Assembly: GCA_002070735.1 (NCBI GenBank)
Contig: MWDX01000007.1
Location: 1-37,279, forward strand
Length of the DNA stretch: 37,279 bases
Source: Parcubacteria group bacterium ADurb.Bin115
GTDB lineage: Bacteria; Patescibacteriota; Patescibacteriia; Patescibacteriales; UBA12465
Reading direction: 5' to 3'
Below the pieces are notes generated by a model, which was not told the DNA's origin, did not search any database, and worked only from the letters and a program-made list of their open reading frames with translations. The translations under genes were made by a program, and so were the position numbers. This document shows, piece by piece, positions 1 to 37,279 of this stretch (positions are counted from its first letter, which is position 1; every line of letters begins with the position of its first letter).

Positions 1-1
1 T

Positions 2-285
2 TTTTTCTTTTCTAAAAATCATTGGCTCGAACTCACAAGAAACTGGATTTTAGAGGCCAACCAAGCCAAAAATCTCGCTTTGCAAGAAAATTTTTCGGAG
101 ATGAAAAATTTTCTTAAAAAAATCGGCTCAAACCGCCGCTTTGCGACGGGGCGACTGGAAATTTCTTTCAAAAACCTTGGAATTACCTTTATTTTTTACC
201 CACTGGAGCGAGGGTGGAACGCCCGAGCGAGACGGAAAACTCATCAAATCGTTTATGGTGGTCGTTGGTGGACTCGAACCACTGA
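2..285 (+). pseudogene. 3' end of a probable serine site-specific recombinase, frameshifted
   Basis: The frame starting at position 2 is open from the window edge and reads like the C-terminal tail of CPR large serine recombinases, including MKNFLKKIGSNRRF and then LEISFKN. That resemblance is from memory of the family, not from a search. At about 176 the frame breaks: the current frame gives FKN-LGITF, but moving to the +2 frame at 178 gives a W-N-Y-L run, so one inserted base would restore the family-like FKNPWNYL. The shifted frame stops at 283-285; the unshifted frame runs through the antisense of the tRNA-Val to a stop at 311-313. The catalytic and DNA-binding parts lie left of the window. 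A recombinase ending against tRNA genes suggests an integrated element. It could also be a live gene with a slightly altered tail. Confidence 0.5.
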
Positions 286-332
286 CCTCTGCGATGTGAA
301 CGCAGCGCTCTAACCAGCTGAGCTAAACGACC
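256..332 (-). tRNA. tRNA-Val (anticodon CAC)
   Basis: The minus strand folds as a full cloverleaf. The 7-bp acceptor GGTCGTT/AACGACC is perfect. The D arm contains AGCTCAGCTGG, the anticodon stem CTGCG/CGCAG carries the loop TTCACAT with anticodon CAC, and the T arm contains GTTCGAG. The discriminator is A and the 3' CCA is encoded (plus-strand TGG at 256-258). It lies 5 nt after the tRNA-Leu on the same strand, so the two are probably cotranscribed. Confidence 0.95.
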
Positions 333-337
333 AAACG

Positions 338-421
338 TGCCCGAAGGGGGACTCGAACCCCCACCCCCTTGCGAAGACTAGCACCTGAAGCTAGCGCGTC
401 TACCAATTCCGCCATCCGGGC
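338..421 (-). tRNA. tRNA-Leu (anticodon CAG)
   Basis: This is a class II tRNA on the minus strand with acceptor GCCCGGA/TTCGGGC (one G-U pair) and discriminator A. The D arm is GGCGGAATTGGTAGACGC, typical of tRNA-Leu. The anticodon stem CTAGC/GCTAG carries the loop TTCAGGT (CAG). A long variable arm is followed by a T arm with five G-C pairs. Unlike its neighbour, its 3' CCA is not encoded (CGT follows the discriminator), so it needs CCA-adding enzyme. Confidence 0.95.
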
Positions 422-478
422 GATGGAATCATGCCTATAGCTTGCCACAGGAAGGGCTATTTGTAAAGACTAACTAAT

Positions 479-512
479 AAAAAACCGCCATTCCCATAAA
501 TAGAAACGGCGG
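479..512 (-). terminator. Intrinsic terminator of the secreted-protein gene
   Basis: On the minus strand a stem starting CCGCCGTTTC pairs with GGAATGGCGG (two G-U pairs) around a short AT loop and is followed by six T. It begins 19 nt after the stop codon of the gene at 532-1044. Confidence 0.8.
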
Positions 513-531
513 AAAAATATTAGATTGCACC

Positions 532-1044
532 TTATTGAAAAAAAGCAAGGGCCTCTTTTATGGTTTGAAGAAAATTTTTCTGATAATTATCATCAGAAAA
601 TCTATCTTTATATTCAGCCAAGTAAATATACTGACCGTGAGAATACTCATCCCAACTACCATCAAGATGATAATCCTTGTAGGACACAAGATCCTCAGGA
701 TCGTCCGTGCCTTCGGGATGAACAGAAATCATTAAGAATTCACAGCTCATCAGCAAGATGGGCTCACTGATATCCCATTGGTAGTAAACGCTGTAGCGTT
801 TGCCTTTATGGGTAAACACGGCATAGTGCTGTTTCAATTCCCGGCTGCCAGTGGCTACCTCCCCGGAGAGTAGAAACTTGTTATTATTTCTACTGTCCGT
901 AATTTGGATAGCTAACTGACGGACCAATCTGGTGCCAGTAGTGTCAATGCGACCGACTGAAACCAGGGGGTTAAAATAGAATGCCTGGGCGCTTAGAAAA
1001 CTTGCAGAAATGGTCAACAAGAACAACAAAGCTACTTTTTTCAT
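532..1044 (-). CDS. Orphan secreted protein of unknown function
   Basis: I do not recognise the family. The preferred start is the internal ATG at 1044, because it begins an obvious signal peptide (MKKVALLFLLTISASFLSAQ) with a predicted cleavage site just after. The longer frame to 1086 would put 14 polar residues in front of it. The mature part is about 150 residues. It is rich in Tyr, Asp and Ser, predicted to be beta-rich in its first half, and has an acidic stretch (HPEGTDDPEDL) near residue 115. Only one Cys is visible in the mature part. No enzyme motif is seen. The gene has its own terminator and sits alone between tRNA genes and the divergent rnhB. The leader ending in SAQ resembles Bacteroidetes secreted proteins, which makes lateral acquisition next to the tRNA/recombinase end possible but unproven. 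Confidence 0.7.
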   Translation of the reverse strand: MKKVALLFLLTISASFLSAQAFYFNPLVSVGRIDTTGTRLVRQLAIQITDSRNNNKFLLSGEVATGSRELKQHYAVFTHKGKRYSVYYQWDISEPILLMSCEFLMISVHPEGTDDPEDLVSYKDYHLDGSWDEYSHGQYIYLAEYKDRFSDDNYQKNFLQTIKEALAFFQ

Positions 1045-1143
1045 CTTATAATAAATTTTAGGGTTTAAATGTACGTGAATTAACAATTTAATGTATCATA
1101 ATTAAATATTTATGTCAATAAATAGTTAAAAAAACAAAGAAAA

Positions 1144-1152
1144 TGCTATAAT
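1144..1152 (+). promoter_or_regulatory. Extended -10 promoter of rnhB, probably leaderless
   Basis: TGCTATAAT (TGn plus a perfect -10) ends 8 nt before the rnhB ATG at 1161, which places the transcription start within a few bases of the start codon. No convincing -35 box and no Shine-Dalgarno sequence are present. Confidence 0.65.
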
Positions 1153-1160
1153 TAAAAAAT

Positions 1161-1805
1161 ATGCTTGATTTAGAAACTGAAAAACAAATATTTGCTGCCG
1201 GACACAAACTAATCGGTGGCGTTGATGAAGCCGGTCGAGGACCCTTAGCCGGACCGGTAGTGGCCGCTTGTGTTGTTATCGGGCCGGATTTTAAAATTGA
1301 TGATGAAGACTTAAAATTAGTGACCGACTCCAAAAAACTGAGCGCCAAACGCCGGGAAAAATTATTTGGCGTTATTAAGAATAAGGCGCTAGCGGTAGAA
1401 ATCGGGGTGGTAAACAATAAAGTGATAGATAAAATTAATATCCTCCAAAGCGCTTTTCTGGCAATGCGCCAGGCGCTTGATCGCCTAGCCCTTCAACCTG
1501 ATTATGTCTTAGTGGATGGCAATCTCAAAATACCACAGTTAAAACAAAAACAAAGCGCTATTATTGATGGCGACGCCAAAGTTTTTACCATCGCCGCCGC
1601 CTCTATTATTGCCAAGGTTAGTCGCGACTGGCTGATGCTGGAAGCGGATAAAAAATATCCTGAATATGAATTTGCTCGCCATAAAGGTTACGGCACTAAA
1701 AGACATCTAGAAAAAATTAAAGAATTCGGACCCTGTCCCCTCCATCGTCTCAGCTTTGCCCCCTTTGCTGTGAAAAAAGACAAAAATAAAAAAAACGCCT
1801 CCTGA
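1161..1805 (+). CDS. rnhB: Ribonuclease HII
   Basis: This enzyme cleaves the RNA strand of RNA-DNA hybrids and starts removal of single ribonucleotides misincorporated in DNA, in the cytoplasm. The 214-residue length is normal. The N-terminal motif GGVDEAGRGPLAGPV (from residue 19) supplies the catalytic D22-E23 pair and the G-R-G ribonucleotide recognition motif. A further catalytic Asp is in LVDG (D119). The segments AAASIIAKVSRD and HKGYGT follow in the usual order, and the C-terminus HRLSFAPF is the family ending. The stop codon lies inside the hairpin of a shared bidirectional terminator, convergent with hisS. The start is set by the TATAAT box 8 nt upstream; a leaderless transcript is expected. 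Identification is secure. Confidence 0.96.
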   Translation: MLDLETEKQIFAAGHKLIGGVDEAGRGPLAGPVVAACVVIGPDFKIDDEDLKLVTDSKKLSAKRREKLFGVIKNKALAVEIGVVNNKVIDKINILQSAFLAMRQALDRLALQPDYVLVDGNLKIPQLKQKQSAIIDGDAKVFTIAAASIIAKVSRDWLMLEADKKYPEYEFARHKGYGTKRHLEKIKEFGPCPLHRLSFAPFAVKKDKNKKNAS

Positions 1806-1820
1806 AAGGGGGCGCTTTTT
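1791..1820. terminator. Bidirectional terminator between rnhB and hisS
   Basis: CGCCTCC (1796-1802) pairs with GGGGGCG (1808-1814) around a TGAAA loop, flanked by A-rich and T-rich runs on the two sides, so it works in both directions. The rnhB stop codon lies in the loop. Confidence 0.85.
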
Positions 1821-1831
1821 AAAAAGATAAA

Positions 1832-3112
1832 TTAAGCCTTAAAATAATATATTTTTTCTTCCCCGCTTTTCATCTCCTTAATCTTATATTGACCCAGGGC
1901 CTTTTCATTGCTCCCAAAAATAACCACCCTGTCAATTCCCTGCTTATTAGCGAATTCCAAAGCCTTACCAGGACGTTGAGGCTCGAAAGCAAATAAAACG
2001 TTTTTACCTTCTGCCCGTAAAATTTGAGCTAAGCGCTGAGTGTCAGATAGCAAATCCGCACTCAACAAAGGCAGATAATAACGTTCATCCGGAATAACTG
2101 GCAGTAGGTTCCAACTTTCTAAAAACAAACGGGTAGTCTCATCGCCGGGAGCGACGCCAACTGCCGGGAAACTCTCCGTACCGAAAAGTTCAGCTAGACC
2201 GTTATAGCGTCCGCCGCCGAATAAAGCTCTTCTATTGTCAGGATGATTATCAAAAACTTCGAAAACTAGGCCGTCATAATAATCAAAACCGCGAATTAAA
2301 GTCGGGTCAAATTGAGCCTGGTTATAACCTAAATTCTGTAATTGTTTTAAAACAAAATCAATTTCTTGTTTAGCCGCTCGCAAATCAGAATTTTCTGCCA
2401 AGGCTTTTAAAAATAAATTTTTTTCAGTTCCCGCCATAAAAGCTTCTAAACTCTTAGCCGACTGCTCCTTGGCCCCCACTGCCACTAGGCGGCGGATAAA
2501 TTCATCCTGGCTGAGTTTTCCGTATTTATCCAAAATCCTAAAAACTATAGATTTATTTTTTAAATCAAGTCCAAAAATCGGTAAAAAATTATCTAAAAGG
2601 CGACGACTATTAAGACGTAAGGTGAAGGAATTTTCCGGAGCGCCGAAAGCTTTCATGATATCAAGGGATAATTGTAAAATTTCCAAATCGGCCGCCAAAG
2701 AAGCGCTGCCAAAAATATCGCAATTAAGCTGCCAAAATTCCCGATTGCGTCCGCGCTGAGGCTTTTCATTGCGCATAAAATTTGCGATGGAAAATAATTT
2801 TATGGGCTTGGGCGAAGAGGCATAAATTTTGGAAACCAAGCGCGTCACAGAAGGGGTCATCTCGGGACGAATACATAATTCCCGACCACCCAAATCGGTA
2901 AAAGTCACCAATTCTTTACCGCCAACATCTTCTCCGGATTTGACGCGATATATTTCTGCCGATTCAACCAATGGCGTCAGATATTCTTGAAAGCCGTAAC
3001 TTGAACAAACGCGGCGCCAAGTTTCAAAAATATAATGGCGTACAGAAAATTCAGCCGGCAGCCAGTCACTGGTTCCTTTTACTTCCTGATTACTCAATTT
3101 AACTTTCTTCAT
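1832..3112 (-). CDS. hisS: Histidyl-tRNA synthetase
   Basis: This class II aminoacyl-tRNA synthetase charges tRNA-His in the cytoplasm. Its 426 residues are the normal size. GTSDWLPAEF near the N-terminus is the usual opening. RPEMTP and the motif 2 segment RNEKPQRGRNREFWQ follow. The histidine-specific motif LIRGFDYYDGLVFE is in the middle, and motif 3 lies around GGGRYNGLAELFG and AVGVAPG. The C-terminal anticodon-binding domain spans roughly the last 90 residues (for example KNVLFAFE, VVIFGS). It is monocistronic and convergent with rnhB, with its own promoter upstream. No Shine-Dalgarno sequence is seen before the ATG. Confidence 0.96.
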   Translation of the reverse strand: MKKVKLSNQEVKGTSDWLPAEFSVRHYIFETWRRVCSSYGFQEYLTPLVESAEIYRVKSGEDVGGKELVTFTDLGGRELCIRPEMTPSVTRLVSKIYASSPKPIKLFSIANFMRNEKPQRGRNREFWQLNCDIFGSASLAADLEILQLSLDIMKAFGAPENSFTLRLNSRRLLDNFLPIFGLDLKNKSIVFRILDKYGKLSQDEFIRRLVAVGAKEQSAKSLEAFMAGTEKNLFLKALAENSDLRAAKQEIDFVLKQLQNLGYNQAQFDPTLIRGFDYYDGLVFEVFDNHPDNRRALFGGGRYNGLAELFGTESFPAVGVAPGDETTRLFLESWNLLPVIPDERYYLPLLSADLLSDTQRLAQILRAEGKNVLFAFEPQRPGKALEFANKQGIDRVVIFGSNEKALGQYKIKEMKSGEEKIYYFKA

Positions 3113-3138
3113 AAAATTTATATTTAAAGCCTACTTCT

Positions 3139-3167
3139 ATTATAAAGGAGGCAGGAATCATTGTCCA
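3139..3167 (-). promoter_or_regulatory. Sigma-70-type promoter of hisS
   Basis: On the minus strand, TGGACA (3162-3167) and TATAAT (3139-3144) are separated by exactly 17 nt. The start point would be near 3132, giving a leader of about 20 nt before the hisS ATG. Confidence 0.7.
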
Positions 3168-3224
3168 TTATCTCGTTTAAAGATAAGTGATAAAAAATTT
3201 AAAAAGAATTTATCCGTTAAATAT

Positions 3225-3260
3225 TATAATTATAAGGCTCCACTTTAGAGAGCATAAAAT
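3225..3260 (+). promoter_or_regulatory. Candidate -10 boxes of the response regulator gene
   Basis: Two candidates are visible: TATAAT at 3225-3230 (leader of about 33 nt) and TAAAAT at 3255-3260, 9 nt before the ATG as in greA (leaderless). Neither has a good -35 box, so the choice is open. Confidence 0.35.
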
Positions 3261-3269
3261 TATAAATAT

Positions 3270-3947
3270 ATGAAAATTCTTATCATTGATGACGAAAAAG
3301 ATATCGTTGCCTTCTTAAGCCGCGGCCTTAAAAGTAAAGCTTATATCGTCGACGCCGCCTATGACGGCGAACATGGTTCTTTACTGGCACGCAGTAACCA
3401 TTATGATCTGATTGTTCTCGACGGTAACTTGCCCAAATTAAATGGCCTTGCCGTTCTTAAAGAAATTAGATCGACAGGCATTAAAACACCCGTACTGATA
3501 TTGACCGTTGAGGCCGAACCCGAAAAAAAGGGAGAAATGTTCCATCAAGGAGCTGATGATTATCTGACTAAGCCTTTCCTATTTGATGAATTTCTGTGGC
3601 GGGTTCAAGCTTTACTGCGTCGCCCGCAAATCATACCAGAAAAATCTTGGCGCTTGGGCGATTTGGAACTGGATATCAAAAGACAGTTAGCTTTAAGAAG
3701 GGGGAGGCGCATCTATTTAACCGGCAAAGAATATGCTCTTTTAGAACTATTCTTCCGGCGTAAAGATGAAGTTCTCTCTCGCAGCCAAATTATGGATAAT
3801 GTCTGGGAAAACAATGCCGATCCTTTCTCTAATACTATTGAAGCCCATATTATGAGCCTACGCAAAAAATTAAACGCCGCGGGAGAAACTGATTATATCC
3901 ATACTTTCCCCGGAAGAGGTTATAAATTCGGGTTGCACCGTCTATAA
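3270..3947 (+). CDS. OmpR/PhoB-family response regulator, orphan
   Basis: This is a two-domain transcription factor controlled by phosphorylation. The receiver domain (about residues 1-120) has the acidic pair D7-D8, the phosphoacceptor D51 in VLDGNLPK, T79 and K101 in TKPF. The C-terminal winged helix (about 125-225) has the family pattern LTGKEYALLELF, then SRSQIMDNVW, a recognition helix NTIEAHIMSLRKKL and the wing PGRGYKFG. All phosphorylation-site residues are present, so it should be switchable. No histidine kinase gene lies beside it; it ends 1 nt short of convergent rarA. The partner kinase and the targets cannot be read from this window. Confidence 0.93.
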   Translation: MKILIIDDEKDIVAFLSRGLKSKAYIVDAAYDGEHGSLLARSNHYDLIVLDGNLPKLNGLAVLKEIRSTGIKTPVLILTVEAEPEKKGEMFHQGADDYLTKPFLFDEFLWRVQALLRRPQIIPEKSWRLGDLELDIKRQLALRRGRRIYLTGKEYALLELFFRRKDEVLSRSQIMDNVWENNADPFSNTIEAHIMSLRKKLNAAGETDYIHTFPGRGYKFGLHRL

Positions 3948-3948
3948 A

Positions 3949-5127
3949 TTATGGCTTAAAAAATTTTCTGCCCTTCAGGGCGGCGGGCAGATATTCCTGA
4001 TTAGAATCATCTTCTAAAGGAGTATATTTATAATTTTTACCATAGCCCAAATCCTTCATCAACTTGGTGGGCGCATTGCGCAGATGTAAGGGTACCGGCA
4101 AATTGCCACTATTTCTTACTTCTGCCATGGCTTCATTGAAAGCCGCATAAACGGCAATGCTTTTAGGAGATTTTGCCAAATAAACTACGGCGTGGGCGAG
4201 ATGGACGCCACACTCTGGCATACCGATATTCTTGCAGGCCGCGAAAACCGCTTCTGTGAGCATGGCCGCACTATTATTTGCCAGACCGATATCCTCACTG
4301 GCGAAACGCACCAGACGCCGAGCGATATATACGGGGTCCTCACCCGCCTCCAGCATTCGCGCTAAATAATATAAAGACGCATCAGGATTATTACCGCGCA
4401 TTGATTTATGTAAAGCGGATATAAGATTATAGTGCTCTTCGCCACTCTTATCATAAAGTAAATTCGGCTTATTAACGATATCTTTAATAAGGCTGGCATC
4501 TATAATCTTTTGCCAAGAGGCGGCCTCTTCAATTAGACCAATAGCGCGGCGAGCGTCACCGTTAGCTAAGCGAGCGGCTAAGCGAACGGCTTCAACTTTT
4601 ATTTTAACCTGTAAAACTTTGGCCGCCCTCTTTATAATCAACGAAAGATCGTCTTCGGACAAGGCCTCAAGCAGCACCACTTTCAAACGCGAGAGCAAAG
4701 CGCCGTTAAGGGCAAAACTGGGATTTTCAGTAGTGGCGCCGATTAAAATAATCGTGCCGTTCTCTACTTGCGGCAGTAGCGCGTCTTGCTGGGATTTATT
4801 CCAACGATGAATTTCATCAATAAATAAAATTGTCTTTACTCCCAATCTTTTACCGGAACGCGCCTTTTCGACAATCTGCTTTAAATCCTTAACCCCGCTT
4901 TCCGTAGCCGACAATTCCACAAAATCCGCCTTAGTTTCTTTAGCAATTAAAAAAGCTAGAGTGGTTTTGCCGGAACCGGGAGGACCCCAGAAGACAAGCG
5001 AAGAAACACGATCATTTTTTATCGCTTGCACTAGCCAGCTATCACTGCGCAAGATATGCGTCTGACCGACTACTTCTTCTAGTTTTTTCGGCCGCAAATA
5101 GGCAGCCAAGGGCAAACCAGCAATCAT
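3949..5127 (-). CDS. rarA: Replication-associated recombination AAA+ ATPase RarA (MgsA)
   Basis: RarA is a tetrameric clamp-loader-like ATPase acting at stalled replication forks and single-strand gaps. The N-terminus MIAGLPLAAYLRPKKLEEVVGQTHIL is the standard opening of the family. Walker A is GPPGSGKTT, Walker B is LFIDEIHRW, sensor 1 is IGATTENPSF and the sensor 2 region follows LANGDARRA. The C-terminal MgsA domain includes MRGNNPDASLYYLARMLEAGEDP, RRLVRFASEDIGLA and the closing PTKLMKDLGYGKNYKY. Its 392 residues are slightly short of the usual 420-440. It is convergent with the response regulator, with only 1 nt between stop codons. A candidate minus-strand -10 (TATAAT at 5184-5189) overlaps the divergent plus-strand promoter. 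Confidence 0.95.
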   Translation of the reverse strand: MIAGLPLAAYLRPKKLEEVVGQTHILRSDSWLVQAIKNDRVSSLVFWGPPGSGKTTLAFLIAKETKADFVELSATESGVKDLKQIVEKARSGKRLGVKTILFIDEIHRWNKSQQDALLPQVENGTIILIGATTENPSFALNGALLSRLKVVLLEALSEDDLSLIIKRAAKVLQVKIKVEAVRLAARLANGDARRAIGLIEEAASWQKIIDASLIKDIVNKPNLLYDKSGEEHYNLISALHKSMRGNNPDASLYYLARMLEAGEDPVYIARRLVRFASEDIGLANNSAAMLTEAVFAACKNIGMPECGVHLAHAVVYLAKSPKSIAVYAAFNEAMAEVRNSGNLPVPLHLRNAPTKLMKDLGYGKNYKYTPLEDDSNQEYLPAALKGRKFFKP

Positions 5128-5167
5128 ACTCTCATATTGTATACTGATTCATATTTTCCGACCATTC

Positions 5168-5196
5168 TTGACAAAGTTTATATATTATAGTGTAAT
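5168..5196 (+). promoter_or_regulatory. Strong plus-strand promoter with no annotated gene
   Basis: A perfect -35 TTGACA (5168-5173) is followed after 17 nt by TGTAAT (5191-5196), so transcription should start near 5203. It is the best -35 box in the window, yet no conventional gene follows before the terminator at 5407-5440. Confidence 0.55.
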
Positions 5197-5202
5197 AAAA
5201 AT

Positions 5203-5440
5203 AATCTTAAAAATTCAAGCCATGAGAACAATAATAGAATTTTTTCGACTATTCTTATGGGCTCATGCCCTAAGAAAAAAAAGTAGCAAAAAGAGAAAAA
5301 GGAGATGCCAGGCTACAAAAAAATGGACTCTATTTAATCGCTCGCGCTCACACTCACAAGACTCTAGACCTGTATTTATGTAATTATTAAATAAAAACAG
5401 GGCAACAAAAAAGGCGATACTGACTAAGCATCGCCTTTTT
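5203..5440 (+). ncRNA. Candidate small RNA (or mRNA for a 53-residue basic peptide)
   Basis: The interval between divergent rarA and the convergent end of the RND operon has a promoter at 5168-5196 and a strong terminator at 5407-5440, defining a transcript of about 240 nt. It holds a hairpin at 5253-5277: GGGC and GCCC pair around TCAT, and TTCTTA and TAAGAA extend the stem with one bulged T. A second possible stem pairs GTAGC with GCTAC around 5283-5317. An ORF from 5222 to 5383 would encode a 53-residue peptide whose middle is very basic (RKKSSKKRKRR), but it lacks a Shine-Dalgarno sequence and its Lys bias could simply reflect poly-A tracts. I do not recognise a known RNA family (not SRP, RNase P or tmRNA by eye). 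Confidence 0.35.
5407..5440. terminator. Bidirectional terminator at the end of the RND operon
   Basis: GGCGAT (5413-5418) pairs with ATCGCC (5430-5435), flanked by six A on the left and five T on the right. It serves the minus-strand efflux operon and the plus-strand small transcript. Confidence 0.85.
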
Positions 5441-5454
5441 CTATAACATAATTT

Positions 5455-8400
5455 TTAATAACGCCCCTTGTCTTTAATAAATGTCATAAAAAGAGTGGGG
5501 ACGATAAACAAGGTCATAAAAGAAGAGAGCATTAAACCGAAAATAACTGATCCGCCCAAAGCTTGCCACATTTCATTAGATAAAGTAATTGGCAGGATTC
5601 CAAAAATCGTACAAATAGAAGTGATAAAAATTGCCTCCAAACGCGATTTGCCAGCGTCGACGATTGCATCCTTAAAAGGAATGCCGCTTCTTAAGTTTAA
5701 ATTTATTTTATCAACCAAAATAATTGCATTTTTTACCACAATCCCGAATAAAGCCAAAATACCAATAAGACCGGGGAAGGAAAGATTAATACCGGCAAGC
5801 GCCAATCCGAAAAATACGCCGATAAGAGCGAGGGGGATAGTAGTCAGAACAATCGCTGCTTTCTTAAAAGAATTAAACTGGATAACCAAAGTAGAAATAA
5901 TCAAGACAAAAGCCACTGCCATTGCGCGGATAATTGATAGCACTGATTCCTGGTTCTGCTCATTTTCGCCGCCATAAGAAATTTCATAATTATTCGGGAA
6001 TTGATAATCTTTAATTTTCTCTTGAAATTCTTTTAAAACTAAAGTTGAATTCGCTCCACCTTTAAGGCCGGCATTTAAAATAACCGTTCGCTTCTGGTCG
6101 ATTCTGGTGATGGTTTCCACCGAAGGCTTTAATTCTATTTTGGCAACGTCTTTAAGAAAGACCGGCTGCTTTTTCAAATTGATTATCTGTAAATTCTGGA
6201 TCGACTCCAGTGTTGGAATCTTGTCTTTAGCAAAACGTGCAATTACTTTTATTTCTTTGCCGTCCCTTAAAACAGTTGTCACTTCGGTACCGGAAATTGC
6301 CATGCGCAAAGTCGAACCGACATAGGCGGCATTCAGACTGTAAAGTTCCAAACGAGCAGGATCAAGAGTAAAAGTGTAATCAGCCGGTGACTCTTTCAAG
6401 GAAATATCAGTACTTACCACCTCAGGGATTGAACGCAAATAAACTTCTAAATCATTGGCAATCTTATCCAAGACCTGCAAATCATCACCTTTTATTTGCG
6501 CTTCAAAAGCGGCGCCGAAAGGCGGTCCGCCCGCTAGAGATTCCACTGTAATTTTAGCTGCTTTAATATCGCTCAAATCAGCCCTAATTTTATCTGCCAA
6601 CTGATAAGAAGTAATTTTGCGCTCATCAGTTTTACTCAGCTTAATCGTAATCGAGGCTAAGTGTGAAGAGTTATTCCCTCCCCCTAGACCGTTGAAAGAG
6701 GCGGAAGATCCAACTAGAGTGGTAAAATTTAAAATTTCCGGGTAAGCAAACAAACGCTGTTCGACTTGCGCGACAATCTTATCGGTTTCTTCTAAACGTA
6801 AACCAGAAGGCGCCTCTAAATTAATATACAAAACATCGGAATTGTAACTGGGAAAAAACTCACTCTTAATGATGCCGGTGGCAGGTAAGGAAACGGCGAC
6901 TAAAAATAGGAAAAATGTAACCGCCAAAGTAAGCAAACGACTGCGTTTAGTTGCTAAAAGCCGGCGCAGATATTTTTCATAATAAGGCAGAATGCGGTCA
7001 AAATGGATAACACCATGAAACAAGCGATTTAAAAAATTATTATTATCATGACTTCCCTGCTCACGTAATTTTTTCTTGATAGCATCATCATCTCGCCATT
7101 CCTGTTCTACTAGGACACTATTATTCTCTAATACTTTTTGGCCACGGTGGCGATACCAGCGTCCCAAAAAAATAACCGCTGCCAAAGAAGGTAGAGATAG
7201 GGCTAATTTCCAAACAATAGATAAAGGCAAAAACCAAACGCCTAAAGAAATTACAATCAAACCGACAAATAAAAAGGAGAATAATTTGCGCGTAAAACGG
7301 ATGCGCTCCAAAATAGCGGCTAAAGGATGGTTGATAATTAAAGCAATAATCAAAGAAGTGACTAAAGTAACAGACATGGTAATGGGAATTGATTTGATAA
7401 ATTCACCGATAATGCCGGTGGCGAGCAAAAGCGGCAAAAATGCCCAGACCGTAGTCAAAGTGGTGGTGGTTAAAACCATCTTAAAATCATTCAATACCAA
7501 TAAAACAGCTTCTTCTGGGGTAAACTTGCCAGAACGAAGATATTGCTTGGTGGCGGAAACGACAACGATAGCATCATCAACCAATAAGCCTAAAGCTAAA
7601 ATCAACGAAAATAAAGACAAGAAATTAAGACTAATGTCGGTCATCAACATCACACCGAAAGTCGCAAAAAATACCAACGGAATAGCTAATCCCGCCACTA
7701 AAGCTTCCTTAAATCCAACTATTAAGAAAAGAATCGTGAAAACCAACAATAGAGTCAAAATAAAATCATGAGTTAATTGATTAAAATCTTGATTAATCTG
7801 ATCGGCGGCATTATAAGTAATTTCATAAGTAGCCCCTGGAAGCGCTTTGGTCATCCGGTCAAGGATTGTCTGTACCTCCGCGGAAATATCCAGAATGGAG
7901 CCTCCGGTCTTTTTGATAATCTGCAGATTGATATTATCTTGACCGCCATTTTCCCTAGTAGCTAAACGAGAATATACGCTCTTTTTAATGGCTGTTTCTT
8001 TGACCGAAGCAACATCTTTTAAATAAATAATAGCGCCGTCATCGGTATGAAATAAAGGAGTGTTGCCAAGCTTGGTAGCATCAAAAAAACGTCCGTCTAC
8101 GCGGACTGGATATGAATACTCTCGGCCTTCAAAAGTGCCGGCCGGAATTGCTAGATTAGCAGCCGCCACCAGTTGATTAGCGGCGTCGGCTGATAAATTA
8201 AAAAATGTTAGTTTTTGGGGATCATAAGCAATCTCAAATTCAGTTTCCTCGCCTCCGGAAATAATCACTTCGCGCACCCCCGCAATCTTTTCTAATTCAT
8301 CGCGCACATCTTCGCCAAAACTGCGCAATCTGAAACCGTCATAAGGAGCGGCTAGTGATATAGTAATGATAGGAGTGTCATCCAAAGAAATTTCTTTAAC

Positions 8401-8895
8401 TATCGGATCATTAACGTCGCTAGGCAGGGTTCCTTTGAGACTATTGACCTGATCACGCAGACTGCGTAAAGAATCATTAAGATCGGCCTTGGAACTAAAT
8501 TCAACCGTAATCGCCGAGACAGAATTGGAGGAATTAGAAGTAATTTTATCGACATCCTTGATTCCAGAAATCTTGGTTTCAATTTTTTTGGTAACTAACT
8601 CCTCAACATCCGCCGGAGAGGCGCCGGGATAAACTGTCATAACAACAGCAATCGGAATTTTTACTTCCGGACTGGATTCACGCGGTAAAGAAAAGAAAGA
8701 ATAAAGTCCTAAAGCGGTTAAGAGAATAATAAGTAAAATGACAACCCGAAAATTAACAATAAAAAAATTGAGCCAACTCTTGCGGAGAGCCGGGTCGAAC
8801 TCCAACTTTTTTAAATAAAGGTGATCGGAAGTTTTAGCAATAGTCGTTTCCTCCGCCAGGCCAGCTTCTTGGGGTTTATGTAAATTAATTTCCAT
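5455..8895 (-). CDS. RND-superfamily efflux pump, HAE1/AcrB-like
   Basis: This is a proton-driven multidrug/amphiphile exporter of the cytoplasmic membrane. The start chosen is ATG at 8895, 4 nt after the adaptor stop; the longer frame to 8952 would overlap the adaptor. The 1146-residue protein shows the RND duplication. A first TM and PRESSPEVKIP are followed by YPGASPADVEELVTKKIE, two large porter loops and two TM blocks. TM4 has GLLVDDAIVVV with the two proton-relay aspartates, and TM10 has FGIVVKNAIILVDK with the partner lysine, so it should be active. The central cytoplasmic region is unusual: after the first half two extra hydrophobic stretches (around LFVGLIVISLGVWFL and LSLPSLAAVIFLG) precede a charged linker. 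No outer-membrane TolC gene accompanies it, as expected for a monoderm envelope. Confidence 0.93.
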   Translation of the reverse strand: MEINLHKPQEAGLAEETTIAKTSDHLYLKKLEFDPALRKSWLNFFIVNFRVVILLIILLTALGLYSFFSLPRESSPEVKIPIAVVMTVYPGASPADVEELVTKKIETKISGIKDVDKITSNSSNSVSAITVEFSSKADLNDSLRSLRDQVNSLKGTLPSDVNDPIVKEISLDDTPIITISLAAPYDGFRLRSFGEDVRDELEKIAGVREVIISGGEETEFEIAYDPQKLTFFNLSADAANQLVAAANLAIPAGTFEGREYSYPVRVDGRFFDATKLGNTPLFHTDDGAIIYLKDVASVKETAIKKSVYSRLATRENGGQDNINLQIIKKTGGSILDISAEVQTILDRMTKALPGATYEITYNAADQINQDFNQLTHDFILTLLLVFTILFLIVGFKEALVAGLAIPLVFFATFGVMLMTDISLNFLSLFSLILALGLLVDDAIVVVSATKQYLRSGKFTPEEAVLLVLNDFKMVLTTTTLTTVWAFLPLLLATGIIGEFIKSIPITMSVTLVTSLIIALIINHPLAAILERIRFTRKLFSFLFVGLIVISLGVWFLPLSIVWKLALSLPSLAAVIFLGRWYRHRGQKVLENNSVLVEQEWRDDDAIKKKLREQGSHDNNNFLNRLFHGVIHFDRILPYYEKYLRRLLATKRSRLLTLAVTFFLFLVAVSLPATGIIKSEFFPSYNSDVLYINLEAPSGLRLEETDKIVAQVEQRLFAYPEILNFTTLVGSSASFNGLGGGNNSSHLASITIKLSKTDERKITSYQLADKIRADLSDIKAAKITVESLAGGPPFGAAFEAQIKGDDLQVLDKIANDLEVYLRSIPEVVSTDISLKESPADYTFTLDPARLELYSLNAAYVGSTLRMAISGTEVTTVLRDGKEIKVIARFAKDKIPTLESIQNLQIINLKKQPVFLKDVAKIELKPSVETITRIDQKRTVILNAGLKGGANSTLVLKEFQEKIKDYQFPNNYEISYGGENEQNQESVLSIIRAMAVAFVLIISTLVIQFNSFKKAAIVLTTIPLALIGVFFGLALAGINLSFPGLIGILALFGIVVKNAIILVDKINLNLRSGIPFKDAIVDAGKSRLEAIFITSICTIFGILPITLSNEMWQALGGSVIFGLMLSSFMTLFIVPTLFMTFIKDKGRY

Positions 8896-8899
8896 ATAT

Positions 8900-10804
8900 T
8901 TAAGCACTCGCCTCAACGACATCGCCGTCGCGCAGCAATTTATTACCCTCAATAATCAAAATAGCGTCAGCCGGCGCTTCTACTTTTATTTGCGCCCTTT
9001 CTCCTAAAACTTTCTGTAGTTCCACCGGCACTTTACGCGCTTTCCCGTCCTCAAATAAAAAGATAAAATTACCATTCTGACCTATTTCCAAAGAAGACAA
9101 AGGCACGATAGCCTCGCCGTCACCGCTGGCGACGCTTTTTTCTAAAGACAATTTGACGCTCACCACTGTGCCTAATAAAGGCTTAGCCTGATCATCCAAC
9201 TTGACCTCCACCTGGAAACGCTTGGTGGCATTGTCGGCTTGAGCAGCGACGGAAGAAATTAAGCCGGCATATGACTGCCCGTCAGCAGATAAAACTTCTA
9301 CCGGAGTGCCCAATTTCATATCTAGGACATATTCCGGTTCAACAAAAAATCTCACTTTAAGATTATCAACTTGACTGACAACTGCTACCACTTGTCCCGC
9401 GCTAACGGTATCGCCGTTATTAGCCAATTTTTGAGTAACTCTACCAACAATCGGCGAAACTATGGAATGAATATCATATAGACTCTGCAAAGCGACCAAG
9501 GCATTATTATACTGCAACTGGGCCGCATCCATCTGTGCTTTAGCCGCTAATATCTGGGAATCAAGCTTAACTTTTAAATTCTCATATTGATTCTGAGCAA
9601 GGCTGACAGAAAATCCCGCCTGATCGCTCTGACTATTATTACCGGCTTTGAGATTATTCAAGTTCTGTTGAGCAATGGCTTCCTGCTTCTTAGCTAATTC
9701 ATAGGCTTGCTTGAGGGCATCCAGAGTGCTGTCGTTGCTTAAAGCGACGTTAGCTAAAGCTTGAGCTGCTCCTCGAGCTTGGCCGATGACGGCGTTAAGC
9801 TGAGATTGATAAGAGGCAGCTGCCGATTGCAAACCGGAAAGAGAAACGCCAGTCGCGGCTGATTGCGGCAAAACAGAGGAAGGGATACTCTTATCAAATA
9901 AATACTTACTGCTATCAGCTAACTTTTTTACCTTTTCCGCTAAATCTATAGCTGCTTGCAAGCGCTCAGAAATATCCGAAAAACTAGTCGTCTGATAAAC
10001 ATCGTAAGCGCTTTTAGCAGCTTGATAATCATTGTCGGCCTGATTATAGGAATTGGAATCAAGAGCCCCGAGATTACCGCGATAGGCAATAGAGACCACG
10101 TTATTATCATCAAAAGCGGCTAAATTATTAATCCCGGTAAGAACATTGCCGGCCGTATTAACAGCCGCGGTAGCAGCTAAGTCGGCATTATCATTAGCAT
10201 CAAGACTTCCCTGTTGCATCTGCTTCTGGCGATTAAGCAAGGATAAGCGCGCCTGCTCAGTAGCAATCTTGGCGGTTTCATAGGCCAATTCAGCGCTCTT
10301 TAGACTTTCTTCTGAAGTCGTATTTAAATGAGATTGAGCATTTTTTGCCTGATCGCGAGCGATTTCTGCCTGATGCAAGTCTTTAGCCGAAGACACAAGC
10401 AAATTTTCGTAATTAGAGCGCGCCAATTGATAAAATGATTGCGCCTGCTCCACGGCAATAATGGCTTGTTTTATCTGATTGCTATTGATACCGTCAGTAC
10501 TGAATCCGGACGAACCAATATCATCGATACGAGCCAGAGTCTGGCCAATTTTCACTTCATCGCCAACCTTAAAATCGGCTCCAGAAAGATTACCAGAACT
10601 CTTCGCTACTAGTTTCGCCTCAGTACTGGCGGAAACAATCGCCGGATATTCTAAATCTTGCCTTATTTCCTTGCTGTCAGCCAAACTCTGTGTTTTCACC
10701 TTTATCGCTGACGGCGTCGGTTCCGCCACTGGTTGGGAAGTACCACAACCAGAAAAAAGAAGAGATAAAACTAACACTGCTAATAAACTAAGATTTTTTT
10801 TCAT
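8900..10804 (-). CDS. RND efflux adaptor (membrane fusion) lipoprotein
   Basis: This is the HlyD/AcrA-type adaptor working with the downstream RND pump. The start is the ATG at 10804, because it opens a lipoprotein signal peptide whose lipobox is LFSG-C20. The upstream frame to 10834 adds only ten unlikely residues. After the lipidated Cys, a biotinyl-lipoyl-like barrel half contains LVAKSSGNLSGADFKVGDEVKIGQ. A very long alpha-helical coiled-coil part (roughly residues 90-430, rich in Ala, Gln and Asn) follows, then the second barrel half (SPIVGRVTQKLANNGDTVSAGQ) and beta-barrel/proximal domains. At 634 residues it is much longer than AcrA (about 400) because of the extended helical region. 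Its start overlaps the marR stop by 17 nt and its stop is 4 nt before the pump start, so the three genes are translationally linked. Confidence 0.92.
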   Translation of the reverse strand: MKKNLSLLAVLVLSLLFSGCGTSQPVAEPTPSAIKVKTQSLADSKEIRQDLEYPAIVSASTEAKLVAKSSGNLSGADFKVGDEVKIGQTLARIDDIGSSGFSTDGINSNQIKQAIIAVEQAQSFYQLARSNYENLLVSSAKDLHQAEIARDQAKNAQSHLNTTSEESLKSAELAYETAKIATEQARLSLLNRQKQMQQGSLDANDNADLAATAAVNTAGNVLTGINNLAAFDDNNVVSIAYRGNLGALDSNSYNQADNDYQAAKSAYDVYQTTSFSDISERLQAAIDLAEKVKKLADSSKYLFDKSIPSSVLPQSAATGVSLSGLQSAAASYQSQLNAVIGQARGAAQALANVALSNDSTLDALKQAYELAKKQEAIAQQNLNNLKAGNNSQSDQAGFSVSLAQNQYENLKVKLDSQILAAKAQMDAAQLQYNNALVALQSLYDIHSIVSPIVGRVTQKLANNGDTVSAGQVVAVVSQVDNLKVRFFVEPEYVLDMKLGTPVEVLSADGQSYAGLISSVAAQADNATKRFQVEVKLDDQAKPLLGTVVSVKLSLEKSVASGDGEAIVPLSSLEIGQNGNFIFLFEDGKARKVPVELQKVLGERAQIKVEAPADAILIIEGNKLLRDGDVVEASA

Positions 10805-11282
10805 ATTTATTATTCTTATTGATATTGATTTCACATTTATCCAAACCCTGATTAAGCTTGCGGATTAAACGTAAGAAATTTTCCATCTCCTTAGAGCTAA
10901 AATAATTTTCAATACGAAGATTATGTTTCTTAAAAAGGCGACGCGTGGTGTTTATTTTTTTTAAGCCAAGGCTCGTGATCTTCACTGATACTCGGCGTTT
11001 GTCGGTACCCATTTTACGCTTCAAACTGATGAGGCCTTGGCGATTAAGAAAATTAATGCGTTGAGTAACATTAGATTTGGTGCTGCCAATTAACTCAATG
11101 ATTTCCGAGGGCGTCTGCGGTCCAAGCTTATCAAGCAACATTAATATTCTAAAACTAGCCGTAGTCAAGCCCAAAGGCTTAAACATAAAACGATCTGCCA
11201 TCATTTCTAAACGCATAGCGGTAAAGACCAGCCAACCCCCTAAACGATGCTCCTTAACTTGATTGTAAAGTATATGCTTCAT
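10788..11282 (-). CDS. MarR-family transcriptional regulator of the efflux operon
   Basis: This is a dimeric winged-helix repressor that usually releases DNA on binding small phenolic or lipophilic ligands. The ATG at 11282 (MKHILYNQ) is preferred; the ATG at 11303 is an alternative adding seven residues. The wHTH part includes LTTASFRILMLLDKLG, TPSEIIELIGSTKSNVTQRINFL (recognition helix) and the wing RKMGTDKRRVSVKITSLG with the conserved Asp-Lys-Arg-Arg. N- and C-terminal helices form the dimer interface. The C-terminus is Asn/Lys-rich and overlaps the adaptor start. A palindromic operator covers its own promoter, so autoregulation of the marR-adaptor-pump operon is very likely. Confidence 0.93.
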   Translation of the reverse strand: MKHILYNQVKEHRLGGWLVFTAMRLEMMADRFMFKPLGLTTASFRILMLLDKLGPQTPSEIIELIGSTKSNVTQRINFLNRQGLISLKRKMGTDKRRVSVKITSLGLKKINTTRRLFKKHNLRIENYFSSKEMENFLRLIRKLNQGLDKCEININKNNKYEKKS

Positions 11283-11357
11283 AAGGTTATCTAAAAAATT
11301 CAAACAAATATTATGCGCCTATAATTTCAAGAGTAACGCCAAACCTGAACGTCAAAA

Positions 11358-11395
11358 TATAGTTTATCAAAAATATAGTTTATCAATAAACTATA
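11358..11395 (-). promoter_or_regulatory. MarR operator: perfect palindrome plus a third half-site
   Basis: At 11374-11395 the arms TATAGTTTAT and ATAAACTATA are perfectly complementary around a 2-nt centre. A further copy of the half-site with its flank (TATAGTTTATCAA) lies at 11358-11370, exactly 16 bp from the equivalent point of the palindrome. The palindrome includes the -10 box of the operon promoter, as expected for a repressor site. Confidence 0.8.
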
Positions 11396-11405
11396 AAACA
11401 GTCAA
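11377..11405 (-). promoter_or_regulatory. Promoter of the marR-adaptor-RND operon
   Basis: On the minus strand TTGACT (11400-11405) is followed after 17 nt by TAAACT (11377-11382). Transcription would start near 11370, between the palindrome and the third half-site. The -10 box lies within the palindromic operator. Confidence 0.65.
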
Positions 11406-11420
11406 GACCACTTTTAATGA

Positions 11421-11488
11421 TCTTATCCCCGTATCAAAAAGCCACCCTTTCAGGGATGGCTTTATCCGGGGTTTCCTGACCTTATCAA
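11421..11488 (-). repeat. Operon-boundary element, copy 3
   Basis: The arms match the two copies near 21650 and 22480: on the minus strand AAGGTCAGGAAACCCCG at one side and CGGGGATAAGATCATT at the other. In this copy the space between the CCCCG and CGGGG arms is taken by the terminator hairpin at 11436-11463. It lies between the DUF1295 stop and the marR promoter. Confidence 0.6.
11436..11463 (-). terminator. Terminator of the TspO-to-DUF1295 operon
   Basis: On the minus strand AAAGCCA-T-CCC pairs with GGGTGGCTTT around TGAAA with one bulged T, followed by a T run. It separates the five-gene operon from the marR operon. Confidence 0.85.
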
Positions 11489-11495
11489 GAGCCAG

Positions 11496-12275
11496 CTAAC
11501 GGTTCTTTTTGACAAACCAAGGAATTAAGGCGCTGGTCCGGCGCTTATACTCTTCAAAATCCGGACGCCCCCGGTAACGCTCTTCCATCGGTAAACCGGA
11601 AACAAAAAGCATAATATAAGTAATAGTTAGAGGAGAAATAATCATCATCCATGACTTTGGTGCTCCTAAAACTAAAAAATATATACCCCACCAAAAAATA
11701 ATTTCCCCAAAATAATTAGGATGGCGGCTGTAGCGCCATAATCCGGTACTAATTAATTGGTCTTTATTGCGCTCCTTTTTTAAAAAAAGATAACGTTGCT
11801 GATCTGCCACGGTTTCAAAAATAAGACCAAAAATAATTAAAAAAATTCCGAGATAATTAAGCTCAAACAAAGGCAGATTAATGAAACACAGACTGTAAAC
11901 CACCGGTAAGGCGATAATCATCATTAAGGCTCCCTGTAATAAAAATACTTGAAAAAACACACAAAACGGATGCAGACGTGCCTGCCCCTGACTCCAGCGA
12001 TGATAGCGCCAATCTTCTTCTTGACGAAGATTGCGGCGAACGGTATGGAAAGACAAGCGCAAGCCCCAAAGACTAATAGCAGATAATAATAAAATGGAGC
12101 GCGTGTCTAAATCTAAATCGCGAAAAATAAGAGTTGTCCAAGCTAAAAAAACAAAACCTGCTCCCCAGGCAATATCAATAATATCGCGACGCTCAACTAA
12201 TAACGAGACTAAAAACCAAAAAGTCATATACAGGATAATGAAAGTGGGCAAAAACCAAAGCAAGTTCATGTACAT
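11496..12275 (-). CDS. DUF1295 membrane protein (steroid 5-alpha-reductase-like fold)
   Basis: This is a polytopic membrane protein of 259 residues with about six to seven hydrophobic segments. It carries the DUF1295/ICMT-like C-terminal signature GLWRYSRHPNYFGEIIFWWGIY and, near the end, GLPMEERYRGRPDFEEYKRRT, followed by a short polar tail. Relatives are NAD(P)H-dependent reductases or methyltransferase-like enzymes of the membrane; the substrate of this group is unknown. The start may be ATG 12275 or ATG 12269. It is the last gene of the operon, 12 nt after the acyl-CoA synthetase stop, and a terminator follows. I assign the family, not a reaction. Confidence 0.88.
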   Translation of the reverse strand: MYMNLLWFLPTFIILYMTFWFLVSLLVERRDIIDIAWGAGFVFLAWTTLIFRDLDLDTRSILLLSAISLWGLRLSFHTVRRNLRQEEDWRYHRWSQGQARLHPFCVFFQVFLLQGALMMIIALPVVYSLCFINLPLFELNYLGIFLIIFGLIFETVADQQRYLFLKKERNKDQLISTGLWRYSRHPNYFGEIIFWWGIYFLVLGAPKSWMMIISPLTITYIMLFVSGLPMEERYRGRPDFEEYKRRTSALIPWFVKKNR

Positions 12276-12287
12276 ATTTTTAAATAT

Positions 12288-14408
12288 TTAAGATAAGATT
12301 AAACGCGCATCAAGTATTTGTAGGCCCTCTGCTGAGATGGCGACCGGATTCAAATCAATTTCCTTGATTTCCGGAAAATCAAATAATAACCGCTCAAGAG
12401 TAAATAACAATCTAACCAATGATTGAAAATCAGCAGGCTTTTGACCCCGGCTACCAAGCAAAATTTTCCCTACCCTCAGTGTTGACAGCATCCGCCTAAT
12501 TTTTTCCAAAGTCAGAGGTAAAAGAGTAAAAGATACATCCTTAATCGTTTCTGTGTAAATACCGCCCCAGCCAATCATTAAAGAATGGCCGAAAGAGGAA
12601 TCACTTACGCTACCGACAATAAGCTCTGCCAAAGAGGAGGATACCATGGGCATTACTAATACACCCTCAATAGCAGCACCAGGCTTTCTCTCCTTAACTC
12701 TTGCCAGGATATCCTTATAAGCCCCAACCAAGTTCTCTGGTTTAACATCAAGACTCACGCCGCCAACCTCGTCCTTATGCAAAATATCATAAGATGCTAT
12801 TTTTAGAGCCAAAGGCTCAGGAAATATTTTTCTCGCTCTGGCGGCATCAGCCTGACTTCTTAAAATAAAGAATTTAGGCACGGGTAAATCATAAAGACGT
12901 AAAATTTCTAAGGCTTGAAATTCAGGTATTTCCTTGATCCCTTGCGAGCGAAGATGTGCAAATATTTTAGTCACCCGTTCAAATGCCCTCTTTTCCGGCC
13001 AGGAAATAGACGGCATCTTAATCTGAAAAACATTTGATACTTTCTTTTTTTCTTTATCATAAAAATCCGCTAAAACCGCCAGCGCGGCAACCGCTTGCTC
13101 AGGATAATCAAAAACGGCCAAACCGGCGCGGCGTAAAGATAGGGAAGCAGAAGACATAGATGCCCCGCCCATCAGACAAATGGCTAGTGGTTTGGAAAGC
13201 GAGCGCCGATGTTTAAGTAAAATCTCTGCCAGTTCTTCAATTTTTGTCATCGACTGCGGCGTTACCAAAATCAAGATAGACTCGACCGCGTCATCAGTCA
13301 ATATCATCTTTAGAGTATCTAAATAGCGCTTGGGGCTGGCATCACCAAGAATATCAATAGGATTGGCCATAGAGGCTGCCGCCGGCAAATTCTTTTTCAA
13401 AGAAGCAAGAGTGGCCCGTCCAAGTTGACTGAGAATTAAACCGCGTCTAGAAGCGGCATCAGCCGCTAGCACGCCGGGTCCGCCGGCGTTAGTGATAATG
13501 GCCAAACGGCGCGCTGAAACAATTTTATTACTAGTAAATATTTGCAAATAGTCAAAAAAATCTGACATGCTATCTGCCCTAATAATACTATTGTCTCTAA
13601 AAAAAGCCTGATAAATTTCGTCATTTCCTGCCATTGCACCGGTATGAGAAACGCTGGCTTGAGCACCGGCGGCAGTAGCCCCCGCCTTTAATACCACCAC
13701 TGGCCTAGCGCCGGCGCCACGATTAAAACGACGAATAGCTCTACCCAGAATCTCTGGACGCGAAAACTGTTCGACATAAAGTCCGAGGACTTTTGTTGAT
13801 TTGTCAGTTTGTAAATAATTAATAATGTCGGCTTCATCCAAAATAGCTTTGTTACCAACACTGGCAAACAAAGAAACACCTAAAGACAAAGATTGGGCCT
13901 TATCCAAAAAAGCCGTGCCTAGAGCGCCACTCTGAGATAAAAAGGCTAAACTGCCGGGAGTGGAAGAAACCGAAGCAAAAGTAGCATTAAGACAATTTCT
14001 AGGTCTTATAAAGCCAAGACAATTAGGTCCAAGTAAAGTGAGGCGATAATGCTTAGCGATACGGACAATTTCTTGCTCTAAATCATTACGTCCTGCTTCT
14101 TTAAAACCGGCGGAAATTATTACGGCAGCCTTAATTTTTATCCTTCCCGCCTCCCGCAAAATATCTGGCACTAAAATTGCCGGAACGGCAATCAGCGCTA
14201 AATCAATTTTTTCCTGGATTTCCGACAAAGAAGAATAGCAACGTAGCGACCCTAGTCTTTTTACTTTTGGATTAACAGGAAAAATTTTTCCTTTGAAACC
14301 CGATAAACGGAGATTCTCAAAAAGTGCCCGACCAACGCTTTCAGGGCGGGTTGAAGCACCGACAACAGCAATGGAACGTGGAGAAAATAAAGATTTTAAA
14401 TCATGCAT
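12288..14408 (-). CDS. ADP-forming acetate/acyl-CoA synthetase, fused alpha-beta
   Basis: It makes ATP from ADP and phosphate while converting acetyl-CoA (or another acyl-CoA) to the free acid, a common last energy-conserving step in fermentative archaea and CPR bacteria. The 706 residues comprise a CoA-binding Rossmann domain (from about 7, IAVVGASTRPESVGRALF), two succinyl-CoA-ligase flavodoxin-like domains, and a C-terminal ATP-grasp domain (from about 480; VPKFFILRS, LALKIASYDILHKDEVGGV). The phosphohistidine is in VSHTGAMAGND. LLGPNCLGFIRP and FLSQSGALGTAF are conserved CoA-domain motifs. The gene follows the Nudix gene with a 4-nt gap. The acyl substrate cannot be told from sequence. 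Start ATG 14408 (MHDLKSLFSPRSIAVVGAS) matches the family N-terminus. Confidence 0.94.
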   Translation of the reverse strand: MHDLKSLFSPRSIAVVGASTRPESVGRALFENLRLSGFKGKIFPVNPKVKRLGSLRCYSSLSEIQEKIDLALIAVPAILVPDILREAGRIKIKAAVIISAGFKEAGRNDLEQEIVRIAKHYRLTLLGPNCLGFIRPRNCLNATFASVSSTPGSLAFLSQSGALGTAFLDKAQSLSLGVSLFASVGNKAILDEADIINYLQTDKSTKVLGLYVEQFSRPEILGRAIRRFNRGAGARPVVVLKAGATAAGAQASVSHTGAMAGNDEIYQAFFRDNSIIRADSMSDFFDYLQIFTSNKIVSARRLAIITNAGGPGVLAADAASRRGLILSQLGRATLASLKKNLPAAASMANPIDILGDASPKRYLDTLKMILTDDAVESILILVTPQSMTKIEELAEILLKHRRSLSKPLAICLMGGASMSSASLSLRRAGLAVFDYPEQAVAALAVLADFYDKEKKKVSNVFQIKMPSISWPEKRAFERVTKIFAHLRSQGIKEIPEFQALEILRLYDLPVPKFFILRSQADAARARKIFPEPLALKIASYDILHKDEVGGVSLDVKPENLVGAYKDILARVKERKPGAAIEGVLVMPMVSSSLAELIVGSVSDSSFGHSLMIGWGGIYTETIKDVSFTLLPLTLEKIRRMLSTLRVGKILLGSRGQKPADFQSLVRLLFTLERLLFDFPEIKEIDLNPVAISAEGLQILDARLILS

Positions 14409-14412
14409 AAAT

Positions 14413-14838
14413 CTAAATATAATCTAAAATTTCTTGAGGATATATTTTTTTAACGCCTACCTTTTTAGGATTTATCCATATCGCTTGATGACCGTGGTCA
14501 GAATCAAGAATAGGAAATAAAAGGCGACGGTAAGCCTCTTTTGATTTAAATTTTACCCGATATAAAAATATAATTTCATGTGCCGGCAATCCATTAAAAA
14601 CAAAGATATTTTCAAAAACGTCCAGTAATTCCGGTTTTAAAATTGTTAAACCTAATTCCTCCCTTATTTCTCGACGCAAAGCAGATGAAGTGCTTTCACC
14701 AAAATCAACGCCCCCGCCGATTAAACGATAATACTCTTGCTTTTTAACGGTATCCCGACCAGGACAAGCTAAAATTTTCCCGTTATTTTCAATCAGGGCT
14801 AAAACTAAAACACGAATATTTTTATGGTCAATCGACAT
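14413..14838 (-). CDS. Nudix hydrolase
   Basis: This is a 141-residue single-domain Nudix protein. The Nudix box spans about residues 42-64 (GGVDFGES, then LRREIREELGL), with all metal-binding glutamates present. Family members hydrolyse nucleoside diphosphates linked to another moiety; specificity cannot be read here. The rest includes VLALIENNGKILACPG at the N-terminus and a Lys-rich C-terminus. Its start overlaps the upstream nucleotidase gene by 11 nt. Pairing with a UMPH-1-type nucleotidase and an acyl-CoA synthetase suggests nucleotide or CoA turnover, which is inference only. Confidence 0.9.
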   Translation of the reverse strand: MSIDHKNIRVLVLALIENNGKILACPGRDTVKKQEYYRLIGGGVDFGESTSSALRREIREELGLTILKPELLDVFENIFVFNGLPAHEIIFLYRVKFKSKEAYRRLLFPILDSDHGHQAIWINPKKVGVKKIYPQEILDYI

Positions 14839-15694
14839 AAGTAAGCAAATCTTTAAGTATGCTTAAAGGCAAGGCGAAATCGCCATCATTAAGTATTAAG
14901 ACGTCATAGAGCGCGCGATAAGCCGGCAATGATTCCCTGATTTTATCGTTTAAAAAACCAATTTTCAAAACAGCCGCCGGCGCCATACCGTCGACCATAG
15001 CGGCGTCACCTAGGCTATCGCCCAAAAGGAGAATATTATCGCGTTTTTTAAAAGCTTCATCAACATTAAAGAATGATAAAACACTTTGATTTTTATTACA
15101 ACTATGGATAATCGGCTCACAGACACCGATCGCCCTTCCCTGCTCATCCCAGATAAAATCATTAGCTACTAAAAAAATGTTATCCGTCCAAAGGCCACGG
15201 CGAGTCAAAAAATATTTCAAGCCAAAACGGCCCAAACCGGAAGCGGAAAATATTATCAAAGGAATTTTATGGCAAGACAATAAAGATAAAAATTCAGAGA
15301 CACCGTTACGCAGATTGGCTAGGTGTTCATCAATAACTGAAACAATATCTTTCTGACGCAGCCCGGAAGCAATTAAAAGTTCGAAATGACGTTGCCACCA
15401 TTCCATCATTAAGCTGCTCTTACTTTCTAAAGACAAACTATTATCATCCTCAAAAGGCTGATAATAATCATGTAAAGCCTGAGCTTTAGCCGCATAATCA
15501 GAGGAAAGATAATTACCATCACGCAAAGACGCTATTAAAGAAGGGGCTTTACGCCCGTGTATAAAATTAGTGGTCAGAGTACGATCAAAATCAGCTAATA
15601 TTTTAAGTCTGCCGGGGCCACCGCGAAATAAACGCTGTTTTTGACGCTCAAAGTTATCATGTTGAACAAACATTAATTCCTCCATAAAAATCAA
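14828..15694 (-). CDS. HAD-superfamily pyrimidine 5'-nucleotidase-like protein (UMPH-1 type)
   Basis: HAD motif I is ILADFDRTLTT, with the nucleophile Asp and the Asp two residues later. The cap includes MMEWWQRHFELLIASGL. Motif II is FSASGLGRFG and the motif III/IV region is LLGDSLGDAAMVDG. This layout, with the W-W-x-x-H cap segment, matches the UMPH-1/cytosolic 5'-nucleotidase III family (PF05822), best known from animals and plants and acting on pyrimidine nucleoside monophosphates. The length (288) also fits. Starts at 15694, 15685 (MEELMF) and 15673 are possible; the first overlaps the tspO stop by 4 nt, so coupling is likely. Family assignment is from motif pattern only. Confidence 0.82.
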   Translation of the reverse strand: MIFMEELMFVQHDNFERQKQRLFRGGPGRLKILADFDRTLTTNFIHGRKAPSLIASLRDGNYLSSDYAAKAQALHDYYQPFEDDNSLSLESKSSLMMEWWQRHFELLIASGLRQKDIVSVIDEHLANLRNGVSEFLSLLSCHKIPLIIFSASGLGRFGLKYFLTRRGLWTDNIFLVANDFIWDEQGRAIGVCEPIIHSCNKNQSVLSFFNVDEAFKKRDNILLLGDSLGDAAMVDGMAPAAVLKIGFLNDKIRESLPAYRALYDVLILNDGDFALPLSILKDLLTYVD

Positions 15695-16167
15695 TTAAGC
15701 TGCCAGATACTATAATTTAAAAAAGCAGCAAATGATACCCAGGCTAAATAAGGTAATAATAACCAGGAAGCACGTTTGTCAACCCGATAAAAAGCAATCA
15801 TGGTAGCGGCAATGGCTAGCCAAAGAGCAATAATCTCTAAAAAGGCTAAATGTGGTTCATTTAAGCCGAAAAAGAAATACGACCAAATAACATTAAAACC
15901 AAGCTGAAGAATAAACATTTTTACACTTTTTCGGACTTCAAGCTTCTGCCACCCTTGTCGCCAAACTAAAAATAAAGCCAAACCCATCAAAATATATAAA
16001 ACCGTCCAAACGGGAGCAAAAATCCAATTAGGTGGATTAAAAGCGGGTTTATTAATCAAATCATACCAAGTGCCAGGACCAGTAATAGTAAACAAAGAAC
16101 CAATAAATCCGGCGGCCAAACTTATGGCGACGCTTAAAATAAGAAGTAAATAATCTTTTTTCTTCAT
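15691..16167 (-). CDS. tspO: TspO/MBR family membrane protein
   Basis: This is a five-helix membrane protein related to the mitochondrial translocator protein, which binds porphyrins and other hydrophobic ligands. The 158 residues show the family pattern: an N-terminal TM, ITGPGTWYDLINKPAFNPPNW, FAPVWTVLYILMG, LGFNVIWSYFFFG, LWLAIAATMIAF and the closing PYLAWVSFAAFLNYSIWQLN. It is the first gene of a five-gene operon (TspO, nucleotidase, Nudix, acyl-CoA synthetase, DUF1295) and overlaps the next gene by 4 nt. An extended -10 promoter gives a leader of about 16 nt. The physiological ligand is unknown. Confidence 0.95.
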   Translation of the reverse strand: MKKKDYLLLILSVAISLAAGFIGSLFTITGPGTWYDLINKPAFNPPNWIFAPVWTVLYILMGLALFLVWRQGWQKLEVRKSVKMFILQLGFNVIWSYFFFGLNEPHLAFLEIIALWLAIAATMIAFYRVDKRASWLLLPYLAWVSFAAFLNYSIWQLN

Positions 16168-16189
16168 AATGTTACTTATAGTTATTTTT

Positions 16190-16198
16190 ATTATAACA
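16190..16198 (-). promoter_or_regulatory. Extended -10 promoter of the tspO operon
   Basis: On the minus strand TGTTATAAT (TGn plus TATAAT at 16190-16195) would start transcription near 16183, only about 16 nt before the tspO ATG. No Shine-Dalgarno sequence and no clear -35 box are seen. Confidence 0.65.
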
Positions 16199-16205
16199 TA
16201 AATAA

Positions 16206-16245
16206 AAACAAAAGCGACCGGTTCAGATAAAAGCCGACGGCCGCT
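16206..16245 (-). terminator. Terminator upstream of tspO
   Basis: AGCGGCCG pairs with CGGTCGCT (one G-U pair) around a 17-nt loop on the minus strand, followed by TTTTGTTTTT. It could be a leftover of the decayed gene lying just upstream, and it overlaps the likely -35 region of the tspO promoter. Confidence 0.55.
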
Positions 16246-16321
16246 AAAATAACTATAATTTGATACTATTCTGTCTTAACCTAAGATTGCTCATCTTAAT
16301 TAAAATTTCTCCCTTGTGACC

Positions 16322-16530
16322 TCACACCATCCGGTTCATTGCCACCAAAATCGTCTTTCTAATTTGAATAGCCTGAGCAACCAAGCCGCCATCGCTATTA
16401 GTAGCGCCGTTAACGATCACATTCTAGTTAACGGCTAAATCGGGGCTGGCGACTGCAATCGTCTGGCTAATATTTGTCTGGCGGCAGGAGAATAGTTAGT
16501 TGACCATAAAATAAAATTAGCTTTTCTTTG
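16322..16530 (-). pseudogene. Decayed DUF5666-like gene fragment
   Basis: There is no intact gene between the tspO promoter and the terminator of the anti-sigma gene. The minus strand nevertheless carries protein-like sequence broken by stops and shifts. Reading toward the left, one frame gives WSTNYSPAARQ. The next gives SQTIAVASPDLAVN, a TAG at 16434-16436, then NVIVNGATNSDGGLVAQAI and QIRK, ending at TGA 16322-16324. The last part resembles the end of DUF5666 OB-like domains found in CPR exported proteins, and parallels the end of the corresponding region of the next gene upstream (PVRVIGRVGGESLFVAQKI). So this may be a dead paralogue. The assignment is by eye. Confidence 0.5.
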
Positions 16531-16567
16531 ATAGAGAATATCCAAAAACAGAAACTTTCTTCCATTT

Positions 16568-16597
16568 AAAAAACCCGAATGACAATATTCGGGTTTT
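16568..16597 (-). terminator. Terminator of the Kef-GH3-sigma-anti-sigma operon
   Basis: AAACCCGAAT (16571-16580) and ATTCGGGTTT (16587-16596) form a perfect 10-bp stem with a 6-nt loop; on the minus strand the stem is followed by a T run. It begins shortly after the stop of the gene at 16607. Confidence 0.88.
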
Positions 16598-16606
16598 CAT
16601 TATCTA

Positions 16607-17569
16607 TTATCGGCTAAAAATAATCTGCATCGTGGCTGGAAACAATTCCCAAGATTGCATCATCGGCAGGAAGCCGGGATTATGAGCACTAATCTCCCTT
16701 ATTAAGTCTTGATTGTCAAGTAATCCTTGCTCTAAAACCTGTTTCAATTCGGGATATTGCTGCAATAAATTCAAAAAAACGTCTTTGTCGTTTGGACACG
16801 CCGGAGAAACCTTACCGGGACCGAAATTCAGCGACGACACCCCTGCTGGCTTAAAGCGACGAAAAAATTCCCTGCCCGGCTGCATTGTCATAATTTTCTG
16901 AGCGACAAATAAACTCTCGCCACCCACTCTACCAATCACTCTTACAGGCTGGCCGACAACTATGATATTATTTCCGCCTTTATTTTTACCTGAATAAACA
17001 ACCGCCCATTCTTCCCCCTCTCTATCAACCAAGACAAAATTATTATCATCAAAGTTAGTAATTACCAGACCGGATAATCGCCCCTCTTCCGGATGCGACC
17101 AGATATTTATATGGGGATTAAAGATAGTGTCATAGAAGGGCGCTTGGCGACCGAGAACATCGTCGATTCTTTCTCCTAAACCAAATAAAGAAAAAACTCC
17201 CCCCAAAAAAATACTGGCAATAACGGAGAAGGAGGCGATCAAAAATAATGGATAGCGATATCCACGCTTAGTATGTTTAATATTATAAAATAGTAGCCAA
17301 ACAAATAAAGCTAAAAAAAATATCCAAAAATAAGGAAGAGATAACAACAACCAGCCGCCAAAACTACGTCCGACCTGATTATAAATAAATAAGTCATTAT
17401 TCCTAAACAAATAAATTATCACAGAGACAGCGGCCGCCCCTACTAACAGAGACAAGACGCCAACTGACCAGACGAGCCACTCTTTTAGCAGAAAATGCCA
17501 ACGCGGCGTCGGCTCTAAATTCTCTTGTTTTATTTGTTCAATTATCTTTTGTTCTAAATTATCAGACAT
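16607..17569 (-). CDS. Membrane protein beside an ECF sigma factor, probable anti-sigma factor
   Basis: This 320-residue protein has a cytoplasmic N-terminus (about 30 residues with PTPRWHF). Three hydrophobic segments follow at roughly 35-55, 73-93 and 105-128 (WSVGVLSLLVGAAAVSVIIYLF; YFWIFFLALFVWLLFY; FLIASFSVIASIFLGGVFSLF). A soluble domain then includes GRLSGLVITNFDDNNFVLVD and VVGQPVRVIGRVGG, reminiscent of DUF5666 OB-like folds. It starts 7 nt after the sigma factor stop, an arrangement typical of sigma/anti-sigma pairs in CPR genomes. The anti-sigma role is inferred from position and topology; no zinc-finger HxxxCxxC motif is present. The C-terminal 70 residues contain a short Cys-Pro-Asn motif (SPACPNDKD) of unknown meaning. 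Confidence 0.72.
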   Translation of the reverse strand: MSDNLEQKIIEQIKQENLEPTPRWHFLLKEWLVWSVGVLSLLVGAAAVSVIIYLFRNNDLFIYNQVGRSFGGWLLLSLPYFWIFFLALFVWLLFYNIKHTKRGYRYPLFLIASFSVIASIFLGGVFSLFGLGERIDDVLGRQAPFYDTIFNPHINIWSHPEEGRLSGLVITNFDDNNFVLVDREGEEWAVVYSGKNKGGNNIIVVGQPVRVIGRVGGESLFVAQKIMTMQPGREFFRRFKPAGVSSLNFGPGKVSPACPNDKDVFLNLLQQYPELKQVLEQGLLDNQDLIREISAHNPGFLPMMQSWELFPATMQIIFSR

Positions 17570-17576
17570 ATATTTA

Positions 17577-18158
17577 TTATTCCGCCATTTTGACTGACAA
17601 GGAATTTTTTAGAGATTTCTTAGCACGATTCAACAAAGAAGCGACTGTTCCGGCTGGTTTTTTTAAAATATCAGAAATTTCCTGATAACTTTTATCTTCA
17701 AAAAATTTTAAAATCAAAATTTCACGATAACGCGCATCAATCTTGCCCAGGGCGGCGGCAATAGCCGCCTGACGTAAATTCACATCAGACTGAAAGTCAA
17801 GAGAAATATCGTTGGCTAAAAGCTCAAAACCGGGGCTATCAATGGGGGATGAATGCGCTTCCGGGCGCACTTGATGCTTGCGAAAATGGCTAATAACTTG
17901 ATTATGGGCAATCCGATATATCCAAGAGGAAAATTTCAAATCAGTCTTAAAATCATTAAGGTTAAGATAAACTTTCAGGAAGATGTCCTGTAAAATGTCT
18001 TCAGTGTCCTCGGCGCTAAAAGCACCTAAACGCCGGACATAACGGGCGAGCTTATCCTGATAACGATTGATGATAAGAGAAAACTTATTCGGATCGGCCA
18101 AACTCAGCCTGACCAGTTCCGCGTCTTCCAAATCTGAAATTTGAAGCAGATTGTCCAT
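17577..18158 (-). CDS. ECF-type (sigma-70 family) RNA polymerase sigma factor
   Basis: Region 2 lies at about residues 25-95: YVRRLGAFSAEDTEDILQDIF, then FSSWIYRIAHNQVISHFRKH, the promoter -10-recognising helix. Region 4 lies at about 125-185: LGKIDARYREILILKFFEDKSYQEISDIL, then GTVASLLNRAKKSLK, the -35-recognising helix-turn-helix. A short linker and no region 3 make it an ECF factor of 193 residues. It precedes a membrane protein that probably holds it inactive. The upstream GH3 stop is only 50 nt away, so it may be cotranscribed from the Kef promoter. The regulon is unknown; no second copy of an ECF-type promoter was recognised in the window. Confidence 0.92.
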   Translation of the reverse strand: MDNLLQISDLEDAELVRLSLADPNKFSLIINRYQDKLARYVRRLGAFSAEDTEDILQDIFLKVYLNLNDFKTDLKFSSWIYRIAHNQVISHFRKHQVRPEAHSSPIDSPGFELLANDISLDFQSDVNLRQAAIAAALGKIDARYREILILKFFEDKSYQEISDILKKPAGTVASLLNRAKKSLKNSLSVKMAE

Positions 18159-18208
18159 GGGGCATGATATGTATATAAATACGCCTAAAAAAATATTTTC
18201 TTCCTTAC

Positions 18209-19723
18209 CTATTGATTTAAAGCTAATAATGAATCAAATACTTGGCGATCATTAGACAAACGGGGTATTTTTGCCTGCCCACCAAGACGCTGTCTAGATT
18301 TCAGCCAATCATAAAAAAGACCGGAACGAGCCCTGATTACCAGTGGCGGCAATAAATTTAAATCCTGATAGCGCTTCGCTTCATAATCAGAATTAAGTTT
18401 CTTTAATTCTTCGTCCAAAATCGAGGAAAATTCCAGCAAATCAGCCGGATCTTGTTCAAATTCAAAAAGCCACTCGTGACGGGCGATTCCGGTTGTTTGC
18501 GAAAATTTAGGCGCCGCCGTATACTCCTTGACCGCCGTCTGGCAACGGACGGCAGCCGCCTTCACCGCCTGTTCGGCATTATCCACCGCCAATTCTTCAC
18601 CACAGGCATTAATGAAACTTTTTGTTCTTCCTGAAATTACAATCCGAAAAGGATTAAAACAAGTAAATTTAACGGTATCACCTATTAAATAACGCCAGAG
18701 ACCGGCATTGGTAGAAATAACTAAGGCATAACTTTTATTCAACTCCACCTCCGCCAAAGTCAGTGCCTGCGGTGACTCCTTGGATAATTCTGACAAAGGC
18801 AAAAATTCATAAAAAACCCCACCGTTTAAAAACAAGAGCATATCGGTACGCGACAAATCGTCTTGAAAAGCAAAAAATCCCTCCGAAGCATTATAAACTT
18901 CAAGATAATTCATTTTTCCAGGAATCAAAGCTTCAAACTGAGAACGATAAGGAACAAAACTGGTGCCACCATGGATAAATAATTCCAAATTAGGCCAAAC
19001 CTCTCGCAGATTATTTTTACCAGTCATTTCTAATATTTTTTTAGCCAACACCAAATTCCAAGAAGGAACACCGGAAAGACTAACAATATCTTGATAGGCA
19101 ATAATTTCTGCAATACGGCTGAGTTTTTCTTCCCATTCGGCCATGGCGGCCACACTGAAACGAGGACTCCGCCTCAACTGCGCCCACCAAGGTAAATTTT
19201 TCATCAAAATAACAGAAACATCAGCAATATACTTATCCGCGCCAATACCATCAACTTGACGACTACCGCCCAAAGCGAAATTCTGCTTCAATAGTAAATT
19301 AGAATCAAAATTCTGAGCAAAATAAGTAGCAAAAAGACTGCGACCGCCGCGGTAATGGCAATCGCGCAAAGCGCTAGCGCTTACCGGGATGTACTTGCTC
19401 TTACTACCGGTAGTGCCGGAAGATTTGGAAAAATATTTAATCTTTTCCGGCCAAAGAACATAATTTTCTCCGTGTAAAAGGCGCTCGATATAACTTTGTA
19501 AGTCCTCATAAGTGCTGATAGGGACTTGCTCCTTAAAAGATTGGTAGTCTTTAATTTTATTATAATCGTATTGCCGACCCCAAGCGGTCTGGCGTCCTTT
19601 GTCAACTAAATAACGAAGCACTTTGGTTTGAGTCTCAAAAGGATTGGCGCAAGAACGCCATACTGCGTGACGTTGTCTGGAAAAAACGAGATTTGACAAA
19701 GAAAATTTTTGAAACATAGTCAT
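18209..19723 (-). CDS. GH3-family acyl-adenylating protein
   Basis: This is a 504-residue member of the GH3 (auxin-responsive) family, whose plant enzymes adenylate carboxylates such as jasmonate or indole acetate and join them to amino acids. The ANL-type nucleotide motif is YFSKSSGTTGSKSKYIPVS (about 97-115). The second adenylate motif is VYNASEGFFAFQ, and the third region has WRYLIGDTVKF followed by ISGRTKSFINACGEE. The C-terminal subdomain carries HEWLFEF and the conserved L-N-x-x-Y-E/D-x-x-R segment (KKLNSDYEAKRY). The ATG at 19723 abuts the Kef stop codon. Bacterial substrates of this family are not established, so the acid and amine are unknown. Starts at 19723 or 19717 are possible. 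Confidence 0.9.
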   Translation of the reverse strand: MTMFQKFSLSNLVFSRQRHAVWRSCANPFETQTKVLRYLVDKGRQTAWGRQYDYNKIKDYQSFKEQVPISTYEDLQSYIERLLHGENYVLWPEKIKYFSKSSGTTGSKSKYIPVSASALRDCHYRGGRSLFATYFAQNFDSNLLLKQNFALGGSRQVDGIGADKYIADVSVILMKNLPWWAQLRRSPRFSVAAMAEWEEKLSRIAEIIAYQDIVSLSGVPSWNLVLAKKILEMTGKNNLREVWPNLELFIHGGTSFVPYRSQFEALIPGKMNYLEVYNASEGFFAFQDDLSRTDMLLFLNGGVFYEFLPLSELSKESPQALTLAEVELNKSYALVISTNAGLWRYLIGDTVKFTCFNPFRIVISGRTKSFINACGEELAVDNAEQAVKAAAVRCQTAVKEYTAAPKFSQTTGIARHEWLFEFEQDPADLLEFSSILDEELKKLNSDYEAKRYQDLNLLPPLVIRARSGLFYDWLKSRQRLGGQAKIPRLSNDRQVFDSLLALNQ

Positions 19724-21397
19724 TTAACTACCGTTAAGATCACGGGCTTGCTGGCGGCGATACTGACGCCAAACTGAACGCCGAGATAGGGCGCCAGCGG
19801 AAATTACTTCAGCCGCCCAAGCACCACCCAATAAATGGGGTAAAATGACGTAATCGGCGCCAGCTGCATATAAAGATGGCAGATATTTTTTTTGATACAA
19901 GCTGGCGATAATAATCGCTTTAGGGTTGTGCCGGCGCACAAAATTGATTAATACCAGCTGATCTTCGGGAGAAGGAATGGTAGAAATAATCGTCTTCGCA
20001 TAGTCAAGGGGTAATGATTGTAAAAACTCAATATCGGAAGCGTCGCCAAAGAAAGAACGAACTCCTTGGTGTTGAAAATTCGCCGCTCTTTCTGGATTAA
20101 AATCAACGGCGGCGAAGCTTATCTTTTTCTTTTTTAAAGCCTGACCGATTTTCCAACCAGTGCGGTGATAGCCGAAAATGATCACCTCAAACTTTTCTTT
20201 TTTGGTCTCCTCTTGAATACGAACGTCAGGTCCAAAAAACAAAAATAGGGGCAAAAATAAATTATAAATCTTATAACTAAAAATCATGGCGTATGAGGAA
20301 AAAAAGATAGTAATAATTGCCGCCGCCGTAAATATCGCCACCTCACTGCCATTAAGATAGCCCAAAGAAGCGGCGGTAAATAAAATAATAAAACCGAATT
20401 CACTCAACTGTCCGGAAGTTAAAGCGGCTAAAAAGCTATTACGTCTAGTGAAACGACGGAACCTAAAAAGAATATAAAGAATCAATGGTTTAAATACTAA
20501 AACAAAGGCCGACAAAAATAAGGCAGGGACAAGAACGGCTGATAAATTACTAAAGTCGGCGCCACTGCCAAGAATAATAAAAAAAATAACAATAAAAAAA
20601 TCCCGTAATGGTTTAATACGACTGGCTATTTCTGTGTGAAACCGAGAAGAACCCAAACTCAAACCGGCAATCACCGCCCCCACCTCCAAAGAAAATCCAC
20701 TCCAAAGAAGTAAAGAAGCAACCCCAAAACACCAAGCGATCGTAAAAATAAACAAAAATTCCCCAGAAGAAGAGATTTTATTTAAAAATTCCGGCAAAAC
20801 ATATTTAGCCATCAAAATAATACCGGCAATCACCGCTAAGGCTTTAATAATAAACCAAAAAGAACTACCAACTAATACGTCAGAAGAAGAAAAGCTAAGA
20901 TAAAGCAAAATGATAATAGAAATAAGATCCTGGACAAGCATCAAGCCGATAGTATAACGTCCATAAACAACTTCTTCATCTTGTTTGTCATTTAAAATTT
21001 TTAAGACGACAATGGTGCTGGAAAAACAAGAAGCCAAAGCTAAAAATATTGCTCCCTGCCAGCTTAAACCAAAACTACGAGCTAAAGGTAAAAGCATGCC
21101 GAAATTTAGAAGAAATTGAAGTCCGCCAATAATAACCGCCTCCTTGCCTATTTTCTTTAAATAGGAAAAATTTAAATCTAGACCAATAATAAAAAGTAAG
21201 AGGACAACGCCAAAATTGGCAAAAGCATGATACATCGGCTCTTCAGCCGGTAAAATATTCAAAAGCAAGGGACCGCCAATAATGCCAGCGATAATATAAG
21301 CCACCAACAAAGGCTGCTTGGCTAAACGTACAAAAAAAGCCACGCTGACAGTGATGGCTAAAATAGTACTGAGCTGTAAAAAAAGATTAGATTCCAT
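19724..21397 (-). CDS. Kef-type monovalent cation/proton antiporter with TrkA-N domain
   Basis: This 557-residue transporter has an N-terminal Na+/H+ (CPA2) exchanger domain of about 12 TM segments (residues 5-385) and a C-terminal cytoplasmic TrkA-N (RCK) domain. The membrane part includes VLLLFIIGLDLNFSYL and GLMLVQDLISIIILLYL (the Q-D of the transport helix), then SLGSSRFHTEIASRIKPLRDFF. The RCK Rossmann motif is VIIFGYHRTGWKIGQALK with acidic AAVDFNPE following, consistent with NAD(H) or nucleotide binding. It is the first gene of the operon with GH3, sigma factor and anti-sigma. An extended -10 lies 31 nt upstream of the ATG. It probably controls K+ or Na+ and pH; the ion cannot be read from sequence. 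Confidence 0.93.
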   Translation of the reverse strand: MESNLFLQLSTILAITVSVAFFVRLAKQPLLVAYIIAGIIGGPLLLNILPAEEPMYHAFANFGVVLLLFIIGLDLNFSYLKKIGKEAVIIGGLQFLLNFGMLLPLARSFGLSWQGAIFLALASCFSSTIVVLKILNDKQDEEVVYGRYTIGLMLVQDLISIIILLYLSFSSSDVLVGSSFWFIIKALAVIAGIILMAKYVLPEFLNKISSSGEFLFIFTIAWCFGVASLLLWSGFSLEVGAVIAGLSLGSSRFHTEIASRIKPLRDFFIVIFFIILGSGADFSNLSAVLVPALFLSAFVLVFKPLILYILFRFRRFTRRNSFLAALTSGQLSEFGFIILFTAASLGYLNGSEVAIFTAAAIITIFFSSYAMIFSYKIYNLFLPLFLFFGPDVRIQEETKKEKFEVIIFGYHRTGWKIGQALKKKKISFAAVDFNPERAANFQHQGVRSFFGDASDIEFLQSLPLDYAKTIISTIPSPEDQLVLINFVRRHNPKAIIIASLYQKKYLPSLYAAGADYVILPHLLGGAWAAEVISAGALSRRSVWRQYRRQQARDLNGS

Positions 21398-21427
21398 GGA
21401 TGATAACTAAAATAGATAATATAATAA

Positions 21428-21457
21428 ATTATAACATATAAACAAAGCCTTCAACAA
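21428..21457 (-). promoter_or_regulatory. Extended -10 promoter of the Kef-GH3-sigma operon
   Basis: On the minus strand TGTTATAAT (TATAAT at 21428-21433 with TGT before it) is preceded 18 nt upstream by TTGTTG (21452-21457). Transcription would start near 21421, with a leader of about 24 nt. Confidence 0.65.
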
Positions 21458-21628
21458 ATTAACGAATCACATTCGCAGTAGTTTTAATCAGTAAAAAAAT
21501 TAGATCAGTAGCCACGGAAAATCTCACCAGCTCAATCTTCCTTCTCTTCGCTACCGTTATTTCCGTTCTCCTATTCATATTAGCTAAAAAATGGAATATT
21601 TTTTAAGTACTCTAGTCTAATAAAATAA

Positions 21629-21676
21629 CCTTCTCCCCGCCCTCACTAGCTACTCATGCGGAGTTTCCTGGCCTTA
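21629..21676 (-). repeat. Operon-boundary element, copy 1
   Basis: On the minus strand AAGGCCAGGAAACTCCGC is followed by a short inner segment ending AGTGAGG and then GCGGGGAGAAGG. The ACTCCGC and GCGGGG arms can pair. It follows two stacked terminators after the LTXXQ-like gene and lies upstream of the Kef promoter. The rest of the 398-nt gap (21434-21628) shows no gene or recognised motif. Confidence 0.65.
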
Positions 21677-21677
21677 T

Positions 21678-21704
21678 AAAAACGGCGATAAAAGCCGTTT
21701 TTTA
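21678..21704. terminator. Bidirectional terminator, second of two
   Basis: AACGGC (21681-21686) pairs with GCCGTT (21694-21699) with A and T runs on the two sides. It backs up the terminator at 21714-21742. Confidence 0.8.
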
Positions 21705-21713
21705 TTGACTAAC

Positions 21714-21742
21714 AAAAGAGCCTCTTCTTCGGAGACTCTTTT
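21714..21742. terminator. Bidirectional terminator after the LTXXQ-like gene
   Basis: AAAAGAG pairs with CTCTTTT and CTC with GAG around a TTCTTCG loop, with one mismatch. It lies about 54 nt after the stop of the minus-strand gene at 21796. Confidence 0.8.
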
Positions 21743-21795
21743 GTCTGAATGAAATAATTAACCGCTGCTCAGCTGATTAACTGTATCACTATTGA

Positions 21796-22305
21796 TTATT
21801 TAGCATCAGCCACCTCCGCCTGCTGGGCGAAACCCAAGCCGCGACCCATGCCTTTTTTCGGGCCATGATTGAAACCCATACCATCATCGACGCCGATAGC
21901 CCGTAATTTCTCTCTAGCTTGATTCATTAATTGATGAGCCTCAACGAATTGAGGAAAATTATCCGCTGTCACCTGGTTTAGAATTGAAGCCTGCTCGCCC
22001 ATTTGCGCTTTCACAACAGCTACCCAAGTATCGTAATTTCCACTATTAATAGCTGTCTGCATCGCGGCGCGATTAGCCTCCATCTTTGTTTTCATCTCTA
22101 TCCGTCTCGCTTCCATTTCTGCTTTCTGCTCATCAGTTAAATTATTTTCCATTCTGAACTGGCGACCTAATTTATTACCAGTACCAGCCTGATTGTTGGT
22201 AGCAGTATCACTGGTTTGAGCATAAGCGCTGAAAGCGAAACCGGTGGCTAAAGCGATGGTGGCCAGGCTCAAAGCACTAGCCTTAACAATATTTTTCTTT
22301 TTCAT
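21796..22305 (-). CDS. Small secreted LTXXQ/Spy-like protein
   Basis: The start is the ATG at 22305, which opens a clear signal peptide (MKKKNIVKAS, then a hydrophobic core, then SAYAQT); the longer frame to 22434 would prefix 43 unlikely residues. The mature part is about 140 residues. It contains NLTDEQKAEMEARRIEMK (an LTxxQ motif followed by a charged amphipathic helix), then a Met/Ala-rich helix with SGNYDTWVAVVKAQMGEQ, and a Gly/Met-rich tail (HGPKKGMGRGLG). LTxxQ proteins such as CpxP and Spy are extracytoplasmic metal/stress sensors or chaperones. The CPR version here is common but uncharacterised, so a role in envelope or metal stress is inference. A conserved intergenic element lies about 150 nt upstream of the ATG. 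Confidence 0.8.
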   Translation of the reverse strand: MKKKNIVKASALSLATIALATGFAFSAYAQTSDTATNNQAGTGNKLGRQFRMENNLTDEQKAEMEARRIEMKTKMEANRAAMQTAINSGNYDTWVAVVKAQMGEQASILNQVTADNFPQFVEAHQLMNQAREKLRAIGVDDGMGFNHGPKKGMGRGLGFAQQAEVADAK

Positions 22306-22455
22306 ATTTTTATGATTTTTTCTCCCACAGCTATCACTGAAAGCGGCTGAAGTTGAAAATATTTTTAAATTTATAAAGTCAATAGGTCGGGCGCCTCTAA
22401 CATTTAATACGCATCTTTTCATATTTTCTTGCAATCTTTTATCAAGAGCAATGAT

Positions 22456-22505
22456 GATCTTCTCCCCGCCCTCACTGGCAGCCTATGTGGGGTTTCCTTG
22501 CCTTA
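22456..22505 (-). repeat. Operon-boundary element, copy 2
   Basis: On the minus strand AAGGCAAGGAAACCCCAC is followed by an inner segment CTGCCAGTGAGGG and then CGGGGAGAAGATCAT. ACCCC and GGGG arms can pair. It follows directly on the terminator of the MacAB operon and lies upstream of the LTXXQ-like gene. Confidence 0.65.
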
Positions 22506-22528
22506 AAAATGCCTATCATTAAGACATT
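22505..22528 (-). terminator. Terminator of the MacAB-type operon
   Basis: On the minus strand AATGTC pairs with GGCATT (one G-U) around a 9-nt loop and is followed by TTTTT. It begins about 20 nt after the last permease stop and abuts element copy 2. Confidence 0.6.
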
Positions 22529-22548
22529 TTCATCTGTAAATCATGGTA

Positions 22549-23775
22549 TTATTCAACACGCAAAGCCGATACCGGATCAAGTTTGGCTGCCTGCTTAGCC
22601 GGGCGGTAGCCAAAAAGCAAACCGCAAATAAGAGAAAAAAGTAAAGAAAAAGCTATCCCTTGCCAAGGAAAAAGAAAATGCCAATTAAGATTGAAAGCCT
22701 GAGCCAGTAAACTGAGGCCATAAGAAGCCAAAATGCCAAAAACCGTGCCAAGTAACCAGCCCCAAAAAGTAATTAGTAAAGATTCAATTAAAAACTGCCA
22801 GGCCACATCTTGAGCGGTTGCCCCCATCGCTTTACGCAATCCAATTTCCGGAGTCCTTTCGGTCACGGTCACATACATTATATTCATAATACCAACACCG
22901 CCCACTAATAAAGAAATAAGCACGATGGCCAGCAAGAGATAAGTAACGGCATCGGTGACGATACCGAGAGTGTCAAGCATTTCTGCCATTGTTGACACTC
23001 TAAAATCATCTTTCTCAGGATTTGAAATTTCATGCCGTTCGCGCAAAAGAGCTCGGATTTCCTCGGCCGTTTCTTCTGCTCGGCTAACATCGCGCAACTG
23101 GTGCATAAAATACATGGCGTAATCTATACCTAAAATTCGCTTATGTAAAGTCTTGATAGGTATATAGGCCATCTCGTCAAAATTTAAGAAAGTTGTGTTT
23201 CCTCCTTGCTCAGCCAGCACCCCGATAACTTGAAATTTTTTCGTGCCGACTTTAATAAAATTACCGACAGCTTCCTGCTCGCCAAATAAATTTTCCTTCA
23301 AAGTCGCCCCTAACACCACTACCATCGCCTGACTGCGGTCGTCTTCTTCTGTAAAAAAAGAACCAGACGCCAATTTTGTTTTAGTATCTATCTGCGCATA
23401 AGGCGCGCTCACTCCAAAGACAAAACTTTTCTTACTTTCCGAGCCATAAGACATTTTCTGCTGGCACAAAGAAGCAGCATAGCTACTAACGACATTATCG
23501 AGCTTGTTAATCGCTTCCATGTCTGCTAGCTTCAAAGTTGTAACCTCGGCCGAACTGGCGCTATTTTTCCCCGGCGTTTTCGATTCCGTCTGCACGACAT
23601 TGGTGCCATAAGATTCTATTTCTCCGGAAATAAGACGGCTAATGCCGTCACCGGCCGAAAAAACAATGACGATAGCAGCCACGCCGATAACCACCCCTAA
23701 AACCGTCAAGCTGGTACGGACCAGATTAAGACGAAGGGAATGTAAAGCAAGCTGAAAAGCGATTAATACGCGCAT
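22549..23775 (-). CDS. MacB-type ABC transporter permease, second copy
   Basis: This 408-residue protein has one N-terminal TM (SLTVLGVVIGVAAIVIVFSAGDG), an extracytoplasmic MacB_PCD domain (about 45-270) and three C-terminal TM segments of the FtsX domain. The C-terminal block starts LLLAIVLISLLVGGVGIMNIMYVTVTERTPEIGLRKAMGAT, whose E-R-T-x-E-I-G-x-R-K-A is the coupling region contacting the ATPase, and ends GYRPAKQAAKLDPVSALR. It is 6 nt downstream of its paralogue and closes the operon. The pair may form a heterodimer rather than the usual MacB homodimer. The substrate is unknown. Confidence 0.92.
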   Translation of the reverse strand: MRVLIAFQLALHSLRLNLVRTSLTVLGVVIGVAAIVIVFSAGDGISRLISGEIESYGTNVVQTESKTPGKNSASSAEVTTLKLADMEAINKLDNVVSSYAASLCQQKMSYGSESKKSFVFGVSAPYAQIDTKTKLASGSFFTEEDDRSQAMVVVLGATLKENLFGEQEAVGNFIKVGTKKFQVIGVLAEQGGNTTFLNFDEMAYIPIKTLHKRILGIDYAMYFMHQLRDVSRAEETAEEIRALLRERHEISNPEKDDFRVSTMAEMLDTLGIVTDAVTYLLLAIVLISLLVGGVGIMNIMYVTVTERTPEIGLRKAMGATAQDVAWQFLIESLLITFWGWLLGTVFGILASYGLSLLAQAFNLNWHFLFPWQGIAFSLLFSLICGLLFGYRPAKQAAKLDPVSALRVE

Positions 23776-23780
23776 AAAAA

Positions 23781-25028
23781 TTATTCGTAACGCAAAGCTT
23801 CAATCGGGCTTAAACGACTGGCGCGGCGCGCCGGATAATAACCAAAAATCATACCAATAAGAGTTGATAACCCAACAGCTAGCAAAACAGAAGACAAAGA
23901 AACGATAAAATCCCAGCGATAGCCGAGAGAACGAACAATTAAAGCGGCTAAATAGGAAATAAAAACACCTGCCAATAATCCAATTAAACCGCCGATTAAA
24001 GTCAAAGCAATCGCCTCAAATAAAAATTGGCTAAGAACCTGGCTATTAGTTGCTCCCAATGCCTTGCGCAATCCGATCTCCCGAGTACGCTCAGTAACAC
24101 TCACTAGCATGATATTCATAATGCCGATTCCGCCTACCAGCAAAGACAAGGCGGCCATCGCCGCCAAGAAATAACGCAAAGCATCGGTAATACTGGTAAC
24201 TAAATCCAAAGCATCGCGGAAACTCCGGACAGAAAAATCATCATCTTCCGGATTATCAATATCGTGTCTTTCGCGCAAAGTCTGACGAATCGCCTCCATA
24301 CTTTCTTCGATATTTTCCACATTATCAACCTTAACCTTAATATTGCTTAAATAATTAACGCCAGCAATATCTTTCTGAGCAAAAGACAAGGGCACAAAAA
24401 CTAAATTATCATAATTAGAAAAACCGACCTGCCCTCTTTCCTTCATTACACCGATAACAATCGCACTTTGATTTTTTATCTTTATCTTCTGGCCAATAGG
24501 ATCGTTGCCGCCAAAAAGTTCAGCAGCAACCGTACTACCAAGAACCGCTAGCCGTAAATTAGCCGACATCTCTTCTTTGCTTAAAAAACGTCCAGCGGCA
24601 AGTTCTCCACCGTCAAGTTCCAAATAATCCCCGTTTATTCCTTGTAAGGTCGTATCATAACTTTGATCGCGCCAAGACAAGGAAACGCTAGTTTGGTAAT
24701 AAGCAACTATTGCCGTGAGATGAGGCAGATTCTTTGTATTACGAAAAGCCTCAGCATCACTCAGCTTCAAACTAGTAACTTTAACCCCAAAAACGGAAGA
24801 TGGCGGTCCCTTGGCGTCCGACTGTCCCGGTAAAACGCCTATAAGGTCGCCGCCGAAACCATCCAACTGACTCAAAATTAAAGACTGAGCACCGGCTCCT
24901 AAAGACATAATCAAGACAACGGCACCGACGCCGATAATAATTCCGAGCATCGTTAAAAAACTCCGGGTCTTATTGCTCAACAAGGCCCGGGAAACTAAAA
25001 CCAAAAGCTGTCGGAAATTTTCCCACAT
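23781..25028 (-). CDS. MacB-type ABC transporter permease, first copy
   Basis: This is a 415-residue paralogue of the following permease. It has an N-terminal TM (FLTMLGIIIGVGAVVLIMSLGAG), a PCD domain including VTSLKLSDAEAF and LAVLGSTVAAELFGG, and C-terminal FtsX TMs with MAALSLLVGGIGIMNIMLVSVTERTREIGLRKALGAT, ending GYYPARRASRLSPIEALRYE. The coupling helix motif is intact. It lies 3 nt after the ATPase gene. The two permeases share layout and many motifs but differ in the extracytoplasmic domain, consistent with an old tandem duplication. Confidence 0.93.
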   Translation of the reverse strand: MWENFRQLLVLVSRALLSNKTRSFLTMLGIIIGVGAVVLIMSLGAGAQSLILSQLDGFGGDLIGVLPGQSDAKGPPSSVFGVKVTSLKLSDAEAFRNTKNLPHLTAIVAYYQTSVSLSWRDQSYDTTLQGINGDYLELDGGELAAGRFLSKEEMSANLRLAVLGSTVAAELFGGNDPIGQKIKIKNQSAIVIGVMKERGQVGFSNYDNLVFVPLSFAQKDIAGVNYLSNIKVKVDNVENIEESMEAIRQTLRERHDIDNPEDDDFSVRSFRDALDLVTSITDALRYFLAAMAALSLLVGGIGIMNIMLVSVTERTREIGLRKALGATNSQVLSQFLFEAIALTLIGGLIGLLAGVFISYLAALIVRSLGYRWDFIVSLSSVLLAVGLSTLIGMIFGYYPARRASRLSPIEALRYE

Positions 25029-25031
25029 AAA

Positions 25032-25754
25032 TCACTTCAAAAGTTCACCATCTTTGGCAAAACGACGGTTTTTAACCGCCTTATCACTGACAATCCTGCC
25101 GTCATGAACCTGGATAATGCGCTGAGCATGTTCAGCCGTAAAGGTTTCATGAGTCACTAATATAATAGTCTTACCTCTAGCATTTAGTTCCTGCAATATC
25201 TGTATAACCTGAACACCAGATTTTGAATCAAGATTTCCTGTCGGCTCATCAGCAAAAATTAGAGCCGGATCATTGACTAAAGCGCGAGCAATTGCCACGC
25301 GCTGCTTCTCTCCTCCGGAAATCTGGTTGGAAAAATAAGAAAGACGATGATCAAGACCGACGCTCTTTAAAACTTTACGCGCCCGCTCATCCATATTTTT
25401 TTTGTTAGTTGAATAGATTAAAGGCAACTTCACGTTATCAAGCACACTGGTACGGGCCAGAAGATTAAAAGCCTGAAAAACGAAACCTATTTTTTGATTA
25501 CGCAAATGCGCCAATTCTTCATCATTCAAATCACCAATGTTCTTGCCGGCAAAATTATAAATACCACTGCTTGAACGCTCCAAGAGACCTAAAATATGCA
25601 TTAGGGTAGACTTGCCGGAACCAGATGGGCCCATAATAGAAACGAATTCCCCTGTATTTACTTGAAAACTTATATCTTTTAAAACTTCAGTCACCAAATC
25701 GCCACTAACATAAGTCTTGGAGAGATTTTTTATATCCAATAAAACTTTGGCCAT
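25032..25754 (-). CDS. ABC transporter ATPase, LolD/MacB type
   Basis: This 240-residue ATP-binding subunit powers the two permeases. Walker A is GPSGSGKST, the Q-loop is in [13 protein letters not shown], the signature is [14 protein letters not shown], Walker B is [14 protein letters not shown] and the H-loop is LVTHE. The LLxR and NVxLPLIY stretch after the Q-loop is typical of the LolD/MacB family. It follows the adaptor gene with an 8-nt gap and precedes the permeases. All catalytic motifs are intact. Confidence 0.95.
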
Positions 25755-25762
25755 AATTCTTA

Positions 25763-27697
25763 TTAATTAGAGGCGCTATTTTTAACAAATGTAATCGCTA
25801 TATCGCCCGGTCTTAAACCGCTAACTACCTCTATCATGCCCTCGTCTCCGCGCATGCCAGTTTCCACTACTTGCTCTTGCACCACTCCGTTAACCAGCAA
25901 ACGTACAATTTTCTGCCCGTCTTGTTCAATAATGGCCCGAGCCGGAACTTGCACAACCTCATCACGCTTATCGGTGGTAATAATAATATTAGCAGTCATA
26001 CCCGCCTTTAAAGATAAATTCCGACTCTCAACCTTATTTAAAGTATCTCCTAAATCAGAAAAATCAATTTTTACTTTATAATAAACCACGTCTTGAATAA
26101 GGGTCTGTGCCGGTTCAATGAAGCTAACTTTGCCTTTTAAAATAAAATCATCAGGAAAAGCGTCAAAAGTAATATCAACATCATCACCAAGCTCGACCTT
26201 GCTGATATTTGATTCAGCAATATCTACTTCAACATTAAAACTATTATTTACTAAAATTATAATCATCGCTTTTCCGCCAGCGCTGAACTGTTCTCCAATT
26301 TCATAATTAACCGCCGTCACAACACCGTCTAAAGGGGCGGTTAAAACTGTATCGCTAATCTGTTGTTCAATGCCGGCCAGACTGGCTTGAGCCTGACTGA
26401 CCTGGGCTTGCGCTAAAGCGACATCCTGAGAACGTGCCGGAGCAACAGTGTTATTAAGCTGGGCTTGCGCTAAAGCTAAATTTTGATTAGCACTATCTAA
26501 ACGAGCTTGAGCAGAAGCAATTTGCTGATCGCCACTTAAGCGCAAACTATTTAAATTATTTTTAGCGGCCAAGATGGCATTACTTAGAGCAGATTGTGCC
26601 TGATTTAAATTATCTTGTGCGACTGCTATCGAGGTGTCTTGACTAAGTAGAGCGTTATGAAAAGCCTGAATAGAATTTTCAATACCGCTAATAGCCGTAT
26701 TAATTTGGGAAGACTGGCCACTAATAAGGCTCTTATATGAATCCAATTTTGTTTGAGAAAAATCAACACTGGTAATAGTAGCCTCTAACATAGAATAAGC
26801 ATAATCCAGAGCCTGATCTGTTTGTAACAAAAGAGACAAGACGGAGGCGCCAGCACTACTGACAGCTGCTTCACTCATCAATGACTTCGCCAAATTAACG
26901 GCTTGATTAGCTGGAGAAATTAAAGCTAAAGCTTCCAGACGGGCGTCGCGGGTTTTAGCCAAAAGCGAACTATTCTTTACACTCAAGACAGGTTTAGCAT
27001 CATTATCCTCAAGAATAGTATTGATATTATCCAAAGCGATTTGTGAGCTTAATATCTTATCGCTCATAAACAAAAGCGCGGAATTGCGGGCATTGTCAAC
27101 ATTCTTTTTGCCAGTCTTCTCGGCATTATCCAAGGCGGTCTGTGCTGTCGCCACCGCTTGCTCGGATGGAGTTAAAGTTGAACTTGAATTAAGCTCCAAA
27201 TCAGATAAAGTCTTTTCTGCTTGACGGATGTTTTCCGCTACGCTTTGGCGCGTCTTTTCCAAATTGACCTTAGCGGAATCTACCTCGGCCTGTGCCTGAT
27301 TAACGGTAGAACGACTGATTGCCACCGTCTGGGTGCTAGCGCCAGCCAAAATTTTAGACAAAGATGCTTGGGCAATCTGCAAACCTGCTTCCGCTTCTAG
27401 CTTTTTAGTCTGCAGAGAACTATCGTCAAGAGCGGCCAGAACAGTGCCAGCACTAACTTTATCGCCCACCTTTACTGCCACCGACTTAATCCGGCCGGAT
27501 GATAAAAAATTCAAGGCTACCTCTTTTACCGGCTTGAGAGTACCTGTTTCACTGACAGTCTGTACTAAAGGACCGGAAACAACCGTTACCGTCGAATAGA
27601 TAGGAGCCTGATTGCGTTTAGCTAGCCACCACCAGACAAGGGAGCCAATAATAAACAAGGCTAAAATTATTAATGACCATTTTTTTGATTTTTTCAT
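25763..27697 (-). CDS. HlyD/MacA-type periplasmic adaptor protein
   Basis: This is the adaptor for the downstream ABC exporter. The start is ATG 27697 (MKKSKKWS), four codons inside the longer frame. An N-terminal TM anchor (LIILALFIIGSLVWWW) is followed by a lipoyl-like half (LKPVKEVALNFLSSGRIKSVAVKVGDKVSAG). A very long Ala/Gln/Ser-rich helical hairpin spans about residues 90-450, then the second barrel half (LTAPLDGVVTAVNYEIGEQFSAGG), a beta-barrel and a membrane-proximal domain. At 644 residues it is far longer than MacA (about 370), as is the RND adaptor here. It is the first gene of a four-gene operon with an extended -10 promoter. Confidence 0.92.
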   Translation of the reverse strand: MKKSKKWSLIILALFIIGSLVWWWLAKRNQAPIYSTVTVVSGPLVQTVSETGTLKPVKEVALNFLSSGRIKSVAVKVGDKVSAGTVLAALDDSSLQTKKLEAEAGLQIAQASLSKILAGASTQTVAISRSTVNQAQAEVDSAKVNLEKTRQSVAENIRQAEKTLSDLELNSSSTLTPSEQAVATAQTALDNAEKTGKKNVDNARNSALLFMSDKILSSQIALDNINTILEDNDAKPVLSVKNSSLLAKTRDARLEALALISPANQAVNLAKSLMSEAAVSSAGASVLSLLLQTDQALDYAYSMLEATITSVDFSQTKLDSYKSLISGQSSQINTAISGIENSIQAFHNALLSQDTSIAVAQDNLNQAQSALSNAILAAKNNLNSLRLSGDQQIASAQARLDSANQNLALAQAQLNNTVAPARSQDVALAQAQVSQAQASLAGIEQQISDTVLTAPLDGVVTAVNYEIGEQFSAGGKAMIIILVNNSFNVEVDIAESNISKVELGDDVDITFDAFPDDFILKGKVSFIEPAQTLIQDVVYYKVKIDFSDLGDTLNKVESRNLSLKAGMTANIIITTDKRDEVVQVPARAIIEQDGQKIVRLLVNGVVQEQVVETGMRGDEGMIEVVSGLRPGDIAITFVKNSASN

Positions 27698-27734
27698 AAA
27701 AACAAACAAAATATAAATATCTCAATCTGTATTT

Positions 27735-27743
27735 ATTATAACA
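27735..27743 (-). promoter_or_regulatory. Extended -10 promoter of the MacAB-type operon
   Basis: On the minus strand TGTTATAAT (TATAAT at 27735-27740) puts the start near 27728, giving a leader of about 31 nt before the adaptor ATG. No good -35 is seen. The remaining sequence to 27891 shows no gene. Confidence 0.6.
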
Positions 27744-27891
27744 GAAAAACAATCAGGAAGGAAAAAAGAAAATTACACTGATTGCTGGTCTAGAGATTAA
27801 AAACTGCTCCTTATAACAATGTTCACCTTAAAAAGACCAATATTTTCTGTTAAACAAATCGGTAATCCTTTTGTGTTGAATTTCAAGTTTT

Positions 27892-28425
27892 TTACAACTT
27901 ACGCAATAAACGGCGGCGATTTTCATAATCAGGAATCGTCCGCGCTACCAGTTTCCAGAAAGCCGGGCTATGGTTAAATTCTCCCAGATGGCAGAGCTCA
28001 TGTACAATCAGATAATCTGCCAAATTTGGAGGCAAGAACACTAACCGGTAGTTAAAATTAAGGCCGCCATTTCTTGAACAACTTCCCCAGCGGCTACGCT
28101 GATCGCGAATACTTAAACGTCTAAATTTAAAATTATAGAACTGATTAAAATAATCAAGCCGAGGAACTACCAAGGCGCGCGCCTTTTCCTTGTTGCGCAA
28201 ATAATCTTCTCGACCACCGCGGCGAAAATAATTATCATCACTGGCTCGCCCTTTCTGCCATTGCGCTTTTAGCCAATCTGCTTTTGTATGTAAAAAATAA
28301 CGAGCCGCTTTTTCCGAGACCCAAAAAGGTCTGGTTAATAAAACGCTCCCGTCCGCGCCGATACTAAGGCGTAAATGACGGGAACGGCGAACCCTCTTCA
28401 ATATTATCTTAATTTCAGACATCAC
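27892..28425 (-). CDS. YgjP-like zinc metallopeptidase (DUF45)
   Basis: This 177-residue protein of the YgjP/SprT-like DUF45 family (PF01863) carries the zinc motif HELCHLGEFNHSPAFW, in which both His, the catalytic Glu and the downstream His in NHSPAFW are present. Upstream are RRSRHLRLSIGADG near the N-terminus and RWGSCSRNGGLNFNYRLVFLPP, both family hallmarks. These proteins are thought to be cytosolic zinc peptidases, often linked with restriction or protein quality control, but the substrate is unknown. Starts at 28425 or 28422 are both possible. It follows the alpha/beta hydrolase with a 9-nt gap and is probably cotranscribed. Confidence 0.92.
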   Translation of the reverse strand: MMSEIKIILKRVRRSRHLRLSIGADGSVLLTRPFWVSEKAARYFLHTKADWLKAQWQKGRASDDNYFRRGGREDYLRNKEKARALVVPRLDYFNQFYNFKFRRLSIRDQRSRWGSCSRNGGLNFNYRLVFLPPNLADYLIVHELCHLGEFNHSPAFWKLVARTIPDYENRRRLLRKL

Positions 28426-28434
28426 AATAAAAAA

Positions 28435-29304
28435 TTATTTAATCGTCTGCGACCAGCGACGAATAAGAGAAGCGACCTTTCTTTCTTCACCCTCAAAACC
28501 ATGGCCGATACCCTTAATCAAAGCACTCTTGTTATACTTCCCTGTCTTTAGCTGCCCATCAAACCAAGTTTTTATGTCCCGTGCCGGCCGATCGGCAAAT
28601 TCGTCAAATTCAGCCAGAATGCTCAATATCGGCCTTTTTACCGCCCGCAAAGTCTTAGGTTTTTTACCGGAAGCATAAGTAAATATTTCTTCGGCGCTCT
28701 CGGCTGTATATAAACTAAGAAAACGCTGGGCGTCGAGCGGTGCCGGCCAAAGAGTGGACGGTAATAAATCATGAGGACGCCCGCTTTCCTTTAATCTTTT
28801 AGCAAAAGCCAAAGCGCGAAGATATCTTTCCCTATTTTGGGGACGTAACACATTAGAATAATCGCTAATCGGCGCCAATAATATCGCCCCCTTAACTCTT
28901 ACTCGTGGCCTCTTCGCTAAATAATAAACACTCTTCTGACAACCGGTGGAATGGCCGAGCAGAAAAATACGTCTAACTCCTTGAGAGCGAGCATAAGCGA
29001 CCGCGCCATCAATATCATCAACGCAATCGCTAAAAACTTCATGCGCCGCGCCAGCGGGAAAATATTTTTTGTTTTTCCCTTCTCCTTGCTTCAAATAATT
29101 AATTGTACCGAAACCGCGATTATTAAAAGCCAAAACAGCGTTTTTCCCTGAAGCCAATAATGAAATTAAATGATGCCGCGAAAAAATACTTCCGCCCAAG
29201 CCATGGATAAAAATATAAAGTGTTTCTGGCTTGAGTGTTCCCAACCAAACGCCGTTAAGCTTCATCTTTTTGGCTATAGGGAAAGAAAATAAAGAGATAG
29301 ACAT
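28435..29304 (-). CDS. Alpha/beta-fold hydrolase
   Basis: This is a 289-residue hydrolase-fold protein. The oxyanion segment is FIHGLGGSIFSRHH, the nucleophile elbow is LLGHSTGCQKSVYYL (Ser of G-H-S-T-G) and the acid is probably in LAEFDEFADRP; the catalytic His is in GIGHGFEGEE near the C-terminus. The HSTGCQ elbow recalls the DUF1749/SidJ-like esterase group. It has no signal peptide and should be cytosolic. The substrate is unknown. A TATAAT lies about 45 nt upstream of the ATG on the minus strand. The ATG at 29304 is used; an internal Met 12 codons downstream is an alternative. Confidence 0.88.
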   Translation of the reverse strand: MSISLFSFPIAKKMKLNGVWLGTLKPETLYIFIHGLGGSIFSRHHLISLLASGKNAVLAFNNRGFGTINYLKQGEGKNKKYFPAGAAHEVFSDCVDDIDGAVAYARSQGVRRIFLLGHSTGCQKSVYYLAKRPRVRVKGAILLAPISDYSNVLRPQNRERYLRALAFAKRLKESGRPHDLLPSTLWPAPLDAQRFLSLYTAESAEEIFTYASGKKPKTLRAVKRPILSILAEFDEFADRPARDIKTWFDGQLKTGKYNKSALIKGIGHGFEGEERKVASLIRRWSQTIK

Positions 29305-29399
29305 AAAAAATGCTTAAACAAATTGAATCTTAATATTATAAAGCATTATTTCTAATTAGGCTACAAACAAAAAACCGCCGTTGTTAAAGCGCCGATTTT

Positions 29400-29462
29400 T
29401 TAATACCTATTTTTCTTAAAACGAGGACGGAAAAATTTGGCCTTAAAAGCAGGACGGTGAGA
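29400..29462 (-). other. In-frame continuation of the helicase tail beyond an amber codon
   Basis: After the TAG that ends the helicase (29463-29465) the same frame continues for 20 codons to TAA at 29400-29402. It encodes SHRPAFKAKFFRPRF and then KKNRY, a Lys/Arg/Phe-rich ending of the kind found at the C-terminus of RhlE-like helicases. It may be a recent truncation, a readthrough extension or a sequencing error. Confidence 0.5.
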
Positions 29463-31169
29463 CTACGAGCTTTTAAAAATCTTGAAGCCGGAAGCGCGCA
29501 CCCCGGACCGAAGCGGTCTATTGGGTGCACGACGCTCCATTCGGTTCCCATTAATGGGAGCCGACGTTCTCTTTTTCACAGAACGGCCTTTAGCCTCTTC
29601 CTTTAAAAGATACATGGCGCGCCGGAAAGCATAGCGATTACCCCCCTCAAAAGACGGGTTGACAATTGGCGGCGTCACCTCGTAATTTTCAAAACGACGA
29701 TTATTAGACTTAGGTTTAACCTCAGAATCGTTAATAATTACTCGTGAAGTCGTTTTTTTCAACATCCCCTTACTAGAATAAGATAAGGGACGCAGGGCTG
29801 GGAAATTATTTTTAAAACTAGTTTTTTTATTAGAACTCCGAGGCTGCAAATAATCAGGCGTGGCCGTCGGATCAATTTTGTCAGGACGTTTGCGAAAACC
29901 GAGGCTATCATAGCGAGGAGCAAGGTTTTGATTAATCTTTTTTTTATGTGAGGACTGATGAATAAATTTTTTGTCCATCAATGATTTGGGCTCAATCATA
30001 GATATAGGCTTAACTTTAATCTTATTAACAGCCGACACGCCGAGGAGGCGTACAGGTAGAGTTTGGCGAATTAAACGCTCAATCTTTTGAATTTCTCTAA
30101 TCTGATCAGGAGCCACGAAAGAAACGGCTTTACCCTTTTTACCGGCACGGGCTGTCCGACCGATGCGATGAACATAATCTTCGGAATTATCAGGTAAATC
30201 GAAATTAACAACCAATTCAATGCCGCTAATATCTAAACCACGAGCAGCCACGTCTGTCGCCACTAAGATTCGATGCTGGCCACTGCGAAAACCGGCCAAA
30301 GCCGCCTGCCTTTGCGGGAAGGAAAGATTAGAATGAATTTCGGCGGCTTGATATTTTTCAGCTTGTAATCTTTTAGCTAATTTTGAGGCGCCGTGCTTGG
30401 TGCGAACAAATATCAAGACCGAAGACCGAAATTCTTTCAATAACAAAAGTAATTGCTCCCAACGGCTATCGCGCGGTAGAAGCAACATCTCTTGTTCCAC
30501 TAACTCTACTGTCGTCCCAGCCGGAGCAACCTCAATCCTTACCGGCGCCCGCAGGTGTTTCTCCGCTAATTTCATCACCGCCGCCGGCATAGTAGCGGAA
30601 AATAAAAGAGTCTGGTGCTGAGATGTAATTTTTTTTAAAACTTCTTCAATCTGCGGCGCAAAGCCCATGTCAAACATCATGTCCGCCTCGTCCAAAACCA
30701 AAACGGAAATATCATCCAAGCGAACGGAGCCGCGCTTAAGATGATCAATTAATCGCCCCGGAGTCGCGACTAAAATATGAGGGCGACGACGCAAAGCGTT
30801 AAGCTGACGGCTGATGGCTTCACCCCCGATTAAAGACACCGTACGCAAACCCAAAGGCCCGCCTAGGCTGCGCAAGCTGTTTTCTACCTGTCCCGCCAAT
30901 TCTCGAGTCGGCAATAGAATCAGACCGCGACCTTTAACAAGCGCCAAGCGCTGAAGCATGGGAATACCAAAAGCAAAAGTCTTGCCGGTACCTGTCTGAG
31001 CAATACCGACAATATCTTCACCATTTAAAGCGGCGGGAATAGCTTGATGCTGGATAGGGGTAGGCACCCTTAAACCTAAATCAAAAATCACTTTTAAAAT
31101 TGAATCCTTTATACCCAAACCGGAGAAATCTAACTTAGCTTCCGGAGAGCGCAATTCTTTCTTTAACAT
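29463..31169 (-). CDS. DEAD-box ATP-dependent RNA helicase, RhlE/CsdA-like
   Basis: This enzyme unwinds or remodels RNA in ribosome assembly, RNA decay or cold adaptation. The start is ATG 31169 (MLKKELRSPEAKLDFSGLG); the frame to 31271 has no support. The motifs are all present. The Q motif is RVPTPIQHQA and motif I is AQTGTGKTFAF, then PTREL and TPGR. Motif II is VLDEADMMFDMGF, motif III is LFSATMP, and the C-terminal motifs are RTKHG, DVAARGLDI and HRIGRTARAGK. After the core (to about residue 370) a basic, low-complexity tail of about 200 residues follows, likely an RNA-binding disordered region. It ends at a TAG after which the tail sequence continues in frame. Confidence 0.95.
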   Translation of the reverse strand: MLKKELRSPEAKLDFSGLGIKDSILKVIFDLGLRVPTPIQHQAIPAALNGEDIVGIAQTGTGKTFAFGIPMLQRLALVKGRGLILLPTRELAGQVENSLRSLGGPLGLRTVSLIGGEAISRQLNALRRRPHILVATPGRLIDHLKRGSVRLDDISVLVLDEADMMFDMGFAPQIEEVLKKITSQHQTLLFSATMPAAVMKLAEKHLRAPVRIEVAPAGTTVELVEQEMLLLPRDSRWEQLLLLLKEFRSSVLIFVRTKHGASKLAKRLQAEKYQAAEIHSNLSFPQRQAALAGFRSGQHRILVATDVAARGLDISGIELVVNFDLPDNSEDYVHRIGRTARAGKKGKAVSFVAPDQIREIQKIERLIRQTLPVRLLGVSAVNKIKVKPISMIEPKSLMDKKFIHQSSHKKKINQNLAPRYDSLGFRKRPDKIDPTATPDYLQPRSSNKKTSFKNNFPALRPLSYSSKGMLKKTTSRVIINDSEVKPKSNNRRFENYEVTPPIVNPSFEGGNRYAFRRAMYLLKEEAKGRSVKKRTSAPINGNRMERRAPNRPLRSGVRASGFKIFKSS

Positions 31170-31241
31170 AAAAAAATAAGCGGCCGTCAAGCCACTGCGA
31201 CGATTATAAAATAAAAAGATAGAGAAGCATATCTTGTTTTT

Positions 31242-31271
31242 AATATAACACAAAAACTCAATATAAGTCAA
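31242..31271 (-). promoter_or_regulatory. Promoter of the DEAD-box helicase
   Basis: On the minus strand TTGACT (31266-31271) is followed after 18 nt by TATATT (31242-31247). The start point would be near 31235 with a leader of about 66 nt, the longest clear leader of the genes here, as is common for cold-responsive helicase genes. Confidence 0.6.
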
Positions 31272-31298
31272 AGCAAAAATTTTAGAAAAATGTTTTGG

Positions 31299-31874
31299 CT
31301 AATTTTGAGTGGTTCCGGCCGAACAATCGTAGCCTTGATAAAGATCAGCGGCTAAACAGCGACGACCATCAGGTAAAGAACAAACGACATCTACAGCCGC
31401 CGACACCTCCCCTCCCAGCCAAGCGCAATATTTCTGCGCCTCCGTATCATAACCACTAGTACGCCGGCCACCGACAGGACAATCGCCATTCATCAATGCC
31501 CATTCTTCGCAAGCTTTATTATCTTCAAAATAACAAAGGCCAAACTGAGAACCATCACCTCGACTTTGGATGTGTAAATCTCCGCCTTGTGCCACGCAAT
31601 TAGCGGAGGTGGGGTTAGCAATAGCGACGCCGCTGGCTTCAATCGCCATCGGATCAACAAAAACATCGCTTTCCGAGGGGAGACTAGAAGCGGTAAACTC
31701 AGGTAGCCTTTCCGGAACAACATCGCTAGATAACCGCTCATCAATCATTATTGGCACGGCGCCATTTTCATTTTTTAAATCAATCGGAAAGAAAAAATGG
31801 AAAGATAAGAATAAAATAACAACCAAAACCAGCGAGATGATGACTGCATAAAAAGCCAGACGATTATTTTTCAT
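31299..31874 (-). CDS. Membrane-anchored DUF333 protein with two Cys-rich repeats
   Basis: The start is ATG 31874 (MKNNRLAF), followed by one TM segment (FYAVIISLVLVVILFLSFHFFF) and a low-complexity linker; the longer frame to 31907 is unlikely. The outer part holds a DUF333 unit, NPTSANCVAQGGDLHI then FGLCYFEDNKACEEWALMNGDC, and a second divergent unit, AQKYCAWLGGEVSA then CSLPDGRRC. The two units keep the C-x-x-x-G-G and C-x-x-x-D-x-x-x-C patterns, so disulfides outside the cell are likely. DUF333 proteins are small exported proteins, sometimes called hemolysin-like without solid evidence. The role here is unknown. It is divergent from greA. Confidence 0.82.
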   Translation of the reverse strand: MKNNRLAFYAVIISLVLVVILFLSFHFFFPIDLKNENGAVPIMIDERLSSDVVPERLPEFTASSLPSESDVFVDPMAIEASGVAIANPTSANCVAQGGDLHIQSRGDGSQFGLCYFEDNKACEEWALMNGDCPVGGRRTSGYDTEAQKYCAWLGGEVSAAVDVVCSLPDGRRCLAADLYQGYDCSAGTTQN

Positions 31875-31950
31875 AATGATTATCAATTTTTTATTTATAA
31901 TTTTCACATCTTTTTAAAAATCATAAACACAAACAAAATATTGCCTTTCA

Positions 31951-31980
31951 GAGACACATAGCTTATGATGAAGCTATAAT
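31951..31980 (+). promoter_or_regulatory. Promoter of greA, probably leaderless
   Basis: TTGCCT (31951-31956) and TATAAT (31975-31980) are 18 nt apart. The greA ATG is 9 nt after the -10 box, so transcription would start about 2-3 nt before the ATG. No Shine-Dalgarno sequence can fit. Confidence 0.75.
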
Positions 31981-31989
31981 ATCAATCTT

Positions 31990-32493
31990 ATGCAAACACC
32001 TATCCGCAAAGGCGACAGCCGCCTCTTTGCCCCCAAAGATTATCACCTCAGCCCTCAAAAATATGAGGAACTAAAACAAAAACTTATTCAACTCAACGCC
32101 AGAAGACCAAAAGAAGCCGCCGAAGTGAAAAGGTTGGCGGAAATGGGCGACTTTTCGGAAAATGCCGGCTACCAACTGGCTAAAGGGCGCCTGCGCGACC
32201 TAAACCAACGCCTGCTTGATTTAGAAAATCTGCTTAAGCGCGCCGAAATCATTATCCCGGATAAAAATACCGACAAGGTTAAAATCGGACATCGTGTCAC
32301 GGTTTTAAATGAAGGCAAAGAAAAAAAATATGTCATCCTCGGTGCCAGCGAAAGCGACCCGGCGGCTGGCATCATCTCCCATAATTCTCCGCTCGGCGCC
32401 GGCCTGCTCGGCAAAAAAATTAACGAAGAAATAAAAATACAAATTAATGGCCGGGAAAAAATCTATAAAATCATCAGTATCGAAGTTGACTAA
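31990..32493 (+). CDS. greA: Transcription elongation factor GreA/GreB family
   Basis: It rescues backtracked RNA polymerase by stimulating transcript cleavage. The N-terminal coiled-coil domain (about residues 10-85) has the catalytic tip GDFSENAGYQLAKGRL with the required Asp and Glu, and the surrounding pattern LNARRPKEAAEVKRLAEMGD. The C-terminal FKBP-like domain includes KIGHRVTVLNEGKEKKYVILGASE and ends with SHNSPLGAGLLGKKINEEIKI. The 167 residues are near the usual length. The start is fixed by the promoter 9 nt upstream. Confidence 0.94.
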   Translation: MQTPIRKGDSRLFAPKDYHLSPQKYEELKQKLIQLNARRPKEAAEVKRLAEMGDFSENAGYQLAKGRLRDLNQRLLDLENLLKRAEIIIPDKNTDKVKIGHRVTVLNEGKEKKYVILGASESDPAAGIISHNSPLGAGLLGKKINEEIKIQINGREKIYKIISIEVD

Positions 32494-32501
32494 ATACGTC
32501 C

Positions 32502-32681
32502 ATACTAATACAAACCAGTAATCTCAATTAAGAAGGCAATGACCAAAAGATTTTCAGCGGTTTGTCTTTTACTGTATTTAGCCAACAAAAAATCGGCATT
32601 ATCGGTAGAAATGGCGCCGGCAAATCAACTCTTGTTAAAATCCTGGACGGTGAAAAACTAATGATGGCAGCAATACGATGA
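32502..32681 (+). pseudogene. Fossil N-terminus of an ABC-F-like ATPase
   Basis: The plus frame starting at 32502 reads ILIQTSNLN, a TAA stop at 32529-32531, then EGNDQKIFSGLSFTVFSQQ, IGIIGRNGAGKSTLVKIL, DGE and a stop at 32679-32681. This is the typical opening of an ABC-F ATPase, including a complete Walker A (GRNGAGKST). The expected ATG has become ATA, and all sequence downstream of the Walker A region is gone. The fragment lies 8 nt after the greA stop. It is a clear remnant, with no chance of encoding a working ATPase. Confidence 0.75.
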
Positions 32682-32692
32682 TTGAGTGGAGT

Positions 32693-32726
32693 TGCGCAAG
32701 AACCGCATAAATATATGGCTTGCGCA
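32693..32726. repeat. GC-rich inverted repeat in the decayed region
   Basis: TGCGCAAG (32693-32700) and CTTGCGCA (32719-32726) are perfectly complementary, extended by CC/GG after two unpaired bases, with an AT-rich loop. It has no T run, so it is not a standard terminator. It may be a leftover of a mobile or regulatory element. Confidence 0.5.
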
Positions 32727-32879
32727 CCGATAGCAGCGGCTAAACGTCAAAACCGCCGATATTATAAGTATCTAAAATATCTTCCCAAATAAAATATGCG
32801 TCTGGTCAAAGTTTTTAATTAGATATTTTGACGCCTCAAACGGCGATAAGCGACGCAACTCTCGGGCATCTATAACCAT
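32727..32879 (-). pseudogene. Short frameshifted ORF remnant overlapping the sufU stop
   Basis: An ATG at 32879 on the minus strand, starting immediately after the sufU stop, opens MVIDARELRRLSPFEASKYL, then IKNFDQTHILFGKIF, and stops at 32772. A shift of one base near 32782 continues with EDILDTYNIGGFDV before another stop, so a longer protein seems to have been broken. I do not recognise the family. The position as the last SUF-operon member suggests a dead cotranscribed gene. Confidence 0.4.
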
Positions 32880-32880
32880 A

Positions 32881-33258
32881 TCACAATTTATCGCTCCCTA
32901 AAGACCGCAGAGCCCCCTGCAAGGCGCGCAGACCGATAAGCGCACACTTTTCCCGCCGCCAACTGATTTCAATCCCTAATAATTTACGGATATCATCAAT
33001 GTCCATTTTTAAAATTTCATTCTTGCTTAAACCGATTAATTCTTCACTCAAAATAGAAATAGCGGCCGTAGAAATAGCACAGCCTTTACCGGTAAAAGAA
33101 ATGGCGCTTACTAAGCCGTCTTTTATTTTTACATAAACAGTCATCTCGTCGCCGCAGCTGCGATTAAGCTCGCGGCCAGAGGCATCAGCAGCGGGCATTT
33201 CTCCTCGATGGCGCGGACATTGGTAATGATTAAGAATATTTTGAGCGTAAATATTCAT
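32881..33258 (-). CDS. sufU: SufU/IscU-like iron-sulfur cluster scaffold or sulfur acceptor
   Basis: This protein accepts sulfur from SufS for Fe-S cluster assembly. The start is ATG 33258 (MNIYAQNILNHYQCPRHRG), 1 nt after the sufS stop; the longer frame to 33360 lies inside sufS. The 125 residues include C35 and D37 in SCGDEMTVYV, C60 in GKGCAISTAA and C105 in REKCALIGL, the zinc/cluster-ligand set of the SufU/IscU family. The segment between C60 and C105 includes the extra loop expected for SufU. C14 is an additional Cys not part of the ligand set. It is the last gene of sufC-B-D-S-U. Confidence 0.9.
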   Translation of the reverse strand: MNIYAQNILNHYQCPRHRGEMPAADASGRELNRSCGDEMTVYVKIKDGLVSAISFTGKGCAISTAAISILSEELIGLSKNEILKMDIDDIRKLLGIEISWRREKCALIGLRALQGALRSLGSDKL

Positions 33259-33259
33259 A

Positions 33260-34471
33260 TTAAAAAGAAAAAGATTTTTTAATAGACTGTAAGGCCTGGA
33301 AAAAAACATCAATTTCCGCGGTCGTATTATAGAAAGACAGGCTGGCGCGCAGGCTGGCACCGATTCCTAAAGAATCGTGCAAAGGTTGGGCGCAATGATG
33401 ACCAGCGCGGGTGATAATTCCCTTTTCACCAAGCAAGTCAGCGGCATCATGCGGATGAATGCCTTGCAAGTCCAAAGCAAATAGAGGTAGTCTGCCTTCA
33501 TTGCCGCCCAGCAAGCGGACAAAAGATAAAGACGATAATTGTTCTAAAAAATAATCTTTTAAGACTTCCTCACGCTTGATTATTTCCGGCCAGGAAATTT
33601 CTTGTAAATAGTCGCACGCCGCTCCCAAAGCGATCGCCCCCTCGATATTGGGCGTACCGGCCTCCAGTCTTAGGGCCTCCGCCAAAGGAGTGAAAGACTG
33701 CTCTTTCACTTCGGCAATCATCCCGCCGCCACCCAAAAATGGCGGTATTTTTTCCAATAAATCCCGGCGTCCATAAAGCACGCCGACACCAGACGGAGCT
33801 AAAAGCTTATGTCCGGAAAAAACCAAAAAATCACAATCTAAATCGTGGACAGCCAACGGATTATGGACGACGCTTTGAGCGGCATCAACAACCGTCAACA
33901 CTCCCTGCGCTTGCGCTCGCTTTAATATCAACCGTAAATCATAAAACTGACCAAGAACATTAGAGGCTTGTGTAATCGCCAAAACACGTAAACGAGGTTG
34001 ATCAAAAATTTTATCCAGGCTAAGCTCGTTAAAAGTGCCGTCAGCCTTAATATCAATATATTCTAAAACAACACCGATTTTTTCCTTTAACTGCAGCCAG
34101 GGAACGATATTAGCGTGATGCTCGGCCCGGCTCAAAGCAATAATATCGCCAGCTTTTAAATTATTTTCACCCCAAGCCCTAGCAATAAGATTGAGACCAG
34201 CGGTCGCACCGGCGGTAAAGACAATTTCCTCTTTATCCGCCCCAATAAAATCAGCTACCTTCTTTCTGGCACCTTCATACAACAGAGTCGCTTCCTCCGA
34301 TAAAAAATTAGGACCGCGATGAATATTGGCGTTATGTAAATTATAATAATCATTAACAGCTTTAATCACCACCTGCGGTTTGGGCGCGGTGGCGGCATTA
34401 TCAAAATATACCAGAGCCCGATCATTGTACCTCCTCTTAAGCAAAGGAAAATCTAAACGATAATCTTTCAT
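33260..34471 (-). CDS. sufS: Cysteine desulfurase SufS
   Basis: This PLP-dependent enzyme takes sulfur from L-cysteine for Fe-S cluster building in the cytoplasm. The 403 residues show YFDNAATAPKPQ at the N-terminus, AEHHANIVPW, VDAAQSV and the PLP lysine in FSGHKLLAPSGVGVLYG. The catalytic persulfide Cys is in RAGHHCAQPLHDSLG. The short loop around this Cys is the group II (SufS/CsdA) type. It overlaps the sufD stop by 4 nt and is 1 nt before sufU. Confidence 0.95.
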   Translation of the reverse strand: MKDYRLDFPLLKRRYNDRALVYFDNAATAPKPQVVIKAVNDYYNLHNANIHRGPNFLSEEATLLYEGARKKVADFIGADKEEIVFTAGATAGLNLIARAWGENNLKAGDIIALSRAEHHANIVPWLQLKEKIGVVLEYIDIKADGTFNELSLDKIFDQPRLRVLAITQASNVLGQFYDLRLILKRAQAQGVLTVVDAAQSVVHNPLAVHDLDCDFLVFSGHKLLAPSGVGVLYGRRDLLEKIPPFLGGGGMIAEVKEQSFTPLAEALRLEAGTPNIEGAIALGAACDYLQEISWPEIIKREEVLKDYFLEQLSSLSFVRLLGGNEGRLPLFALDLQGIHPHDAADLLGEKGIITRAGHHCAQPLHDSLGIGASLRASLSFYNTTAEIDVFFQALQSIKKSFSF

Positions 34472-35220
34472 AAATTAGTCGAGATTAAATTCAAAACTTC
34501 GGCGCTTAAAGCTTCATCGGGAAATCCCTGGATAAAATTTTTGGCCAGAGACAAGCTCAACATTTTTTTAATTCCCGCCAAAGACAAGCCCCGGCTTTGC
34601 AAGTAAAACAAATCTTCCGGCGCCAGTCTGAAAGTGCTAGCGCTGTGCCCGGCTTTGACGTCATGAGCGGCGATGTTAAGTCCGGGAGTAACTTGCCCGC
34701 ACGCATTCTCTTCCAAATATAAACGCATATCAACTCTAGTATCGCTTTTCTGCGCCGCCTGAGAAACATTCATGCTAGCCGCATAATCCAAAGATGATTG
34801 CCCGCGCAAAGAAGCCTCAACTTTAACGCGGCCGAAACTGCCGCTGTCTTGAAAATTATAATCAGCTTTGATACGCCAATCGTCTTGATTATTTCCCAAA
34901 ACCAAAGAATGACTATTAACAATGGCGCCAGCACCGATATCATGGATAAATCTAATTTCCGCTTTCAGCGGCTGTAAAAAAAGATAATATAAATTTACCT
35001 TGGTATCACGACCGATAGACCACTGCCGCTCAAGCGCGTCAATATCGACAAGCTTATCAATAATCAAGAGATAATTGACTTCGACGCCGGCTTTAAGCAA
35101 AAATTTACGAACCGCCAAGGCCGAATTCTTAGACCAACGCTCCACCAATAAAAAGGGCCAGCCGCTATTCAGCTTAATTTCCCGTTCTGTTTGTAATTCT
35201 AAAAAATTATTCATAGACAC
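34468..35220 (-). CDS. sufD: Fe-S cluster assembly protein SufD, short form
   Basis: This is the second component of the SufBCD scaffold. At 250 residues it is much shorter than E. coli SufD (about 420). The parallel beta-helix part and the SufB/D C-terminal core are kept, including HDVKAGHSASTFRLAPEDLFYLQSRGLSL with the conserved His residues, and the family-type ending. The N-terminal alpha-helical domain is reduced. It overlaps sufB by 1 nt and sufS by 4 nt. A dedicated SufB paralogue would be the alternative, but size, position and the HDVKAGHSAS motif favour SufD. Confidence 0.88.
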   Translation of the reverse strand: MSMNNFLELQTEREIKLNSGWPFLLVERWSKNSALAVRKFLLKAGVEVNYLLIIDKLVDIDALERQWSIGRDTKVNLYYLFLQPLKAEIRFIHDIGAGAIVNSHSLVLGNNQDDWRIKADYNFQDSGSFGRVKVEASLRGQSSLDYAASMNVSQAAQKSDTRVDMRLYLEENACGQVTPGLNIAAHDVKAGHSASTFRLAPEDLFYLQSRGLSLAGIKKMLSLSLAKNFIQGFPDEALSAEVLNLISTNL

Positions 35221-36614
35221 TAACCGACGCTATTTTTCATTTCCAATTCTACCATCCGATTCATTTCCACTGAATATTCCAAAGGTAATTCTTTAGTAAT
35301 CGGCTCAATGAAGCCATTGACCAGCATCGCCGCCGCTTCCGCTTCCTTTAAGCCGCGGCTGCGCAGATAGAATAAATCTTCTTCATTAATCTTGCCGGCG
35401 CTGGCTTCATGGGCGATAGTGGCGCTGGCGTTATTAATTTTTATTACCGGAATAGTGTCAGAGGCTGACAGCTCGTCTAAAATCAAAGCGTCACACTTTA
35501 CCGACACCGCCGCCTTGTCGGCTTGCGGACCGATTTCCACCAACCCGCGATAAATCGCTTTGCCACCCCCCTTGCTGATACTTTTCATAACGACATTGGA
35601 GCTGGTATCTTTGGCGACGTGAATAACTTTAGCGCCGGTATCTTGAACTTGCCCCTCGTTGGCAAAAGCAACGCCGAGATGATCAGCGCTTGCCCCCTCG
35701 CCGACGAGAATGGAGCAAGGATAAAGCATCGTGGTATTGCTGCCGAAATTGCCGCCCACCCACTCCATATGCGCTTTCTTCTCGACGATGGCCCTTTTGG
35801 TGTTTAAATTATAGGCATCCTTACTCCAGCTTTCTACACTGCTATAGCGGAAACGCGCGCCCTCTTTGACATAAATTTCCACCCCGCCGGCATGCAAAGA
35901 ATCAACACCGTAACGAGGAGCGCTGCAGCCTTCAATATAATGCGCCTGGGCGCCGCTTTCGACAATAATCAAAGTATGTTCAAACTGCCCCATGCCTTTA
36001 GCATTCATGCGGAAATAAGCCTGCAAGGGTTCCTTTATCCTCACCCCAGCCGGAATGTATAAAAAAGTGCCACCACTCCAAACCGCTCCGTGTAAAGCGG
36101 CAAATTTATGCAAAGTATTAGGCATCGCCTTCATAAAATAAGGCTCGACCAATTCCGGATGCTGTTTTAAAGCGACATCCATATCTTCAAAAATAACACC
36201 CTGGCGCTTGAACTCCGCTTTTAAATTATGATAGACAACAGTTGATTCATACTGCGCGCCCACACCGGCCAAGACTTCCTGCTCTGCCTGAGGTATACCC
36301 AGCTTATCAAAAGTATTTTTAATATCAGTGGGCACATCTTCCCAGCTCTGCGCCTGACCTTCCATAGCCTTGGCGTAATAAGTAATCTTGTCCAAATTCA
36401 AGCGGGATAAATCCGGTCCCCAAGACGGCAAAGGTTTTTCTTGAAAAATTTTTAATGACTCCAAGCGCTTCGCCAGCATCCAGGCCGGTTCTTTTTTTTC
36501 CGCGGAAAGACGTCTCACCAAAACTTCATCCAAACCGCTCTTGGTCCGAGCCATGTAATCAGCTTGATTATAATCATCCCACAAGGAATTATGTGACTTT
36601 AAGTCTTCGACCAT
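35220..36614 (-). CDS. sufB: Fe-S cluster assembly scaffold SufB
   Basis: This is the core scaffold of the SufBC2D complex. The 464 residues are normal. Identifying segments are MEGQAQSWEDVPTDIKNTF, GVIFEDMDVALKQHPELV, FRMNAKGMGQFEHTLIIVE, EGCSAPRYG, and the C-terminal SVKCDALILDELSASDTIP and HEASAGKINEEDLFYLRSRG. The Cys in VKCDAL and the Glu in HEASAGKI correspond to the cluster-assembly residues. The start at 36614 is preceded 5 nt away by the sufC stop. Confidence 0.96.
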   Translation of the reverse strand: MVEDLKSHNSLWDDYNQADYMARTKSGLDEVLVRRLSAEKKEPAWMLAKRLESLKIFQEKPLPSWGPDLSRLNLDKITYYAKAMEGQAQSWEDVPTDIKNTFDKLGIPQAEQEVLAGVGAQYESTVVYHNLKAEFKRQGVIFEDMDVALKQHPELVEPYFMKAMPNTLHKFAALHGAVWSGGTFLYIPAGVRIKEPLQAYFRMNAKGMGQFEHTLIIVESGAQAHYIEGCSAPRYGVDSLHAGGVEIYVKEGARFRYSSVESWSKDAYNLNTKRAIVEKKAHMEWVGGNFGSNTTMLYPCSILVGEGASADHLGVAFANEGQVQDTGAKVIHVAKDTSSNVVMKSISKGGGKAIYRGLVEIGPQADKAAVSVKCDALILDELSASDTIPVIKINNASATIAHEASAGKINEEDLFYLRSRGLKEAEAAAMLVNGFIEPITKELPLEYSVEMNRMVELEMKNSVG

Positions 36615-36619
36615 AATGA

Positions 36620-37279
36620 TTAAATAACACTGGCAAAACCTTCTTTTTCCAAACGGGCGGCCAGTTCCGGCCCGCCACTCTGGACAATCCTGCCACTAGA
36701 CATCACCAAAACTCTATCCGGCTTGATATATTTTAAAACACGCTGATAATGAGTAACCGCCAGGAGACTATTCTTTTTTTTCTTAAAACGCTGAATAGCC
36801 TTGCCCGCCACCGCCAAAGCGTCAACATCGAGGCCGGAATCAATTTCATCGAAAATTGCTAATATCGGATGAGCGAGCGCCAATTGCAAAAGCTCGGCCT
36901 TTTTCTTTTCACCGCCGGAAAAATCCTGATTCAATTGGCGATTGGACCAATCGCTCCTGATATCTAAAGCCGCCAATTCATCATTAAGCTTCTTCTTAAA
37001 AGCAAAAACGCTGCCAGCTTCCCGACCACGGGCAACTTGCAAAGATTTGTAGGCATTAAATAAGAAAGGAAATAATTCCAAACCGGCGATTTCCCGCGGT
37101 TCCTGAAAAGCTAAAAACAAACCGGCCGCCGCTCTTTCTTCAGGCTTAGCAGAGCTAATGTCTGTACCCTGAAAAATAATCTGGCCGCCAGTGATTTGAT
37201 AATTAGGATGACCCATTAAGACATGAGCCAGGGTGCTCTTACCGGAACCATTTGGACCCATGATAACAACGCTCTCGCC
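36620..37279 (-). CDS. sufC: Fe-S cluster assembly ATPase SufC, 5' end missing
   Basis: This ABC-type ATPase powers the SufBCD scaffold. The N-terminus is cut by the window edge; the frame is open to 37279 and reads GESVVI just before the Walker A, MGPNGSGKST. The Q-loop is in FLAFQEPREIAG, the signature is FSGGEKKKAELLQLAL, the Walker B is AIFDEIDSGLDVDAL and the H-loop is VTHYQR. These match SufC rather than other ABC ATPases. It is the first SUF gene in the window; a promoter, if any, lies to the right. Confidence 0.95.
   Translation of the reverse strand, partial: GESVVIMGPNGSGKSTLAHVLMGHPNYQITGGQIIFQGTDISSAKPEERAAAGLFLAFQEPREIAGLELFPFLFNAYKSLQVARGREAGSVFAFKKKLNDELAALDIRSDWSNRQLNQDFSGGEKKKAELLQLALAHPILAIFDEIDSGLDVDALAVAGKAIQRFKKKKNSLLAVTHYQRVLKYIKPDRVLVMSSGRIVQSGGPELAARLEKEGFASVI

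Follow-up and report, generated by a model that had tools for sequence, protein, structure and literature searches.

Does the plus-strand segment between rarA and the adjacent RND permease gene, both of which lie on the opposite strand, carry a gene of its own, and would such a gene act as RNA or as protein? The segment (5168-5440) is part of a 37,279 nt stretch of DNA from Parcubacteria group bacterium ADurb.Bin115, referred to here as the window. A sequence-only reading had described a promoter, a short reading frame, a hairpin and a terminator in it, and had proposed either a new small RNA or a tiny basic protein. Re-reading of the sequence confirmed the coordinates of all four elements (Table 1). 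Literature searches found no paper on the microprotein gene described below.

The window genome (G000) is 0.76 Mb in size and 97.5% complete, and was compared with seven congeners (G001-G007), giving a genus set of eight genomes in which RarA is 81-90% identical to that of the window. Its nearest named relatives by RarA are MAGs assigned to 'Candidatus Falkowbacteria' and 'Patescibacteria group'. A RarA sequence 66% identical to that of the window is also found under the title Planctomycetota (L046, JALOQQ010000006.1), which is probably a mislabelled or mixed MAG. Just upstream of rarA (window 5125-5148), the motif TATTGTATACTGA is present in all eight genus genomes; about 8 nt separate the end of its -10-like element (TACAAT, minus strand) from the rarA ATG, and the rarA mRNA is therefore probably leaderless.

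Table 1. Positions of the plus-strand unit, its elements and the flanking genes in the window
Feature	Position	Strand	Remarks
rarA	3949-5127	minus	named from reading of the translation
Promoter TTGACA-N17-TGTAAT, G at -11	5168-5196	plus	TTGACA 5168-5173, TGTAAT 5191-5196, 17-nt spacer
Microprotein gene (53 aa in G000)	5222-5383	plus	positional homologues in 5 congeners; pS 0.71, pN 0.28
20-codon core	5222-5281	plus	hydrophobic helix, W13, R18-K19-K20; invariant residues, predicted helix
Hairpin, 10 bp, one bulge	5253-5277	plus	most likely incidental to the coding sequence
C-terminal tail, residues 21-53	5282-5380	plus	largely peculiar to G000
Bidirectional intrinsic terminator	5408-5440	both	-15.2 kcal/mol stem, A tract before, T tract after
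RND permease gene	5455-8952	minus	named from reading of the translation; gene end at 5455

A short reading frame conserved in most of the genus

The frame starts with ATG, runs for 53 codons to its stop, and is open back to TTG 5168, inside the promoter. Counterparts are found at the same site, divergent from rarA, in six of the eight genus genomes (one copy per genome), and encode 23-53 aa. The product in G000 begins MRTIIEFFRLFLWAHALRKK, those of G003 (MKIIEFFKLFLWARSIRKKETKNM, 24 aa), G005 (MKKGITIIKLFIWAHGIRKKRSKSYFIKK, 29 aa), G007 (MKKIIEIIFLFIWARKMRKKINR, 23 aa) and G006 (MKKAIEIIKLVIWAYTTRKKILKSPRERLY, 30 aa) can be given in full, and that of G002 (44 aa in total) ends IDKLIEGMKLIIWVYNIRKKLAKNRLE. 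A microprotein profile search of the genus recovered these six members at E values of 2.6e-11 to 6.8e-17, with the next best match at 0.04; extending the search to the order (111 genomes, E 5e-4) added none. The gene is missing from two congeners, G001 and G004, the latter with a completeness of 100%, and is therefore dispensable. Three of the six microproteins were scanned against Pfam and NCBIfam, with no match near the curated cut-offs, and against PHROGs, with no match. Outside the genus, G009 probably carries a seventh member behind the same promoter, to judge from a position-matched shuffle test of its peptide (z 4.5, p 5e-5); this peptide was not reported by the microprotein profile, and the G009 contig ends within the frame.

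The pattern of substitution points to a translated frame. Over 18 ungapped codons in six sequences, pooled pS was 0.71 and pooled pN 0.28, figures that are inflated by relatedness. Three independent pairs, chosen as non-overlapping paths on the RarA tree, are free of this inflation; between their members, 23 of 31 synonymous sites had changed vs. 30 of 131 non-synonymous sites (site counts rounded; Fisher p 1.5e-7), with p values of 0.009, 7e-5 and 0.13 for the pairs one by one. In the same 18-codon alignment, the BLOSUM score of the frame lay above all 5000 column shuffles (z 4.3) and the frame was without stops; the other five frames had much lower scores and contained stops. The check that had been proposed for the reading frame, conservation with a synonymous-site bias, thus bore out the 'tiny basic protein': the ORF is conserved in most of the genus, and synonymous changes exceed amino-acid changes. 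There is no Shine-Dalgarno-like motif upstream of the ORF, which is normal here, because such a motif was found within 20 nt upstream of none of the 19 other window genes examined.

Six residues (I5, L10, W13, R18, K19 and K20) are invariant in all six sequences. The core is predicted to be helical (mean pLDDT 89 for residues 1-10 and 82 for residues 11-20), with a Kyte-Doolittle mean of 1.6-2.7 over 11 core residues and a net charge of +4 to +13 after the tryptophan. The helix, at about residues 4-17, has an acidic residue at position 6 and a basic residue at position 9 in most species, and the hydrophobic stretch of about 11-14 residues, two of them charged, is shorter than is usual for a membrane-spanning segment. 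The 'very basic core' described by the sequence-only reading holds for the RKK at residues 18-20, present in all six bearers, but the basic stretch after about residue 24 occurs only in G000, where the net charge after W13 reaches +13. The sister sequence of G003 stops five residues past RKK, whereas G000 runs on 29 residues further, and the two tails give no convincing alignment. The G000 tail may derive from a recent stop loss, from inserted sequence or from misassembly near the run of eight A at 5278-5285.

Weak profile matches elsewhere in G000 and in the other genomes were not accepted as paralogues: those read contained stops, lay inside longer frames or shared no more than a short run such as WAYSFRKK, and none stood behind a TTGACA-N17-TGTA(A/C)T-type promoter or beside rarA. 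A WAYSFRKK-like run (WA.SF.KK) recurs in four congeners (L145-L148, in G004, G002, G006 and G005), within open frames of 26-46 codons that fall below the profile threshold, and probably reflects a conserved gene read in a different frame. In G034, a hydrophobic ORF of 21 aa that lies upstream of rarA (L013) was also rejected, having neither such a promoter nor a basic tail.

The promoter with G at -11 and the terminator

The promoter form TTGACA-N17-TGTA(A/C)T is found at the locus in seven of the eight genus genomes, and also in G009. Pairwise difference among seven aligned rows (six congeners and G009, the near-identical G003 being left out) was 2.4% for the hexamers vs. 55% for the spacer. 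This conservation of the hexamers across congeners, but not of the spacer, lends good support to the earlier view that the unit is likely to be transcribed. The quality of the promoter had been overrated, given its G at -11, although its retention in most of the genus goes beyond chance. Across the eight genomes, 81 sites match TTGACA-N17-TNTAAT, the second base of the -10 hexamer being A in 69, T in five, C in one and G in six; all six G-form sites are at the microprotein locus. The reversed control pattern gave nine matches in total in the same eight genomes. A consensus promoter scan of the window did not list 5168-5196, because it demands A at -11, where the locus has G.

As set out in PMC3753650, the A at -11 is the base that is flipped out to begin melting, and the effect at this position was measured there for a change from A to T. 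The housekeeping form is present in the genus, and this locus keeps another base at the position that matters most for melting. The promoter would accordingly be expected to be weak, and could be almost silent, which counts against a functional reading of the microprotein. In the wider family, TTGACA-N17-TGTA(A/C)T occurs at 18 sites, ten of them away from the microprotein locus, and none of these ten is upstream of a comparable microprotein. Since the G form stands upstream of some other family genes, it is probably functional, and its conservation at this locus despite free change in the spacer offers a testable case for asking whether such bacteria deliberately keep some promoters weak. Short secreted-type proteins with signal peptides that terminate in AQ or GQ, as is typical of Bacteroidota, are encoded in L185, in L186 and, on the minus strand, at 532-1086 of the window; those in L185 and L186 are also downstream of promoters of the form TTGACA-N17-TGTA(A/C)T.

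A hairpin and T tract follow the stop codon at all six loci, in differing sequences. As read from its sequence, the terminator at 5408-5440 can also stop transcription that arrives from the convergent RND gene. A terminator scan of the window did not list it, probably because the scan permits loops of at most 8.

At the level of sequence comparison, then, the unit has a promoter and a short frame that are both conserved, the frame being under purifying selection, as well as a terminator, and it is very probably a genuine, conserved gene for a protein. In uncultured bacteria, genes of 20-50 codons readily escape notice, and here a ribosome-binding site is no guide either; it is position, promoter, codon pattern and terminator that jointly reveal the gene.

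Operon history and the likely role of the microprotein

In three genomes (G007, G002 and G006) the microprotein gene directly follows a fast-evolving gene for a membrane protein of about 150 aa. The microprotein ATG overlaps the stop codon of that gene in G007 and G002 (ATGA), and the two are 3 nt apart in G006. A profile of the membrane protein matched, within the genus, only in G001, G002, G006 and G007, and gave no match at E 0.01 in G000, G003, G005 or G004. The co-operonic partner is thus adjacent in three of the six microprotein genomes and has no genome-wide match in the other three. The RarA tree, in which some forks have support near 85, groups the genomes as {G002,(G005,G006)} and {(G000,G003),(G007,(G001,G004))}. 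On this tree the membrane-protein gene appears to have been lost at least twice, in G005 and in the ancestor of G000 and G003, with promoter and microprotein retained there; repeated gain of the gene ahead of the microprotein would be a less simple alternative. Identity to the G007 membrane protein is only 24-33% for those of G001, G002 and G006, whereas RarA, compared with that of the window, reaches 81-90% across the genus. The AlphaFold model of the membrane protein is poor (mean pLDDT 57). None of the four has a Pfam or NCBIfam match near the curated cut-offs, and comparison with PHROGs gave only weak partial matches, to families of unknown function. In another genus, G035 (L017/L047) has a different multi-helix protein, of 168 aa, divergent from rarA and without a microprotein.

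The microprotein most likely represents a new family of the membrane-anchored accessory or regulatory kind. RNA polymerase would start near 5203, from a promoter kept weak by the G at -11, and the ribosome would start at ATG 5222 with no Shine-Dalgarno sequence ahead of it, which is apparently usual in the window. The peptide would form one short hydrophobic helix (about residues 4-17) that lies in the cytoplasmic membrane and leaves the RKK tail facing the cytoplasm, and would belong to a membrane complex, in which it would be a small subunit with an accessory or regulatory task. In the ancestor, the operon would have included the multi-helix membrane protein, the likely original partner; as this partner was lost at least twice with microprotein and promoter kept, the microprotein probably acts on some other target or functions by itself. 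Taken as a whole, the explanation of 5168-5440 as a single-gene unit for a membrane-associated accessory or regulatory microprotein is slightly favoured. For the peptide itself, a membrane-anchored accessory or regulatory role is the most likely one, at about an even chance.

The chief rival is an action like that of type I toxins, in which a hydrophobic, cationic peptide would perturb the membrane, its dose held low by the weak promoter or by an RNA antitoxin. The sporadic loss of the microprotein and the probable weakness of its promoter would fit such a role, but the gene is a single chromosomal copy, conserved in sequence and position, and no antisense promoter-like site was found over it at five of the six loci (G005 has one weak site, downstream). 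The antisense scan covered consensus-like promoters at the locus, so an antitoxin acting in trans, or one made from a non-consensus promoter, would lie outside its reach. On balance, this role seems unlikely.

The G000 gene might also be a decaying relic that has lost its stop codon and its partner gene and has a weak promoter. Its tail is not conserved, the membrane-protein gene is gone from G000, and G004 demonstrates that full decay occurs; the extension of the frame could itself signal decay or an assembly error, which counts against a functional reading. Against this, the pair G000-G003 retains a synonymous bias (6 of 11 synonymous vs. 6 of 43 non-synonymous sites changed, rounded counts; p 0.009), both hexamers of its promoter are intact, and the G at -11 is shared with the congeners rather than a product of decay, leaving a relic distinctly unlikely. 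A stand-alone membrane-active peptide of the type I toxin kind, held at a low dose by a dedicated promoter whose G at -11 would itself be selected, and acting as a lineage-specific growth or dormancy switch that outlived its membrane-protein partner, is also quite improbable.

Very improbable is a regulator of the neighbouring RND pump that would resemble AcrZ. Wherever a close RND and the microprotein occur together, in G000, G003, G007 and G002, the two genes are convergent neighbours. This linkage is weak, because two genomes have the microprotein but not that pump: a search of G005 gave no RND match at 1e-20, and G006 has only a 37% relative, encoded elsewhere; the neighbour there is a different gene. 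Convergent genes with a shared terminator are, moreover, not co-transcribed.

The sequence-only reading's other proposal, a new small RNA, which would make the reading frame incidental, is close to negligible: the fold of the complete unit is better than that of dinucleotide shuffles (z -2.98; 2 of 200 equally good), in good part through its terminator, but change follows codon position, no Rfam family reached its gathering score at 5168-5440, and the internal hairpin, put to the covariation check that had been suggested for structure in relatives, is not conserved, with 50% of cells paired vs. 53% for random partners and compensatory change in none of its ten pairs. Six weak opposite-strand Rfam matches were discarded; most of them fell on the terminator, and each scored far below its gathering threshold.

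Comparison with known small membrane proteins

CydX and KdpF are small subunits whose genes share an operon with that of a large membrane protein. The microprotein resembles them in that its start overlaps, or is 3 nt from, the end of the membrane-protein gene in three genomes, but it differs in being kept without that gene in three of the six. AcrZ is a small protein that partners the RND pump AcrB. The microprotein is likewise a tiny predicted membrane peptide, located beside an RND gene in four genomes; unlike a dedicated partner of that pump, it is present without that RND in two of six genomes, and a search of PDB sequences with the microprotein profile matched no AcrZ-type chain. Peptides of the SpoVM type are amphipathic surface helices, similar to the microprotein in size and charge. 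Membership in this type is not supported, since the hydrophobic moment was no higher than that of shuffles in any of the seven peptides (p > 0.5).

Type I toxins such as TisB, Ldr, Fst and AapA1 are described in PMC8309996 as proteins of <60 aa with a hydrophobic helix and a cationic C-terminus. With its 23-53 aa, predicted hydrophobic helix and C-terminal cations, the microprotein is like them in size and charge. It differs from them in having no antisense promoter signal at five of six loci, and in occupying a single conserved chromosomal locus that was ancestrally linked to a multi-helix membrane protein.
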